From: Candidatus Pantoea edessiphila
Lineage (GTDB): Bacteria > Pseudomonadota > Gammaproteobacteria > Enterobacterales > Enterobacteriaceae
DNA: 64,000 nt
Assembly (NCBI RefSeq): GCF_002933355.1
Contig: NZ_PDKU01000002.1
Coordinates: 1-64,000 of the forward strand
Direction: 5' to 3'
Shown here: in pieces, positions 1 through 64,000 of the stretch
Layout of the letters: each line of letters begins with the position of its first letter
Numbering within the stretch: the stretch's first letter is position 1
The notes under the pieces: generated by a model
What the model was told of the DNA's origin: nothing
Databases searched by the model: none
Seen by the model: only the letters and a program-made list of their open reading frames with translations
Made by a program: the position numbers and the translations under genes

Positions 1-69
<69 letters not shown>

Positions 70-198
70 TTTAATACGTAATAATTAAGATGCTTTTCTA
101 CGAAGTACCTACATAAATTGTTTGATAATTTTTTATAAAGAAGTTTATATAACTTGATAAGTTATTGATAATAAAAAAACAAATTTTTTTAAATATTT
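70..198 (+). other. 16S to tRNA-Asp spacer (collapsed rRNA operon spacer)
   Basis: This spacer contains no tRNA-Glu, tRNA-Ile/Ala, 23S or 5S sequence. Bases about 99-140 resemble the start of the E. coli 16S-23S spacer: GAAGTACCTACATAAATTGT followed by TTGATA, against GAAGTGCTCACACAGATTGT and CTGATA. The ancestral 16S-proximal spacer has therefore survived and is joined directly to the operon-distal tRNA. This is my own visual alignment from memory. Confidence 0.6.
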
Positions 199-275
199 GG
201 AGCGGTAGTTCAGTTGGTTAGAATACCTGCCTGTCACGCAGGGGGTCGCGGGTTCGAGTCCCGTCCGTTCCGCCA
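199..275 (+). tRNA. tRNA-Asp (GTC)
   Basis: The 77-nt gene is almost identical to E. coli tRNA-Asp, with a full cloverleaf, anticodon GTC in the loop CTGTCAC, T-loop TTCGAGT, and an encoded 3' CCA at 273-275. In E. coli a tRNA-Asp follows the 5S gene of some rRNA operons. Here it follows 16S directly and probably shares its transcript. Confidence 0.97.
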
Positions 276-436
276 TTTTGTTAATCTGCAAAAGAAATCT
301 ATCTTTCCTTTTTTTGTTTTATGATAATTCCATAATAATTCTTTTTTACTTACTATTATAAACAATTGAACAACATTTAATTATGTAGATCTAATTGTTT
401 ATATCTTCATACAATCTTAGTAATACGGAATATTTT

Positions 437-1348
437 ATGCCTATTAAAGTTCCAGATCATTTACCTGCTGTAAAACTATTACGGGATGAAAATATTTTTG
501 TGATGACTTCATCACGTGCTACTATTAAGGAAATTCGTCCATTAAAATTATTAATTTTGAATTTAATGCCAAAAAAAATTGATACTGAAAATCAACTTTT
601 ACGTATATTATCTAATTCTCCTTTACAACTTGACATTAAATTTTTACGTGTTGACGGTCATAAGTCTAAAAATACATCAAATGAACATCTTAAGAATTTT
701 TATTGTGAATTAAATGACGTTTATAATGATAATTATGATGGTTTAATAGTAACTGGTGCACCTTTAGGTTTGATAGAATTCCGAAATGTTTCTTATTGGT
801 CACAGATAAAAAAAATAATATTTTGGGCACAAGAACACGTTACATCAACATTATTTATATGTTGGGCTGCACAAGCCGCATTAAATATTTTATATGATGT
901 TCCTAAAAAAATCAGAAATAACAAATTATTTGGTGTATTTAATCATACAGTTTTAAATTCCTATTCTTTATTAACACGAGGTTTTGATAATAATTTTTTT
1001 GTTCCACATTCTCGTTATGCTGATTTTTCTATTCAATCAATTACTAACTATACTGATCTAGAATTTCACGCTAAAGTAGAATTATCTTCTGATGCATACA
1101 TTATGTCTACTATGGATAAACGTTTAGTTTTCGTTACTGGACATCCAGAGTATGATTTACTTACGCTTGCTCATGAATATCATAGAGATGTGGGCCTTAG
1201 CCTAACGACTAAAGTTCCTTGTAATTATTTCCCTAAGGATAATCCTGAACTATTACCTACCGTAAACTGGCGTAGTCACGGTAATTTATTATTTTTAAAT
1301 TGGCTTAATTATTACGTTTATCAAATCACACCTTTTCATTTATCTTAA
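437..1348 (+). CDS. metA: Homoserine O-succinyltransferase
   Basis: MetA transfers a succinyl group from succinyl-CoA to homoserine, the first committed step of methionine synthesis, in the cytoplasm. The 303-residue protein aligns end to end with E. coli MetA (309 aa). The catalytic cysteine is C142 in [12 protein letters not shown], and the His/Glu pair is in VTGHPEYD (H236, E238). The C-terminus stops after ITPFHLS, a few residues short of the family. I chose ATG 437 because [10 protein letters not shown] matches the family start; the frame is open further upstream from a TTG at 395 but that extension has no family counterpart. It faces pgi convergently. Homoserine would come from the dehydrogenase half of ThrA, also in this window. 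Confidence 0.96.
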
Positions 1349-1377
1349 TATGAATCCTACATCAGAATAATTCAATA

Positions 1378-1401
1378 TTATTACCATTAAATGGTTAATA
1401 A
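1378..1401. terminator. Possible bidirectional terminator, metA/pgi
   Basis: An inverted repeat, TTATTACCATT (1378-1388) against AATGGTTAATAA (1390-1401), pairs with one bulged base. It sits between the convergent ends of metA and pgi. No strong T tract follows on either strand, so its efficiency is uncertain. Confidence 0.35.
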
Positions 1402-1436
1402 TCAAAAAACAATACGTATTTGTAAGTTTATGTAAT

Positions 1437-3089
1437 TCAATTGTATTCTCGCCAATTTTTATAATAGTTAATTAATGAGTTAGTAGAGCTATCATATTTT
1501 TCAACATAATCTTTATTATTTAAATCTAATAAAATTCTGTCTGCTAATTGCTTTCCCAATTCAACTCCCCATTGATCAAAGCTAAAAATATTTAGTATAG
1601 AACCTTGAGTAAAAATTTTATGTTCATAAAGTGCAATTAAAGCACCAAGATTAAAAGGATTTATTTTACGAATTAATATAGAATTACTAGGACGGTTACC
1701 TTGTAAACTCTTAAATAAATTAATTTTTTGTAAAATTTTATTATCTTTTTTATTTTTAACAATGCTTGTTATTTTATTGATTTTTTCACCAAAAGCTAAA
1801 GATTTTGTTTGTGCAAAAAAATTTGATAATAGTATGAAATGATGATTATTTAATGAATGATGATGCATTACTGGTGCAATAAAATCACATGGAATTAACT
1901 TAGTTCCTTGATGAATAAGTTGATAAAATGAATGTTGTCCATTAGTACCTGATTCTCCCCAAATTATAGGACCAGTTTGATAATTGACATAATTTCCTTG
2001 TCTGTCTATATGTTTTCCATTAGATTCCATATTGACTTGTTGAAAATATGTGGCAAAAAAATGTAAATTTTGATCATATGGTAAAATAGCTTCAGTTTGA
2101 GCACCAAAAAAATTATTATACCAAATTCCAATCAAAGCTAATAATACTGGTATATTCTTTTCTATTGGCGTTTGAACAAAATGCTTATCCATAGCATGAG
2201 CACCATTCAGGAGTTGTTCGAAATTATCAAATCCGATAGAAAGGACAATTGACAATCCAATGGATGACCATAATGAATATCTTCCTCCAACCCAATCCCA
2301 GCATTCAAAGGTATTGTTAGTATTAATACCAAATTCTTTTACCGCTGTTATATTGTTAGATAACGCAATAAAATGTTTTGATATATTATTTACATTACCT
2401 GTTTTTTGTATAAACCAATTGCGTGCACTGTAAGCATTAGTTAATGTTTCTTGAGTTTTAAATGTCTTAGATGCTATTAAAAATAACGTTGTTTCAGGAT
2501 TTAGATTTTCTATTACATTAGTAATATGTGAACCATCAATGTTAGAAATGAAATGTATATTCAAATGATTTTTATATGGTTTTAAGGCTTCTGTAACCAT
2601 TAGAGGACCTAAATGTGAACCACCTATACCAATGTTTACTATATCTTTGATTGGTTTTCCTGTATAACCTAACCAAATACCATTAATAATTTTTTCAGAA
2701 AAACATTTCATTTTATTTAATACATTGTTAATTTTAGGCATTATATCTTCTTTATCTAAAATAACAGGTATATTACTGCGGTTTCTTAAAGCAACATGCA
2801 ATACAGCTCTATTTTCTGTGAGATTAATTTTTTCTCCAGAAAACATGCAATTAATATTGTTTTTAAGGTCAGTTTCTTTTGCTAATGCATGTAGTTTATC
2901 TATGGTTTCTTGAGTAATATGATTTTTTGAAAAATCTATTAAAATTTGATCTCTAAAAACAATTGAGAATTTAGTAAATCTTTTAGGATCTTCATTAAAT
3001 AAACTATTTATATGTATTGATTTAATTTTTTTAAAATGTTTTTTTAACTCATTCCATGCTGTAGTTTTTGTAGGATTAATATTTTTCAT
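1437..3089 (-). CDS. pgi: Glucose-6-phosphate isomerase
   Basis: Pgi interconverts glucose-6-phosphate and fructose-6-phosphate, linking sugar uptake to glycolysis and to GlmM-dependent amino sugar synthesis. The 550-residue protein matches E. coli Pgi (about 549 aa) along its length. The signature [14 protein letters not shown], the catalytic Glu in VNMESNGK, the His in [15 protein letters not shown] and the Lys in [10 protein letters not shown] are present. Odd: the phosphate-loop motif normally GGSDLGP reads GGSHLGP. I chose ATG 3089 because MKNINPTKT is the family start; the open frame continues upstream to 3236 without similarity. It is divergent from lysC, as in E. coli, but the pair is flipped relative to metA. 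Confidence 0.96.
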
Positions 3090-3248
3090 ATACAAACTCT
3101 TTTTATTAAAAATCTTTATTGTGCTTATAAAAATCAAACGGCGGCATCTTAAATAAGATATTGTTATTAATGATAAATTAATGCTTAATTTTTTAATTAA
3201 TTCATACTTTAGTGTTGAACACATACTAAAATACATTAAAATTTATTT

Positions 3249-3293
3249 AATTATTTGTTATATTTAATATGTTATTTAATATAACAAATAATT
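3249..3293. repeat. 21-bp inverted repeat in the pgi-lysC intergenic region
   Basis: Bases 3249-3269 and 3273-3293 are reverse complements with one mismatch, separated by a 3-nt loop. The hairpin lies in the 350-bp space between two divergent genes, where a terminator is not expected, and no T tract follows. It may be an operator, a terminator left from a lost gene, or an RNA element in the lysC leader. I see no lysine riboswitch sequence in this region. Confidence 0.55.
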
Positions 3294-3439
3294 CTCTTTA
3301 TTTGAGAACAAAAAATTTTTTAAATGTAAATATATTACTTATCTATTAACAACTATACACATTTTTTTATTTAAACAACTATTTTTATTTTTTAAAAAAC
3401 TAAATTTATTATACTTTATCTTCTTACTGAGGATCTATA

Positions 3440-4789
3440 ATGGTTCAAAAATTGGTTGTAGCAAAATTTGGAGGTACTAGTGTTGCAGATTTTAATGCAA
3501 TGAACCGTAGTGCTAATGTAATTATTAATGATCCTAACACTCGTTTAGTAGTATTATCAGCGTCTGCAACTATAACTAATATTCTTATTTCTCTCTCTGA
3601 AGGAAAGAATAAATTACATAGATCGCTTTTAATAAAAAAAATTACTGATATTCAAGATTCAATCATTTATCAACTTAAAAAAAATAAACAATTACATAAA
3701 TTAATAAATAAGATGATAACAACGATTGCTATTTTAGCTAAAAATGCTTCTGTAGCACCGTCTAAGGAATTAAAAGATGAAATTGTAAGTTATGGTGAAT
3801 TAATATCAACTTTAATTTTTGTTGAGATTTTGCGTGAAAAAAAAATAGATACTGTGTGGTTTGACATACGTAAGGTGATGAAAACAAATAATAATTTTGG
3901 TTGTGCGCAACCAGATATTAATATTTTATCTTGTAAAGTCAAGAAATATCTTGAACCAATTGTTTATAAAAAAATTATAGTTACACAAGGCTTTATTGGT
4001 CTAGATGATCATGGTCGAACCACTACTTTAGGTAGAGGTGGAAGTGATTATACAGCGACTTTATTAGGCGAAGCTCTTAGGGCAACTCGAGTGGATATTT
4101 GGACTGATGTACCAGGTATTTATACAACTGATCCACGTTTGGTCTCAACAGCTAAAAGAATAGATGAAATAACTTTTAAAGAAGCTGCAGAAATGGCAAT
4201 TTATGGAGCTAAAATACTGCATCCTTTTACTTTATTACCTGTAGTAAGAAGTGATATTCCTGTATTTGTAAGTTCTAGCCATAATCCAGAAGCAGGAGGA
4301 ACCTATATTATTAATAAAAATAAACATTTACCATTATTTCGTGCTTTAACTTTACGCAATAAACAAATTATGCTAACTATGAGAAAGTTAGATCAATATA
4401 ATCAAACTAATTTCTTAGCTAAAATATTTAATATTTTACTTAATCATGATATATCCGTAGATATTTTAACTAGTTCTGAAACTAGCTTAGCATTAATTAT
4501 TAACAATAGTTTTGAAGTAAATGTAAATGACTTTATCACCAATGAATTTTTAGCTAAAGTTTCATCTTTTTGTCAAATTAGTATAGAAGAAAATTTATCT
4601 TTAATTTCCATTATTGGAAATAATCTATCTAAAGCTCTTGGTATAAGAAAGAAAATATTTGAAATATTAGAACCATTTAATTTACGTATGGTTTATTATG
4701 ATGTTAATAATTGTAATATATGTTTTGTAGTATCAAGTATTGATTCAGAATATATTATACGTACTTTACATCATAATTTATTTGAATGA
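3440..4789 (+). CDS. lysC: Aspartokinase III (lysine-sensitive type)
   Basis: LysC phosphorylates aspartate to start the pathway to lysine, threonine and methionine. The 449-residue length equals that of E. coli LysC. The kinase motifs are intact: KFGGTSVADF at the N-terminus, TLGRGGSDYTATLLGEAL, DVPGIYTTDPR and YGAKILHPFTLLPV. The C-terminal ACT region keeps the HDISVDILTSSETS segment that corresponds to the lysine-sensing region of E. coli AKIII, so feedback inhibition may persist (inference). The ATG at 3440 is preceded by GAGGAT. With the kinase part of ThrA eroded, this gene may carry all or most aspartokinase activity. It is followed by more than 1.1 kb without a gene. Confidence 0.96.
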   Translation: MVQKLVVAKFGGTSVADFNAMNRSANVIINDPNTRLVVLSASATITNILISLSEGKNKLHRSLLIKKITDIQDSIIYQLKKNKQLHKLINKMITTIAILAKNASVAPSKELKDEIVSYGELISTLIFVEILREKKIDTVWFDIRKVMKTNNNFGCAQPDINILSCKVKKYLEPIVYKKIIVTQGFIGLDDHGRTTTLGRGGSDYTATLLGEALRATRVDIWTDVPGIYTTDPRLVSTAKRIDEITFKEAAEMAIYGAKILHPFTLLPVVRSDIPVFVSSSHNPEAGGTYIINKNKHLPLFRALTLRNKQIMLTMRKLDQYNQTNFLAKIFNILLNHDISVDILTSSETSLALIINNSFEVNVNDFITNEFLAKVSSFCQISIEENLSLISIIGNNLSKALGIRKKIFEILEPFNLRMVYYDVNNCNICFVVSSIDSEYIIRTLHHNLFE

Positions 4790-5936
4790 TAATAAGTTAT
4801 TTTATTAATGATTAATTGATTTATTAAGCGATTCATTTTTATATACTATGTCTAATTTATTATTTATGCTTATAAAAAAACATCTGTATACTTTGATTAG
4901 TAATATTAGATTGAAAATGTTTTTAATATTTATATTATAAATTACATCATTTTGATTACTTAATTATAAATTAATTCTTACTTCTAACACAAAAAACCAT
5001 GTTAATATTAGTTGTTTCATTAATATTTTATGAATTACATAATATTTATTAGAAGTAATAAGAATCACAAAAATATAAACCCAAACTAATTATCAGAAGA
5101 GAATTAATTCATTAATATAGATTTACTAAAATTTTCAATGATTATACACTAATATCTATCTTTTGTCTTTCTTTTGTATTGATTCAATTATACCTTTAAC
5201 CTATTAATAATTTTTTTCGAAATATAATTCGTATTATTTAAGATTAGAATTATAAATTACTACTAGATATTAAATAAAGTAATCAATATAAAAATATTTT
5301 ATAGAAATTTGATGTTAAATATGTGTCATTTTAACATGATATTTATACAACTTTTTAAGTATTACTTAATTTTTATATCATTAGCAGAAATCTTTGTATA
5401 AAAAATTTTATATCAATAGTTTATATGATTTAAAATCATACTTAAAATATTATTATTGATTTAATGGATTTCGAACACTAAATATAAATTTCTATACTCA
5501 TTTACAACAAAATAGAAACTATAAAACAATACTATCAAGTAGTAAAAATGAAGTGAAAACAGTTAAAAGGTAATGTATAACAACTTTTTGCCAATAAATT
5601 AAAATATAGGTAACTATCTTAGTTCTATATTACTAAATATTACTACTAATCAAAACAAAGTAAAAAGGATCTAAACTTTTTTGTTTAAAGAAATCACATC
5701 AAAATCACAATTATTGATTACTACCATAAATATCAGATTAATGTTAATAATTGATATATGATGTAGCATCAAAAAAATAATTTTAAAAATATAATCAATA
5801 TTTTTAAAATTAATACATATATTACTAAGTAATATATGTATTATCTACTACAATTAACTGTAAGTATACGAATAACTGTTATTTTAATGCTGCTAGGACC
5901 TTTTAACATAAGGAACTATTAAACCTAAATTAATGT
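4790..5936. other. Long intergenic region, no gene recognised
   Basis: About 1.15 kb of very AT-rich sequence with stops in all frames and no recognisable protein remnant, RNA gene or clear repeat. In E. coli many genes lie between the lysC/pgi area and yjbJ (the mal, ubi, plsB, dgkA and lexA area), so this is best read as eroded gene debris plus the yjbJ promoter region. Confidence 0.6.
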
Positions 5937-5947
5937 GGAGGTTTAAA

Positions 5948-6166
5948 ATGAATAAAGATAAGATGAGCGGTAATTGGAAACAGTTTAAAGGAAAAATAAA
6001 AGAAAAATGGGGAAAGCTAACAGATAATGACTGTCAGTGTATTGAAGGTAAAAGAGATCAACTAGTAAATAAAATTCAAGAACGTTACGGTTATGCCAAG
6101 GATGAAGCAGAAAGAGAAGTAAAAGCGTGGGAAAATCATAATAAAGATTGTCATTGGTATCAATGA
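5948..6166 (+). CDS. yjbJ: CsbD-like stress protein YjbJ
   Basis: A 72-residue, highly charged soluble protein of the CsbD family. GNWKQFKGKIKEKWGKLTDN, the IEGKRDQLVNKIQERYGY core and AKDEAEREVKAWE match E. coli YjbJ (69 aa). The molecular function is unknown; in E. coli the gene is abundant under general stress. I chose ATG 5948 because a GGAGG at 5937-5941 precedes it and MNKDK matches the family start. Odd: it stands alone between two gene-free stretches of about 1.1 kb, yet its frame is perfect, which implies selection. Its last codons form part of a 19-bp direct repeat (see findings). Confidence 0.93.
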   Translation: MNKDKMSGNWKQFKGKIKEKWGKLTDNDCQCIEGKRDQLVNKIQERYGYAKDEAEREVKAWENHNKDCHWYQ

Positions 6167-6195
6167 TTGTCATTGGTTATGGTGCTATAATATTA

Positions 6196-6211
6196 GGCAC
6201 AAGGAAGTGCC
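6196..6211 (+). terminator. Possible terminator after yjbJ
   Basis: GGCAC (6196-6200) pairs with GTGCC (6207-6211) across a 6-nt loop, and a T-rich run follows at 6221-6232. It lies 30 bp after the yjbJ stop. The short stem makes this a modest candidate. Confidence 0.4.
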
Positions 6212-7221
6212 ATAAGTCATTATTATTTTTTTACGATAATGAGATTTTTCTGACATTTAAAACAAACATGAACAAATATCAGCATTATTTTACAGTAGTA
6301 TCTGAAAGAATTTAGAAATTGTATTTTTTTGTATAATAAAAGTTAAATATATTAAATACAATTCAATTGGGAATAATTTAGCTAAGTTGTACGATTTAAT
6401 TTAATTTTATCTCTTTTCAAAAAAGGTTTTTTAGTGTTTTTAATATTAATGCTAAGATATTGTAGGTAGTAAAGTAAAATTAACAAATTAATATCTAATC
6501 GGTTGTAACGAAAAAATATTTATCATTTTTAATGATTTATAGGTATAATCCAGAAAATCAGCTTTTTTATTCAAGCGAAAAATCATTTTTTCAATTATAC
6601 TGCTAGATAAAATCTTGAAATTCCCCTTTAATAAAAAATAATTACTTTGTTATGCGTTAATTATTCTGTAGAGGAACAGAAACATTATAGAGAACTTAAA
6701 ATCAATTATAACATTTTATGTAAAATCTTAAGTTGATGAAAAATTTTTATTTAAAAACACTGATCCCAGTTTATTGGAATATAATATATGTTGCTTAATC
6801 AGTTTAGTAATAGTGAAATAAGAATATTCATAACAAAACTATGTTTATTATAAATTTAAATTATAAGGAACGTACTAAAACAGACAGGTGATTTCTAATA
6901 TATGATCTTATTCTGTACTCTATTTTTTTAAATCATAAGATATATTAATTATTAAATTTTTTTAAAAAAATATAATAGCACTATCATGTTTTTTTATGTT
7001 ATACCATTTTAAAATAATCTGTACTATTAATATTATAAAAAATACTGATTATTTAAGTTTCAATTAAAATCCAATCATCATGAAAGTTTTTATATTAAAT
7101 ATTCAAATATCTATTATGATTAGTTTTGTCTTTGATTATATTTCAACACAAAATATTTTAATTAACTAATTTAATATTAAAGATAATTGTCATATTTTTT
7201 ACTATAGGTAACATACTTAAT
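6212..7221. other. Long intergenic region, no gene recognised
   Basis: About 1 kb of AT-rich sequence upstream of dnaB. In E. coli zur, dusA, pspG and qorA lie between yjbJ and dnaB. I could not recognise any of them here in either orientation, so this appears to be fully eroded DNA plus the dnaB promoter region. Confidence 0.55.
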
Positions 7222-8619
7222 ATGTTAGTAAAAAAAATTACTAATAATAAAAAACAAGATTATAAGTTGAAAGATATAAAAACTCTCCCTCATTCTATAG
7301 AGGCAGAGCAATCCATTCTAGGTGGATTGATGTTAGATAATGAAAGTTGGTTGAATATTTGTGATGATATTATTGCTGACGATTTTTTTAATTTTGCTCA
7401 CAAAATAATTTTCTTAGAAATGCAGAATTTATTAGAGAATAAAAAACCAATTGACTTGATTACGCTATCAGAATCATTAGAAACTAATGGTAAACTTGAA
7501 TTAGTAGGAGGATTTGCATATTTAGCTGAACTATCTAAAAATACTCCAAGTGTTGCTAATATTTCTGCATATGCAAATATAGTACGAGAACGTGCGATGT
7601 TACGAGAAATAATATTAGTAGCAAATAAGATTTCCGATGCTGGTTATAATCCAGAAGGTCGAAATATTGAAGAAATACTTGATTTCGTAGAATCTAACGT
7701 TTTTAAAATTGCAGAAGCAAGATTTAATAAGCATGATGGTCCAAAAAACATTAGTCAAATTCTCGAAAGTACTATCTCACGTATTGAATCTCTAATTAGG
7801 AAACCTCAAGATGGCATAACTGGTATTAATACCGGATACCAAGATCTTAATAAAAAAACATCTGGTTTACAACGTTCTGATCTTATAATAATTGCAGCTC
7901 GTCCTTCTATGGGTAAAACTACTTTTGCTATGAATCTATGTGAAAATATTGCTCTGTTATACGATAAACCGATACTGATTTTTAGTTTAGAGATGCCTAG
8001 CGAACAAATTATAATTAGGATGTTAGCATCATTATCACGTGTTGATCAAACACATATTCGTACAGGACAACTCAACAAGGAAGATTGGACAAGAATTTCT
8101 AGTACAATTAATATTTTATTACAAAAGAAAAATATTTATATAGATGATTCTTCTAGTTTAACACCTACTGAAATTAGATCAAGAGCTCGTAGAATTTATC
8201 GTGAAAATAATGGATTAAATATAATAATGATAGATTATCTGCAATTGATGCGCATACCTTCTTTTTCTAATAATCGGAATTTAGAAATAGCTGAAATTTC
8301 ACGATCACTGAAATCACTTGCTAAAGAGCTTAATGTTCCAATTGTTGCACTATCTCAACTTAACCGTTCTCTTGAACAACGTGCAAATAAAAGACCGATG
8401 AATTCAGATTTACGTGAATCAGGTTCAATTGAGCAAGATGCAGATTTAATTATATTTATTTATCGTGATGAAATTTATTATGAAAATAGTGATTTAAAAG
8501 GTGTTGCAGAAATTATCTTAGGAAAACAAAGAAATGGTCCTATTGGTACAGTCTATTTAACTTTTAATGGTAAATGGTCACGTTTCGATAATTACTCAGG
8601 AACTTACTACGAAAACTAA
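7222..8619 (+). CDS. dnaB: Replicative DNA helicase
   Basis: DnaB is the hexameric helicase that unwinds DNA at the replication fork. The 465-residue protein aligns throughout with E. coli DnaB (471 aa). The N-terminal domain begins at PHSIEAEQSILGGLMLDN. The RecA-like domain has Walker A in ARPSMGKTTFAMN, the conserved LEMPSEQI and MIDYLQLMR (Walker B region), and the SQLNRSLEQRANKRP and DLRESGSIEQDADLI motifs. The N-terminal tail is a few residues shorter. ATG 7222 follows a TAGGTAA ribosome binding site. It is isolated between gene-free regions, so it is probably transcribed alone. Confidence 0.97.
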   Translation: MLVKKITNNKKQDYKLKDIKTLPHSIEAEQSILGGLMLDNESWLNICDDIIADDFFNFAHKIIFLEMQNLLENKKPIDLITLSESLETNGKLELVGGFAYLAELSKNTPSVANISAYANIVRERAMLREIILVANKISDAGYNPEGRNIEEILDFVESNVFKIAEARFNKHDGPKNISQILESTISRIESLIRKPQDGITGINTGYQDLNKKTSGLQRSDLIIIAARPSMGKTTFAMNLCENIALLYDKPILIFSLEMPSEQIIIRMLASLSRVDQTHIRTGQLNKEDWTRISSTINILLQKKNIYIDDSSSLTPTEIRSRARRIYRENNGLNIIMIDYLQLMRIPSFSNNRNLEIAEISRSLKSLAKELNVPIVALSQLNRSLEQRANKRPMNSDLRESGSIEQDADLIIFIYRDEIYYENSDLKGVAEIILGKQRNGPIGTVYLTFNGKWSRFDNYSGTYYEN

Positions 8620-8658
8620 ATTTTATATTCTTTATTTTCAATTTATAATTTATGCTTC

Positions 8659-8686
8659 AACAATTTATTTATATAAATAAATTGTT
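8659..8686. terminator. 28-bp palindrome after dnaB, possible terminator
   Basis: A perfect inverted repeat (13-bp arms 8659-8671 and 8674-8686, 2-nt centre) begins 40 bp after the dnaB stop. It is AT-rich and no long T tract follows, so a terminator or mRNA 3'-end role is plausible but not proven. Confidence 0.4.
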
Positions 8687-9078
8687 TATATAACTATAAT
8701 ATAATATATAAAATTATCAATTAAAAATTGAAAATCGTATTGTGTGTTTTATCTTGTTTTTCTTTTTAATTAAGAAAAGATTTTCTGTTTTTTATTGGTG
8801 TATCGAAATTTTATTTATTTATTAATTAATACATGTATATAATTAATTCATATATAACGCAAGATAGATAATAATATTGGTGTAAATTAGCAACATGTAC
8901 ACGGTAATTTATTATTTAGTAATATCAAATTTATTAAAATGATTATGTTGTATTTACTTAATTTAGATCTTTTGCTTGATATTTAATTTTTTTATATTAC
9001 AATAATTATCTTAATATATTAGAATCTTGAGTACTATTTTAACTTTATAATTCAATATTAGATATAGGATATAGAAAT
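8687..9078. other. Intergenic region, no gene recognised
   Basis: About 390 bp between dnaB and ssb with no readable gene. E. coli has alr, tyrB, aphA and uvrA in this interval; I see no trace of them. Confidence 0.55.
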
Positions 9079-9603
9079 ATGGCTAGAGGTATTAATAAGG
9101 TAATTTTGATAGGTAATTTGGGTCAAGATCCAGAAATACGTTATATGCCAAATGGTAATGCTGTAACTAATATTACGTTAGCTACTTCAGAAAGCTGGCG
9201 TGATAAAAACACAGGTGATAGCAAAGAACAAACTGAATGGCATCGTATAGTAATTTTTGGTAAATTAGCAGAAGTAGCTAATGAATATTTAAGAAAAGGT
9301 TCACAATTGTATATAGAAGGTCAGTTGCGTACTAGAAAATGGCAGGATCAAAGCGGTCAAGAACGCTACACTACAGAAATTATCGTAAATGCAACTGGAA
9401 CTATGCAAATGTTAGGTAATCGTCAAAATAGTAACTCTTCTAACTTAGGTAATAATCAAAATAACAATTGGAATCAATCTCAAACAATTAATCCTACCAG
9501 TAATAAATTTAACACAGATAATGAATCTTACATACAAAAAAATACTACAGAAAATAAAATTAATGAACCATCTATTAATTTCGATGATGATATTCCATTT
9601 TAA
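9079..9603 (+). CDS. ssb: Single-stranded DNA-binding protein
   Basis: SSB coats single-stranded DNA during replication and repair and recruits partners through its C-terminal tip. The 174-residue protein has a complete N-terminal OB fold ([52 protein letters not shown]). A low-complexity Asn/Gln-rich linker spans about 115-160, and the acidic tip DDDIPF matches E. coli. The tip matters because HolC, also encoded here, is known to bind it. The linker has shifted from the Gly/Pro/Gln-rich composition of E. coli to an Asn-rich one, as AT-bias would produce. Confidence 0.97.
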
Positions 9604-10077
9604 TTTTCCTTATATTTAATTTTAATTTTGAATTTTGAATATGTATTTTTTAAAGAAATCCTTTCTGTAAAATTTTAATAAAAATTTATTAATTTACGTT
9701 TATATCTATTATTTGTTATTCATGATTACTCAGTATTCAGAAAGAATTTAAACCTAATATAAATAATAAGTATGCATTTTTGATTGTTTACACTTTTGTT
9801 TTATAATCATTAATATCAGTATATTTTTATAATATTAAAAACCAATTCATCAATTAATATAAAAAATTTAAAAAAATTATATTTTAAACTATTATTAGTT
9901 TATTGATATAACTTTTTAAGTTATTGATATAACTTTGATGAAAGTTTTTATAATATGTCTAATATAGATTCTCAAACATTTATGTAAATTCTAATACAAA
10001 TGTGTATAACTTTTTTATTTATACTCTAACATACTAATTTTATCACTAAATCAAATATAATGTTAAGGAGTAAAATT
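9604..10077. other. Intergenic region with a short tandem repeat
   Basis: About 470 bp between ssb and the yfaZ-family gene. No gene is recognised. It holds a 16-bp exact direct repeat, TTATTGATATAACTTT, at 9900-9915 and 9921-9936 (21-bp spacing), about 140 bp upstream of the next start codon. The rest is AT-rich without clear structure. Confidence 0.6.
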
Positions 10078-10653
10078 ATGTTAAAGAGGTTTATTACTGG
10101 AAGTACCCTGAGTTTGATTGTTTTATTTAGTTTAACGCAAATTTTACATGCAGCTGAAGGTAGTGTTGCTTTAGGTAGATATCATACTATGTTATCTCTT
10201 GGCGCAGGAACTAACTCTACAGGTGCTTTCTTAAAAACTAATTTGTTGTATAATACCGATAAAGGTAATACCTTTGATACCGGTTTTGGTTACAATATAG
10301 ATACAAATTCACTACGTATATATCCGTCAGTAAAAGTTATTCTTACTAGATATGAAGAAAGACTAGATGGCACTTCAATATCTTTAGGATTCGGTGGGGG
10401 TGCTCTTTATCACTTAGATAGATATTGGAGCTTATACGGAAAATACCACTACGGAATAGAATGTTTCTCTCCTAAACGTGCTAACAGCTATCACGATATT
10501 AACGGGGGTATAAGATTTACTCCTATTTCTATGTTAAGCTTAGAATTAGGCTACAGGTGTACAATGTTACACAATAAAACCCCTTCAAATACTTATATAC
10601 CAGTTGAATATATTGCTAAAAGCCCTTATTTAGGTGTATCAGTATTATTTTAA
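10078..10653 (+). CDS. YfaZ family outer membrane protein (porin-like)
   Basis: A 191-residue exported protein. Residues 1-26 form a typical signal peptide: a lysine-containing start MLKRF, a hydrophobic core LSLIVLFSL, and a likely cleavage after LHA. The mature part shows alternating hydrophobic and polar strands with many Gly and aromatic residues and ends in a terminal Phe (YLGVSVLF), the hallmark of a small outer membrane beta-barrel. Parts resemble E. coli YfaZ: the GSVALG start, YGKYHYG, and the SLELGYR and SPYLGVS segments. ATG 10078 has AAGGAG at 10065-10070. The function is not known. It is not next to ssb in E. coli, so its place here is a rearrangement. Retention suggests a role in envelope permeability (inference). 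Confidence 0.75.
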   Translation: MLKRFITGSTLSLIVLFSLTQILHAAEGSVALGRYHTMLSLGAGTNSTGAFLKTNLLYNTDKGNTFDTGFGYNIDTNSLRIYPSVKVILTRYEERLDGTSISLGFGGGALYHLDRYWSLYGKYHYGIECFSPKRANSYHDINGGIRFTPISMLSLELGYRCTMLHNKTPSNTYIPVEYIAKSPYLGVSVLF

Positions 10654-10739
10654 ATATTTCTGTTGATAAATAGAGAAGAAAAAAATTTAGAAAAATGTAT
10701 TTTATCAGATAAGTTAAACGTTTCTTATAATTTAATTCA

Positions 10740-10787
10740 AAAGCTCAAATACGATTTACTTTTCAGTATTTTCGGTATTTGAGCTTT
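10740..10787. terminator. Strong hairpin, likely bidirectional terminator
   Basis: AAAGCTCAAATAC (10740-10752) is the exact reverse complement of GTATTTGAGCTTT (10775-10787), giving a 13-bp stem. It sits between the YfaZ-family gene (+) and tRNA-Phe (-), where a bidirectional terminator is expected. Confidence 0.6.
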
Positions 10788-10838
10788 CTTATATTAATTT
10801 TATATTGCATCATTCAAAGTTATTCGTTCTTATTAATG

Positions 10839-10911
10839 TGCCCAGAGGCGGAATTGAACCACCGACACAGGGATTTTCAGTCCCCTGCTCTACCTACTGA
10901 GCTATCTGGGC
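10839..10911 (-). tRNA. tRNA-Phe (GAA)
   Basis: Read on the minus strand, this 73-nt gene folds into a full cloverleaf close to E. coli tRNA-Phe. The acceptor stem is GCCCAGA/TCTGGGC, the anticodon loop is CTGAAAA with anticodon GAA, and the T-loop is TTCAATT. The discriminator A at 10839 is not followed by CCA, so the 3' end must be added after transcription. In E. coli pheU lies in the same region as cutA. Confidence 0.96.
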
Positions 10912-11108
10912 AATAGATATAAACCATTAAAACTTAAAGAATAGAATTAGTCAACTTCTATTTTAAACAAAATGAAAATTAAACTTAATTACATAATAAA
11001 TTATACTTTATTAAATATGAGACATTGTATAGACTGATTTCTTTTATTTCAAGCAATAAAATAAATTTGTTCATTTCAAAATTATAACAATCTAATACTT
11101 GATTTTTA

Positions 11109-11435
11109 TTATAATTTAGTTTTCTTAAGTAAAGATTCTTTAATCCATGACAAATAAATTGGATCTACATATTTAATAGGAATTACTAATATTTCCGGTA
11201 TTTCATAAGGATGGATTAGCTTGAGGAAATTTAAGAGCGGTTCTTGGTGTATTTCATCACATTTTATCAACATTTGAACTTCATTAGCACATTCTAGTTT
11301 ATTCTGCCAAAAATAATATGAAATAGCTCCCGGAATAAGAGTAATACAAGCTGCTAATTTTTCTTTTAATAATTTTTTTGCAATTATTGCTGATTGTTCT
11401 TCTGGTACAGTGCAAATAACAACAATTATACTCAT
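11109..11435 (-). CDS. cutA: Divalent-cation tolerance protein CutA
   Basis: CutA is a small trimeric cytoplasmic protein with a ferredoxin-like, PII-like fold; it was named from copper tolerance and its exact role is debated. The 108-residue product matches E. coli CutA (112 aa): VVICTVPEEQSA, KLLKEKLAACITLIPGAISYYFWQNKLE, EVQMLIKC, HPYEIPEILVIPI and YLSWI. I chose ATG 11435 because family similarity begins at SIIVVICT and a GGAAG precedes it; the frame is open upstream to 11477 without similarity. In E. coli dsbD is next door; it is not seen here. Confidence 0.93.
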   Translation of the reverse strand: MSIIVVICTVPEEQSAIIAKKLLKEKLAACITLIPGAISYYFWQNKLECANEVQMLIKCDEIHQEPLLNFLKLIHPYEIPEILVIPIKYVDPIYLSWIKESLLKKTKL

Positions 11436-11857
11436 TTTTATCTTCCAAACTATAAAAAAACAAGAAGTAATATTCATATTAACTTTTATTTACTTATCAT
11501 ATAATAATTACATATCCTATAATTCAATTATTATACTGATTCATCTATATTGAGAAAATTATTGCATCTTATGTATTTTACATTATTATTTTATTAAAAA
11601 TAATAATGTAAAAATAAATTCATATACAAAATAGTTATATAATACAATTTGCAATTTTTAGATATACATTAATATAATTATGAAATAAATATAGGATATA
11701 TTTTTAATGTATATAGAATTTATTTTTCTCACAAAAATTTTTATACTGTTAATTAGTTAATACACATACAATTTAATAATAAATACTTTTATATGACTTA
11801 AGAAAAATTTTATGTTTCTATAATATATATTATAAAATATTAGTTTAGGAGAATTTA
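11436..11857. other. Divergent intergenic region cutA/fxsA
   Basis: About 420 bp of AT-rich sequence between two divergent genes, presumably holding both promoters. dcuA and aspA lie here in E. coli; no remnant is readable. Confidence 0.55.
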
Positions 11858-12277
11858 GTGCGTTGGATATTATTAATTATATTGTTTATACTATCATGGA
11901 TTGAAATTTCTTTGTTTATCCATGTATCTAATATATTTGGTATTCCATGTACTATATTATTGGCACTATTTACTTCTTCTATTGGTATACTAATTGTTAA
12001 ACAACAAAGTATAAAAAATTTCATATTAATTAAAAAAAAATTAATATATAATGAATTGCCGACAAAAGAAATAGTAAAAATTATTTCTTTAATTATTAGT
12101 GGTTTTTTATTGTTATTACCAGGATTTTTTACTGACTTATTTGGCTTGCTATTATTAGTAACGCCAATACAAAATTTTATTATTTTAAAAATAATGAAAC
12201 GTTTTGGTGTGTGGAAGACTTATAGTGATAATCACTGTACTATTGATGGGGAATTTGAAAAGAAAAATAATGAGTAG
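11858..12277 (+). CDS. fxsA: FxsA family inner membrane protein
   Basis: A 139-residue membrane protein. FxsA was described in E. coli as a protein that relieves phage T7 exclusion by the F plasmid; its housekeeping role is unknown. Hydrophobic segments lie at about 3-23, 25-45, 70-90 and 93-113, with family motifs WIEISLFIHV, SIGILIVKQQ and LLLLPGFFTDLFGLLLLVTPIQ. The tail keeps the TIDGEFEKKN-type ending but lacks the last charged residues of E. coli FxsA (158 aa). It starts at GTG 11858 behind TAGGAGAA. It lies upstream of groS as in E. coli. Keeping a gene known only from phage exclusion is odd in a symbiont and hints at another function. Confidence 0.92.
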   Translation: MRWILLIILFILSWIEISLFIHVSNIFGIPCTILLALFTSSIGILIVKQQSIKNFILIKKKLIYNELPTKEIVKIISLIISGFLLLLPGFFTDLFGLLLLVTPIQNFIILKIMKRFGVWKTYSDNHCTIDGEFEKKNNE

Positions 12278-12428
12278 TCAATTAAAAAAATACAAATTAT
12301 GAAAAAATTGATTAATATATAATTCGAATTTAATTTTAATTATCAAAAATTTGTATAATTTTTGATTTTAAAATTATTTATAAGGACAATATTTTATTAT
12401 TTTTATAAAAATTTTATTGATATTCCCC

Positions 12429-12457
12429 CTTGAAAGGATTAGTTCATGTCCCTATTT
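12429..12457 (+). promoter_or_regulatory. Sigma-32 heat-shock promoter of groS-groL
   Basis: CTTGAAA at 12429-12435 and CCCTATTT at 12450-12457 are separated by 14 bp. They match the sigma-32 consensus (CTTGAAA, CCCCATNT) and align with the known E. coli groE promoter, including the run of C before the -35 and the downstream TCACCAGC. Conservation of this element in AT-rich surroundings indicates that heat-shock or high constitutive sigma-32 expression of GroESL is retained. Confidence 0.88.
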
Positions 12458-12542
12458 ATTTCACCAGCGAGGCTTTAAGCCATTTAGTCGGTATTCAACC
12501 AACAAAATAAAATGATTGGATTTCTTAAAGGAGAGCTATCAA

Positions 12543-12839
12543 ATGAAAATTCGTCCATTGCACGATCGAGTTATCGTCAAGCGGGAAGAAGTAGAAGCTA
12601 AATCGGCAGGTGGTATTATGCTAACTGGTTCCGCAGCATCTAAATCCACTCGTGGTAAAGTGATGGCTGTTGGTAAGGGTCGTATTCTTGAAAACGGTCA
12701 AGTGAAACCTTTGGACGTAAAGATTGGTGATATAGTAATATTCAATGAAAGTTATGGTGCTAAAACTGAAAAAATTAATGAAGAAGAAATATTAATTATC
12801 AATGAAAGTGATATTTTAGCGATTGTTGAAAATTGTTAA
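12543..12839 (+). CDS. groS: Co-chaperonin GroES
   Basis: GroES is the heptameric lid of the GroEL folding chamber. The 98-residue product starts [20 protein letters not shown] and contains the mobile-loop segment [20 protein letters not shown], then [16 protein letters not shown], as in E. coli GroES (97 aa). ATG 12543 follows AAGGAGAG; an upstream in-frame TTG at 12516 is not needed. It is transcribed from the sigma-32 promoter upstream and followed by groL after 63 bp. Base composition and codon use are less AT-biased than in neighbours, as expected for a very highly expressed gene. Confidence 0.97.
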
Positions 12840-12890
12840 AATTTAGACTTTAATTTTTATGCATAGTTCACTGAATATAATGAAGTTTGA

Positions 12891-14561
<1,671 letters not shown>

Positions 14562-14601
14562 TTATTTGTATTCTGTTGCTATTTAATTTAACAATTTTCT
14601 A

Positions 14602-14635
14602 TCCCCCTTATAATCAAATTATTTGATTAGGGGGA
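14602..14635. terminator. Terminator between groL and epmB
   Basis: TCCCCCT (14602-14608) pairs with AGGGGGA (14629-14635), and inside it AATCAAAT (14612-14619) pairs with ATTTGATT (14621-14628). The two parts are joined by a small 3-nt bulge. It lies between convergent genes and is GC-rich at its base, so a bidirectional terminator is likely. Confidence 0.65.
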
Positions 14636-14687
14636 ATTGTCTTGTTATATAGAAACCATCATTTGTTATAACTTGTTTATTGCTATT

Positions 14688-15668
14688 TTAATTGTATTTA
14701 ACTAATTTAGGTATCATATAACCTGATACGTGTAATGATAATTCATGAATCAATTTTATTGCTACATTTTCTTTTACGAAAAAATGGGCAGTACCCTGAA
14801 CTTTATCTAACAAATGTAGATAATAGGGTAATATTCCTAGGTCAAAAAGGCAATCACTAAGCTTAATTAACACATCTAAATTATCATTTATTCCTTTTAG
14901 TAAAACGCTTTGGTTAAGTAAAGTAACTCCTACTTTTTTTAACTTAGACATAGCTTCAAATACTTCATCATTTACTTCTTGAAAATGATTAATATGAGTT
15001 ACTAGCAATATGTTTAATTTAGTTTTTCCTAATAATTGACATAATTGGTTAGTGATACGATCTGGAATAACTACTGGAAAACGAGTATGAATTCTCAATT
15101 TTTTTATGTGTGGAATATTTTCTATTTTTTTTATAATCCATGCTAATTCATGATCTTTTGCCATTAAAGGATCTCCACCTGAAAAAATTATTTCGTTTAT
15201 TTCAGAATGAGAGTAAATATATTGTAGAGCTATTTTCCAATTATCTTTATTACCTGGGTTTTTTTGATAAGGGAAATAACGGCGAAAACAATATCTGCAA
15301 TTTATAGCACAACTATTTTTTAATAATAATAACGCCCGATTTTTATATTTATGTAATACATTAGGTATTTTATTATTTTGCTCTTTTAAAGGGTCTTTAC
15401 TATAACCAGGTGTATTAATTAATTCTTTCTTGTTTATTAAAACTTGTAAAAGTAATGGATCTGTTATTGTATTTTTTTTCATTCGATTAACAAATGATAG
15501 AGGTACTCTACAAGGAAAAAGATTTTTTTGTTTAATATATTTGTTAATTGCATGATTGTTATCTAATTCTAAAATCTTTAACAGTTTTTTAGGTTCAGTA
15601 ATGACATTAGCAAGTTGTTGTAACCAATTTTCTTTTTTATAATGTTTTAAGGTTATAATATCTACCAT
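14688..15668 (-). CDS. epmB: EF-P-(L)-beta-lysine pathway lysine 2,3-aminomutase
   Basis: EpmB is a radical-SAM, PLP-dependent enzyme that turns (S)-alpha-lysine into (R)-beta-lysine, the modifier of elongation factor P. The 326-residue protein carries the iron-sulfur motif C120-x3-C124-x2-C127 in CAINCRYCFRRYFPY, the EIIFSGGDPLM loop, and a C-terminal GYMIPKLVKY that contains the expected PLP lysine. E. coli YjeK is about 342 aa. It is divergent from efp with 47 bp between start codons, as in E. coli, so both probably share one promoter region. Confidence 0.95.
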   Translation of the reverse strand: MVDIITLKHYKKENWLQQLANVITEPKKLLKILELDNNHAINKYIKQKNLFPCRVPLSFVNRMKKNTITDPLLLQVLINKKELINTPGYSKDPLKEQNNKIPNVLHKYKNRALLLLKNSCAINCRYCFRRYFPYQKNPGNKDNWKIALQYIYSHSEINEIIFSGGDPLMAKDHELAWIIKKIENIPHIKKLRIHTRFPVVIPDRITNQLCQLLGKTKLNILLVTHINHFQEVNDEVFEAMSKLKKVGVTLLNQSVLLKGINDNLDVLIKLSDCLFDLGILPYYLHLLDKVQGTAHFFVKENVAIKLIHELSLHVSGYMIPKLVKYN

Positions 15669-15715
15669 TTTTCGATGTGCTCCATTATTTATTTTATTTT
15701 TAAAAGAGGACTGAA

Positions 15716-16282
15716 ATGTTTAGTTATTCTAGTAATGACTTGCGTTCTGGTTTAAAAATTATTTTTGATAATGAACCTTGTGCTATAGAATCTAGTGAAT
15801 TTATTAAACCTGGTAAAGGACAATCATTTGTACGTGTTAAAATGCGCCGTTTATTAACAGGTACTAGAATTGAAAAAACTTTTAAATCTACAGATTCTTT
15901 TAAGTGTGCAGATGTAACAGAAACTGATTTAATATATCTATATCATGATCATTACTTTTATTATTTCATGCATCCTGAAAATTTTGAGCATTTTCAAGTG
16001 AATCAAAAAACTATTGGTGAATCTAGTAAATGGATGCAAACAAATTTGATATGCAATGTAACATTATGGAATGGATTGCCTATTATTGTTCAACCACCTA
16101 AATTTATAGAACTAAAAATTATAAAAACTGATCTAGGATTAAAGGGTGATACGGTTAATAATAGTAGTAAAGTAGCTACTTTATCTAATGGCGCAGTTAT
16201 TAAAGTACCTTTCTTTTTGAAAATTGGTGAAATAATTAAAGTTGATACACGTTCTGGAGAATACGTCTCTCGTGTAAAATAA
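15716..16282 (+). CDS. efp: Translation elongation factor P
   Basis: EF-P binds between the P and E sites and rescues ribosomes stalled on polyproline. The 188-residue product has the same length as E. coli EF-P. The KOW-like domain carries the modification loop IKPGKGQSF with the target lysine at K34 (Met counted as 1), followed by [20 protein letters not shown] and the two OB domains, ending in the conserved [12 protein letters not shown]. An AGAGGA ribosome binding site precedes ATG 15716. With epmA and epmB flanking it, the complete beta-lysylation system is encoded within 2.8 kb. Confidence 0.97.
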
Positions 16283-16470
16283 TAACATACAAAATAATTT
16301 TATTATTTTATAAAAATGATTTTAGTAGTAAGATAATTATATTTTTTATTGAAAATATTGGTAATATTATATCTAATTAAAATATTCAATAAATTTGATT
16401 TTTATGCAATGAAATTATTTATCAAAGATAATATAAAAAATTGATTTCTTTCTATCACGAGAGAATAAAC

Positions 16471-17445
16471 ATGATTGAAAATCTAAATTGGCAACCCAAA
16501 ATATCAATAAATAATTTAATAAAAAGAGCACAGATTCTATCTAAAATAAGAATTTTTTTTTCTAATAATGGTGTATTAGAAGTTGAAACACCTATTATGA
16601 GTAGAAGAACAACCACTGATGTTCATCTTGTTCCATTTGTTACTAAATTGAAGAGTAATTTAATAAATGAGCATAATTTTTGGTTGATAACTAGTCCTGA
16701 GTATCATATGAAAAGATTATTAGCTGCAGGCAGTGGAGCTATTTATCAAATAACGCATAGCTTTCGTAACGGAGAAAATGGGCGTTATCATAATCCAGAA
16801 TTTACAATGTTGGAATGGTATCGTCCTGAATATGATATATTTCGTTTAATGCATGAAATAGAAAATTTTTTACAATTTGTGTTTAATTTTGATGCTGCAG
16901 ATTTTATTTCATATCAACAAGCTTTTCTCGATCATCTTCATATAGATCCATTGTCTGAGGATAGGGATGCATTTTATGCAATAGCAGATAAATTAGGTAA
17001 TGGCGAATTAATACGTGCTGAAAAAGATATTAATACAATACTAATGTTATTATTTATGATAGGTATAGAACCTAATATTGGGCAAAAAAAACCCTGTTTT
17101 GTCTATCATTTTCCAGCTGGTCAAGCAATATTAGCAGAAGTTAATAATAAAGATCCTCGGATAGCAGAACGTTTTGAATTGTACTATCATGGTATTGAAT
17201 TAGCAAATGGTAGTTTTGAACTGACTAATCTTAAAGAACATATTAAACGTTTTAATAAAGATAATAATATTCGTGTTCATAATAAATTACCAAAAATACA
17301 AATAGATAATATGTTACTTGATGCTTTGCAACATGGTATGCCTACTTGTTCTGGAGTAGCAATGGGACTAGACAGATTGATAATGTTATCTTTAAATACA
17401 AATTCAATACATGATGTTATGACGTTTCCTATTGATCGTTGTTAA
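16471..17445 (+). CDS. epmA: EF-P--lysine ligase EpmA (GenX/PoxA)
   Basis: EpmA is a truncated paralogue of class II lysyl-tRNA synthetase that attaches beta-lysine to K34 of EF-P. The 324-residue product (E. coli 325) shows class II motifs: VLEVETPIMSRRTTTDVHLVPF, TSPEYHMKRLLAAGSGAIYQI, FRNGENGRYHNPEFTMLEWYRP, and motif 3 in GVAMGLDRLIML. It lacks the N-terminal anticodon-binding domain of LysRS, as the family does. I chose ATG 16471 because IENLNWQPK matches the family start; the frame is open to a TTG at 16441. It converges with degQ at a synteny breakpoint. Confidence 0.95.
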   Translation: MIENLNWQPKISINNLIKRAQILSKIRIFFSNNGVLEVETPIMSRRTTTDVHLVPFVTKLKSNLINEHNFWLITSPEYHMKRLLAAGSGAIYQITHSFRNGENGRYHNPEFTMLEWYRPEYDIFRLMHEIENFLQFVFNFDAADFISYQQAFLDHLHIDPLSEDRDAFYAIADKLGNGELIRAEKDINTILMLLFMIGIEPNIGQKKPCFVYHFPAGQAILAEVNNKDPRIAERFELYYHGIELANGSFELTNLKEHIKRFNKDNNIRVHNKLPKIQIDNMLLDALQHGMPTCSGVAMGLDRLIMLSLNTNSIHDVMTFPIDRC

Positions 17446-17503
17446 AAATTTTTTAAAATTAAAAAAATGACTTTTTATAATAAAAAAATTATAGTAAGAG
17501 ATA

Positions 17504-17534
17504 AGCGGACACTGAAGATTAAGAAGTATCCGCT
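17504..17534. terminator. Possible terminator between epmA and degQ
   Basis: AGCGGACACT (17504-17513) pairs with AGTATCCGCT (17525-17534) with one mismatch, across an 11-nt loop. It lies between convergent gene ends. T/A-rich sequence flanks it on the degQ-distal side. This point is also the junction between blocks A and B. Confidence 0.45.
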
Positions 17535-17546
17535 AATTAACACTAC

Positions 17547-18917
17547 TTATTTCAATACTAAATAGAGACTTTCATTTCCCCTGATGACATTTATTGCTAA
17601 TGCTGGGGGTTTATCATTTATGATTTTGATCATATCTTTGACTGTACGTGTGCGCTTAAGATTAATGTTTATAATTACATCATCTTTTTCTAAACCTAAT
17701 TGATCTGCTAATGTTCCTGGATTTACATTTTCAATTTGTATGCCTTTATTGCCACTTTGTGTCATACCATTTATAAAAAAAGCACCTGGTAAGATTGAAA
17801 ATATACTTCTACTAGTTGATTGTAATCTATTTTCCTTAACATTAATATCAATTGTTAAAGGCTTACCTTTACGGATTACAGTTACCTTTATCTTCTCTCT
17901 TGGTATTAATAGTCCAATTTTAATACGTAATTCAGAAAAATTATGTATAGGTTTATTATTTACTAATGTAATTACATCACCGGATTGTATACCTGCTTTT
18001 TGTGCAGCAGAATCGTCTAAAACTTCTGAAATAAATACACCATAGTGAGATTTAAGATTAAAAGTTTTTTGCATATCTATAGAGATTTCACTTCCTTTAA
18101 TACCTAATTGACCTCTTCTTACTTCACCATATTTTAATATTTGTTTTGAAAGATCTATTGCTATATCACTAGGTATAGCAAAACCAATACCAATACTACC
18201 ACCATTTGATGCTAATATAGCTGTGCTAATACCAATTAATTCTCCATTTAAATTTATTAATGCACCTCCTGAACTACCATGATTAATTGCAGCATCTGTT
18301 TGAATAAAATTTTCTAATCCTTCTATATTTAGACCACTTCTACATAATGCTGAAACAATACCAGAAGTAACAGTCTGTCCTAAACCGAAAGGATTACCAA
18401 CAGCTATAACAAAATCTCCTACATGAATGTTTTCAGTTTTTGCTATTTTTACTTGAGTGAGATTTTGTGCACCACTAATTTTAATTAATGCAATATCGGT
18501 TTGTTCATCAGATCCTATTAATTTAGCGCTGTATTCTCTATTATCTCCTAGTTTAATAAAAATTTTATTTGCTCCATTAATAACATGATTGTTAGTCAAC
18601 ACATATCCTTTATTTGCGTTTATAATTACCCCAGATCCTAATCCTTCAAATGGCTGTACTCGATTATTATTATCTGGAATTGACTGAACAAAACGTTTTA
18701 ACGATTCAGGATTTTCTTGTCCTTGTAAAGAATAGGTAATTCCAATTCCTTCAACACGAATACTAACTATAGCAGGTAATACTTTTTCTAACATGGGAGC
18801 TAAACTAGGAATACTTTGATTTTGTATTGGCAAAGTTGCCATTAAATTTGAAACAATAATGAAATTCAGACATAAAGTTAAAAATAATAAATTAAACATT
18901 TTTACTTTTTTTTTCAT
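17547..18917 (-). CDS. degQ: Periplasmic serine endoprotease DegQ (HtrA family)
   Basis: An HtrA-family protease/chaperone that removes misfolded envelope proteins. The 456-residue protein matches E. coli DegQ (455 aa). It has a signal peptide at about 1-28, the protease domain with the triad H111 (TNNHVI), D141 (QTDIALI) and S216, PDZ1 from about 265 and PDZ2 from about 370, ending in IRGNESLYLVLK. Odd: the active-site motif, normally GNSGG, reads GSSGG (S215 in place of Asn) and the Arg before it is His. Both could alter the oxyanion pocket. The DegP-type long Q-linker is absent, so it is DegQ rather than DegP. degS is not next to it, unlike in E. coli. Confidence 0.92.
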   Translation of the reverse strand: MKKKVKMFNLLFLTLCLNFIIVSNLMATLPIQNQSIPSLAPMLEKVLPAIVSIRVEGIGITYSLQGQENPESLKRFVQSIPDNNNRVQPFEGLGSGVIINANKGYVLTNNHVINGANKIFIKLGDNREYSAKLIGSDEQTDIALIKISGAQNLTQVKIAKTENIHVGDFVIAVGNPFGLGQTVTSGIVSALCRSGLNIEGLENFIQTDAAINHGSSGGALINLNGELIGISTAILASNGGSIGIGFAIPSDIAIDLSKQILKYGEVRRGQLGIKGSEISIDMQKTFNLKSHYGVFISEVLDDSAAQKAGIQSGDVITLVNNKPIHNFSELRIKIGLLIPREKIKVTVIRKGKPLTIDINVKENRLQSTSRSIFSILPGAFFINGMTQSGNKGIQIENVNPGTLADQLGLEKDDVIININLKRTRTVKDMIKIINDKPPALAINVIRGNESLYLVLK

Positions 18918-19403
18918 TGCTACAACGCTCCCTCGCTGTAATATACATTGGGAAAATAAAATTTTAATATTTTTTGAAATAATATTTCTATATATTAAAG
19001 TTTATACAACTGTCTTTAATATTCAAAGGATTAGTAATATTTTATCTTATAACTAATTTAATTAATAACTTTTTGAATTATAATGTATTCATTATGTCTG
19101 ATTTCTTTCATATCAGTTTATTTAGAATATCATAAAATTTTTTTATTTATTTGATACGATAACTATTTTATTATTTATTGTTAATTTCTATAGTAGCTGT
19201 TATTTTCTATAATAACTTATAATCTCATTTGATAAATATTTTTTGATATCAAAACAATGTTAGATATTAATACTGTAATGTAATTTAAATGATAAAATAA
19301 AAAATCAATAATGTTAATTTGTTTATATTATTATAGTTTTATTGATAAATTTATTTTTATATTTTTTAACAAAAGTGCTTTATTACTTAATATTTAAATA
19401 ACA
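18918..19403. other. Divergent intergenic region degQ/zapE
   Basis: About 490 bp of AT-rich sequence. E. coli carries yhcB (zapG) here; I cannot recognise it, so it seems lost. Presumably it contains the promoters of degQ and zapE. No clear consensus promoter stands out. Confidence 0.55.
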
Positions 19404-20543
19404 ATGCAAAACTCGTCTTTTACTATGATATATAAAAATAAAATATTACAAAATAATTTAATATTTGATAAAACACAATATAAAGCTGTAACTATATTGA
19501 ATGTAGTATATAAAAACTTATTAACTAACCAGAACATGCAATTTCTAAGTTTTAAAAATTTAGCAAGAATTTTATTAAAATTCATTCAAAATTATATAAA
19601 TAAAGAAAAATCTGTAACAAAAGGAGTATATTTATGGGGAGATCCTGGTTGCGGAAAAACTTGGTTAATAAATTTATTTTTTACAACTATTGCTGGAAAT
19701 CGCAAACTTAGGTTTCATTTTTATGAGTTTATATTATATATACAAGAAAATATGCAGAGATTACAAGGTAATAATGATCCATTGTTGATAATTGCCTATC
19801 AATTAAAATTAAAAACAGATATTCTTTTTCTTGATGAATTTTATATATCAGATATTACTAATGCTATATTAATTAGTACTTTATTTATAGAAATATTTAA
19901 ACATAATATCATTTTAATCATTACATCTAATATTAACCCAGATGCATTATTTCAAAAATTTCTAAATAATGATTTATTTTCAAATACAATAAAAAAAATT
20001 AGAAGTAATTGTCACATAGTAAATATTAATTCTGGAATTGACTATAGAACTCAAAATTATCAATCTATTTGTTTATGGAAATATCCACTTAATAAAGAAA
20101 CTAATAACTATATGAACACAATGTTTCACACCCTATCAGGTACTATATTTAAACAAAAATCAATTTTAAGAATTAATCATCGTAATATAATAGTATTAGG
20201 TAGTAATAATGGTGTATTATCAATTGATTTTGATTCAATATGTGGTGAGGGACGTGATCAGCATGATTATGTTAAATTGTCAAGTTGTTTTCATAGTATA
20301 TTAGTACATAATATTCCAATTATGATGAATAATAATGAAAATAAAGCTAAAAGATTTTTATTGTTAGTTGATGAATTATATGAACATAATATAAAATTAA
20401 TAGTATCAGCGGAAACAGATAAATTCAGTATTTATCAAGGCACTGAATTAAAATTTGAATACAAGCGTTGTTTATCTCGTTTACAGGAAATGAATAGTGA
20501 AAAATATTTTAAATTACCAAATGTTTTATTTTGTAAAAAATAA
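19404..20543 (+). CDS. zapE: Cell division ATPase ZapE (AFG1 family)
   Basis: ZapE is an AFG1-like P-loop ATPase that interacts with FtsZ in E. coli and matters under oxygen-poor or heat stress. The 379-residue product (E. coli 375) has Walker A at 79-86 (GDPGCGKT), Walker B in ILFLDEFYISDI, sensor region ITSNINPDALF, and the C-terminal SQHDYVKLSS-type and KRFLLLVDELYEHNIKLIVSAE motifs, ending near CLSRLQEMNSEKY. Odd: sequence drift is high, with many Ile, Asn and Lys substitutions. It lies 181 bp upstream of rplM on the same strand, as in E. coli. Confidence 0.93.
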   Translation: MQNSSFTMIYKNKILQNNLIFDKTQYKAVTILNVVYKNLLTNQNMQFLSFKNLARILLKFIQNYINKEKSVTKGVYLWGDPGCGKTWLINLFFTTIAGNRKLRFHFYEFILYIQENMQRLQGNNDPLLIIAYQLKLKTDILFLDEFYISDITNAILISTLFIEIFKHNIILIITSNINPDALFQKFLNNDLFSNTIKKIRSNCHIVNINSGIDYRTQNYQSICLWKYPLNKETNNYMNTMFHTLSGTIFKQKSILRINHRNIIVLGSNNGVLSIDFDSICGEGRDQHDYVKLSSCFHSILVHNIPIMMNNNENKAKRFLLLVDELYEHNIKLIVSAETDKFSIYQGTELKFEYKRCLSRLQEMNSEKYFKLPNVLFCKK

Positions 20544-20724
20544 CAAATAAAATTCGATTTTTTCTTTTTAATTATTTATAATTGTATTTTTATAATTTTA
20601 GTAATAATTTATTTAAATTTTAGAACGATTTAATTATTTTCACAATAACGCATAGTCTAATATTGTTCCATTTGAATTATTAGAGTTTTGTTAATATTAA
20701 ATATGTATTTAGGTAATGTTTTTA

Positions 20725-21153
20725 ATGAAAACTTTTATGGCTACAAAAGAAACTATTAAGCATAATAGTTTCTTTGTTGATGCAGCTGGAAAAATTTTAG
20801 GTCGCTTAGCAACTAAAATAGCACATCGTTTAAGAGGCAAACATAAAGCGGATTATACTCCACATATTGACACTGGTGATTATATCATTGTTCTAAATGC
20901 TGATAAAATCTTACTAACTGGTAATAAAGGTTGTAGTAAGGTTTATTATCACCATAGTGGTTATGTAGGTGGTATTAAAAAATCTACTTTTGAAGAAATG
21001 ATTATTCGTTGTCCTGAGCGTGTAATTAAAATAGCAGTTAAGGGTATGCTTCCAAAAAATAAATTAGGTAATGCTATGTATCGCAAACTAAAAGTTTACG
21101 TAAGTAATAAGCAAAACCATATAACACAAAAGCTGCAATTCCTTGACATTTAA
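20725..21153 (+). CDS. rplM: 50S ribosomal protein L13
   Basis: L13 is a primary assembly protein of the large subunit. The 142-residue product equals E. coli L13 in length and shares [44 protein letters not shown] (three adjoining stretches: about 21-31, 32-44 and 45-64) and the ending KLQFLDI. I chose ATG 20725 because MKTF matches the family start; two in-frame codons upstream do not. rpsI follows after 22 bp, forming the usual L13-S9 operon. Confidence 0.96.
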
Positions 21154-21175
21154 CGTATATAATAGAGAAAAAACA

Positions 21176-21574
21176 ATGGCTGAAGTTCAGTACTATAATT
21201 ATGGAACTGGTCGCCGAAAAAGTTCATCTGCGCGTGTATTTATTAAACCAGGTAGTGGTAATGTATTAATCAATAAGCGTTCTTTAGAAGAATATTTTGG
21301 TAGAAAAAATGCTTGTATGATAGTATTACAACCTTTAGATTTAGTTAAATTAACTAGTAAATTAGACTTATATATAACTGTTAAAGGCGGGGGGGTTTCT
21401 GGTCAAGCTGGAGCGATTCGTCATGGTATTGCTCGTGCTTTAATAGAATATAATAATGTTTTACATGGTGATCTTCGTAAAGCTGGTTTCATTACTCGTG
21501 ATGCTCGTCAAGTTGAACGTAAGAAAGTAGGTTTACGTAAAGCAAGGCGTAGTCCACAGTTTTCAAAACGTTAG
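21176..21574 (+). CDS. rpsI: 30S ribosomal protein S9
   Basis: S9 sits in the head of the small subunit; its C-terminal tail reaches the P-site tRNA. The 132-residue product (E. coli 130) has [19 protein letters not shown]-type N-terminal sequence and the conserved tail [19 protein letters not shown] chose ATG 21176 because [14 protein letters not shown] matches the family start. A very strong terminator hairpin follows 24 bp after the stop. Confidence 0.96.
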
Positions 21575-21598
21575 TTAAATTTTGTAAGAGAGGAGCAT

Positions 21599-21637
21599 CA
21601 GAAACAAAAAACCTATACAATAGGTTTTTTGTTTCTG
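21599..21637 (+). terminator. Strong rho-independent terminator after rpsI
   Basis: A perfect 18-bp stem (21599-21616 with 21620-21637) with a 3-nt loop ACA. The stem itself contains an A6/T6 run flanked by CC/GG. It closes the rplM-rpsI operon before the separately started sspA gene. Confidence 0.8.
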
Positions 21638-21850
21638 TATAATTTGCACATCTCATCTAAGAATTAAATTTATTGAAATTTATTAATGCAATTTGTACTA
21701 TTATTGAGAATAAAAATACAATTTTTATATTTTTATTGAAAAATCGCTTAGATCAGTTTTATTAATGAATATTATTGTTAAAATTAGTTTAATATCTAAT
21801 TTTATTTTTCAATAAATTATAATAATTTATTAATAATCATGGAGGTTTTA

Positions 21851-22486
21851 ATGGCACTAGCTGCTAATAAACGTTCAACAATGACTTTATTCTCTGGACC
21901 TGCTGACATTTTCAGTCATCAAGTTCGCATTGTTTTAGCTGAAAAAGGTGTAAATGTAGAAATTGAACAAGTTAATATAAATGATCAGGATCTTATTAAG
22001 ATTAATCCTTATGGTACTGTTCCTACACTTGTAGATCGAGACTTAACATTATATGAATCACGCATTATAATGGAATATTTAGATGAACGTTTTCCACACC
22101 CACCATTAATGCCAGTATATCCAATAGCACGTGGAGAAAGTCGTTTAATGATGTATCGTATTGAGCGTGATTGGTATAGTATCATGAATACTATAGAAAA
22201 TACTATTGGTGATGAATCTCAAATAGCATGCAACAAATTACGTACAGAAATATTAGAAGTAGCTCCTTTATTTAATCGGACAACATTTTTTATGAGTGAA
22301 GAATTTAGTCTAGTTGATTGCTATTTAGCACCATTACTGTGGCGTTTACCATTGATAGGTATAGATATTAATGACCTTACTTTTAGATATTTACAGGAAT
22401 ACATGAACCGAATTTTTAATCGTGAATCCTTTATTTCCTCGTTAACTGAAGTTGAACGTGAGATGTGTTCATATATTAGGAGGTAA
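21851..22486 (+). CDS. sspA: Stringent starvation protein A
   Basis: SspA is a glutathione S-transferase-fold protein that binds RNA polymerase and acts as a transcription factor in stress (E. coli). The 211-residue product has MTLFSGPADIFSHQVRIVLAEKG and ESRIIMEYLDERFPHPPLMPVYPIARGESRL at about 45-100 (the PHP surface motif is kept in FPHPPLMP), and FSLVDCYLAPLLWRLP. I chose ATG 21851 because GGAGG precedes it at 21841-21845. sspB follows after 8 bp. Confidence 0.95.
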   Translation: MALAANKRSTMTLFSGPADIFSHQVRIVLAEKGVNVEIEQVNINDQDLIKINPYGTVPTLVDRDLTLYESRIIMEYLDERFPHPPLMPVYPIARGESRLMMYRIERDWYSIMNTIENTIGDESQIACNKLRTEILEVAPLFNRTTFFMSEEFSLVDCYLAPLLWRLPLIGIDINDLTFRYLQEYMNRIFNRESFISSLTEVEREMCSYIRR

Positions 22487-22494
22487 AATATAAT

Positions 22495-22953
22495 ATGGCA
22501 AATATAAATATTACTACTATCCGTCCTTATTTAATTCGTGCTTTTTATGAATGGTTGTTAGATAATAAACTTACTCCTTATTTATTAATTGATAGTAATA
22601 TGCCTGGAATTCAAGTTCCTAGCGTATATGTTTCTAATGGACAAATTATATTAAATATTGAACCAAGTGCAGTAGATAACTTAAATTTAGGTAATAATCG
22701 TTTAGTATTTAATACACGTTTTGATGGTGTCTTATATCCTATTTCTATACCTATAGAAGCAGTTTTAGCAATCTACGCTAGTGAAAATGGAATAGGTACT
22801 ATATTTGATTCTGATCATATGTTGTTCTCCAAAAAGAAAGTAAATATTCAAAAAAATATTGATCTGTCATTAAAAGACAATAAATATGAAAATAATAAAA
22901 ATGCAGAAAAAATTAGAACTATAAAAAATCCTAATCTACGTCTCATAAAATAA
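22495..22953 (+). CDS. sspB: ClpXP protease specificity-enhancing factor SspB
   Basis: SspB delivers ssrA-tagged proteins from stalled ribosomes to ClpXP. The 152-residue product has the peptide-binding domain (RPYLIRAFYEWLLDNKLTPYLLID, LNIEPSAVDNL, AVLAIYASENGIGT) at 10-105. A variable, Lys/Asn-rich linker of about 40 residues follows, then the C-terminal ClpX-binding tip NPNLRLIK (E. coli RPALRVVK). Retention of the tip although the linker is fully diverged shows selection on ClpX docking. An AGGAGG lies just upstream, at the sspA end. Confidence 0.94.
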   Translation: MANINITTIRPYLIRAFYEWLLDNKLTPYLLIDSNMPGIQVPSVYVSNGQIILNIEPSAVDNLNLGNNRLVFNTRFDGVLYPISIPIEAVLAIYASENGIGTIFDSDHMLFSKKKVNIQKNIDLSLKDNKYENNKNAEKIRTIKNPNLRLIK

Positions 22954-23038
22954 CTTATTTAAATAACTTCTTTTATTACTATTTAATAATTAATATATAT
23001 AATATTATTAATATTAAGTAGTAATAATATATTAGATA

Positions 23039-23704
23039 TTAATTAACAACTGTTATAATTTTTCCTTTATTTAAGATATATGAGCGGTTATAAAAATTTA
23101 ACTTCGTAATAAAATTTTTATTATCAGTAATCATAATCCCTATTCCTATACTACTTAAATATTTAATAGCTTTTATTATCTTGTTATCTGAAACTATATC
23201 TATATTTGTAAACGGCTCATCCATTATGATAAATTTAGGATTTGCTGCTAACGCACGGATAATTTCTACAATTCTTCTATTACTTCCATATAATTCAGAT
23301 CCCATAATATTACTTAAGTGACCTATATTAAATTTATTTATTAAATCATTAGCATAGTTTTGATGCATTCCTCCTTTCAAATCTTTACGTATTTGAAGTA
23401 CAGATATTATGTTATCATAAACACTTAGTCGACGAAAAATTGAAGATTGTTTAGGGATAAATCCTATTCCTAATTGTGTACGTTCATGTAAAGATAGGTT
23501 ACTAATATCATTATTATTAATGATAATACTACCTGTATCATGAATAACTATTCCCATTAACATAAAACATATTATAGTCTTACCAGAATTCTTATGACCT
23601 ATAAGTCCAATAATTTCACCTGATTGTACCTGTAAATTTATATTATTAACTGAATTACAATATTTATATGTTTTAGTTAATTGTTTTGCAAATAATGTAA
23701 ACAT
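23039..23704 (-). CDS. lptB: LptB-like ABC ATPase, degenerate motifs
   Basis: LptB powers export of LPS from the inner membrane with LptFG, LptC and LptA. The 221-residue product aligns without gaps to E. coli LptB over residues 1-220 (E. coli 241) and keeps Walker A (G36-T43) and Walker B (FIIMDEPF, D162/E163). Other motifs are altered: Q-loop Gln85 is Lys, signature LSGGE (138-142) reads LYGSN, D-loop GVDP reads NIDI, and switch His195 is Asn. The last 20 or so residues are missing. These are residues needed for ATP hydrolysis in the family, so catalysis is doubtful although the frame is intact. lptC and lptA are absent: only 64 bp separate it from kdsC. It is either a gene in decay or one kept for another role. 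Confidence 0.85.
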   Translation of the reverse strand: MFTLFAKQLTKTYKYCNSVNNINLQVQSGEIIGLIGHKNSGKTIICFMLMGIVIHDTGSIIINNNDISNLSLHERTQLGIGFIPKQSSIFRRLSVYDNIISVLQIRKDLKGGMHQNYANDLINKFNIGHLSNIMGSELYGSNRRIVEIIRALAANPKFIIMDEPFTNIDIVSDNKIIKAIKYLSSIGIGIMITDNKNFITKLNFYNRSYILNKGKIITVVN

Positions 23705-23768
23705 AATGGTTCGTATTCTATTATGAATTAATAAAATTTTTAATTACAATACATTTTTATTGAATAAA

Positions 23769-24320
23769 TTAAATACTAATTTTATTTTGTGACATTAAAA
23801 TTAAATCACATAACTCTCGTATCGCACCACGTCCGCCAAAATTTTTCGTAATATAATGTGCATGAGACATTAACAATGGATGAGCATCTGGAACTGCTAC
23901 ACTTAATCCTACATGAGTCATAACTGGCAAATCAATTACATCATCTCCAATATAGGAGACTTGATAATCAGAGATTGATAACTTATTTAATAAGTCACGA
24001 TAAGCAATCAATTTATTAGATTGACCTTGATAAACATGATTAATCCCTAGTTTTTTACAACGTTCTTCTACTAAATGACAATGACGTCCACTAATAACAG
24101 CAACTATCAAACCAAAAGCTAAAAGACAACAAATTCCATAACCATCACGTACATTAAATTTTTTTAATTCTTCTCCAGAATTTCCTAAATATATTATACC
24201 ATCTGACATAACACCATCAACATCACAGATAAGTAACTTGATTTTGCTAGCACTATTCATAACAAAAACATCTACTGGACCGTAACATGTTTCAATGTTA
24301 ATATTTTTTAATTGCATCAT
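23769..24320 (-). CDS. kdsC: 3-deoxy-D-manno-octulosonate 8-phosphate phosphatase
   Basis: KdsC removes phosphate from KDO 8-phosphate to give KDO for LPS inner core. It belongs to the HAD family. The 183-residue product (E. coli 188) has the nucleophile motif CDVDGVMSDG, EELKKFNVRDGYG, ISGRHCHLVEERC, YQGQSNKL and YIGDDVIDLPVM, with GGRGAIRELCDL near the end. ATG 24320 (or the adjoining ATG 24317) is the probable start; the frame is open to a TTG at 24341. kdsD, which precedes it in E. coli, is not seen. Its intact motifs contrast with the degenerate lptB downstream. Confidence 0.94.
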   Translation of the reverse strand: MMQLKNINIETCYGPVDVFVMNSASKIKLLICDVDGVMSDGIIYLGNSGEELKKFNVRDGYGICCLLAFGLIVAVISGRHCHLVEERCKKLGINHVYQGQSNKLIAYRDLLNKLSISDYQVSYIGDDVIDLPVMTHVGLSVAVPDAHPLLMSHAHYITKNFGGRGAIRELCDLILMSQNKISI

Positions 24321-24844
24321 TTTCACATTTAATAAAATCAAAACAAAAAATCATTCAAAAACTGAAAAAAATTATAAATAATTTAATCGATTATTAAAAT
24401 AACATCTGATTAATCTGAAAACATTATTTTTTACGGTATAATTATAATAAAATCTTTATGCAGTAACTGAATCATTATAATCAAAATTTATTATTACCAC
24501 ATATCTATATGTATATAAAATTATTTTTTATTTTTTAATATATAATATAGGCAAATAATAAAATGATATTTAATCAAAGTCAATATAATATTAATTTTAA
24601 AATTTGAGAAATGGAATTTAAATTTTTTGTCATAAAATTGCTGTATAAACAATTAATTTCTAAATGATAATTAATTTTTTATTATATTATTAATAAATAA
24701 AATTAAATTTTAATATATTGCTAGAAATAAATGTCTTAATATTAACTATTAATTTATTGTAATTATTAAATTATATATAAGATATTATAAACATTTAATA
24801 ATTAATCATAATGAGTTTTTAAAAATTAATAAGTGAAATTTAAA
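24321..24844. other. Divergent intergenic region kdsC/ibaG
   Basis: About 520 bp, extremely AT-rich. In E. coli kdsD, yrbG and the mlaFEDCB genes lie in this interval. No remnant is readable. Presumably it carries promoters of both flanking genes. Confidence 0.55.
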
Positions 24845-25096
24845 ATGAAAAACAGTGAAATTCAAAAATTATTAATGACATCTTTACCTTTAGATAAAGT
24901 TTACGTAGATAGCGATGATAATCATCATTTTAAAATAGTTGCTATTGGTGAAATATTTAATAAACTTAATTATGTGCAAAAACAACAGTTGATTTATCAA
25001 CCTTTAGCAAAATATATCTCAGACCAAACAATTCACGCTGTTTCTATAAAAACTTATACTCCTAAAGAATGGTCTTACAATAAAAAATTAATGTAA
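24845..25096 (+). CDS. ibaG: BolA family protein IbaG
   Basis: IbaG (YrbA) is a BolA-family protein; such proteins bind [2Fe-2S] clusters together with monothiol glutaredoxins. The 83-residue product (E. coli 84) shows IQKLLMTSLPLDKVYVDSDD, HFKIVAIGEIF, KKQQL-like VQKQQLIYQPLAKYI and IHAVSIKTYTPKEW. The HAVSIKTYTP segment is the BolA C-terminal motif. ATG 24845 matches the family start. murA follows after 39 bp on the same strand, as in E. coli. Confidence 0.94.
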   Translation: MKNSEIQKLLMTSLPLDKVYVDSDDNHHFKIVAIGEIFNKLNYVQKQQLIYQPLAKYISDQTIHAVSIKTYTPKEWSYNKKLM

Positions 25097-25123
25097 TATT
25101 TATTATAGTGTCATTTTTATTGA

Positions 25124-26389
<1,266 letters not shown>

Positions 26390-26404
26390 TGATACAATTT
26401 ACAA

Positions 26405-26422
26405 TATTGTTTTAAAACAATA
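26405..26422. terminator. Palindrome between murA and ispB, possible terminator
   Basis: An 18-bp perfect palindrome, TATTGTTTTAAAACAATA, lies between convergent gene ends. It lacks GC pairs and a loop, so it is a weak terminator candidate. Confidence 0.3.
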
Positions 26423-26446
26423 ATTTCTTATTCATTATCCTAATGA

Positions 26447-27418
26447 CTAGTAATTTCTTTGGACTACAATATCCGCAATTGATTCTAAAGCAATTAACCA
26501 TGAATTTTTAGGTAAATATCTTAATGAATATATGGCTTTTTTTGATTCTTCTTCTGCTTTTTTACGAGTCCATTCTAATGAACCATATTGGTTCATTATT
26601 GTTAATATTTCTTGCATTAAATGACTTCTTTCGCCCTGTCTTATTGCCTTGTATATAATTTTTTTTTGTTTCAATGAACTATTTTGAATTGCATGTAATA
26701 GAGGTAAAGTAATTTTGCCTTCTTTAAAATCATTACCTGTATTTTTACCTAACTTTATATTACCTAAACTATAATCTAAAACATCATCTATTAATTGAAA
26801 AGCAATACCTAAATGCAATCCATACTTTTTAAGTGCTTCTTCTTCTAATGGATTAGCATTAGCAATAATAGCAGAAGATTGTGCTGTAACTTCAAATAAA
26901 CAAGCTGTCTTATTATAAATTACGTTCATATAATTTTCTTCAGAAATATTGATATTATTGCAATTAATTAATTGCAATACTTCACCTTCAATTATTAAAT
27001 TTATTGCTTTAGACAGTAAAGATAGAACTTTTAACGATCCTATGGTAGCTATCATTTGAAAAGCTTTAGTATAAATAAAATCTCCTACTAATACACTATA
27101 CGAATTACCAAATTCTACATTAGCTGTAACTTTACCGCGACGCATATGGGATTCATCTACTACGTCATCATGTAATAATGTAGCTGTATGAATAAATTCT
27201 ATTAATGCAGCATTAGTTATATGCAATTCACCTTGATAACCTATTGAACGTGCAGATAGGATTGCTATTTTAGGACGTATACGCTTACCTCCACTATTAA
27301 TAATATGAAATCCTACTTGATTTATAAGGGAAATATTTGAATTTAAATTATTGATAATAGTATTGTTAACAGCATTTATATCTATCTCAATCAATTCATT
27401 AATTTGTTCTAAGTTCAT
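26447..27418 (-). CDS. ispB: Octaprenyl diphosphate synthase
   Basis: IspB elongates farnesyl diphosphate to the C40 chain used for the ubiquinone side chain. The 323-residue product equals E. coli IspB in length. It has the first Asp-rich motif LLHDDVVDESHMRRG and the second LIDDVLDY, plus GGKRIRPKIAILSARSIGY and VLVGDFIYTKAFQM. I chose ATG 27418 because MNLEQINELI matches the family start. Retention points to a quinone-dependent respiratory chain (inference). Confidence 0.95.
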   Translation of the reverse strand: MNLEQINELIEIDINAVNNTIINNLNSNISLINQVGFHIINSGGKRIRPKIAILSARSIGYQGELHITNAALIEFIHTATLLHDDVVDESHMRRGKVTANVEFGNSYSVLVGDFIYTKAFQMIATIGSLKVLSLLSKAINLIIEGEVLQLINCNNINISEENYMNVIYNKTACLFEVTAQSSAIIANANPLEEEALKKYGLHLGIAFQLIDDVLDYSLGNIKLGKNTGNDFKEGKITLPLLHAIQNSSLKQKKIIYKAIRQGERSHLMQEILTIMNQYGSLEWTRKKAEEESKKAIYSLRYLPKNSWLIALESIADIVVQRNY

Positions 27419-27643
27419 ATGTTTATTAAATGTCATTAATTAATCAACAATATAGTATTTATGTTATGTCAAAATTATATTTAATACATTAGCGCAATAA
27501 ATAAATTATACTTCAATTTTATTTTTCAAGATTATTATAATTATAATATTGTTTTAATTTGATGGTTTGTGTAAAATTTAATTTTTATTGATTAATATAT
27601 AATCTGGTTGCATAACTATACAATAGTTAAAGGTGAAATTGAT

Positions 27644-27955
27644 ATGTACACGGTTTTTCAAAGTGGTGGTAAACAGTATAAAGCAATTGAAGGTCAAGTC
27701 ATTCGGTTAGAAAAATTAGATGCTAAAATTGGAGATTGTATCCAATTCAAAGAGGTTCTAATGATTTCTAAAGGTGAATATTTGAAAATCGGTACACCGT
27801 TTGTTGTTAATAGCAGTGTTAATGGAAAAATAATTTTTCATGGACGCAATAAGAAAATTAAAATTATTAAATTTCGTCGTCGTAAACATTATCGCAAGCA
27901 ACAAGGGCATCGTCAATGGTTTACAGACGTAAAAATTATTAATATCAACATTTAA
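27644..27955 (+). CDS. rplU: 50S ribosomal protein L21
   Basis: L21 binds 23S rRNA. The 103-residue product equals E. coli L21 in length and shares [13 protein letters not shown] at the start and the near-identical RNA-binding [23 protein letters not shown] 27644 is the family start. It is divergent from ispB and precedes rpmA by 12 bp, the standard arrangement. A TATAAT at 27598-27603 may be its -10 box. Confidence 0.96.
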
Positions 27956-27967
27956 AGGATTTTAAAA

Positions 27968-28225
27968 TTGGCACATAAAAAAGCTGGCGGATCATCTAGA
28001 AATGGACGAGATTCTCATTCGAAACGCTTAGGTATCAAGTGTTTTGGTAGTGAGTTTGTTATAGCAGGTAATATAATTGTTAGACAAAGAGGAACAAAGT
28101 TTCATGCTGGTCATAATGTAGGATGTGGTAGAGATCATACTTTATTTGCTCTTAAGAATGGAATAATAAAATTTGAACAAAAAGGAGTGAAAAATCGTAA
28201 GTATGTTAGTGTTATTCATAAATAA
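27968..28225 (+). CDS. rpmA: 50S ribosomal protein L27
   Basis: L27's N-terminal tail reaches the peptidyl transferase centre. The 85-residue product equals E. coli L27 in length: [45 protein letters not shown]. The start codon is TTG at 27968, decided by the AAAGGA ribosome binding site at 27954-27959 and the exact family N-terminus; there is no nearby in-frame ATG. It is cotranscribed with rplU. Confidence 0.96.
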
Positions 28226-28261
28226 ACAATAGCTATTAAGCTAATAATTGATTTAATATAA

Positions 28262-29317
<1,056 letters not shown>

Positions 29318-29927
29318 CAGATTATTAAACCAATTATTATAAGGTATTTAGCTTAATTAGTAGACTTTATATTCATCTTATTTTTACAATAACACTAAAA
29401 ATGTAAACATTAATTCTTGTTAAAATTATATGTAAATTAACTATATAATCCTTAAAGTTTTTACCAATTTTTAAACAACATACCAATATTAGCTGATGTA
29501 TGTTTGTTTTGTTATTTGTTATTCAATAAAAACATTTTGATTAAAAATAGTTACTAATCAAAGACAACTTCAGAAAGTAGTACTGTTGTAAAGTTACATC
29601 TAGAGTTAAATACCAGGATATCAAGTCTTAAATATTTATTTTTATTTGTAGTATTATAACAATATTGCATATTGTAATATTATAATTATATAAATTATAT
29701 AATATAATAATTATAAGATTTATTATCTTGTCTTATCTTAAATAACCTAAGAATACTAATAAAAAACTATTTATTTAAAATATTTTGAATTTGTATATTC
29801 TAAAATTAATAAAAAATACTATATTTGTTTATGTGAGAAGAGTCAAGTAGAGATAGTATGCTTTTAAAAAATAATTTAATAATCACTGATTAGGAGAAAT
29901 AGTTAAGATAAATGAGGAAATTATTAA
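29318..29927. other. Intergenic region, no gene recognised
   Basis: About 610 bp between obgE and greA, AT-rich, with a self-complementary AT run near 29670-29715. dacB lies here in E. coli and seems lost without trace. The end should contain the greA promoter. Confidence 0.55.
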
Positions 29928-30404
29928 ATGAATCAAATCCCAATGACTTTAAAAGGTGTTGAAAAATTAAGAGAAGAATTAAATGAGTTAAAAACAGTGA
30001 AACGTCCTCGTATAATCGCATCTATAGCTGAAGCACGTGAATACGGAGATTTAAAAGAAAATGCAGAATATCATGCTGCTCGTGAAGAACAAGATTTTTG
30101 TGAAAGTCGTATAAAAGAAATTCAGATAAAACTTTCTAACGCTCAAATAATTGATATTACTCAATTACCAAAAACTGGACGTGTTATTTTTGGTTCGACA
30201 GTAACTATACTAAACCTCAGTACTGGAGAAAAATTTACCTATAAAATAGTAGGTGATGATGAAGCTGATTTTAAAAAGAATTTGATATCTATTAATTCAC
30301 CTATGTCTCGTGGTCTAATTGGTAAAATATCTAACGATATTGCAGTGATTATAACACCAGGTGGTGATGTAAAATATAAGATTTTAAATGTTGAGTACCT
30401 TTAA
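29928..30404 (+). CDS. greA: Transcription elongation factor GreA
   Basis: GreA inserts a coiled coil into the RNA polymerase secondary channel to trigger cleavage of backtracked RNA. The 158-residue product equals E. coli GreA in length. It has the coiled-coil tip [22 protein letters not shown] with the acidic catalytic residues, then the FKBP-like domain [30 protein letters not shown] and RGLIGK. ATG 29928 aligns with the E. coli start. A clear terminator follows. Confidence 0.97.
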
Positions 30405-30459
30405 TAATTAATATAAAAATCAATTCATATAAAAATGTATATTTAATATAAAAACCTTA

Positions 30460-30487
30460 AAAAAGGCTGTGATTACACAGCCTTTTT
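30460..30487 (+). terminator. Rho-independent terminator of greA
   Basis: AAAAAGGCTGTG (30460-30471) pairs perfectly with CACAGCCTTTTT (30476-30487) around a 4-nt loop ATTA. It is a classic intrinsic terminator with the T run inside the right arm, 55 bp after the stop. Confidence 0.85.
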
Positions 30488-30617
30488 GAACAAATTTAAT
30501 TTTTTTAATATTTAAATTAATATCATTAAAATCTATACCTGATATTAATCTATTTTATAATTTATGTTAAAATATTAGTTTTTTTATTAATGCAATTTAA
30601 TATCATCTAATGAATAA

Positions 30618-30666
30618 TTAATATTAATCTAAATCTTTTTAAGATTTAGATTAGTATTAATTTTTT
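30618..30666 (+). terminator. Second strong terminator downstream of greA
   Basis: A 20-bp stem (30618-30637 with 30641-30660; one G-T pair), a 3-nt loop and a T6 run at 30661-30666 form a canonical intrinsic terminator on the plus strand. No gene lies between it and the greA terminator 130 bp upstream, so it may be the terminator of a deleted gene, and it now insulates the promoter at 30678. Confidence 0.7.
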
Positions 30667-30677
30667 CTGTGTTAGGG

Positions 30678-30706
30678 ATTGAAAACACATGTTTTTATCG
30701 CCATTT
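30678..30706 (+). promoter_or_regulatory. Sigma-32-like promoter upstream of ftsH
   Basis: ATTGAAA (30678-30684) and CGCCATTT (30699-30706) with a 14-bp spacer resemble the sigma-32 consensus and share the spacing of the groS promoter at 12429. It points toward ftsH, which starts 590 bp downstream. In E. coli ftsH is cotranscribed with rlmE (rrmJ) from a heat-shock promoter. rlmE is missing here, so this may be its preserved promoter. Confidence 0.55.
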
Positions 30707-31297
30707 CGACTTTATAACTGCAGTAAATTTAACATCGCAGTAATTTGAAAAAAGTAAAATAAATTAATTATTTCGAAATTTTAGATAACTTAATTCTTAG
30801 CAAATTAATGAAATAAGATCACAAAATATGATAATTATGTATCGAATATTAAAATAATATGATTATTTAGTTAAAATAATAATTTTTACTTATCCATTTT
30901 TTAGAGTATTTTAGTTAAGTTAAATTATTGTAATCATTGTAAAATAATTATGACAGCAATTTGCTAATGCAATTAATATTTGTTAAAAATTTAAAATTTT
31001 GTACATAAAAAATAAAACATATTAACATACGGATGATTATTAAAATTCAATATTAAAAATTTTTATATTAAATTACTGTTAGTAATGAATATTAATAAAT
31101 TAAGTTTGTTTATTTAATTACCAAATTTGAAAACATCGAAATTAGTAAATAAAAATGTTAGAATTTATATTGGTTAGGTATTAAGCAAAATATCTTAGTT
31201 AAAATTTATGCATAAGTAGGTAATATAAACTACAATTCTAAGGATATATGATAACCTACTGTATCTATTAACATTGTTGTAATATGAGGTTAATCCT
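30707..31297. other. Probable ftsH leader / eroded rlmE interval
   Basis: About 590 bp without a readable gene between the sigma-32-like promoter and ftsH. rlmE lies here in E. coli; I could not align any part of it. A GAGG ribosome binding site for ftsH is at 31286-31289. Confidence 0.55.
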
Positions 31298-33145
31298 TTG
31301 AGTGATATGGTGAAAAACCTAGTTCTTTGGTTAGTCATCGCGATCGTATTGATGTCTGTATTTCAAAGTTTTGGGCCAAATGAGTTAAATAGTCGTAAAA
31401 TCGATTATTCAACTTTTTTGTCGGAAGTTAATCAAGATAGAATCCGTGAAGTTCGCATCAATGGGCGTGAAATTACTATTGTCAAGAAAGATAATCACAA
31501 GTGTATAACTTATATCCCTATTAACGATTCTAAATTACTTGATAATTTAATTACTAAAAATGTTAAAGTATCTGGTTCACCTCCAGAAGAACCAAGTTTG
31601 TTAGCTTCGATATTTATATCTTGGTTTCCAATGTTATTGCTAATAGGTGTATGGATTTTTTTTATGCGTCAAATACAAAGTGGTGGTAAAGGCGCAATGT
31701 CTTTTGGTAAGAGCAAAGCACGTATGTTAACGGAAGATCAAGTAAAAACCACTTTTGCAGATGTGGCTGGTTGTGATGAAGCAAAAGAAGAAGTTAGTGA
31801 ACTGGTTGAATATTTACGTGAACCTAGTCGTTTCCAAAGATTAGGTGGAAAAATTCCAAAAGGTATATTAATGGTTGGTCCGCCTGGTACTGGTAAAACA
31901 TTATTAGCTAAGGCAATAGCTGGTGAAGCTAAAGTGCCTTTTTTTACTATTTCAGGTTCAGATTTTGTAGAAATGTTTGTAGGAGTTGGTGCTTCTCGTG
32001 TTCGTGATATGTTCGAACAAGCAAAAAAAACAGCACCTTGTATCATTTTCATTGATGAAATTGATGCAGTAGGTCGTCAGAGAGGTGCTGGTTTAGGTGG
32101 AGGGCATGATGAAAGAGAACAAACATTAAACCAAATGTTAGTAGAGATGGATGGTTTTGAAGGAAATGAAGGAATCATAGTTATTGCAGCAACAAATCGT
32201 CCCGATGTTCTTGATCCTGCTTTACTTCGTCCTGGTAGATTTGATCGGCAAGTTGTGGTAGGTTTGCCTGATGTTAGAGGTAGAGAGCAAATTTTAAAAG
32301 TTCATATGCGTCGTATACCACTTGCATCAGATGTTGAGCCTATGATCATAGCAAGAGGTACCCCGGGATTTTCTGGTGCTGATTTAGCAAATCTTGTTAA
32401 TGAAGCTGCTCTTTTTGCTGCAAGGTTAAATAAAAGAGTTGTTTCTATGTTTGAATTTGAGAAAGCAAAAGATAAAATAATGATAGGCACCGAAAGACGT
32501 TCATTAGTGATGACTCCATCACAAAAGGAATCAACAGCTTATCACGAAGCAGGTCATGCTATTATTGGTCGTTTAGTGCCAGACCATGATCCAGTTCATA
32601 AGGTTACTATAATTCCTCGTGGTCGTGCGTTAGGAGTAACTTTTTTCCTGCCAAAGGATGATGAAATTAGTATAAGTAGGAAAAAATTGGAGAGTCAAAT
32701 CTCTACACTTTATGGTGGTCGTTTAGCAGAAGAAGTAATATATGGAATAGATTATGTTTCTACCGGTTCATCAAATGATATTAAAATTGCTACTAATTTA
32801 GCTAGAAATATGGTAACTCAATGGGGTTTTTCTGAAAAACTAGGTCCTTTATTATATGCAGAAGAAGATGGTGAAGTATTTTTAGGTCGTTCTGTTGCTA
32901 AAGCTAAACATATGTCAGATGAAACTGCACGTATTATAGATCAAGAAATAAAATATTTAATAGACAGTAACTATCAACGTGCTAAACATATACTTTATGA
33001 AAATATAGACATACTACATGCCATGAAAGAAGCTTTGATGAAATATGAAACTATTGATTCTTATCAAATAGATGATTTAATGGCAAGACGTCAAGTACGT
33101 CCTCCGGCCAGTTGGGATCAATCTAATGATATGCAAAAAATGTAA
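31298..33145 (+). CDS. ftsH: ATP-dependent zinc metalloprotease FtsH
   Basis: FtsH is the membrane-anchored AAA+ protease that degrades unassembled membrane proteins and, in E. coli, sigma-32 and LpxC. The 615-residue product has two transmembrane segments (about 5-25 and 98-120), Walker [11 protein letters not shown], Walker [14 protein letters not shown], the second region of homology [20 protein letters not shown], and the zinc motif HEAGH. The C-terminal tail is about 25-30 residues shorter than in E. coli. The start is taken as TTG 31298 because GAGG lies 8 nt before it; ATG 31307 is the alternative, as the E. coli gene has the same ambiguity. folP follows. Confidence 0.96.
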
Positions 33146-33254
33146 TTTATTAATGTGTATGATATTACAATAAAAAAATAAAAGATTAATATTTATTCAT
33201 TTCTTCGAAGATGCAAACTAATATTTATTGAATTTATTGATTTAGGTTTATAAT

Positions 33255-34079
33255 GTGAAATTATTATCTAAAAATTCACGTCTTATTTTATCTCATAATG
33301 ATACCATTGTTATGGGCATTTTAAATATTACTCCTGATTCTTTTTCAGATGGTGGTAAGTATAATATATTATCAAATGCATTGTTTCATGTTAATCACAT
33401 GATCAATGCAGGTGCTAGTATTATTGATGTAGGTGGAGAATCAACTCGCCCAGGTGCTAAAAACATCAGTATTGGAGAAGAATTAGAACGTGTAATTCCT
33501 ATAATTGAAGCTATTAAAAAGAATTTTAATACGTGGATATCAATTGACACTTCTAAACCTGAAGTAATGCAAGAAGCTTTAAAAGCAGGTGTTCACATGA
33601 TTAATGATACTCATTCTTTATCTAAAGATGGAGCTCTTGAAGTTGCAGTGAAAGCTAATGTACCTGTTTGTATTATGCACTATCCAATTAAGCTTTCTAA
33701 ATATCAAAATATTGTACACTTAGTTGATAGTTATTTTTCTAGTAAAATTGATGATTATGAAAAAGCTGGAATTAATAGAAATAATATAATTCTTGATCCT
33801 GGATTTGGATTTGGTAAAAGTCTTATGAATAATTATCATTTATTAGCTAACATAACTAAATTTCATCATTTTGGTTTGCCTTTATTAGTAGGTATCTCAC
33901 GTAAATCAATGATTGGTAAGCTATTAAAAGTTAGTGTATCAGATTGCCTGACAGGAAGTATTGCTTGCGCAGTTATTGCTTTAATGCAGGGTGTTCAAAT
34001 TATTCGTGTGCACGATGTTAAAGAAACTATAGGAGCTATAAATATAGTCAAAACTGTAAAGGAATGTAGTTATGGGTAA
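33255..34079 (+). CDS. folP: Dihydropteroate synthase, altered active-site loops
   Basis: FolP condenses p-aminobenzoate with hydroxymethyl-dihydropterin diphosphate in folate synthesis; it is the sulfonamide target. The 274-residue product (E. coli 282) keeps [50 protein letters not shown] and IRVHDVKE. Two normally strict motifs differ: NDIRS reads NDTHS (117-121), and the MHMQGxP loop is replaced by MHYPIK (141-146) with a local deletion of about six residues. Activity may be changed or reduced. It starts at GTG 33255; an ATG two bases earlier is out of frame. It overlaps glmM by 8 bp, the same order as in E. coli. Confidence 0.9.
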
Positions 34080-35415
34080 TCTCAAATATTTCGGTACAGA
34101 TGGTATTCGCGGGAAAGTAGGAGAGTTGCCAATCACGCCAGATTTTGTTTTAAAACTAGGTTGGGCAGCAGGAAAAGTCTTAACAAGACACGGATCAAAA
34201 AAAGTAATTATAGGTAAGGATACACGTATTTCTGGTTACATGCTAGAATCAGCATTAGAATCAGGATTATCCGCAGCTGGTTTATCAGCTGCTTTTACTG
34301 GACCAATGCCCACACCAGCTATTGCATATTTAACACGTACCTTTAGAGCAGAAGCCGGTATAGTTATTTCTGCATCACATAACCCCTATGATGATAATGG
34401 TATTAAATTTTTTTCTTCAAACGGAACTAAATTACCTGACTATGTAGAAGAATCTATTGAATTAGAAATGCAAAAACCAATAACTTGTGTTGAATCTTCA
34501 CTATTAGGACGTGCTAGTCGAATTGTTGATGCATCAGGTCGTTATATTGAGTTTTGTAAAGGAACATTTCCAAATAATCTTAATCTTAATGGATTAAAAA
34601 TTGTTGTTGATTGTGCTAATGGATCTACTTATCATATTGCACCTAATGTTTTAAGCGAATTAGGAGCTGAAGTAATCTCTATTGCTGTACAGCCAAATGG
34701 TGTAAATATTAATAAAGAATGTGGTACATCTCATATTTACATGTTACAACGTGTTCTTTCAGAAAAAGCTGATTTAGGTTTATCTTATGATGGTGATGGT
34801 GATCGTATTACCATGATTGATCATTTAGGTCAGAAAGTAGATGGTGATCAAATTCTTTATATTATTGCAAGAGAAGGTTTAAAACAAGGTAACTTAAGTG
34901 GTGGAGTAGTAGGGACTTTGATGAGTAATATGGGATTAGAAATTGCTTTAAAGCAATTAGGTATTCCATTTGAACGTGCCAAAGTAGGAGATCGTTATGT
35001 AATCGAAAAAATGAATGAAAAGGGTTGGAGGTTGGGAGCTGAAAATTCAGGTCATGTAATTTTATTAGATAAGACTACTACTTGTGACGGCATTATTGCT
35101 AGTTTACAAGTTCTAACAGCTATGGTTCGTAATCAGATGAGTTTACATGATTTATGTAGTGGAATAAATATGTTTCCACAAATTTTAATAAATATTCATA
35201 CACCGAGTAATATAAATCCTTTAGAAAACAATAATGTAAAAAAATTGACTAAAGAAATAGAAGAAGAACTTTCTGAATATGGTCGTGTGTTACTTAGAAA
35301 ATCTGGGACTGAACCTCTTATCAGAGTCATGGTAGAAGGTAAAGATAAAAAACAAGTAAAAGAACTAGCTGATCGTCTTGTGAAGCAAATTAAATTAACT
35401 ATTGATATAATATAA
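34072..35415 (+). CDS. glmM: Phosphoglucosamine mutase
   Basis: GlmM converts glucosamine-6-phosphate to glucosamine-1-phosphate for UDP-GlcNAc, feeding MurA and any LPS synthesis. The 447-residue product (E. coli 445) has the phosphoserine loop [12 protein letters not shown] with S102, the metal-binding DGDGDR in [10 protein letters not shown], the sugar-binding GAENSGHVI, and the C-terminal phosphate loop [12 protein letters not shown]. All key residues are intact. The ATG lies inside the end of folP, implying translational coupling. Confidence 0.97.
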
Positions 35416-35494
35416 TATGTTTGTTAATATTCTTACATATGGTTTATGCATAGGATTCTAAATTTTAAAATGATTTTACAGGTGTAAGCTAATT

Positions 35495-35818
35495 ATGTAT
35501 TTAGCTATTTTGATAACATTTTTTACCGTGTCTATTACTTTTATAGTTTTAGTCATGTTTCAACAAAGTAAAGGTGCTGGTATAGAAAATTCTTTTAATT
35601 CAAATACATCAGGTGTGTTATTTAACACAATCAGTTCTGATTGTATCTTAAATAGAACTATTGTTATTTTAGCTATTTTATTTTTTTTGATTAATTTGAT
35701 TTTAAGTAACTGGAATAATAATAATATTTCTAATAGAACTGCATGGGAAAATCTTTCTGTACCTACAAAGACACAGAAAGTAAATTTTTCTTCTAAAAAG
35801 CTTAATAAGCATAATTAA
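35495..35818 (+). CDS. secG: Protein translocase subunit SecG
   Basis: SecG is the non-essential third subunit of the SecYEG channel. The 107-residue product (E. coli 110) has two transmembrane segments at about 2-24 and 52-72 with the cytoplasmic loop VMFQQSKGAG between them, and the conserved WENLS tail segment. Residues between are drifted. A run of Asn (NWNNNN) reflects AT bias. tRNA-Leu(GAG) follows by 25 bp, as secG-leuU does in E. coli. Confidence 0.93.
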   Translation: MYLAILITFFTVSITFIVLVMFQQSKGAGIENSFNSNTSGVLFNTISSDCILNRTIVILAILFFLINLILSNWNNNNISNRTAWENLSVPTKTQKVNFSSKKLNKHN

Positions 35819-35843
35819 TATATGTAAAATTAGTTGATAAAAT

Positions 35844-35930
35844 ACCGAGGTGGTGGAACTGGTAGACACGCTACTTTGAGGTGGTAGTGCCTTTTTTGGT
35901 TTACGGGTTCAAATCCCGTCCTCGGTACCA
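35844..35930 (+). tRNA. leuU: tRNA-Leu (GAG)
   Basis: An 87-nt type II tRNA with anticodon GAG at 35878-35880, a long variable arm, T-loop TTCAAAT and encoded CCA at 35928-35930. It is very close to E. coli leuU, which has a G1-U72 pair; here position 1 is A, giving a standard A1-U72 pair. Probably cotranscribed with secG. Confidence 0.95.
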
Positions 35931-35952
35931 TTTGTCTATTGTCTATAGTGTA

Positions 35953-35981
35953 TTGACATGATTAGTAACAAATGCTAGAAA
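35953..35981 (+). promoter_or_regulatory. Candidate sigma-70 promoter for the rimP-nusA-infB operon
   Basis: TTGACA at 35953-35958 is a perfect -35 box, followed after 17 bp by TAGAAA at 35976-35981 as a weak -10. It lies about 195 bp before rimP, where E. coli has metY and its promoter; metY and argG are missing here. A canonical TTGACA is rare in this AT-rich DNA. Confidence 0.5.
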
Positions 35982-36074
35982 TGCATGCTCTAAGATATTT
36001 TTATAAAATATTTTCCTTAGATTTAATCTATTGTTTTAATTATCTAGGGAGGGGTTATTTGGGAATATTAATTA

Positions 36075-36137
36075 TTTGCTTAACTGATAACAAAAATCCC
36101 CGATTTTGACGGGGTTTTTTGTTATCAGTTAAGCAAA
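36075..36137 (+). terminator. Very long hairpin upstream of rimP (terminator or attenuator)
   Basis: Bases 36075-36102 and 36110-36137 form a 28-bp stem with one mismatch and a 7-nt loop. The inner CCCCG/CGGGG is followed by TTTTTT at 36115-36120, so the inner part can act alone as an intrinsic terminator. It stands 38 bp before the rimP start and downstream of the candidate promoter at 35953. It could terminate the secG-leuU transcript, attenuate the nusA operon, or be a double-strand RNase III site. Confidence 0.7.
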
Positions 36138-36175
36138 AGTTTTTTATTGTTTATGTTCTAAACGGAGAATAGTTT

Positions 36176-36652
36176 TTGTCCAAATTACAAAGAAATTTAA
36201 TAAAATTAATATCAACAAAAATAGAGAAGCTTGGATACCAATTAATAGGCATTTATTTTATTAAAAATCGTGTATCAACTCTCCGTATTTATATTGATAG
36301 TAAAAATTATATCAATAAGGGCATTACTATAGATGACTGTGCAAATGTTAGTTACCAAATAAGTAAAATGATGGACATAGAAGACTTGATTATCACACCA
36401 TATAATCTTGAAGTTTCATCACCAGGATTAGATCGTCCTCTATTTACTTCAAAACATTATCTGAAATCTTTAGGCAAAGAAGTACGTTTATTATTATATG
36501 TAGCCACTCAAAACCGCCGCAAGTGGAAGGGAATTATTAAATCTGTTAAAGGAGATATGATTACGGTAAATGTTGAGGGATACGATAAAGTATTTGCTTT
36601 AAATAATATTAAAAAAGCAAAATTAGTTCCCTGCTTCCAGAATCCGGATTGA
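36176..36652 (+). CDS. rimP: Ribosome maturation factor RimP
   Basis: RimP assists 30S subunit maturation. The 158-residue product shows [22 protein letters not shown], the family motif [33 protein letters not shown] and [19 protein letters not shown]. It starts at TTG 36176, decided by GGAG at 36164-36167 and alignment of [12 protein letters not shown] with the family start. It carries about eight extra residues compared with E. coli (insertion KGIT and a longer tail). It opens the rimP-nusA-infB-rbfA-truB-rpsO-pnp series. Confidence 0.93.
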
Positions 36653-36663
36653 GAAAAATCAAA

Positions 36664-38154
36664 ATGAACAAAGAGATATTAGCTGTTGTAGAAGCCGTTT
36701 CTAACGAAAAAGCTTTGCCACGTGAAAAGATCTTTGAGGCGTTAGAACGAGCCTTAGCTACTGCAACTAAAAAAAAGTACGAACAAGAAATAGATGTACG
36801 CGTAAGTATTAATCGTAAAAGTGGTGATTTTGATACCTTTCGTAGATGGGAAATAGTAGAAGAGGTGATACAACCAACACGTGAAATTACACTTGAAGCA
36901 GCTAGATTTGAAAATAAAGAGTTTAATGTAGGTGAATATATTGAAGATCAAATAGAATCAGTAACTTTTGACCGAATAACTACTCAAACTGCTAAACAAG
37001 TTATTGTACAAAAAGTACGTGAAGCTGAACGTGCTATGTTAATTGATAAATTTCGTAAACAAAAAGGTGAAATGGTTAAATGTGTAGTAAAAAAAATTAA
37101 TCGTGATAGCATTTCCTTAGATTTAGGTAATAATGCAGAAGCTATAATATTACGCGAAGATATTTTACCTCGTGAAAACTTTAGACCAGGAGATAGAATT
37201 CGTGGAGTGTTGTATTCTATACGTCCTGAAGCAAGAGGTGCACAATTTTTTATTACTCGTTCTAAACCTGAGATGCTAATTGAATTATTTCGTATTGAAG
37301 TACCAGAAATAAATGAAGACATTATTGAAATCAAAGCAGCTACTCGTGATCCTGGTTCTCGTGCTAAGATTGCAGTTAAAACCAACGATAAACGCATCGA
37401 TCCCATAGGTGCCTGTGTAGGTATGCGTGGTTCACGTGTTCAAGCTGTCTCTAATGAATTAGGTGGAGAACGAATTGACATAGTACTGTGGGATGATAAT
37501 CCAGCACAATTTGTTATTAACGCAATGGCACCAGCTGATGTGACATCAATTATAGTTGACGAAGATAATCATACTATGGATATTGCTGTTGAAGCAAGTA
37601 ATCTTGCTCAAGCAATCGGTCGTAACGGACAGAATGTAAGATTAGCTTCACAACTTAGTGGTTGGGAATTAAATGTAATGACTATTGAAGATTTACAAGC
37701 AAAACATCAGGCTGAAGCTCATATAGCAATCAATATGTTTACTAAACATCTTAATGTAAGTCAAGATTTTGCTACAATTTTAGTTGAGAAAGGCTTTTCT
37801 TCTTTAGAAGAACTAGCATACGTACCAATCAGTGAATTATTAGAAATTGGTGGTTTAAACGAAGATGTTATTAAAAAATTACGCAAACAAGCTAAAAATG
37901 TATTAACTACTTTAGCATTAGCTAAAGAAGAGACTATAGGTACTAATAGACCTGATAAAGATTTATTGAATTTAAAAGGGTTAAGTCGTGCTTTGGCTTT
38001 TCGATTAGCATTAAAAGGTATTTCAACATTAGAAAAATTAGCTGAGCAAAGTATTGAAGATCTAGTTGACATTGAAGAGCTTACTAAAACACAGGCTGGT
38101 ACGTTGATTATGGCTGCACGTAATATATGTTGGTTTGGTAATAAAGCGGAATAA
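36664..38154 (+). CDS. nusA: Transcription termination/antitermination factor NusA
   Basis: NusA binds RNA polymerase and modulates pausing, termination and antitermination. The 496-residue product (E. coli 495) has the N-terminal polymerase-binding domain, an S1 domain at about 135-200, two KH domains ([17 protein letters not shown] and [18 protein letters not shown]), and two C-terminal acidic repeats from about 365. I chose ATG 36664 because [19 protein letters not shown] is the family start. It begins 11 bp after rimP. Confidence 0.97.
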
Positions 38155-38168
38155 CGGGAAGGAATATA

Positions 38169-40793
38169 ATGATAGATGTAACCGTACAATCGCTGGCCTC
38201 AGAAATTCAGATTTCAGTAGATCGGTTAATTCAACAATTTGCTAATGCAGGAATCTTTAAATCTGAACATGATAAAGTAACTCAGAATGAAAAAGAAATT
38301 TTATTATCTTATTTAAATCATGAACATGGGACTAAGAATCATTCTGATAAATTGATTTTACAACGTAAGATAAGAAGTACTCTAAATATTTCAAGTGTTG
38401 GAGGAAAACATAAATCAGTAAAAATTGAGGTTCGTAAAAGACGTACTTATACTAAAGATATTACAGAAATAGCAAAATTTAATGTAGAAAAAAACCAAAA
38501 AGTACAAGACAAACTATTATCAGAAAATGTAACTACATCAAAAAAATCAGAAAGAAATAAGAGCTTAACAGATAATAAAAATAAAGTAAAAAATCATAAA
38601 GCTACTGAATCAATGATTAAAACTCTACAAAACAACAAAAAACTTCTAGAAGTTGAAAAAGCTGAGCTAAAACGTAAAACTGAAGAAACAACACACCGTA
38701 GAATCGCAAGAGAAACACGTATTGCAATAGAAAAAGTTCATCTTTCGGCTGAAAAAAAAGCTGAAGATTGGAAGAATAAGGAAGAAAATGATCATAATCT
38801 AAATGATAATAAATATACCCATCGCTCTGAAGATGAAAACGATCGTCAAATTGAATCTAGCCGTAAGTATATGCGTAATAATAAAATATTGCGTTCAATA
38901 AAAAAAAGCAATAAACGTACTGAACCAAAAAGTGATCTTGAAGAATTACGAGGTTTTATTAGAATCAATAAAAGTAATAAAAATCGTAATAAACAAAATA
39001 TACTACAACAAAGTTTTAATAAACCAAGTCAAGCAGTAAGCCGTAATGTAGTCATTGGAGAAACTATTACTGTTTCTGAATTAGCTAATAAAATGGCTGT
39101 TAAAGGTTCATCAGTAATTAAAGCAATGATAAAAATGGGAGCTATGGCAACAATTAATCAGGTTCTTGATCAAGAAACAGCTCAACTTGTTGCTGAAGAA
39201 ATGGGACATAAAGTGATATTACGTAATGAAAATGAATTGGAAGAATCATTAATAAAAGATCGTAATATTAACGCTGTACAGGAAAATCGTGCACCAATCG
39301 TCACTATTATGGGTCATGTAGATCATGGTAAAACTTCTTTGCTTGATTATATTCGTTCTACTAAAATAGCTCCTTGTGAAGCTGGCGGTATTACCCAACA
39401 TATTGGTGCTTATCATGTTGAAACGAAAAATGGGATGATAACTTTTCTAGACACTCCAGGACATGCAGCATTTACATCAATGCGTGCACGTGGAGCACAA
39501 ATAACCGATATCGTAGTTTTAGTTGTTGCTGTAGATGATGGAGTAATGCCACAAACTGTTGAGGCTATACAACATGCAAAAGCAGCTAATGTACCTGTTA
39601 TAGTAGCTATCAATAAAATTGATAAACAAGAAAATGATCCAGAACGCATTAAAAATGAATTAACTAAATACAACATTATTCCAGAAGAATGGGGTGGAGA
39701 CAATATATTTGTTAATGTTTCTGCAAAAAATGGAATTGGTATTAATGATTTACTAAATGCAATTTCACTGCAAGCAGAATTACTAGAATTAAAAGCTGTT
39801 TATCAAGGTATGGCAAGAGGAGTAGTCATAGAATCATTTTTAGATAAAGGTAGAGGTCCAGTAGCTACTATCTTAGTAAGAGAAGGACAACTTAACATTA
39901 ATGATATTATTCTTTGTGGTTTTGAGTACGGTCGTGTTCGTGCAATGCGTGATGAACATGGTTGTAAAATAATAAGAGTAAAACCATCAATTCCTGTTGA
40001 AATTCTAGGCTTATCTGGCGTACCAGCTGCAGGTGATGAAATGACTGTTGTGCGAGATGAAAGAAAGGCTCGTGAAGTTGCTCTTTATCGTCAAGGTAAG
40101 TTTAGAGAAATAAAATTGGCACGTCAACAGAAATTTAAATTAGAAAATGTGTTTTCTAGTATAGAAAAAAACGAAATATCTGAATTAAATATTGTTTTAA
40201 AAGCAGATGTGCAAGGTTCTGTAGAAGCGATTTGTGATGCAATAATTAAACTATCTACTAAAGAAATAAAAGTAAATATTATATATTCTGGTGTAGGTGG
40301 TATAACCGAAACTGATGCTACTTTAGCATCTGCATCTAATGCAATTATAATAGGATTTAACGTTCGAGCAGATGCATCAGCTAGATATATCATTGATAAT
40401 GCAGCTTTAAATGTTCGTTATTACTCTGTAATATATAATTTAATTGATGAAGTCAAAGCAGCAATGAGTGGCATGTTAACACCTGAGTATAAACAACAGA
40501 TCATCGGATTAGCTATTGTTCGTAATTTATTTAAATCAATAAGATTTGGTTCTATTGCAGGTTGTATGGTATTAGAAGGTAATATAAAGCGCAATAATCC
40601 TATTAGAATTTTACGTGATAATGTAGTAATTTACGAAGGTGAACTTGAATCTTTAAGACGTTTTAAAGAAGATGTTAATGAAGTACGTAATGGTACGGAA
40701 TGTGGTATAGGAGTAAAAAATTACAAAGATATACACGTTGGTGATATAATTGAAGTGTTTGAAACTATAAAAATAAAACGTACAGTTAATTAA
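38169..40793 (+). CDS. infB: Translation initiation factor IF-2
   Basis: IF-2 recruits initiator tRNA to the 30S subunit and drives subunit joining by GTP hydrolysis. The 874-residue product (E. coli 890) has the conserved N-terminal subdomain [20 protein letters not shown] and a long charged Lys/Glu/Asn-rich stretch (about 50-280) that replaces the Ala/Arg/Glu-rich helix of E. coli. The G domain follows with [17 protein letters not shown] and NKID, and a conserved C-terminal half ending [13 protein letters not shown]. The linker shows strong AT-driven drift while the core is nearly unchanged. Confidence 0.97.
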
Positions 40794-40805
40794 TATACTT
40801 CATAA

Positions 40806-40842
40806 AATTCGATAGGTAAATACAGTAAGAGCCTATCGAATT
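40806..40842 (+). other. Hairpin between infB and rbfA
   Basis: AATTCGATAGG (40806-40816) pairs with CCTATCGAATT (40832-40842), an 11-bp stem with a 15-nt loop and no T tract after it. It lies within an operon, so an mRNA processing or stability element is more likely than a terminator. Confidence 0.5.
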
Positions 40843-40864
40843 AGCAGTAAGTGGGTGAAAAACA

Positions 40865-41224
40865 ATGGGAAGAGAATTTGATCGTTCACTTCGTGTCTCG
40901 CAAGAGATTCAAAAAGAAATTACAATGATATTACAATATAAAATTAATGATCCTCGTTTAAAAATGATGATTACCGTATCTGGTGTTGAAGTATCTCGTG
41001 ATTTATCATATGCAAAAATATTTGTTACTTTTTTCAAAGAACAAAATGAAGATAAACATATCATAAAAAACGGACTACAAGCACTAAAAGAATCTTGTAA
41101 TTATATACGAATTTTATTGAGTAAAAATATGAAATTACGTGTTATACCTAATTTGTCTTTTTTTTATGATAATTCTCTTGAAAAAGGTAAATATATTTGC
41201 AATCTTATCAAGATAAATAAATAA
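40865..41224 (+). CDS. rbfA: Ribosome-binding factor A
   Basis: RbfA binds 30S precursors and aids 16S 5' end maturation. The 119-residue product has SLRVSQEIQKEITMILQYKINDPRL, TVSGVEVSRDLSYAKIFVTF and the ending LRVIPNLSFFYDNSLEKG. E. coli RbfA (133 aa) has a longer flexible C-terminal tail, which is dispensable in E. coli. ATG 40865 aligns with the family. It sits between infB and truB as usual. Confidence 0.95.
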   Translation: MGREFDRSLRVSQEIQKEITMILQYKINDPRLKMMITVSGVEVSRDLSYAKIFVTFFKEQNEDKHIIKNGLQALKESCNYIRILLSKNMKLRVIPNLSFFYDNSLEKGKYICNLIKINK

Positions 41225-41272
41225 TAAAATAATCATCAAAAATTTAATGGATTACCTGAATAAGGAATTTTA

Positions 41273-42202
41273 ATGTATTTTAGTTCTTTCATTACAAATG
41301 GTATTTTATTATTGGATAAACCAAGTGGTATTACATCTAATAATGCATTGAAAGAGGTAAAGCATATTTTTGGCATTAATAAAGCAGGATATACTGGTAC
41401 TTTAGATCCTCTAGCAACGGGAATGTTACCTATTTGTTTTGGAGAAGCTACTAAATTTTCGCAATATTTATCAAATGCCAACAAACGTTATTTGGTATTA
41501 GCTAGATTGGGTAAAAAAACTGATACATTAGATAAATGTGGTAATATATTAAAAGAAAGTCCTATTGATTTTAATATAAAAGATTTACATAATGTATTGA
41601 AAAGTTTTGAAGGTATTATTTCGCAATTGCCACCTATGTTTTCAGCATTAAAATATAAAGGTATTCCTCTATACAAATATGCTCGCAAGGGTATAATAAT
41701 TAAAAGAAAAGAGCGTTTAATTACTATTTATGAATTAAATTTTATTAAATGGATCGACGATGAATTAGAATTAGAGGTTAATTGTTCTAAAGGTACCTAT
41801 ATTCGTACTCTTATTGATGATATAGGAGAAAAATTAGGTTGTAGTGCTCACGTAATAAAATTACGTCGTTTACAAGTTGCAAACTGTAATTTAAATAAAA
41901 TGTTCACTTTTGAACAATTAAATAAATTGTTTTCTGTTTTTGTTAAAACTGGTATGTCTCTAAAAGATCTGGTTGATCGTTTAATTTTACCAATTGATAG
42001 TCAGTTATCCCATTTACCTACGTTAAATTTGCTTCCTTGTAACGTTAATAAATTGAAACAGGGAAAATTAATATCTGTTGATGAAGTTTTACCAAAAGGA
42101 TTTTTACGAATAACAGAAGGTGATTTTTGTAAATTTGTTGGTATCGCAAAAATTATTAATAACGGTTTTATAGCTCCACATCGTTTATTAAATATTTGTT
42201 GA
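41273..42202 (+). CDS. truB: tRNA pseudouridine(55) synthase
   Basis: TruB makes pseudouridine 55 in the T-loop of all elongator tRNAs. The 309-residue product (E. coli 314) has ILLLDKPSGITSNNAL, the catalytic D45 in GYTGTLDPLATGMLPICFGEATKFSQYL, ALKYKGIPLYKYARKG, CSKGTYIRTLIDDIGEKLGCSAHVIKLRR, and a drifted C-terminal PUA domain. The N-terminal Arg-rich tail of E. coli is replaced by a short sequence. The start is ATG 41273. Confidence 0.95.
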   Translation: MYFSSFITNGILLLDKPSGITSNNALKEVKHIFGINKAGYTGTLDPLATGMLPICFGEATKFSQYLSNANKRYLVLARLGKKTDTLDKCGNILKESPIDFNIKDLHNVLKSFEGIISQLPPMFSALKYKGIPLYKYARKGIIIKRKERLITIYELNFIKWIDDELELEVNCSKGTYIRTLIDDIGEKLGCSAHVIKLRRLQVANCNLNKMFTFEQLNKLFSVFVKTGMSLKDLVDRLILPIDSQLSHLPTLNLLPCNVNKLKQGKLISVDEVLPKGFLRITEGDFCKFVGIAKIINNGFIAPHRLLNIC

Positions 42203-42320
42203 GATCAATCAACTAAATTTTAATAATCACTTATACATATTTACTGAATGAGTAACAATAATAAAATATATATCTAAATAAATATCGGTTATAATAAATT
42301 GATATTCAATGGAGTCAATT

Positions 42321-42590
42321 ATGTTCGTTAATCTAGAGCTTAAAAAAGAAATTATTGCCAATTATGGCAAAAATACTAATGATAATGGTAGATCTGAAGT
42401 ACAAATAGCTTTATTAACTTTTCGTATAAATCATCTTCAAGAACATTTTTCTCAACATAAAAAAGATTATCATAGTCGTATGGGGTTATTACGTATAGTT
42501 TCTCAACGTCGTAAACTATTAGACTATTTGAAACATAAAGATATTATAAGATATACTAATTTAATTGATAATCTTAATATACGTCGTTAA
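42321..42590 (+). CDS. rpsO: 30S ribosomal protein S15
   Basis: S15 is a primary binder of the 16S central domain and in E. coli represses its own translation. The 89-residue product equals E. coli S15 in length: [49 protein letters not shown] spans about 28-76. ATG 42321 follows GGAG at 42311-42314; an upstream in-frame ATG at 42309 is rejected on family alignment. pnp follows after 255 bp. Confidence 0.96.
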
Positions 42591-42798
42591 ATTATAAGCA
42601 ATAATTTTTACCGGTAATTATATGAATAAGTTTTGAATAATTCTATATAATTAAATAGTAATATTTTATATTACTAAACTAATTAGTAACAATTTAATAC
42701 AAATTATTTTTTGTTACTTAATATGGTCTTTATTTATATAACAATGTTTTATATTGTTTGTTTTTATTTCAATATATAATTAAAGATCCGTAATCAAT

Positions 42799-42823
42799 GG
42801 CAGGCTGAAAAAATAGCGTTGCC
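42799..42823 (+). promoter_or_regulatory. Leader hairpin upstream of pnp
   Basis: GGCAGGCT (42799-42806) can pair with AGCGTTGCC (42815-42823) with one bulge, 23 bp before the pnp start. In E. coli the pnp leader forms a stem that RNase III cuts, allowing PNPase to repress itself; this stem could be its counterpart (inference). The leader is less AT-rich than surrounding intergenic DNA, which suggests conservation. Confidence 0.4.
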
Positions 42824-42845
42824 CTCAAAGCTGAGGAATTTGATT

Positions 42846-44966
42846 TTGTTTAATCCGATCTCACGAAAATTCCAATACGGTCAACATACCATCACTTTAG
42901 AAACTGGTATGATAGCAAGACAAGCTACTTCAGCCGTCATGGTAAATATGGATGACACTACAGTATTTGTAACAGTTGTAGGTCAAAAAAAAATTAAATC
43001 TGAACAAGATTTTTTCTCCCTTAATATAACCTATCAAGAGCGTAGCTATGCAGCTGGTCGTATTCCAGGAGGTTTCTTTCGTCGTGAAGGAAGACCGAGT
43101 GAAAGCGAGATTTTAACAGCTCGTTTAATTGATCGTCCTATTAGACCTCTTTTCCCAGAAAATTTTAATGACGAAGTTCAATTAATAGCTACTGTACTTT
43201 CCGTAAATCCTCAAATACATCCAGATGTGGTTGCTATGATTGGAGCTTCAACAGCTCTATCTTTGTCAGGTTTACCATTTAATGGTCCTATAGGTGCTGC
43301 TCGTGTTGGTTATATTAATGATCAATATGTATTGAATCCTACTGTCAACGAGCTTAAAGAATCTCGTTTAGATTTAATAGTAGCTAGTAGTAAAAATGCT
43401 GTTCTTATGGTTGAATCTGAAGCGAAAATTTTAACTGAAGAACAAATGTTGAGTGGTATAATTTTTGGTCATAATCAACAACAAGTTATAATAGATAATA
43501 TCAATGAATTAGTAAAAGAGACAGGTAAGTCTTCTTGGGATTGGGAGCCAGAGATAACTGATGATACATTGACATCACGTATTGAAAAATTATCTAAAAA
43601 CAGATTAAGTAATGCTTATTATATAACTGAAAAACAAAAACGTCATGAAGAAATTAATTTGATAAAAAATAACGTTATCACTACAATACAAACTGAAGAT
43701 GAAAATATATCAGATATTCAAATTCATAAAGTACTACATTCTATAGAAAAAAATATAGTAAGAAATCGTATAATAAAAGGTGAACTACGAATTGACGGCC
43801 GTAAAAAAGATATGATTCGTAGTTTGGATATTCGAACTGGTATATTGCCTCGTACTCATGGTTCAGCTTTGTTTACTCGTGGAGAAACGCAAGCTTTAGT
43901 TACTACAACTTTAGGTACTACAAGAGATGCTCAAAACTTAGATGAATTAATGGGAGAACGTACTGATAATTTTTTATTTCATTATAATTTTCCTCCATAT
44001 TCTGTAGGAGAAATAGGACTTGTTGGTTCACCTAAACGTCGTGAAATAGGCCATGGAAGATTAGCAAAACGTGGAATATTAGCTGTTATGCCTAGTGAAG
44101 AAGATTTCCCCTATACTATTCGTTTAGTGGCTGAAATTACTGAATCTAACGGTTCATCTTCTATGGCTTCTGTATGTGGAGCATCTTTAGCGCTTATGGA
44201 CGCTGGAGTACCAATTAAGTCTGCTGTTGCAGGTATTGCAATGGGTTTAGTAAAAGATAACAAAAGTTTTGTTATTCTGTCTGATATTTTAGGTGATGAA
44301 GATCATCTCGGAGATATGGATTTTAAAGTAGCAGGTAGTTGTGAAGGTATTACTGCATTACAAATGGATATTAAGATAGAAGGGATTACTCGTGAAATAA
44401 TGCAAATTGCTTTAAATCAAGCTAAAGAAGCTAGATTACATATTTTAAAAGCAATGGAGCAAGCTATAAGTACACCTAGGAATGAAATTTCTGAGTTTGC
44501 ACCACGTATTTACACTATTTACGTAAGTCCAGCAAAAATTAAGGACATAATTGGTAAAGGAGGTTCAGTAATTCGTACCCTTACAGAGGAAACATGTACT
44601 AATATTGAACTAAAAGATGACGGTACTATAAAAATTGCAGCTACTGATAACTCAAAAGCTGAGGCAGCAATTCAAAGAATTAAAGAAATTACTTCAGATG
44701 TAGAAGTAGGCCGTACTTATGTTGGTAGAATAACTCGTATTGTTGATTTTGGTGCTTTTGTTAATATTAATAGCAATAAGGAAGGTTTAGTGCATATATC
44801 TCAAATAGTTCACAAACGTATTGATAAAGTATCTGACTATTTAAAAAATGGTCAGGAAGTATTAGTTAAGGTTATAGAAATTGATCGTCATGGACGTATT
44901 AGATTAAGCATTAAAGATGCTATAAAATCTGATTTAAATATAGAAAAAATTGTATCAAATAAATAA
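42846..44966 (+). CDS. pnp: Polyribonucleotide nucleotidyltransferase (PNPase)
   Basis: PNPase degrades RNA 3' to 5' by phosphorolysis and is a degradosome component in E. coli. The 706-residue product (E. coli 711) has two RNase PH domains (VVGQKKI and [29 protein letters not shown]; the catalytic [17 protein letters not shown]), then KH ([15 protein letters not shown]) and S1 domains. The start is taken as TTG 42846: [20 protein letters not shown] aligns with E. coli MLNPIVRKFQYG, GAGG lies 9 nt before it, and the E. coli gene also uses TTG. The frame is open to a TTG at 42819. Confidence 0.95.
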
Positions 44967-45481
44967 TTATTGCATTAAATATATTTAATATCATTATTTT
45001 AAATAATATTAAGTAAAAAAATGAAATATTTTATATACAATATAACTTTTCAGATATTATAATATAGATCTATTGGTTTAATAAAATTAGTTGAGTATTA
45101 AATTAAACCATAAATATTTAAGATTATTAAATTATAGAAATATAAAATGAAAATTATCTTTATTAATTATAATAACATATAGATATAAAACAATTTTTTA
45201 GATTTTAGTTAGTATTAGTATATTTTAGTTTAATAAATATTAAAATCTTATTTTTTAAAACTACAATTGTCTTGCAAATATTTATTAATATAATACAATT
45301 TAATGTATTTAATTAATGTATTTAAAAACCATGATCATAAAATGATATGATGATGTATTTTTCTTTGTGTTAGTACTTTTCTTTTAATCCAATCTATATC
45401 GTTAATAAAAATATTACATATTACAAAAAAATCATTTTAATTTAAACTAGCTTCTTAATTACTTAGAGGAAAATACATTGC
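44967..45481. other. Intergenic region pnp-deaD, no gene recognised
   Basis: About 515 bp, very AT-rich. nlpI lies here in E. coli and is not recognisable. The stretch may in part be a long deaD leader, since E. coli deaD has a long 5' UTR. Confidence 0.5.
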
Positions 45482-47254
45482 ATGACCGATATTAAAATAA
45501 CTTTTAATGATTTTGGTTTAAAATCTGAAATACTTAAATCGTTAAAAAACATGGGCTATAAAAAGCCTTCTCCAATTCAAATTGGTTGCATTCCCTATTT
45601 ACTATCTGGTCATGACGTATTGGGAATGGCTCAAACAGGGAGTGGTAAGACTGCAGCTTTTGCTTTGCCTTTATTAAACAACATTAATCATAATATAAAA
45701 ATGCCACAAATTTTAGTTTTAGCTATAACCAGAGAACTAGCAATTCAAGTTGCCGAGGCTATTACAAAATTCTCTCAATACATTCGAGGAATAAATATAG
45801 TTGCTATTTATGGTGGTCAACGTTACGATATACAGTTACGTGCATTGCGTCAAGGACCACAAGTAATTGTTGGAACTCCTGGACGCCTTTTAGATCATTT
45901 AAAACGTGGTACGTTAAATTTGTCAAAATTAAAAGGATTAGTTATAGATGAAGCAGACGAGATGTTACGTATGGGTTTTATTGAAGATGTAGAAAATATT
46001 ATAGAACGTATTCCTGGAAATCGTCAAACTGCTCTATTTTCTGCAACTATGCCAGATGAAATTCGTCGTATAACTAAACGTTTTATGAAAAATCCTCAAG
46101 AAGTACGTATAAAATCAAGTATAAAAACACAACCAGATATTAGTCAAAGCTATTGGACAGCATGTGGTCGTAAAATTGATGCACTGATTCGTTTTTTAGA
46201 AACTGAAGATTTTGATGCTGCAATTATTTTTGTACGTACTAAAAATGCTACTGTAGAAGTAGCTAATATTTTAGAAAAACACGGATATAATAGTGCTGCA
46301 TTGAATAGTGATATAAACCAGTCATTACGTGAACAAACATTAGAGCGTCTTAAAGATTCTAGAATTGATATATTAATTGCAACTGACGTTGCTGCACGTG
46401 GTTTAGATGTTGAACGTGTTAGTTTAGTTATTAATTATGATATCCCATTAGATGTGGAATCTTATGTACATCGTATTGGTAGAACTGGTCGTGCAGGTCG
46501 CGCAGGTCGTGCACTTTTGTTTGTTGAGAATCGTGAACGTCGTTTATTACGTAATATCGAAAAAAGTATAAATAAAACCATAACAGAAGTTAAATTACCT
46601 AATGCTGAAGTACTAGGTCAACGTCGTTTAGCTAAATTTACAGAAAAAATAAAAAAACAGCTTCAAAATAACGATCTGGATCAATACCGTAGATTACTCT
46701 CTAAAATGAATCCAGAAGAAAATTTAGATATGGAAACTTTAGCAGCAGTATTGCTAAAAATAGCTCAAGGAGAACGTCCTTTAGTGCTACCTAAGGATAT
46801 ACCATGTACTGTGAATCGTAATAAATTACATAACCGTAATGATAATCGTCATGCAAGAGAATTAAAAAATATACGTAATACTAAAACAGAAAAAAATCAT
46901 TATAATAATTTAAGTATTAATATGAATGAAATGCTACTATACCGTATTGAAGTAGGACGTAATGATGGAGTTGAAGTTCGTCATATCGTAGGAGCTATTG
47001 CAAATGAGGGTTCCATTAGTAGTCGCTGTATTGGAAATGTTAAATTATTTAATACTCATTCAACTATAGAATTATCAAAAAGTATTACATGTAATGTCAT
47101 GCAATGCTTTAATAGAACACGTATTTTGAATAAACCAATAAATATGCAATTAATAGGTGATTCACAATTAAGTAAAGGAAGTATAAATCGTAATTCTAAT
47201 CGAAATCATAGGCATTTTACTGTAGAACGCAGAAGCATTTTTAATAAATCATAA
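45482..47254 (+). CDS. deaD: DEAD-box RNA helicase DeaD (CsdA)
   Basis: DeaD unwinds RNA in 50S assembly and mRNA decay, especially in the cold. The 590-residue product (E. coli 629) has Q-motif KKPSPIQ, motif [42 protein letters not shown] and [13 protein letters not shown], then the RNA-binding domain [20 protein letters not shown]. Odd: motif Ia, normally APTRELA, reads AITRELA. The Arg/Gly-rich tail of E. coli is reduced to a short Asn/Arg-rich end. Its terminator is at 47304. Confidence 0.95.
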
Positions 47255-47303
47255 ATAAATTCGATATTTTAGCTTTTTATAAAAAATAATTTTCAATATG
47301 ATT

Positions 47304-47334
47304 AAAAAGGAACTTCATCTGTTAGTTCCTTTTT
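47304..47334 (+). terminator. Rho-independent terminator of deaD
   Basis: AAAAAGGAACT (47304-47314) pairs with AGTTCCTTTTT (47324-47334) around a 9-nt loop. The T run is in the right arm. It lies 50 bp after the deaD stop. Confidence 0.8.
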
Positions 47335-47403
47335 CCTAATTATAAAATAAAAATACTTACTTAAGTACTAATTGATTTTAAAAATTTCATGGACTAAAAG
47401 AAT

Positions 47404-47832
47404 GTGTATAATTACTCTTGTATCTTAAATTTTTTAAAACAACAACACATATTGTCATTATGTTGTTTTTATGAAAATAATTTATGGTGTGCTAACTGTT
47501 TTTACGTATTCAAAGAAAACAATATGTCTCTTTTATTTATGACAAATTTGGATACAAAACACGGTTTATATTTGTCAAATAATCCTCACATAGTTGGAAC
47601 AATTAATAATTGTACAAAAAATATATCTTTAATAAAGGGAATACAATATACAGGCTTCGTTTCAATATTAACAGGATATAAAGAAAAAAAAGCATTATGT
47701 CATTATTATAAACGTTTTCCAATGTTACATACGCTTGATTCGTCTATTTGGTCAATAAATTTAAATGAAATAAAAATGACCGATAATACAGTTAAATTCG
47801 GAAATAAAATTATTTGGTACAGAAAAAAATAA
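47404..47832 (+). CDS. yhbP: UPF0306 family protein YhbP
   Basis: A 142-residue soluble protein that aligns with E. coli YhbP (147 aa), a UPF0306 protein of the FMN-binding split-barrel type with unknown role. Shared segments are LKQQH near the start, LWCANCFYVF (E. coli LWCANAFYLF), TKHG, VGTINN, ISLIKGIQYTGFV, YYKRFP and the well-kept LNEIKMTDNTVKFGNKIIWYRK. It begins at GTG 47404, supported by alignment at the N-terminus; an ATG two bases earlier is out of frame. yhbP is a near neighbour of deaD in E. coli, so this is the end of block B. Survival of an uncharacterised gene is notable. Confidence 0.85.
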   Translation: MYNYSCILNFLKQQHILSLCCFYENNLWCANCFYVFKENNMSLLFMTNLDTKHGLYLSNNPHIVGTINNCTKNISLIKGIQYTGFVSILTGYKEKKALCHYYKRFPMLHTLDSSIWSINLNEIKMTDNTVKFGNKIIWYRKK

Positions 47833-47886
47833 AATAACCAGTAAAATCAAGATGATCAGGTTATTAGAAGGATTCTTATTGATTTT

Positions 47887-48273
47887 TTAAAATCGCATAG
47901 CAATTGCTTCAATCTCAATTAAAGCTCCTTTTGGAAGTTTAGAAACTTCAACACAAGAACGTGCTGGAAATTTAGATTGATTTTCTATAAAAAACAATTC
48001 ATAAATTGAATTTACTGTATCAATATCATTGATATTTTTTAAGAAAATTGTAGTTTTAACAATATTTTTTACTTGTAATCCTGCTGTTTCAATAATTGCT
48101 TTTACATTATCTAGTGTTTGGCGTGTTTGCTTAGATATTTGATTATGAATCATACCTGTAATTGGATCTATCGGTATTTGGCCAGAAGTAATAATTATAT
48201 TACCTAAATCTATACCTTGAACATAAGGTCCAATAGGAATGGGTGCTTTTTTTGTTTTTATTTCGTAAAACAT
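47887..48273 (-). CDS. ridA: 2-iminobutanoate/2-iminopropanoate deaminase
   Basis: RidA hydrolyses reactive enamine/imine intermediates released by PLP enzymes such as threonine dehydratase, protecting branched-chain amino acid synthesis. The 128-residue trimeric-type protein (E. coli 128) has APIPIGPYVQGIDLGN, IITSGQIPIDP, TLDNVKAIIETAGL and the substrate-binding ARSCVEVSKLPKGALIEIEAIA. It lies next to the pyrI relic and pyrB, matching E. coli order ridA-pyrI-pyrB. Confidence 0.95.
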   Translation of the reverse strand: MFYEIKTKKAPIPIGPYVQGIDLGNIIITSGQIPIDPITGMIHNQISKQTRQTLDNVKAIIETAGLQVKNIVKTTIFLKNINDIDTVNSIYELFFIENQSKFPARSCVEVSKLPKGALIEIEAIAMRF

Positions 48274-48383
48274 TTTTATTCCTAAATATATTTAATTATT
48301 GACTTTATTTAATATTATCTCTTGACATATAAATTCACTTTCATAATAAAGAAAGATAAATATTTAGCTTTATACATTGTTAA

Positions 48384-48618
48384 TCACATTGTAATACTAT
48401 GTATATACAAAGTTAATTTTATTAAATTTTTATTACCTATTAAAATCAGATGGTAAATTTAAACCAACAGTAACATGTTGTTTTATATTCTTTAATTAAA
48501 GAAATGAAAATAATTTTATACCCATCTGTTATATAATATGATCTATAATAGTACTTCTTTTGCTTTTGATTGCTGATAATTGAATATGAACCAGTAGTAG
48601 TTGATTAATTGTATTCAT
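48384..48618 (-). pseudogene. pyrI: pyrI relic (aspartate carbamoyltransferase regulatory chain)
   Basis: On the minus strand just after pyrB, an ATG at 48618 opens a frame reading ...LSAIKSKRSTIIDHI, then a TAA at 48531-48529, QMGIKLFSFL, a TAA at 48498-48496, and LKNIKQHVTVGLNLPS. This aligns without gaps to E. coli PyrI: VEAIKRGTVIDHI, QIGFKLLSLF, LTETDQRITIGLNLPSG. A one-base shift near 48438 then leads into GNKNLIKL (E. coli GRKDLIKI). The C-terminal zinc domain is not recognisable in the rest of the interval to 48274. At least two in-frame stops and one frameshift make it non-functional, so the retained catalytic trimer PyrB has lost its CTP/ATP allosteric partner. Confidence 0.85.
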
Positions 48619-48638
48619 ATCTTTATATTATTCATAAT

Positions 48639-49574
48639 TTAAATTATAGGTTGATCATGTAAAATTAATGCTAATAAAGCTTGTCGAGTATACATTCCAT
48701 TTTTAGCTTGATGAAAATATCCGGCGTGAGGGGTTTTATCTACTTCAACCCCAATTTCTCCAACACGTGGTAAAGGATGAAGAATTTTCATGTTCATACG
48801 AGCATTTTCTAAATCACTAAATTGCAAAACTAAGTTTGAGTCAGTATTGAATAATTCTGGATTTATAATACGCTCTTTTTGTATTCTAGTCATATAAATG
48901 ATATCTATGTGAGCAATTATTTCATTAATATTAGTATAATACGACCAAGAAATATTTTGTTTATCAAGCATGTTAATAATTTCATTAGGCATGGATAGAT
49001 CAGGATGAGATATAAAAAAGAAACGATTACCCTTAAATTTAGCTAGAGCTTGAGTAAGTGAATGTACGGCTCGTCCATATTTTAAATCACCTATTATAGC
49101 TACATTCAAATTGGTCACACGATTTTGTGTTTCATAAATAGTGTATAAATCAAGTATAGTTTGTGTTGGATGCTGATTAGATCCATCACCTGCATTTAAC
49201 ACTGGAATACCATTAGAAAATTTTGCTGCTAAACTTGTAGCACCCTCTTGTGGATGTCTCATTATAATAGCATCTACATATTTACTAATTACTGAAATAG
49301 TATCAATAAGAGATTCGCCTTTCTTTCCTAAAGAAGTAGTATTGACATCAGTAAAACCAACTACTGAAGCACCTAAGCGATGGATAGCTGTTTCAAATGA
49401 CAGACGAGTACGGGTAGATGCTTCAAAAAAACAACTAGCTATTACTCTATGTTTTAATAATTCTGGTCTTGGTTTAGCTTTTATTATTTCTGTAGTACGC
49501 AGCATAAGCATTAATTCAGTAGAACTAAAATCATTTATTGAAATAATATGTTTATGGTACAATGTATTGGACAT
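48639..49574 (-). CDS. pyrB: Aspartate carbamoyltransferase, catalytic chain
   Basis: PyrB joins carbamoyl phosphate and aspartate, the committed step of pyrimidine synthesis. The 311-residue product equals E. coli PyrB in length. It has the carbamoyl-phosphate site [23 protein letters not shown], the HPQEGA loop, [20 protein letters not shown], and the [15 protein letters not shown] segment. Its regulatory partner pyrI is a relic immediately downstream, so the enzyme should run as free, unregulated trimers. I see no clear pyrL attenuator upstream. Confidence 0.97.
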
Positions 49575-49745
49575 ATATTTCTTTTCTTCCTTTTATTTTT
49601 CATTAGGATATAATACAACGTTAGATCAGAAATAAACAATATAATAAAAATTTTTATTTATCATTTATATTAATTAAATCAATTAATAAATTATTATTGT
49701 TTATTTTCAAAATATCTTACATACAATTAAAAAATAATAAAGATG

Positions 49746-50753
49746 TTAAGTTTGATTAAGAGTTGCTACCATAATAGCTTTGATAGTATGAAGTCTGTTT
49801 TCTGCTTGATCAAACACAATACTACTTTTTGATTCAAATACATCATTACTGACTTCAATACCATTTTGAAAATGATATTTTATTGATAATTCAGCACCAA
49901 GTACAGTATTTCTGTCGTGTAAAGATGGCAAGCAATGTAAAAATTTAATATTAGGGTTGTTGGTTAATTCTAACATTTGATTATTAACTTGATATTGTCT
50001 TAATAAATGAATGCGTTCATCCCAAATTTCTTGTGATTCTCCCATAGATACCCAGACATCAGTATATATAAAATCTACGTTTTTTACACCTTCTTTAAGA
50101 TTGTCAGTGAAAATTATTGTGCCTCCGTTTTGTTGAGATATTTTAATACAATCTTTAACAAATTGATTTTGTGGCCAAAATTTTTTATGTGTTAATATTT
50201 TTAAGTTAAACCCATACAAAGCTGCCGCTTCTATTATACTGTTACATATGTTGTTTTTTGCATCACCTACATATACTAATTTTATTTCGTTCAATGCTGT
50301 TTCTGGTAGATGCTCTTGCATAGTTAGAAGATCAGCAACTAATTGAGTAGGATGAAATTCGGTTGTTAAACCATTCCAAACTGGAACACTAGCATATTTT
50401 GCTATTTCTTCTATTAATTCTTGATTAAATCCTCGATATTGAATTCCATCATATATCCTACCTAGTATTCTTGCTGTATCTTTGATTGATTCTTTATAAC
50501 CAAGTTGAGTAGTTTTTTGATTTAGATAAGTCACATGGGCACCTTGATCATAAGCAGCTACTTCAAACGAACATCTAGTACGAGTAGAATTTTTTTCGAA
50601 GATTAATACAATGTTTTTTCCTTGTAAATATTTTATTTCATTTTTATTTTTTTTATGTTCTTTTAATTTAGAAGACATTTTAATCAAATAATTTATCTCA
50701 TTTGAAGAAAAATCCAGTAATCTTAAAAAATGACGTTTATATAATTGACACAT
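49746..50753 (-). CDS. argI: Ornithine carbamoyltransferase
   Basis: OTCase makes citrulline from ornithine and carbamoyl phosphate for arginine synthesis. The 335-residue product (E. coli 334) has the carbamoyl-phosphate site [45 protein letters not shown], the DVWVSMGE ornithine loop and the catalytic HCLPSLHD. Odd: GDARNNMGNS of E. coli reads [11 protein letters not shown] chose ATG 50753 because [10 protein letters not shown] aligns with E. coli MSGFYHKHFL and GGAG lies upstream. argG is missing from its usual place after leuU, so where the rest of the pathway is encoded cannot be seen here. argF is the alternative name of the E. coli paralogue. Confidence 0.95.
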
Positions 50754-50906
50754 ACAATTCTCCATTGCATTATAAAATGATATCAATAGTGGCAACAATT
50801 GTATTAATTTGAAAATTAAATAAAATAATATTATCGCTTCTTAATATAAATTCTTTTATAATTATTATAAAAATTGTTTTAATAGTTATATTTACAATAA
50901 TATAAA

Positions 50907-53762
50907 TTATAGGTTTTGTATTTTAGTTTTTTGATTTATTAATTTTTCTTTTTTTTGTTCCATTTCTTTTATTTTATTTTGTTCTTGTATTACAATCGTT
51001 TTCGGAGCAAGAGAAATAAAATTACTATTAATAAATTTGGATTTTATTTTCTTAATTGCTAAATCAACTTTTAGTATTTCCCTGTTTAAACGACTTAATT
51101 CTGTATTTTTATCTATTACTTCAGTTAATGGAATTACAATTTCAGCTTCTTTTATGATTTTAGTTGCCAAAACTGGACCTTTTTCTTTTGTGAATAAAAT
51201 AGTTAATGTTTTTAAATTTGCTAATTTTGTTAAAATAATATTGTTAGATGTTACAAGATTAATAACTGATTGAGAACAATTAACTAAAGATAAATCTATT
51301 AATTCATTTGCTTGTAAATGTATTTCTTTCCGAAGATTACGTATCGCAATGATAAATTGCTTAATCCAGCTAAAATATTTTTTAGATTCTTGATCATCTC
51401 TTTTATCCTTGTAACAAGGAAATGATTGATACATTATTGTATCTTCATTAAGATTTTTAAATATTTTTATTTTTTGCCATATAGCTTCAGTAATAAAAGG
51501 AATGATAGGATGAGCTAATCTAAGTAAAGATTCTAATACAAATAATAAAGTGTATCTTACAGAATTAATATTACATTCTGTTCCATTCTTTAATACTATC
51601 TTAGCTATTTCTATATACCAATCACAAAATTCATTCCAAGTAAAATCATATAATGTATTAGCTGCAATATCAAAACGATAAGAATCAAGTGCATTCCTAT
51701 AAAATTTTGTTACGTCATTAAACTTAGTTAAAATCCAGCGATCTGAAACTGATAATTTAATATCTTTATGATTTTGACTAATATTAAAATCATCTAAGTT
51801 AATTAGTACAAAACGACTAGCATTCCATATCTTATTACAAAAATTACGATAGCCTTCTAAACGATTCATGTCCCAATTAATATCACGACCAGTTGACGTT
51901 AAAGCAGCTAAGGTAAACCTCAAAGCATCAGCACCTGATGGTTTTATTCCATATGGAAACTGTTTTTTTGTGCTTTCCTGAATTTTTTTAGCTAATTGAG
52001 GTAATAACATATTACTAGTGCGTTTTTTTAATAGTTCTTTTAATGAAATACCATCTATTATATCAATTGGGTCAATCACATTACCCTTAGATTTTGACAT
52101 CTTTTGACCTTTTTCATCTCTAATTAAACCAGTCATATAGATAATTTTAAAAGGTATTTGAGGATTACCATTTGAATCTTTGATGATATACATTGTCAAC
52201 ATAATCATACGAGCTATCCAGAAAAAAATGATATCAAAACCACTTACTATAATATTAGTAGGATGAAACATATTAAGCAGTTTATTATTTTCTGGCCAGC
52301 CTAAAGTAGAAAAAGTCCACAAAGCAGATGAAAACCAGGTATCTAGTACATCATTATCTTGCCATAATATGGTATTAGGATCTAAATTGTTTTTCTCTCG
52401 TACTTCTTTTTCTGTTAAAGCAGCATACACTTTACCATGATTTGAATACCAAATAGGAATACGATGTCCCCACCATAATTGCCTTGAAATACACCAGTCT
52501 TGAATATTATACATCCAAGAGAAATACATATTTTCGTACTGCTTTGGTATAAATTTTATATCTCCTTTTTTTACTGCTTTAATTGCCATATATGCCAATG
52601 GTTTAGTTTTAATATACCATTGATTAGTTAACATAGGTTCAATAATTACTTCGCTTCGATCACCATAGGGAACACTTACAATATGAGATTCGATTTTTTC
52701 TATTAAACCCAGTTGCTTAATGTCCTTTATAATAGCTTCTCTTGCTACAAAACGATCCATTTTTCTAAATTTAATAGGAATTTCAATATTGTAGTTACTA
52801 ATTTTTAAACCTTTTGTATCATAAATTTGAACATATTCACAAATACAACCAGTTAGAGTAAAAATGTTAATCATATGTAATTTATGACGACAGGCTACTT
52901 CATAATCAATAAAATCATGCGCAGGAGTAATTTTTACACAGCCAGTTCCTTTATTTATATCTACAAATTCATCACCAATAATGGGAATCTCTCGTTTTAA
53001 TATTGGTAATATAACTGATTTTCCAATAAGATTGTTATAACGAAAATCATTAGGATTGACTGCAACTGCAGTATCACCCAGTAACGTTTCGGGACGAGTA
53101 GTAGCAACTACTAAATAATTTTCACCATTAACAGTTTTAACACCACTGGAAAGAGGATATCGAATATACCAAAATTTACCTTCAACGTTTTTGTTTTCTA
53201 TTTCTAGATCGGAAATTGCAGTGCACAATTTAGGATCCCAATTTACTAATCTTTTACCACGATAAATCAATTTGTCAGTATAGAGACGAATAAATACTTC
53301 TTTTACTGCTTTAGAAAAGCCATCATCCATAGTAAATCTTTCACGTTCCCAATCCACTGAATTACCAAGACGACGCATTTGGTTATTAATAGTACTACCT
53401 AGTTCTTTTTTCCAATTCCAGATTTTTTTAATAAATTCATCACGTTCATAGTCTTGTCTTAGCTTGCCTTCTTCTGTTTTAATCTTATTTTCAACAATGA
53501 TTTGAGTTGCAATACCAGCATGATCGGTACCAGTTTGCCATAATGTATTTTTACCTTGCATCCTATTATAACGAACAATAATATCAATTATTGTTTGTTG
53601 AAAGGCATGACCCATATGTAAACTACCAGTTACATTTGGTGGCGGTAACATTACACAGAAACTTTCTTTATTAACATCCTCACTTGGTTTAAAATAGCCG
53701 CTGTTTTCCCAATGTTCATAAATAGTTTGTTCAAATGTTTTTGGATCGAATTGTTTTTCCAT
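50907..53762 (-). CDS. valS: Valyl-tRNA synthetase
   Basis: ValRS charges tRNA-Val and edits misactivated threonine. The 951-residue product equals E. coli ValS in length. It has the class I HIGH-type motif in [15 protein letters not shown], the editing (CP1) domain with [22 protein letters not shown] in [14 protein letters not shown], the anticodon-binding domain, and a C-terminal coiled coil (about 885-951) rich in Lys, Ile and Asn. It starts 12 bp after holC's stop in the holC-valS direction; the order pepA-holC-valS is conserved. Confidence 0.97.
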
Positions 53763-53774
53763 ATTTTTATTTTA

Positions 53775-54221
53775 TTAAATTACTGTAATTTTAAATTTAA
53801 AACCTAATTTACGATATTCTCTGTAACGAATACGAGCTAGTTTTTTAAGATGATCTTCCTGGGGGACAAAATCTATTATTTCATTAACATCACCAATACA
53901 ATTGGTAAAATTGATAAATAAATTAATTAAAATATCGTAAGAAAAAAAATTAATTTTATTTTGTGAACATATTATTTCTATTGGTCCTCGACCAATTATT
54001 CCTTCTTTAAATAAATTATGAGGGATAAAAGCATTTAATGGATCTTTCCATAAATTTTTATCAATTCGTATAGCTTGCTTAATGTTCTCACAGTAAATTA
54101 ATACTCGTTTTCCTTGATACCAATATTTTCTAGCTATATAAGATGTCAGTGTTTCAAAGTAATTTAAACTGCTGCAACTTAATATATGGGATTTTATAAC
54201 ATAAAATATTACTTTTTTCAT
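53775..54221 (-). CDS. holC: DNA polymerase III chi subunit
   Basis: Chi binds the SSB C-terminal tip and, through psi, the clamp loader, helping primer hand-off. The 148-residue product (E. coli 147) has YIARKYWYQGKRVLIYCENIKQA, the LWKDPLNAFIPHNL segment and DFVPQEDHLKKLARIRYREYRKLGF near the end, matching the family well at the C-terminus. It lies between pepA and valS, as in E. coli. HolD, its partner, is at 57023. Confidence 0.93.
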   Translation of the reverse strand: MKKVIFYVIKSHILSCSSLNYFETLTSYIARKYWYQGKRVLIYCENIKQAIRIDKNLWKDPLNAFIPHNLFKEGIIGRGPIEIICSQNKINFFSYDILINLFINFTNCIGDVNEIIDFVPQEDHLKKLARIRYREYRKLGFKFKITVI

Positions 54222-54239
54222 AATATTTATAATAAGATG

Positions 54240-55745
54240 TTAATCTTCTACATTTAGTCCTACTCGATTCAATAAGTACTGTGATATCATTGCTACTGGT
54301 CTTCCAGTAGAACCTTTATATTTTCCTGATCTCCAAGCAGTACCAGCAATATCTATATGTGCCCAATTATATTTACGTGTAAAACGGGAGAGAAAACAAG
54401 CTGCGGTTATCACTCCTGCAGAACGACCACCGACATTTACCATATCTGCAAAACTAGAATCTAATTGATCATTATATTCATCAAACATAGGTAAACGCCA
54501 TGCGCGATCTCCTGACTGTTCAGATGCACTAATAAGATCATGTGCTAATGGATTATGATTTGATATTAGACCACTTGTATGATCACCTAAGGCAATTACA
54601 CAAGCTCCCGTTAAAGTTGCAATATCAATTACCGAATCTGGTTCAAAACGCTCAACATAAGTTAATGCATCACATAATATTAATCGACCTTCAGCATCTG
54701 TATTTAATACTTCAACTGTTTGACCTGACATTGTCGTTAGTACATCACCTGGACGAATAGCATTACCGTCTGGCATATTTTCACAATTTGCCATAATACC
54801 AATTACACTAATTGGCAAATTTAATTGTGCAACTACATGCATAATACCATATACTGCTGCAGCACCACACATGTCATATTTCATTTCTTCTAATCCACTA
54901 GATGGTTTTATAGAAATTCCTCCTGAATCAAATGTTACTCCTTTACCAATTAATACAATAGGTTTAGATATTGAATTATTAGGTTTATACTCAATAATTG
55001 ACATTAATGGTTGATTGTTTGAACCTTTACTTACTGCTAAATAGGCATTCATTCCTAATTTTTTCATTTGATCTTCTTCAAGGATAGTTGTATGAATATT
55101 ATCAAATGTTTCTGCAAGTTTATGTGATTGTAGTGCAAGATATTCAGTATTGCATATATTTGGTGGCATATTTCCAAGATCTTTGGCAATTTTTATACCA
55201 GTTGCAATCGCAAGGCCGTGTTGGATAGCTTTTTCTCCAATGGTAAGTTCACGTCTAGTGGTTACATTAAACACTAATTTACGCAATGGTCGTCTTATTT
55301 CTGTTTTATTAGTCTTTAATTGATCAAAATTATATAGCTCTTCTATAGAAGCTTCTACGGCTTGTCGTACCTTCCAATAAGTATTTCTTCCTTTAACATG
55401 TAGTTCAGTTAAAAAACATACTGATTCCATAGATCCTGTATGATTTAAAGTATTAATAATTTTTTGAATTATATGTTTATATTGACGTTCATTAAGTTCG
55501 CGCTCTTTTCCACACCCGATAAGCAGAATACGTTCTGATAGTATATTTGGTACATGATGTAATAGTAGAACTTGGCCTACTTTACCTTCAAGTTCACCTC
55601 GTCTTAATAAAGCACTAATATATCCGTCAGTAATTTTATCTAATTGTTCTGCAATAACGGATAAACGACGTGGTTCAAAAATACCAACTATAATACAAGC
55701 ACTACGTTGTTTTTCTGGGCTTCCACTTTTTACACTGAAATCCAT
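54240..55745 (-). CDS. pepA: Leucyl aminopeptidase PepA
   Basis: PepA is a hexameric dimetal aminopeptidase; in E. coli it also binds DNA in carAB control and Xer recombination at cer. The 501-residue product (E. coli 503) has [17 protein letters not shown] near the start, the metal site in [17 protein letters not shown] and [24 protein letters not shown], and the ending [19 protein letters not shown]. It is highly conserved compared with most neighbours. lptF and lptG, divergent from it in E. coli, are absent upstream. Confidence 0.96.
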
Positions 55746-56485
55746 GTATACTCCTGATTTTTTTGACAGTAAATTTTATCAAAGATAACAGTTACAGATA
55801 TTATTCTATTTGTAATATTTAATTATTATATTGGTTTCTACAAATAAATTTATAATAGGATTGTTATTTAAGTATATTGAAAATATTTTATAAAAAAATA
55901 ATATGTTAATTATTACAAAATTATTAGTTGATAAAAACAATAACTATTACATAGTTTATTTTAATAAATTTATATTAATATAAATTTTTCAAAAACATAA
56001 TAGAATAAATAATCAAATTTTTATTTTGAAAAATATTAATGATTTAATCAATCTATCTTTTTGCTATTTCATAATAAAGTAATTTTTTCAATATGATGAC
56101 ATTTTAATATATATTACTTAATAGAATTATGATTCTAAATCATATAGTTAAATTAACTTCAAATTATAACATCATAATGTTAGTATTTCATAATTTTATA
56201 AATTAATTTAATTTGAATGATTAATTAATATGATCTATTTGTTGAAATTATAACATAATGCATTTAATTTAGCTTTAAAACTAGTTAGTAACAGATCAAT
56301 AAAAAGCTTAATTTTCATTAAAAATATATTAATTTTTTTAAATTTAGAACTTTACTTTAAGACATGATCATTGATCAAAACAATTGTTGTTATTTTATTG
56401 TAAAAAAATTTCATATGTGTCATTATTAACTGAATAAAAATTAAAAATGATAATATTCTATCACATTGATTTTTTGATTTTAAAA
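55746..56485. other. Intergenic region pepA-tRNA-Leu, lptFG absent
   Basis: About 740 bp without a readable gene. In E. coli lptF and lptG begin here on the plus strand; I found no matching segment. It should include the pepA promoter and the tRNA-Leu promoter. Confidence 0.55.
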
Positions 56486-56570
56486 GCCGAAGTGGCGAAA
56501 ACAGGTAAACGCAGTTGATTCAAAATCAACCGTACGTGAGTACATGTCGGTTCAATTCCGACCTTCGGCA
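56486..56570 (+). tRNA. leuX: tRNA-Leu (CAA)
   Basis: An 85-nt type II tRNA with acceptor GCCGAAG/CTTCGGC, anticodon CAA at 56521-56523 in loop TTCAAAA, a long variable arm and T-loop TTCAATT. It matches E. coli leuX, which lies in the same region. The discriminator A is followed by TAC, so CCA is not encoded. Confidence 0.95.
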
Positions 56571-56771
56571 TACATACGTTAATATTTAATATACATTTTA
56601 TCAATTGCATTTTAATTATATTTTCATGTGTTTATTTAAATACATAATTTTTTGTCTAATATTATTGAATTAATTCTTTTAAAAAGATAATTATACTACA
56701 AACTCATAGTTATATTAATTTCATTTTAATACATTATGTTTATAGTTAATCATTAAAAAAACAAACTTTTA

Positions 56772-56856
56772 TGCGAAGAGAGGGATTTGAACCCTCATAT
56801 CTTATTAAGACACTAGCATCTGAAACTAGCGCGGCTACCAATTTCGCCATCTTCGC
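56772..56856 (-). tRNA. tRNA-Leu (CAG)
   Basis: Read on the minus strand, an 85-nt type II tRNA with acceptor GCGAAGA/TCTTCGC, anticodon CAG in loop TTCAGAT, a long variable arm and T-loop TTCAAAT. It corresponds to one of the E. coli leuQPV genes, which lie just before rsmC and holD. CCA is not encoded after the discriminator A at 56772. The tandem E. coli copies are reduced to one. Confidence 0.95.
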
Positions 56857-57022
56857 ATTTCATTTATGAAGGATTAATATTCTTAATACAATATTTTAAT
56901 TTATTCTATTATAATATTAATTGATTTCTTGAACTTAGTAAACTAAGAAGATACACTTCCTGTTTTTTTCATTAAATAAATCTAAATTGGACATATATTA
57001 ACTAACTAGCGAGATCGTTTTG

Positions 57023-57448
57023 ATGGTTATTGAAAATTACAGTATGTTATTTAAGCATAATAAAATATTACAAACAATAGGAATTGTTAAATATAAACTA
57101 TATAGATTCAGTTTACTTAAAGGATTATCGGATTTTAACTTTTTATCTAATATCAAGTTAATAATAGTAACTAGTGAAATAAATAATTTAAATAAATTAT
57201 TTATACAAGATGTAATGTATTCCTTACATTTAAAACCTATTCAAGTGATAATAATTGAACCAAAGCAATTATCATTAATTTTAAATAAATTAAATTGTCT
57301 TTATTGGTTCATAGGAAAAGAAATTAAAGAACCGATTAATGGTATTGTATTACGCAGTGAATCTATGACTAGGTTAATTAATAGTAGTGATGAAAAGCGT
57401 TCTTTATGGAATCAGATATGTAAATATGGTATATATCAATTATATTAA
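57023..57448 (+). CDS. holD: DNA polymerase III psi subunit
   Basis: Psi bridges chi and the tau/gamma clamp loader. The 141-residue product is strongly drifted but shows HNKILQTIGIVKYKL (E. coli RDWQLQQLGITQWSL), IKLIIVTSEI, FIQDVMYSLHLKPIQV (E. coli LVSDVLRALTVSPDQV) and the ending KRSLWNQICKYGIY (E. coli RAALWQQICTYEHDF). ATG 57023 is preceded by GCGAGA; the internal ATG 57044 would align better with the E. coli start (13 residues before the common IG/LG), so the true start is uncertain. Position near leuV supports the call. rimI, its usual partner, is absent. Confidence 0.82.
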   Translation: MVIENYSMLFKHNKILQTIGIVKYKLYRFSLLKGLSDFNFLSNIKLIIVTSEINNLNKLFIQDVMYSLHLKPIQVIIIEPKQLSLILNKLNCLYWFIGKEIKEPINGIVLRSESMTRLINSSDEKRSLWNQICKYGIYQLY

Positions 57449-57508
57449 AAATTATGTAAATTTAAATAAAATATTTATTCTTAAATAACAATTAATAAAG
57501 GAACTAAA

Positions 57509-58465
57509 ATGACAATTGATTTATGTGATTTACCTGAAAATATATCACATTGGTCAAATTTTCCTATTCTTTTAACGAATGATGAAATAATAAAATTATA
57601 TTCTTATAACAAGGAAAGTTGGATATTATATGGTAAAAAATTAAATAAAGAAATTTTAATGAATTATAGAAAAGAACTTAAAATTGATTTAATAGTTACT
57701 AATTTTTGGATTATTGATGAATATAAAATAGCTTCTATAGGAGGATTAATTACATTATCTGCTATTATATTGGCAAACAAATTAGGATTAGATATAGCAC
57801 CACTAATGAATATTCCGAGTTTAAAAAAACCCGGATTATTAGTAATGGATATGGATTCAACAGCAATTCAAATTGAATGTATTGATGAAATTGCTAAATT
57901 AGCAGGATGTAGTGATGCGGTTGCTAAAATAACTAAACTTGCAATGCTTGGCAAAATAGATATGATTGAAAGTCTTCATCAACGTGTTGCTATGTTGAAG
58001 GGTGTTGATATAAGTATCCTTAAAATAATTTTGGATAATTTACCTTTAACTTCTGGTTTAATACAAATAGTTAATAAATTACATTTATTACATTGGAAAA
58101 TAGCTATTATATCTAGCGGATTTAAATATTATGCTTCTCATCTAGAAAGCAAACTTAACTTATCATATGTTATAGCTAACAATTTGGAAGTATATAATGG
58201 AAAGTTAACTGGGAAAATAATTGGTCCTATAGTTGATTCTAGATATAAACTCATAAGTTTAAAAAAAATCGCTCAAAGGTTACTAATACCTTTAGAACAA
58301 ACTGTAGCTGTAGGTGATGGTTTTAATGATTTATTAATGATAAAATCTGCAGCTTTAGGTATTGCGTATCATGCAAATTCTATTGTAAACAAACAAGTAG
58401 AAACAAAAATCGTTCATTCGGATCTAATGGGTATATTTTGTATACTTAGCAGTACTATACACTAA
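57509..58465 (+). CDS. serB: Phosphoserine phosphatase
   Basis: SerB makes serine from phosphoserine; it is a HAD-family enzyme. The 318-residue product (E. coli 322) has a drifted N-terminal ACT-like domain (1-100) and a catalytic domain with the nucleophile motif LLVMDMDSTAIQIECIDE (D114, D116), MLKGVD, ISSGFKYY and VGDGFNDLLMI. ATG 57509 follows AAAGGAAC. In E. coli radA and nadR follow; here there is a gap. Confidence 0.95.
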   Translation: MTIDLCDLPENISHWSNFPILLTNDEIIKLYSYNKESWILYGKKLNKEILMNYRKELKIDLIVTNFWIIDEYKIASIGGLITLSAIILANKLGLDIAPLMNIPSLKKPGLLVMDMDSTAIQIECIDEIAKLAGCSDAVAKITKLAMLGKIDMIESLHQRVAMLKGVDISILKIILDNLPLTSGLIQIVNKLHLLHWKIAIISSGFKYYASHLESKLNLSYVIANNLEVYNGKLTGKIIGPIVDSRYKLISLKKIAQRLLIPLEQTVAVGDGFNDLLMIKSAALGIAYHANSIVNKQVETKIVHSDLMGIFCILSSTIH

Positions 58466-58810
58466 CCAATTCCATTAACATCATTACTGATTTTAAAAAT
58501 CATCCTATTATTAATAACCTTTTTAAATACTATTACAATACATTTCAATTAATTATTTAATAAAAAGAAAACCATTCTCAAACACCATTTCAAAATATTA
58601 ATGAATTGATACTATACTACCAATTATAATTAACGCAAATGATTTCTAGATTTAACTCGAGAATTCATTATTATTAATATATTGAGGATTAATTAAATTA
58701 TACAATACTATGTTAATAATACTAAACTTGATTACCTGTAAATATTTTTATTAATTTACTTGATTTCTATTTTTCATGTTAAACATAAATTAAAAAGGAA
58801 ATTGTAGCAA
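58466..58810. other. Intergenic region serB-slt
   Basis: About 345 bp, AT-rich. radA, nadR and ettA, present here in E. coli, are not recognisable. No clear repeat or terminator is visible. Confidence 0.55.
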
Positions 58811-60751
58811 GTGAAAAATTTATGTAAATATTTTATTTTATTATATTTTATGATTGTATCTAAACTAGTATATGCTGATTTAATTAATCAACAACGTCAA
58901 AATTATGAACAAATTAAAAAAGCTTTTGATAAACATAATATACCTATAGTTATTAAATTATTACCTAAACTAAAAAAATATCCACTGTATCCGGATTTAG
59001 AATATGAGTTATTAATACAAAAAATTAAACGAAATACTAATGCATTATTAATAAAACACTCAGTAAGTAAATTTATTAAAAAATATTATGATTTACCTTT
59101 ATCCCGTATGTTAAATAATCATTTTATAAATTTATTAGCTCAGCAAAAAAATTGGAAAACTCTAAGTGTTTTCACTTCAAAACCACCAAGACAAATACAA
59201 GCTTTTTGTAATTGGTACTATGCTAAGTGGTATACCAATCATAAATCTATAAATTTTCATAATTCGACAAAAATATTATTAAAACATATAAGTCTACCAT
59301 CAGATTGTAATAAATTACTTTTTATTACCAAAAAATATAGTAAGACATTCCCATCAATAATCATTGAAAAAATTCGTCTAGCTATGAAAGCTAATAATCA
59401 AAAATCAATAAATTTTTTAATTAATATTTTACCATCTGACTATAAAATGATTTCAAATTTAATTTTAGAATTTAAGAGACATCCATTATCTATTATGGAT
59501 TACATAAAAAAAGCACCTCCTAGCAATTTTAGTTTACAATCAATTAATTATGCTTTATTACATTTATCGCATAAAAATATGTTATTAGCAAAAAAGATAC
59601 TTCCAACAATCTTAAATATTTATAAGCTGAAAACAACTGATATTCAATTAATAAAAGAAATTTTAGCAAGCAATATGATGCATGAACATATCAATTCCGA
59701 ATTAAAAACATGGCGAGACTCAGTAATAATGCATAGTAAATCTGCATCATTAATTGAACGTCGTGTGCGTTTATCTTTAATTAGTAAGGATAATTATGGC
59801 TTAAAATTTTGGATATCTCGTTTGCCAAAAATAGTAAAAAACAAAGAAGAATGGCAATATTGGCTTGCCAATATTTATTATTTCCAAAGAAATAATAAAA
59901 AAGGTGATGATATTTTGCATAAACTAATTAAGAGAAATAGTTTTTACTCATTAGTGTCAGCACAAAAATTAGGTTTAAGTTATTTATTTAAACATGATAT
60001 ATCTCCTTCACCTGACCATACCATATCAAATCTTAAAGAAATTATTAGAATACGTGAATTAATGCATTGGAAAAAATATGATTTAGCAAGAATTGAATGG
60101 CATAATTTAATTTCTAATAAGAAGCATACCATTAAACAGAAGAAAATGCTGGCTCGTTATGCTAACGAACAAAAATGGTGGTATTTTAGCGTGCAAGCAA
60201 CTATTCAAGCTAAAATCTGGAATAATATTAAAGAACGTTTTCCATTAGGATGGAATGATTTATATAAAAAATATACTAATAATAAATATATTACAAAAAA
60301 CTATGCTATGGCAATTACAAGACAAGAAAGTAGTTGGGATCCGAAAGCATATTCATTAATGAATGCTATAGGACTGATGCAAATTGAACCAAATACTATG
60401 AAAGAAATAATAAAAATATATAATATTAAAAATATTTATAATAGAAATATACTGTTCGATCCGGAAACCAATATTTGGATGGGTACAAATTATTTAGAAT
60501 ACATTTTTAAACAACTTGGAAATAATAGGATTTTAGCTGCGGCGGCATATAATGCAGGCTTATCAAATATAAATAAATGGAAGCGTAGGAGTGCAGGTAG
60601 GATAGATGCTATAGCATTTATTGAAGCTATTCCTTTTATAGAAACAAGGCAATATGTTAAAAATATTTTATTATACAACGCTTACTATAATTATCTTACT
60701 GGTAAACCCGAAAATATTTTAACTTCACTTGAATGGAACCATCGTTATTAA
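58811..60751 (+). CDS. slt: Soluble lytic murein transglycosylase Slt70
   Basis: Slt is a periplasmic enzyme that cleaves glycan strands to 1,6-anhydromuropeptides, trimming aberrant peptidoglycan. The 646-residue product (E. coli 645) starts at GTG 58811 behind AAGGA. A signal peptide spans about 1-22 (cleavage near VYA). The alpha-superhelical ring domain spans about 25-470, with IERRVRLSLI conserved. The lysozyme-like domain has the catalytic Glu in AITRQESSWDPKAYS (about residue 505), GLMQIEPNT, AAAYNAG and ETRQYVKNILLYNAYY. The ring domain is rich in Lys, Asn and Ile, while the catalytic motifs are intact. Confidence 0.95.
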   Translation: MKNLCKYFILLYFMIVSKLVYADLINQQRQNYEQIKKAFDKHNIPIVIKLLPKLKKYPLYPDLEYELLIQKIKRNTNALLIKHSVSKFIKKYYDLPLSRMLNNHFINLLAQQKNWKTLSVFTSKPPRQIQAFCNWYYAKWYTNHKSINFHNSTKILLKHISLPSDCNKLLFITKKYSKTFPSIIIEKIRLAMKANNQKSINFLINILPSDYKMISNLILEFKRHPLSIMDYIKKAPPSNFSLQSINYALLHLSHKNMLLAKKILPTILNIYKLKTTDIQLIKEILASNMMHEHINSELKTWRDSVIMHSKSASLIERRVRLSLISKDNYGLKFWISRLPKIVKNKEEWQYWLANIYYFQRNNKKGDDILHKLIKRNSFYSLVSAQKLGLSYLFKHDISPSPDHTISNLKEIIRIRELMHWKKYDLARIEWHNLISNKKHTIKQKKMLARYANEQKWWYFSVQATIQAKIWNNIKERFPLGWNDLYKKYTNNKYITKNYAMAITRQESSWDPKAYSLMNAIGLMQIEPNTMKEIIKIYNIKNIYNRNILFDPETNIWMGTNYLEYIFKQLGNNRILAAAAYNAGLSNINKWKRRSAGRIDAIAFIEAIPFIETRQYVKNILLYNAYYNYLTGKPENILTSLEWNHRY

Positions 60752-61292
60752 CGAATAAAATACTCTTATTTTTTGTCATAGAATTAACTATGGTGAAAAT
60801 GTTTAAATAATGTTCATTAGGAATTATAAATATCAAGAAATATTATACTACATATCTTATATAATCATAGATTCTTAGATAGAAGAATTTAACCTTGTAA
60901 GATGTTTATTTTTTGTTATTTATTATTGTGCTATTAATTATTAATTGTGGTATTAATTAATATTTAGTAAACATGATCAAATTTATTAGAGTAGTTATAA
61001 TACAATAACGTTATTTATTGATATTCTCATAATAGTCTTTATTTATTTTTAAATTAGATAACTCAATGGAATTGTATTTTATTTACCTGATTATTTTTAT
61101 AAAAAATTTTAAAATTATAACATATTAATGAATGATTTGTTAGTCAATCCTAAATATTCAGATTAATTTTTAAACACCATTAGCATCGCTTTTACTACAT
61201 AATAGAGATATTAACCAGTAGAAAAAGAAAAATCACTTATTTCAAGGATATATTACTTATGTTTTTTATTAAGATTCAGGAGATTTTAAATC
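60752..61292. other. Intergenic region slt-thrA, no thr leader found
   Basis: About 540 bp. In E. coli trpR, creABCD, arcA and thrL lie between slt and thrA. I see no Thr/Ile-rich leader peptide and no terminator hairpin before thrA, so the classical thr attenuator seems lost. GGAG at 61279-61282 is the thrA ribosome binding site. Confidence 0.6.
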
Positions 61293-63746
61293 ATGCGAGT
61301 GCTGAAATTTGGTGGAACATCAACAGGCGATGCAGAACTTTTAATTCGTGCAGCCAAAATTCTAGAAGATAATGCGAAACAAGGACAAGTTGTTGCTGTA
61401 GTATCTTCACCAAATAAAATTACAAATTATTTACTGAAATTTATTGAATATAAAATTAAAAATCAAAATACTTTATTAAGTGTTAAAGATAGAAAGATAG
61501 AATGTATTTTTTCAAACTTACTATTAGATTTAGTTAATATTCAACCGAAATTAAATTTCAATTATTTAAAAAATTTCTTAAAATCAGAGTTTAACAAAAT
61601 AAAAAAGATATTATATAGCATAAAATTATTTAAGCATTGTCCAGATAAGATATATGCTTCTATATTTTATATTAGCGGTAAAATTTCTGTTGTTATTTTA
61701 GAAGAAATACTTAAAGTACATAATCATCAAATAAGTATAATTAATCCAGTGAAAAAATTACTAGCATTTGGAAATTATTTAGATTATACAATTGATATTG
61801 CTGAGTCTACTCGTCGTATTAAACTAGATCAGATTCCTGAAACGAATATTATTCTTATGGCTAGTGCTATCGCAGGTAATGAAAAAGATGAAATAGTATT
61901 ATTAGGAAATAATGGTTCAGAATATTCAGCAGTAGTTTTAGCAGCATGTTTTAATTCAAATTGTTGCGAAATATGGACGAATGTAGATGGAATTTACAAT
62001 TGTGAAGTAAATCAAGTGCCTGATGCACGTTTATTAAAATCAATTTCTTATACAGAAGCAATTGAAATGATTTGTTTTAATTCTAAAATTCTTAGTTTAA
62101 AAATAATTAAAATTCTTATTCACTTTCAAATTACTTATTCAATTAAAAATATTACTAATATTAAAGCACATGGAACTATGATTAGTAATTATAGCAATCA
62201 ATTTAGTAATTCAATTAAAGGAATTTTTAGTTTAAACAATATAGTTATGTTAAATATTTCTGGTCCTTTATTAAAACATGTAATTGGTGCAGCATCAAAA
62301 ATAATTGATATGATTTCTAAAAATAATATTTTAGGATTTTTATTGATACAAGCTTATTCAGATTATGATATTAATGTCTACGTACTAAAAAATGATCTAG
62401 AACAAATAAAACAAACTTTAAAAGAAAAGTTTAAATTTGAATTTACAAATAACTTGCTTAACTCTATAAAAATAATTAAAAATTTAGGAGTGATTTCAGT
62501 TGTAGGTGATAGTATAAATACAGGCCTGAATAAAAAAATTTTTTCAGCACTAGCAAATAATAATATTAATACTATAGCAATTTTGAAAAATAATTCTAAA
62601 AGTTCAATATCAATTGTTGTAAAAAACAGTGAAATTATTAATGGAGTACGATTAATTTACCGATCATTATTTATAAATCATAAGATAATTGAAGTGTTTC
62701 TAATAGGAGTTGGTGGTGTAGGAAACACATTGTTAAATCAGATATACAAGCAAAAAGATTTCTTACAAAAAGAAAAAAAAATAAAATTATGTGTTTACGG
62801 TATTGCAAATTCACAAAAATCACTGACTGATTTTAAAGGAATTAATTTAAATAACTGGAAATTTGCTTTAAATAAAACTAAAAAAATATTCAGTATTAGC
62901 AAATGGATAAATTTAATTAAAAAACATAATATATTGAATCCAGTTATTGTCGACTGCACTTCTAGTCAAGAAGTTGCAGATCGATATGCTGATTTTTTAT
63001 CTAATGGTTTCCATGTAGTCACTTCCAATAAAAAAGCTAATACTTCTTCTTGGAATTATTATCAGAAAATACGTAAAATTGCTAATAGTGTAAACCGCAA
63101 GTTTTTATATGAGACTAATGTAGGAGCAGGGTTGCCAGTTATTCAAAATTTACAAAATCTATTAAATACAGGAGATCAATTAATAAGATTTTCTGGAATT
63201 TTATCGGGTTCTCTTTCATTCATCTTTGGTAAATTAGATGAAGGACTATCTATATCAGAAGCAACCAAAATAGCACGTAATATGGGTTTTACAGAGCCAG
63301 ATCCTCGAGAAGATCTTAGCGGTATTGATGTTGCACGTAAACTATTAATTTTAGCAAGGGAAATTGGATATCAATTGGAATTAAATGATGTAATTGTTGA
63401 GCCTGTATTACCATTAGATGTTATGAATAAAATTCAATGTATTGATAAATTTATGAAATCTTTATCAGAATTTGATGATGTGTTTAAGAATCGTGTAGCT
63501 AAAGCTCATACTTGTGGAAACGTTTTAAGATTTGTTGGTAGTATTGAAAAAGGTGGAGTATGTAAAGTCAAAATTGATGAAGTAGGAGCACAAAATCCTC
63601 TGTATAAAATAAAAAATGGTGAAAACGCTTTAGCATTTTATAGTCATTATTATCAGCCAATTCCTTTAGTCTTAAGGGGATATGGTGCAGGCAATAATGT
63701 GACAGCCGCTGGTGTATTTGCTGATTTACTTCATACTTTATCTTAA
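61293..63746 (+). CDS. thrA: Bifunctional aspartokinase I / homoserine dehydrogenase I, kinase half eroded
   Basis: ThrA normally catalyses both aspartate phosphorylation and homoserine formation. The 817-residue product aligns along its length with E. coli ThrA (820 aa). The N-terminus keeps MRVLKFGGTSTGDAE, but key kinase segments have changed: GRNGSDYSAA reads GNNGSEYSAV (205-214) and FGAKVLHPRTI reads FNSKILSLKII (262-272). The ACT region has lost QGSSE (now KNNSK), which suggests loss of threonine control. From about 467 the dehydrogenase domain is well preserved: VFLIGVGGVGNTLL, IVDCTSSQEVADRYADFL, TSNKKANTSS, NVGAGLPVIQNLQNLLNTGD, SGSLSFIFGKLDEG, EPDPREDLSGIDVARK and RGYGAGNNVTAAGVFADLL. 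LysC may supply the kinase step. thrB follows after 17 bp. Confidence 0.95.
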   Translation: MRVLKFGGTSTGDAELLIRAAKILEDNAKQGQVVAVVSSPNKITNYLLKFIEYKIKNQNTLLSVKDRKIECIFSNLLLDLVNIQPKLNFNYLKNFLKSEFNKIKKILYSIKLFKHCPDKIYASIFYISGKISVVILEEILKVHNHQISIINPVKKLLAFGNYLDYTIDIAESTRRIKLDQIPETNIILMASAIAGNEKDEIVLLGNNGSEYSAVVLAACFNSNCCEIWTNVDGIYNCEVNQVPDARLLKSISYTEAIEMICFNSKILSLKIIKILIHFQITYSIKNITNIKAHGTMISNYSNQFSNSIKGIFSLNNIVMLNISGPLLKHVIGAASKIIDMISKNNILGFLLIQAYSDYDINVYVLKNDLEQIKQTLKEKFKFEFTNNLLNSIKIIKNLGVISVVGDSINTGLNKKIFSALANNNINTIAILKNNSKSSISIVVKNSEIINGVRLIYRSLFINHKIIEVFLIGVGGVGNTLLNQIYKQKDFLQKEKKIKLCVYGIANSQKSLTDFKGINLNNWKFALNKTKKIFSISKWINLIKKHNILNPVIVDCTSSQEVADRYADFLSNGFHVVTSNKKANTSSWNYYQKIRKIANSVNRKFLYETNVGAGLPVIQNLQNLLNTGDQLIRFSGILSGSLSFIFGKLDEGLSISEATKIARNMGFTEPDPREDLSGIDVARKLLILAREIGYQLELNDVIVEPVLPLDVMNKIQCIDKFMKSLSEFDDVFKNRVAKAHTCGNVLRFVGSIEKGGVCKVKIDEVGAQNPLYKIKNGENALAFYSHYYQPIPLVLRGYGAGNNVTAAGVFADLLHTLS

Positions 63747-63763
63747 AAGTTAGGATTTGAATT

Positions 63764-64000
63764 ATGGTAAAAATTTATGCACCAGCATCTATTGGTAATG
63801 CTAATGTTGGATTTGATGTATTAGGTGTAGCAATTACTCCAATAGATGGTTCATTCTTAGGCGATTTTGTTACTATTCAAGCCTCAGATAAATTCGATCT
63901 AATTTGTGATGGTTTTTTTGCAAATCAATTACCTAATCTTACAGAAGATAATATTGTTTATCAATGTTGGCGAAGTTTTTGTACAAAAATGAAAAAATTT
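63764..64000 (+). CDS. thrB: Homoserine kinase (partial, cut by window end)
   Basis: The first 79 codons of a GHMP kinase read [35 protein letters not shown] and [12 protein letters not shown] (E. coli DNIVYQ-like ENIVYQCWERFC), matching ThrB. ThrB phosphorylates homoserine for threonine synthase. The ATP-binding loop lies beyond the window. An AGGA lies before ATG 63764. Position directly after thrA shows that the thrABC operon order is kept. Confidence 0.94.

Follow-up and report, generated by a model that had tools for sequence, protein, structure and literature searches.

An altered LptB kept under purifying selection in Edessa stink-bug symbionts that have lost LPS export

Introduction

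LptB is the ATPase that drives the LPS extractor LptB2FGC, an essential motor for which a single job is known. What, then, is an LptB with altered ATPase motifs doing beside an intact kdsC in the genome of an insect symbiont, with neither lptC nor lptA between the two genes? The question is raised by a stretch of 64,000 nucleotides (the window) that forms the opening 64 kb of contig C6 in the genome of Candidatus Pantoea edessiphila (G000; 837 kb, 12 contigs). An earlier note, made from the letters of the window, proposed that LPS export was lost or being lost in this lineage and that LptB had become a relaxed or repurposed ATPase. The genome was compared with those of four further symbionts of Edessa stink bugs (G001, G002, G004 and G005; n = 5 with G000, the "Ca. 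Pantoea edessiphila" group) and with a relative that has LPS genes (G003; 0.8 Mb, 30 contigs) and keeps a canonical LptB, along with lptC, lptA, lptF and lptG. The altered LptB of the Edessa symbionts is referred to here as LptB*.

The loss of lipid A synthesis in the Edessa symbionts, together with their orphan kdsC and lpxA, was published in 2021 (PMC8032781), and the loss of kdsB is given in the legend to figure 4 of that paper. The LPS loss itself is therefore already known. The main text of PMC8032781 contains none of the terms lpt, lptB, yhbG and purifying selection, and among the papers listed by literature searches, titles and opening lines of abstracts disclose no study of LptB in symbionts lacking LPS.

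The LptB* frame and its locus

The features of the locus are given below in window coordinates; counts refer to the Edessa symbionts.

23039..23704, minus strand: altered LptB (LptB*), 221 aa, single ATG frame (from the ORF and comparison with E. coli)
23576..23599, minus strand: Walker A, GHKNSGKT; G36, G41, K42 and T43 kept in 5/5, A40S fixed in 5/5
23450..23452, minus strand: Q-loop position 85; Lys in 4/5 altered LptBs, Gln in G002
23426..23437, minus strand: groove residues 90-93; F90, R91 and L93 kept in 5/5, R150 likewise kept
23279..23293, minus strand: signature motif LYGSN replacing LSGGE; E142N in 5/5
23216..23233, minus strand: Walker B, FIIMDE; D162 and E163 kept
23198..23209, minus strand: D-loop TNID replacing AGVD; G167N in 4/4 readable
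23120..23122, minus strand: switch position 195, Asn in the window; N, N, Q and V across the four intact frames
23705..23768, minus strand: 64-bp spacer, where G003 has lptC and lptA (locus comparison)
23769..24320, minus strand: kdsC, intact, orphan; stop at 23769, ATG at 24320 or 24317
55746..56485, no strand: place of lptF-lptG adjoining pepA, both absent (tblastn of the window and genome-wide family search)

The first 217 residues of LptB* share 49% identity with E. coli K-12 LptB. The frame is open, as the earlier note had said, but the alignment that it described as gap-free contains one inserted residue, directly after position 195. The same alignment displays each of the replacements that had been listed (Q85 to K, LSGGE to LYGSN, AGVD to TNID and H195 to N) and the loss of about 20 C-terminal residues, LptB* having none beyond about position 220. 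The reported lack of lptC and lptA, with 64 bp between kdsC and lptB, also held, tblastn with the E. coli proteins locating neither in the window, and lptF and lptG, noted as missing beside pepA (54240-55745, minus strand; a tRNA-Leu begins at 56486), occur nowhere within the 64 kb.

The locus adjoining kdsC, and LptB as its nearest relative, identify LptB* as an orthologue of LptB. The window copy scores below both NCBIfam equivalog cut-offs (TIGR04406, 210 against 240 bits; NF008144, 240 against 381 bits), that of G004 lies above the TIGR04406 cut-off and below that of NF008144, and the canonical LptB of G003 is over both. LptB* has the Walker A Gly, Lys and Thr of an LptB, and a Walker B with the catalytic Glu, but lacks the Q-loop Gln, the LSGGE signature, the switch His and the C-terminal domain (230-241). 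Its predicted structure is that of an NBD (pLDDT 92.8, in a model that leans on canonical rows), and the top six PDB matches of this model are all LptB (TM 0.91-0.96); prediction from the four altered rows alone gave a pLDDT of 41.7.

State of the LPS pathway and the outer membrane

Genome-wide family searches gave no match to LptF/G, LpxC, KdsA, the LptA/LptD-N domain or WaaA in any of the five Edessa symbionts (0/5 for each), whereas identical searches matched LptF/G, LpxC, KdsA, LptA and WaaA in G003, alone among the six genomes of the genus. The LptA/LptD-N search found LptA only, not lptD, in G003, and hence says little on lptD; lptC is missing at the kdsC-lptB locus. Ten ABC matches were obtained in G000, and the six over cut-off (PotA, SmdA, SmdB, ZnuC, SufC and LptB*) include no second LptB and no MsbA. 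Two of the four matches below cut-off read as AroK-like and FtsY-like. Retention of MsbA was considered and rejected, the two ABC exporters of 583-585 aa being SmdA and SmdB, which fall under the MsbA cut-offs. The loss of LPS export proposed in the earlier note is thus borne out, LptF/G, LptA, LpxC, KdsA and WaaA having no match in the genome; a second, canonical lptB with complete lpt genes elsewhere, which the note had named as the finding that would speak against its view, was sought across the genome, and neither LptF/G, LptA nor a second LptB was found.

A lipid A gene kept outside the window is the following:

L102:7268-8032 (G000 contig C6, about 77 kb past the window): orphan lpxA; lpxC not found, lpxD and lpxB missing from the site

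The gene order in G000 is rseP-bamA-skp-fabZ-lpxA-rnhB-dnaE, with lpxD and lpxB missing from where they usually lie and lpxA left on its own. The latter is kept in G000, G001 and G002 and was not found at this site in G004 and G005; of the five Edessa symbionts, only G000 and G001 have kdsC at its locus. Because BamA is present in all six genomes of the genus, construction of an outer membrane probably continues.

BamA and Skp are intact (L102:3600-6601) despite the loss of LPS genes, and an LPS-free outer membrane is therefore probably still being assembled. The rseP gene of G003 (L104:12321-13658) lies in four pieces in different frames and is possibly broken in this LPS-positive relative. 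A 500-kb genome from another genus of the family (G010) has lptB in two pieces (L054:4622-5337), with lptF- and lptG-like frames still adjoining, perhaps an earlier stage of loss.

Selection on LptB*

The dN/dS of lptB across related symbionts, a check put forward in the earlier note, was estimated within the altered clade. Omega was 0.249 (CI 0.204-0.304; LRT against 1, 108) for the four intact frames and 0.207 (LRT 127) for 162 codons in five species. Two further codon-frequency models gave 0.33 (LRT 71) and 0.25 (LRT 103), the altered pairs 0.21-0.27 (6/6) and leave-one-out estimates 0.22-0.25. All omega values are approximate, synonymous sites being strongly diverged. Pairwise fits against G003 hit bounds in 10 pairs (2 lptB, 4 sspB and 4 ibaG), and all G003 pairs, converged or not, were excluded, the fits within the altered clade being used. 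In 100 simulations at an omega of 1, the LRT was at most 6.7, against 108 observed, and invariant residues numbered at most 46, against 78 observed. Identity among the altered genes is 0.77-0.84 at second and 0.58-0.63 at third codon positions. The genes used for comparison had omegas of 0.231 (sspB), 0.186 (ibaG), 0.134 (fabZ), 0.118 (murA) and 0.111 (sspA). Purifying selection on LptB* is about as strong as that on its neighbour sspB. With an omega twice that of murA and sspA, LptB* is less tightly constrained than core genes, and least so in residues 171-219 (omega 0.33, with 9 of 49 invariant).

LptB* might be taken for a dying gene under relaxed selection, given its altered catalytic motifs, its C-terminal loss and a protein that has changed faster than murA and sspA; in addition, the gene of G005 carries a frameshift at Walker B. 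The frame downstream of this shift is open, and the shift looks recent or like an assembly error; LptB* is thus either dispensable in G005 or the draft sequence is wrong. Against decay stand, in addition to the LRT of 108 and its null maximum of 6.7, the stops that neutrality should have brought: simulations calibrated on a third-position identity of 0.60, 0.65 or 0.70 yielded means of 8 to 12 stops per lineage (about 11), with 0 to 2 of 5000 runs stop-free per lineage and setting, and four of the five lineages have none, the fifth being G005 with its frameshift. The marks of a pseudogene (omega near 1, stops, frameshifts) are thus absent from LptB*, that single frameshift excepted. An internal control is provided by the place of kdsC beside lptB in G002, G004 and G005, which consists of 364-853 bp at 11-15% GC, with no open stretch longer than 47 aa and a best kdsC match of E 0.02 over 19 residues; kdsC is unrecognisable in these three genomes, but lptB still stands. 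The fixation of derived residues in 5/5, set out below, also argues against a dying gene, which we regard as quite unlikely. In the earlier note's pairing of relaxed or repurposed, it is the first term that gives way (omega 0.25, LRT 108, shared fixed derived residues and no stops in four lineages), and repurposed is the better half.

A derived state shared by the Edessa symbionts

R17N, A40S, P71S, R117Y and E142N are derived with respect to both E. coli and G003 in all five altered LptBs, as are G167N and L188I in the four that are readable there. The canonical reference consisted of 32 LptBs (E. coli, G003 and all 30 other loci; the canonical signature string was required, and none was dropped by it), among which A40, E142 and G167 show no variation, P71 and L188 next to none (0.94), and R17 and R117 vary. 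The four intact frames share a truncation, ending at 219-221 aa, and the comparison for G005 covers the N-terminal 162 codons. In the tree, based on 14 of the 37 aligned sequences, the altered LptBs form one clade (support 100), whose stem measures 0.49 substitutions per site; on murA+ibaG+fabZ the corresponding stem is 0.11. Alignment A4 included 14 of the 30 loci. The shared derived residues, the common truncation and the single supported clade with its long stem indicate that LptB most likely changed once, in the ancestor of the five Edessa symbionts.

This history bears on the idea that LPS was lost separately and recently in each symbiont, the selection signal dating from the LPS-export era of LptB. 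The mosaic of retained genes, with lpxA in G000, G001 and G002 and kdsC in G000 and G001, is what such losses might leave. Nevertheless, the altered signature is common to all five, the truncation to the four intact frames and the clade to one supported stem, and lpxC, lptFG, lptA, kdsA and waaA are missing in 5/5, making separate loss highly improbable.

The 32 canonical LptBs have 111 positions without variation. At 48 of these the four intact altered copies all keep the canonical residue, and at 17, among them S139, G141, E142, R145, G167, P170, H195 and R198, all four have replaced it. Y13, G36, G41, K42, T43, D162, F90, R91, L93 and R150 are kept in all five symbionts, and E163 in the four intact frames. 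Some features tell against a functional reading: no more than 48 of the 111 positions are kept, Walker A positions 37-39 vary among the altered LptBs, and the altered sites are not all fixed, with Gln85 retained in G002 and N, N, Q and V at position 195. Selection could be preserving no more than a foldable, non-toxic relic without a job, and the loosest constraint does fall at the switch region. Such a relic leaves the fixation of E142N, G167N and A40S unexplained, however, and the whole frame of lptB survives strong divergence, whereas kdsC and lpxA are lost in some sister species; we consider this reading unlikely.

Orphan KdsC and LpxA

The KdsC of the window is 61% identical to that of E. 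coli and scores 282 bits, against an NCBIfam equivalog cut-off of 208. The five Asp residues tested (D32, D34, D125, D126 and D129) are all kept, in agreement with the earlier description of kdsC as intact; K79 differs in G000 and G003. These we take to be the known site positions, and likewise the LpxA site numbers given below. Omega for KdsC is 0.113 between G000 and G001. The enzyme has neither kdsA nor waaA around it to form a KDO pathway. The paradox that the earlier note had seen in the making of KDO with no export route falls away: KdsA and WaaA were not found in the genome, and no KDO is expected. The puzzle that remains is a different one, an orphan KdsC with its Asp residues kept under selection, plus an orphan LpxA. 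The latter has an omega of 0.102 (0.076-0.138) in three genomes and keeps H122, H125, H144 and H160; A142 is replaced by Gly, in G003 too. The presence of lpxA is reported in PMC8032781, whereas selection on it does not figure in the text available from that paper. From their conserved residues, KdsC and LpxA look like working enzymes outside their own pathway. G004 keeps LptB* with neither LpxA nor KdsC at the usual places, so LptB* is independent of both there.

KdsC as a stand-in for serB was considered and rejected, since an ORF of 318 aa, presumably SerB-like, sits at 57509-58465. One HAD match was obtained in G004, against three in G000, and serB may therefore be lost in G004.

Search for a partner or a replaced function

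The LptF/G and MlaE families have no match in the Edessa symbionts, and FtsX-type searches gave weak hits only. Replacement of FtsE was rejected for G000, the FtsX hits being weak in four of the five symbionts (E 0.003 to 0.008) and all under cut-off; the hit in G000 is CyoA, and one in G003 reads likewise. Replacement of MlaF was rejected in the same way (MlaE in 0/6 genomes of the genus). Adenylate kinase activity has been reported for LptB2FG (PMC8633020), and a substitute role of this kind was rejected because adk is present in G000. Both BPD_transp_1 permeases of G000 stand beside PotA, and the four permease families searched (LptF/G, FtsX-type, MlaE and BPD_transp_1) contain no orphan permease for LptB*.

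This last result bears on whether LptB* could still be an active ATPase that drives some ABC permease, its unusual motifs being tolerated. The Walker A lysine, Walker B, the catalytic Glu, the A-loop Tyr and the docking groove are all kept, and the xNID motif resembles the D-loops of other ABC ATPases. In E. coli LptB, however, H195A is lethal and nearly abolishes the ATPase activity of the complex (PMC5082905, PMC8633020), and Y234, L235, G236 and F239 of the C-terminal domain, absent from LptB*, are needed (PMC6703430). With no orphan permease in the families searched, an active ATPase appears doubtful, though it deserves more weight than either decay or an idle relic.

Proposed role of LptB*

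LptB* would be a functional protein that has outlived the LPS export machine, and it probably does a new job. The LptB of the ancestor of the five Edessa symbionts most likely already had an ATP sandwich in which the signature Ser and Glu, the D-loop Gly and the switch His were replaced, and had lost its C-terminal domain. LptF/G and key genes of the LPS pathway are no longer present, and purifying selection has since held the altered protein. Retention of the A-loop Tyr, of the lysine and threonine of Walker A, and of Walker B with E163 suggests that ATP may still be bound. With the signature, D-loop and switch changed and the C-terminal domain lost, LptB* would be unlikely to form a homodimer that hydrolyses ATP at two sites. 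In E. coli, the groove cluster touches the coupling helices of LptF/G (PMC5082905). Its retention in LptB* (F90, R91, L93 and R150) suggests docking on a partner, which would no longer be LptF/G; this retention has a P of 0.03 given 48 of 111 positions kept, for residues chosen afterwards, is weak alone and could reflect fold stability.

The nucleotide-binding residues and the docking face are kept, and the changes fall on the trans side of the ATP sandwich and on the switch. The role suggested by this pattern is that of a docking subunit that would bind (or sense) ATP and turn it over slowly or not at all. That LptB* has been retained and repurposed is, as a claim by itself, one in which we have considerable confidence. 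The fuller reading, in which the repurposed LptB binds ATP, docks on a further protein and hardly hydrolyses, would have roughly an even chance of being right, the ATP-binding, non-hydrolysing, docking mechanism being its weak part. Judged by its motifs, this version of the LPS-export ATPase is probably non-pumping. More tentatively, LptB* could, in an LPS-free outer membrane, be the non-pumping, ATP-binding docking subunit of a new membrane partner, a neofunctionalised ABC NBD without a transporter.

LptB* survives under selection after the departure of LptF/G and key LPS genes, altered alike in five species. It offers a natural system for asking which functions are left to an ABC ATPase once its transporter is gone, and which of its parts (ATP pocket, docking groove) suffice. 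Together with an orphan KdsC and LpxA under strong selection, it indicates that genes left over from a lost pathway in a reduced genome are not necessarily relics, a point to bear in mind when gene-loss tables are read for symbionts in which outer-membrane assembly genes (BamA, Skp) persist without LPS.

Comparison with known systems

The LPS loss described in PMC8032781 concerns the same group of genomes, with lipid A genes lost and lpxA and kdsC left as orphans; its main text does not mention LptB. E. coli LptB (PDB 4p31, 6mgf, 6mbn) resembles LptB* in kdsC-lptB order, in sequence (49% identity) and in modelled fold, and the Walker A lysine, Walker B, A-loop Tyr and LptF/G groove are common to both. 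LptB* differs from it in the company it keeps (no match to LptF/G or LptA, and no lptC at the locus), in having lost the signature Ser and Glu, Q85, H195 and the C-terminal domain, and in falling under both equivalog cut-offs. A parallel for its motifs is offered by the degenerate ATP sites of heterodimeric ABC transporters of the TM287/288 and CFTR type, in which, as in LptB*, the ATP-binding half is kept and the hydrolysis residues are changed. In TM287/288 and CFTR, however, one canonical site is left per dimer, whereas a homodimer of LptB* would have two altered sites.
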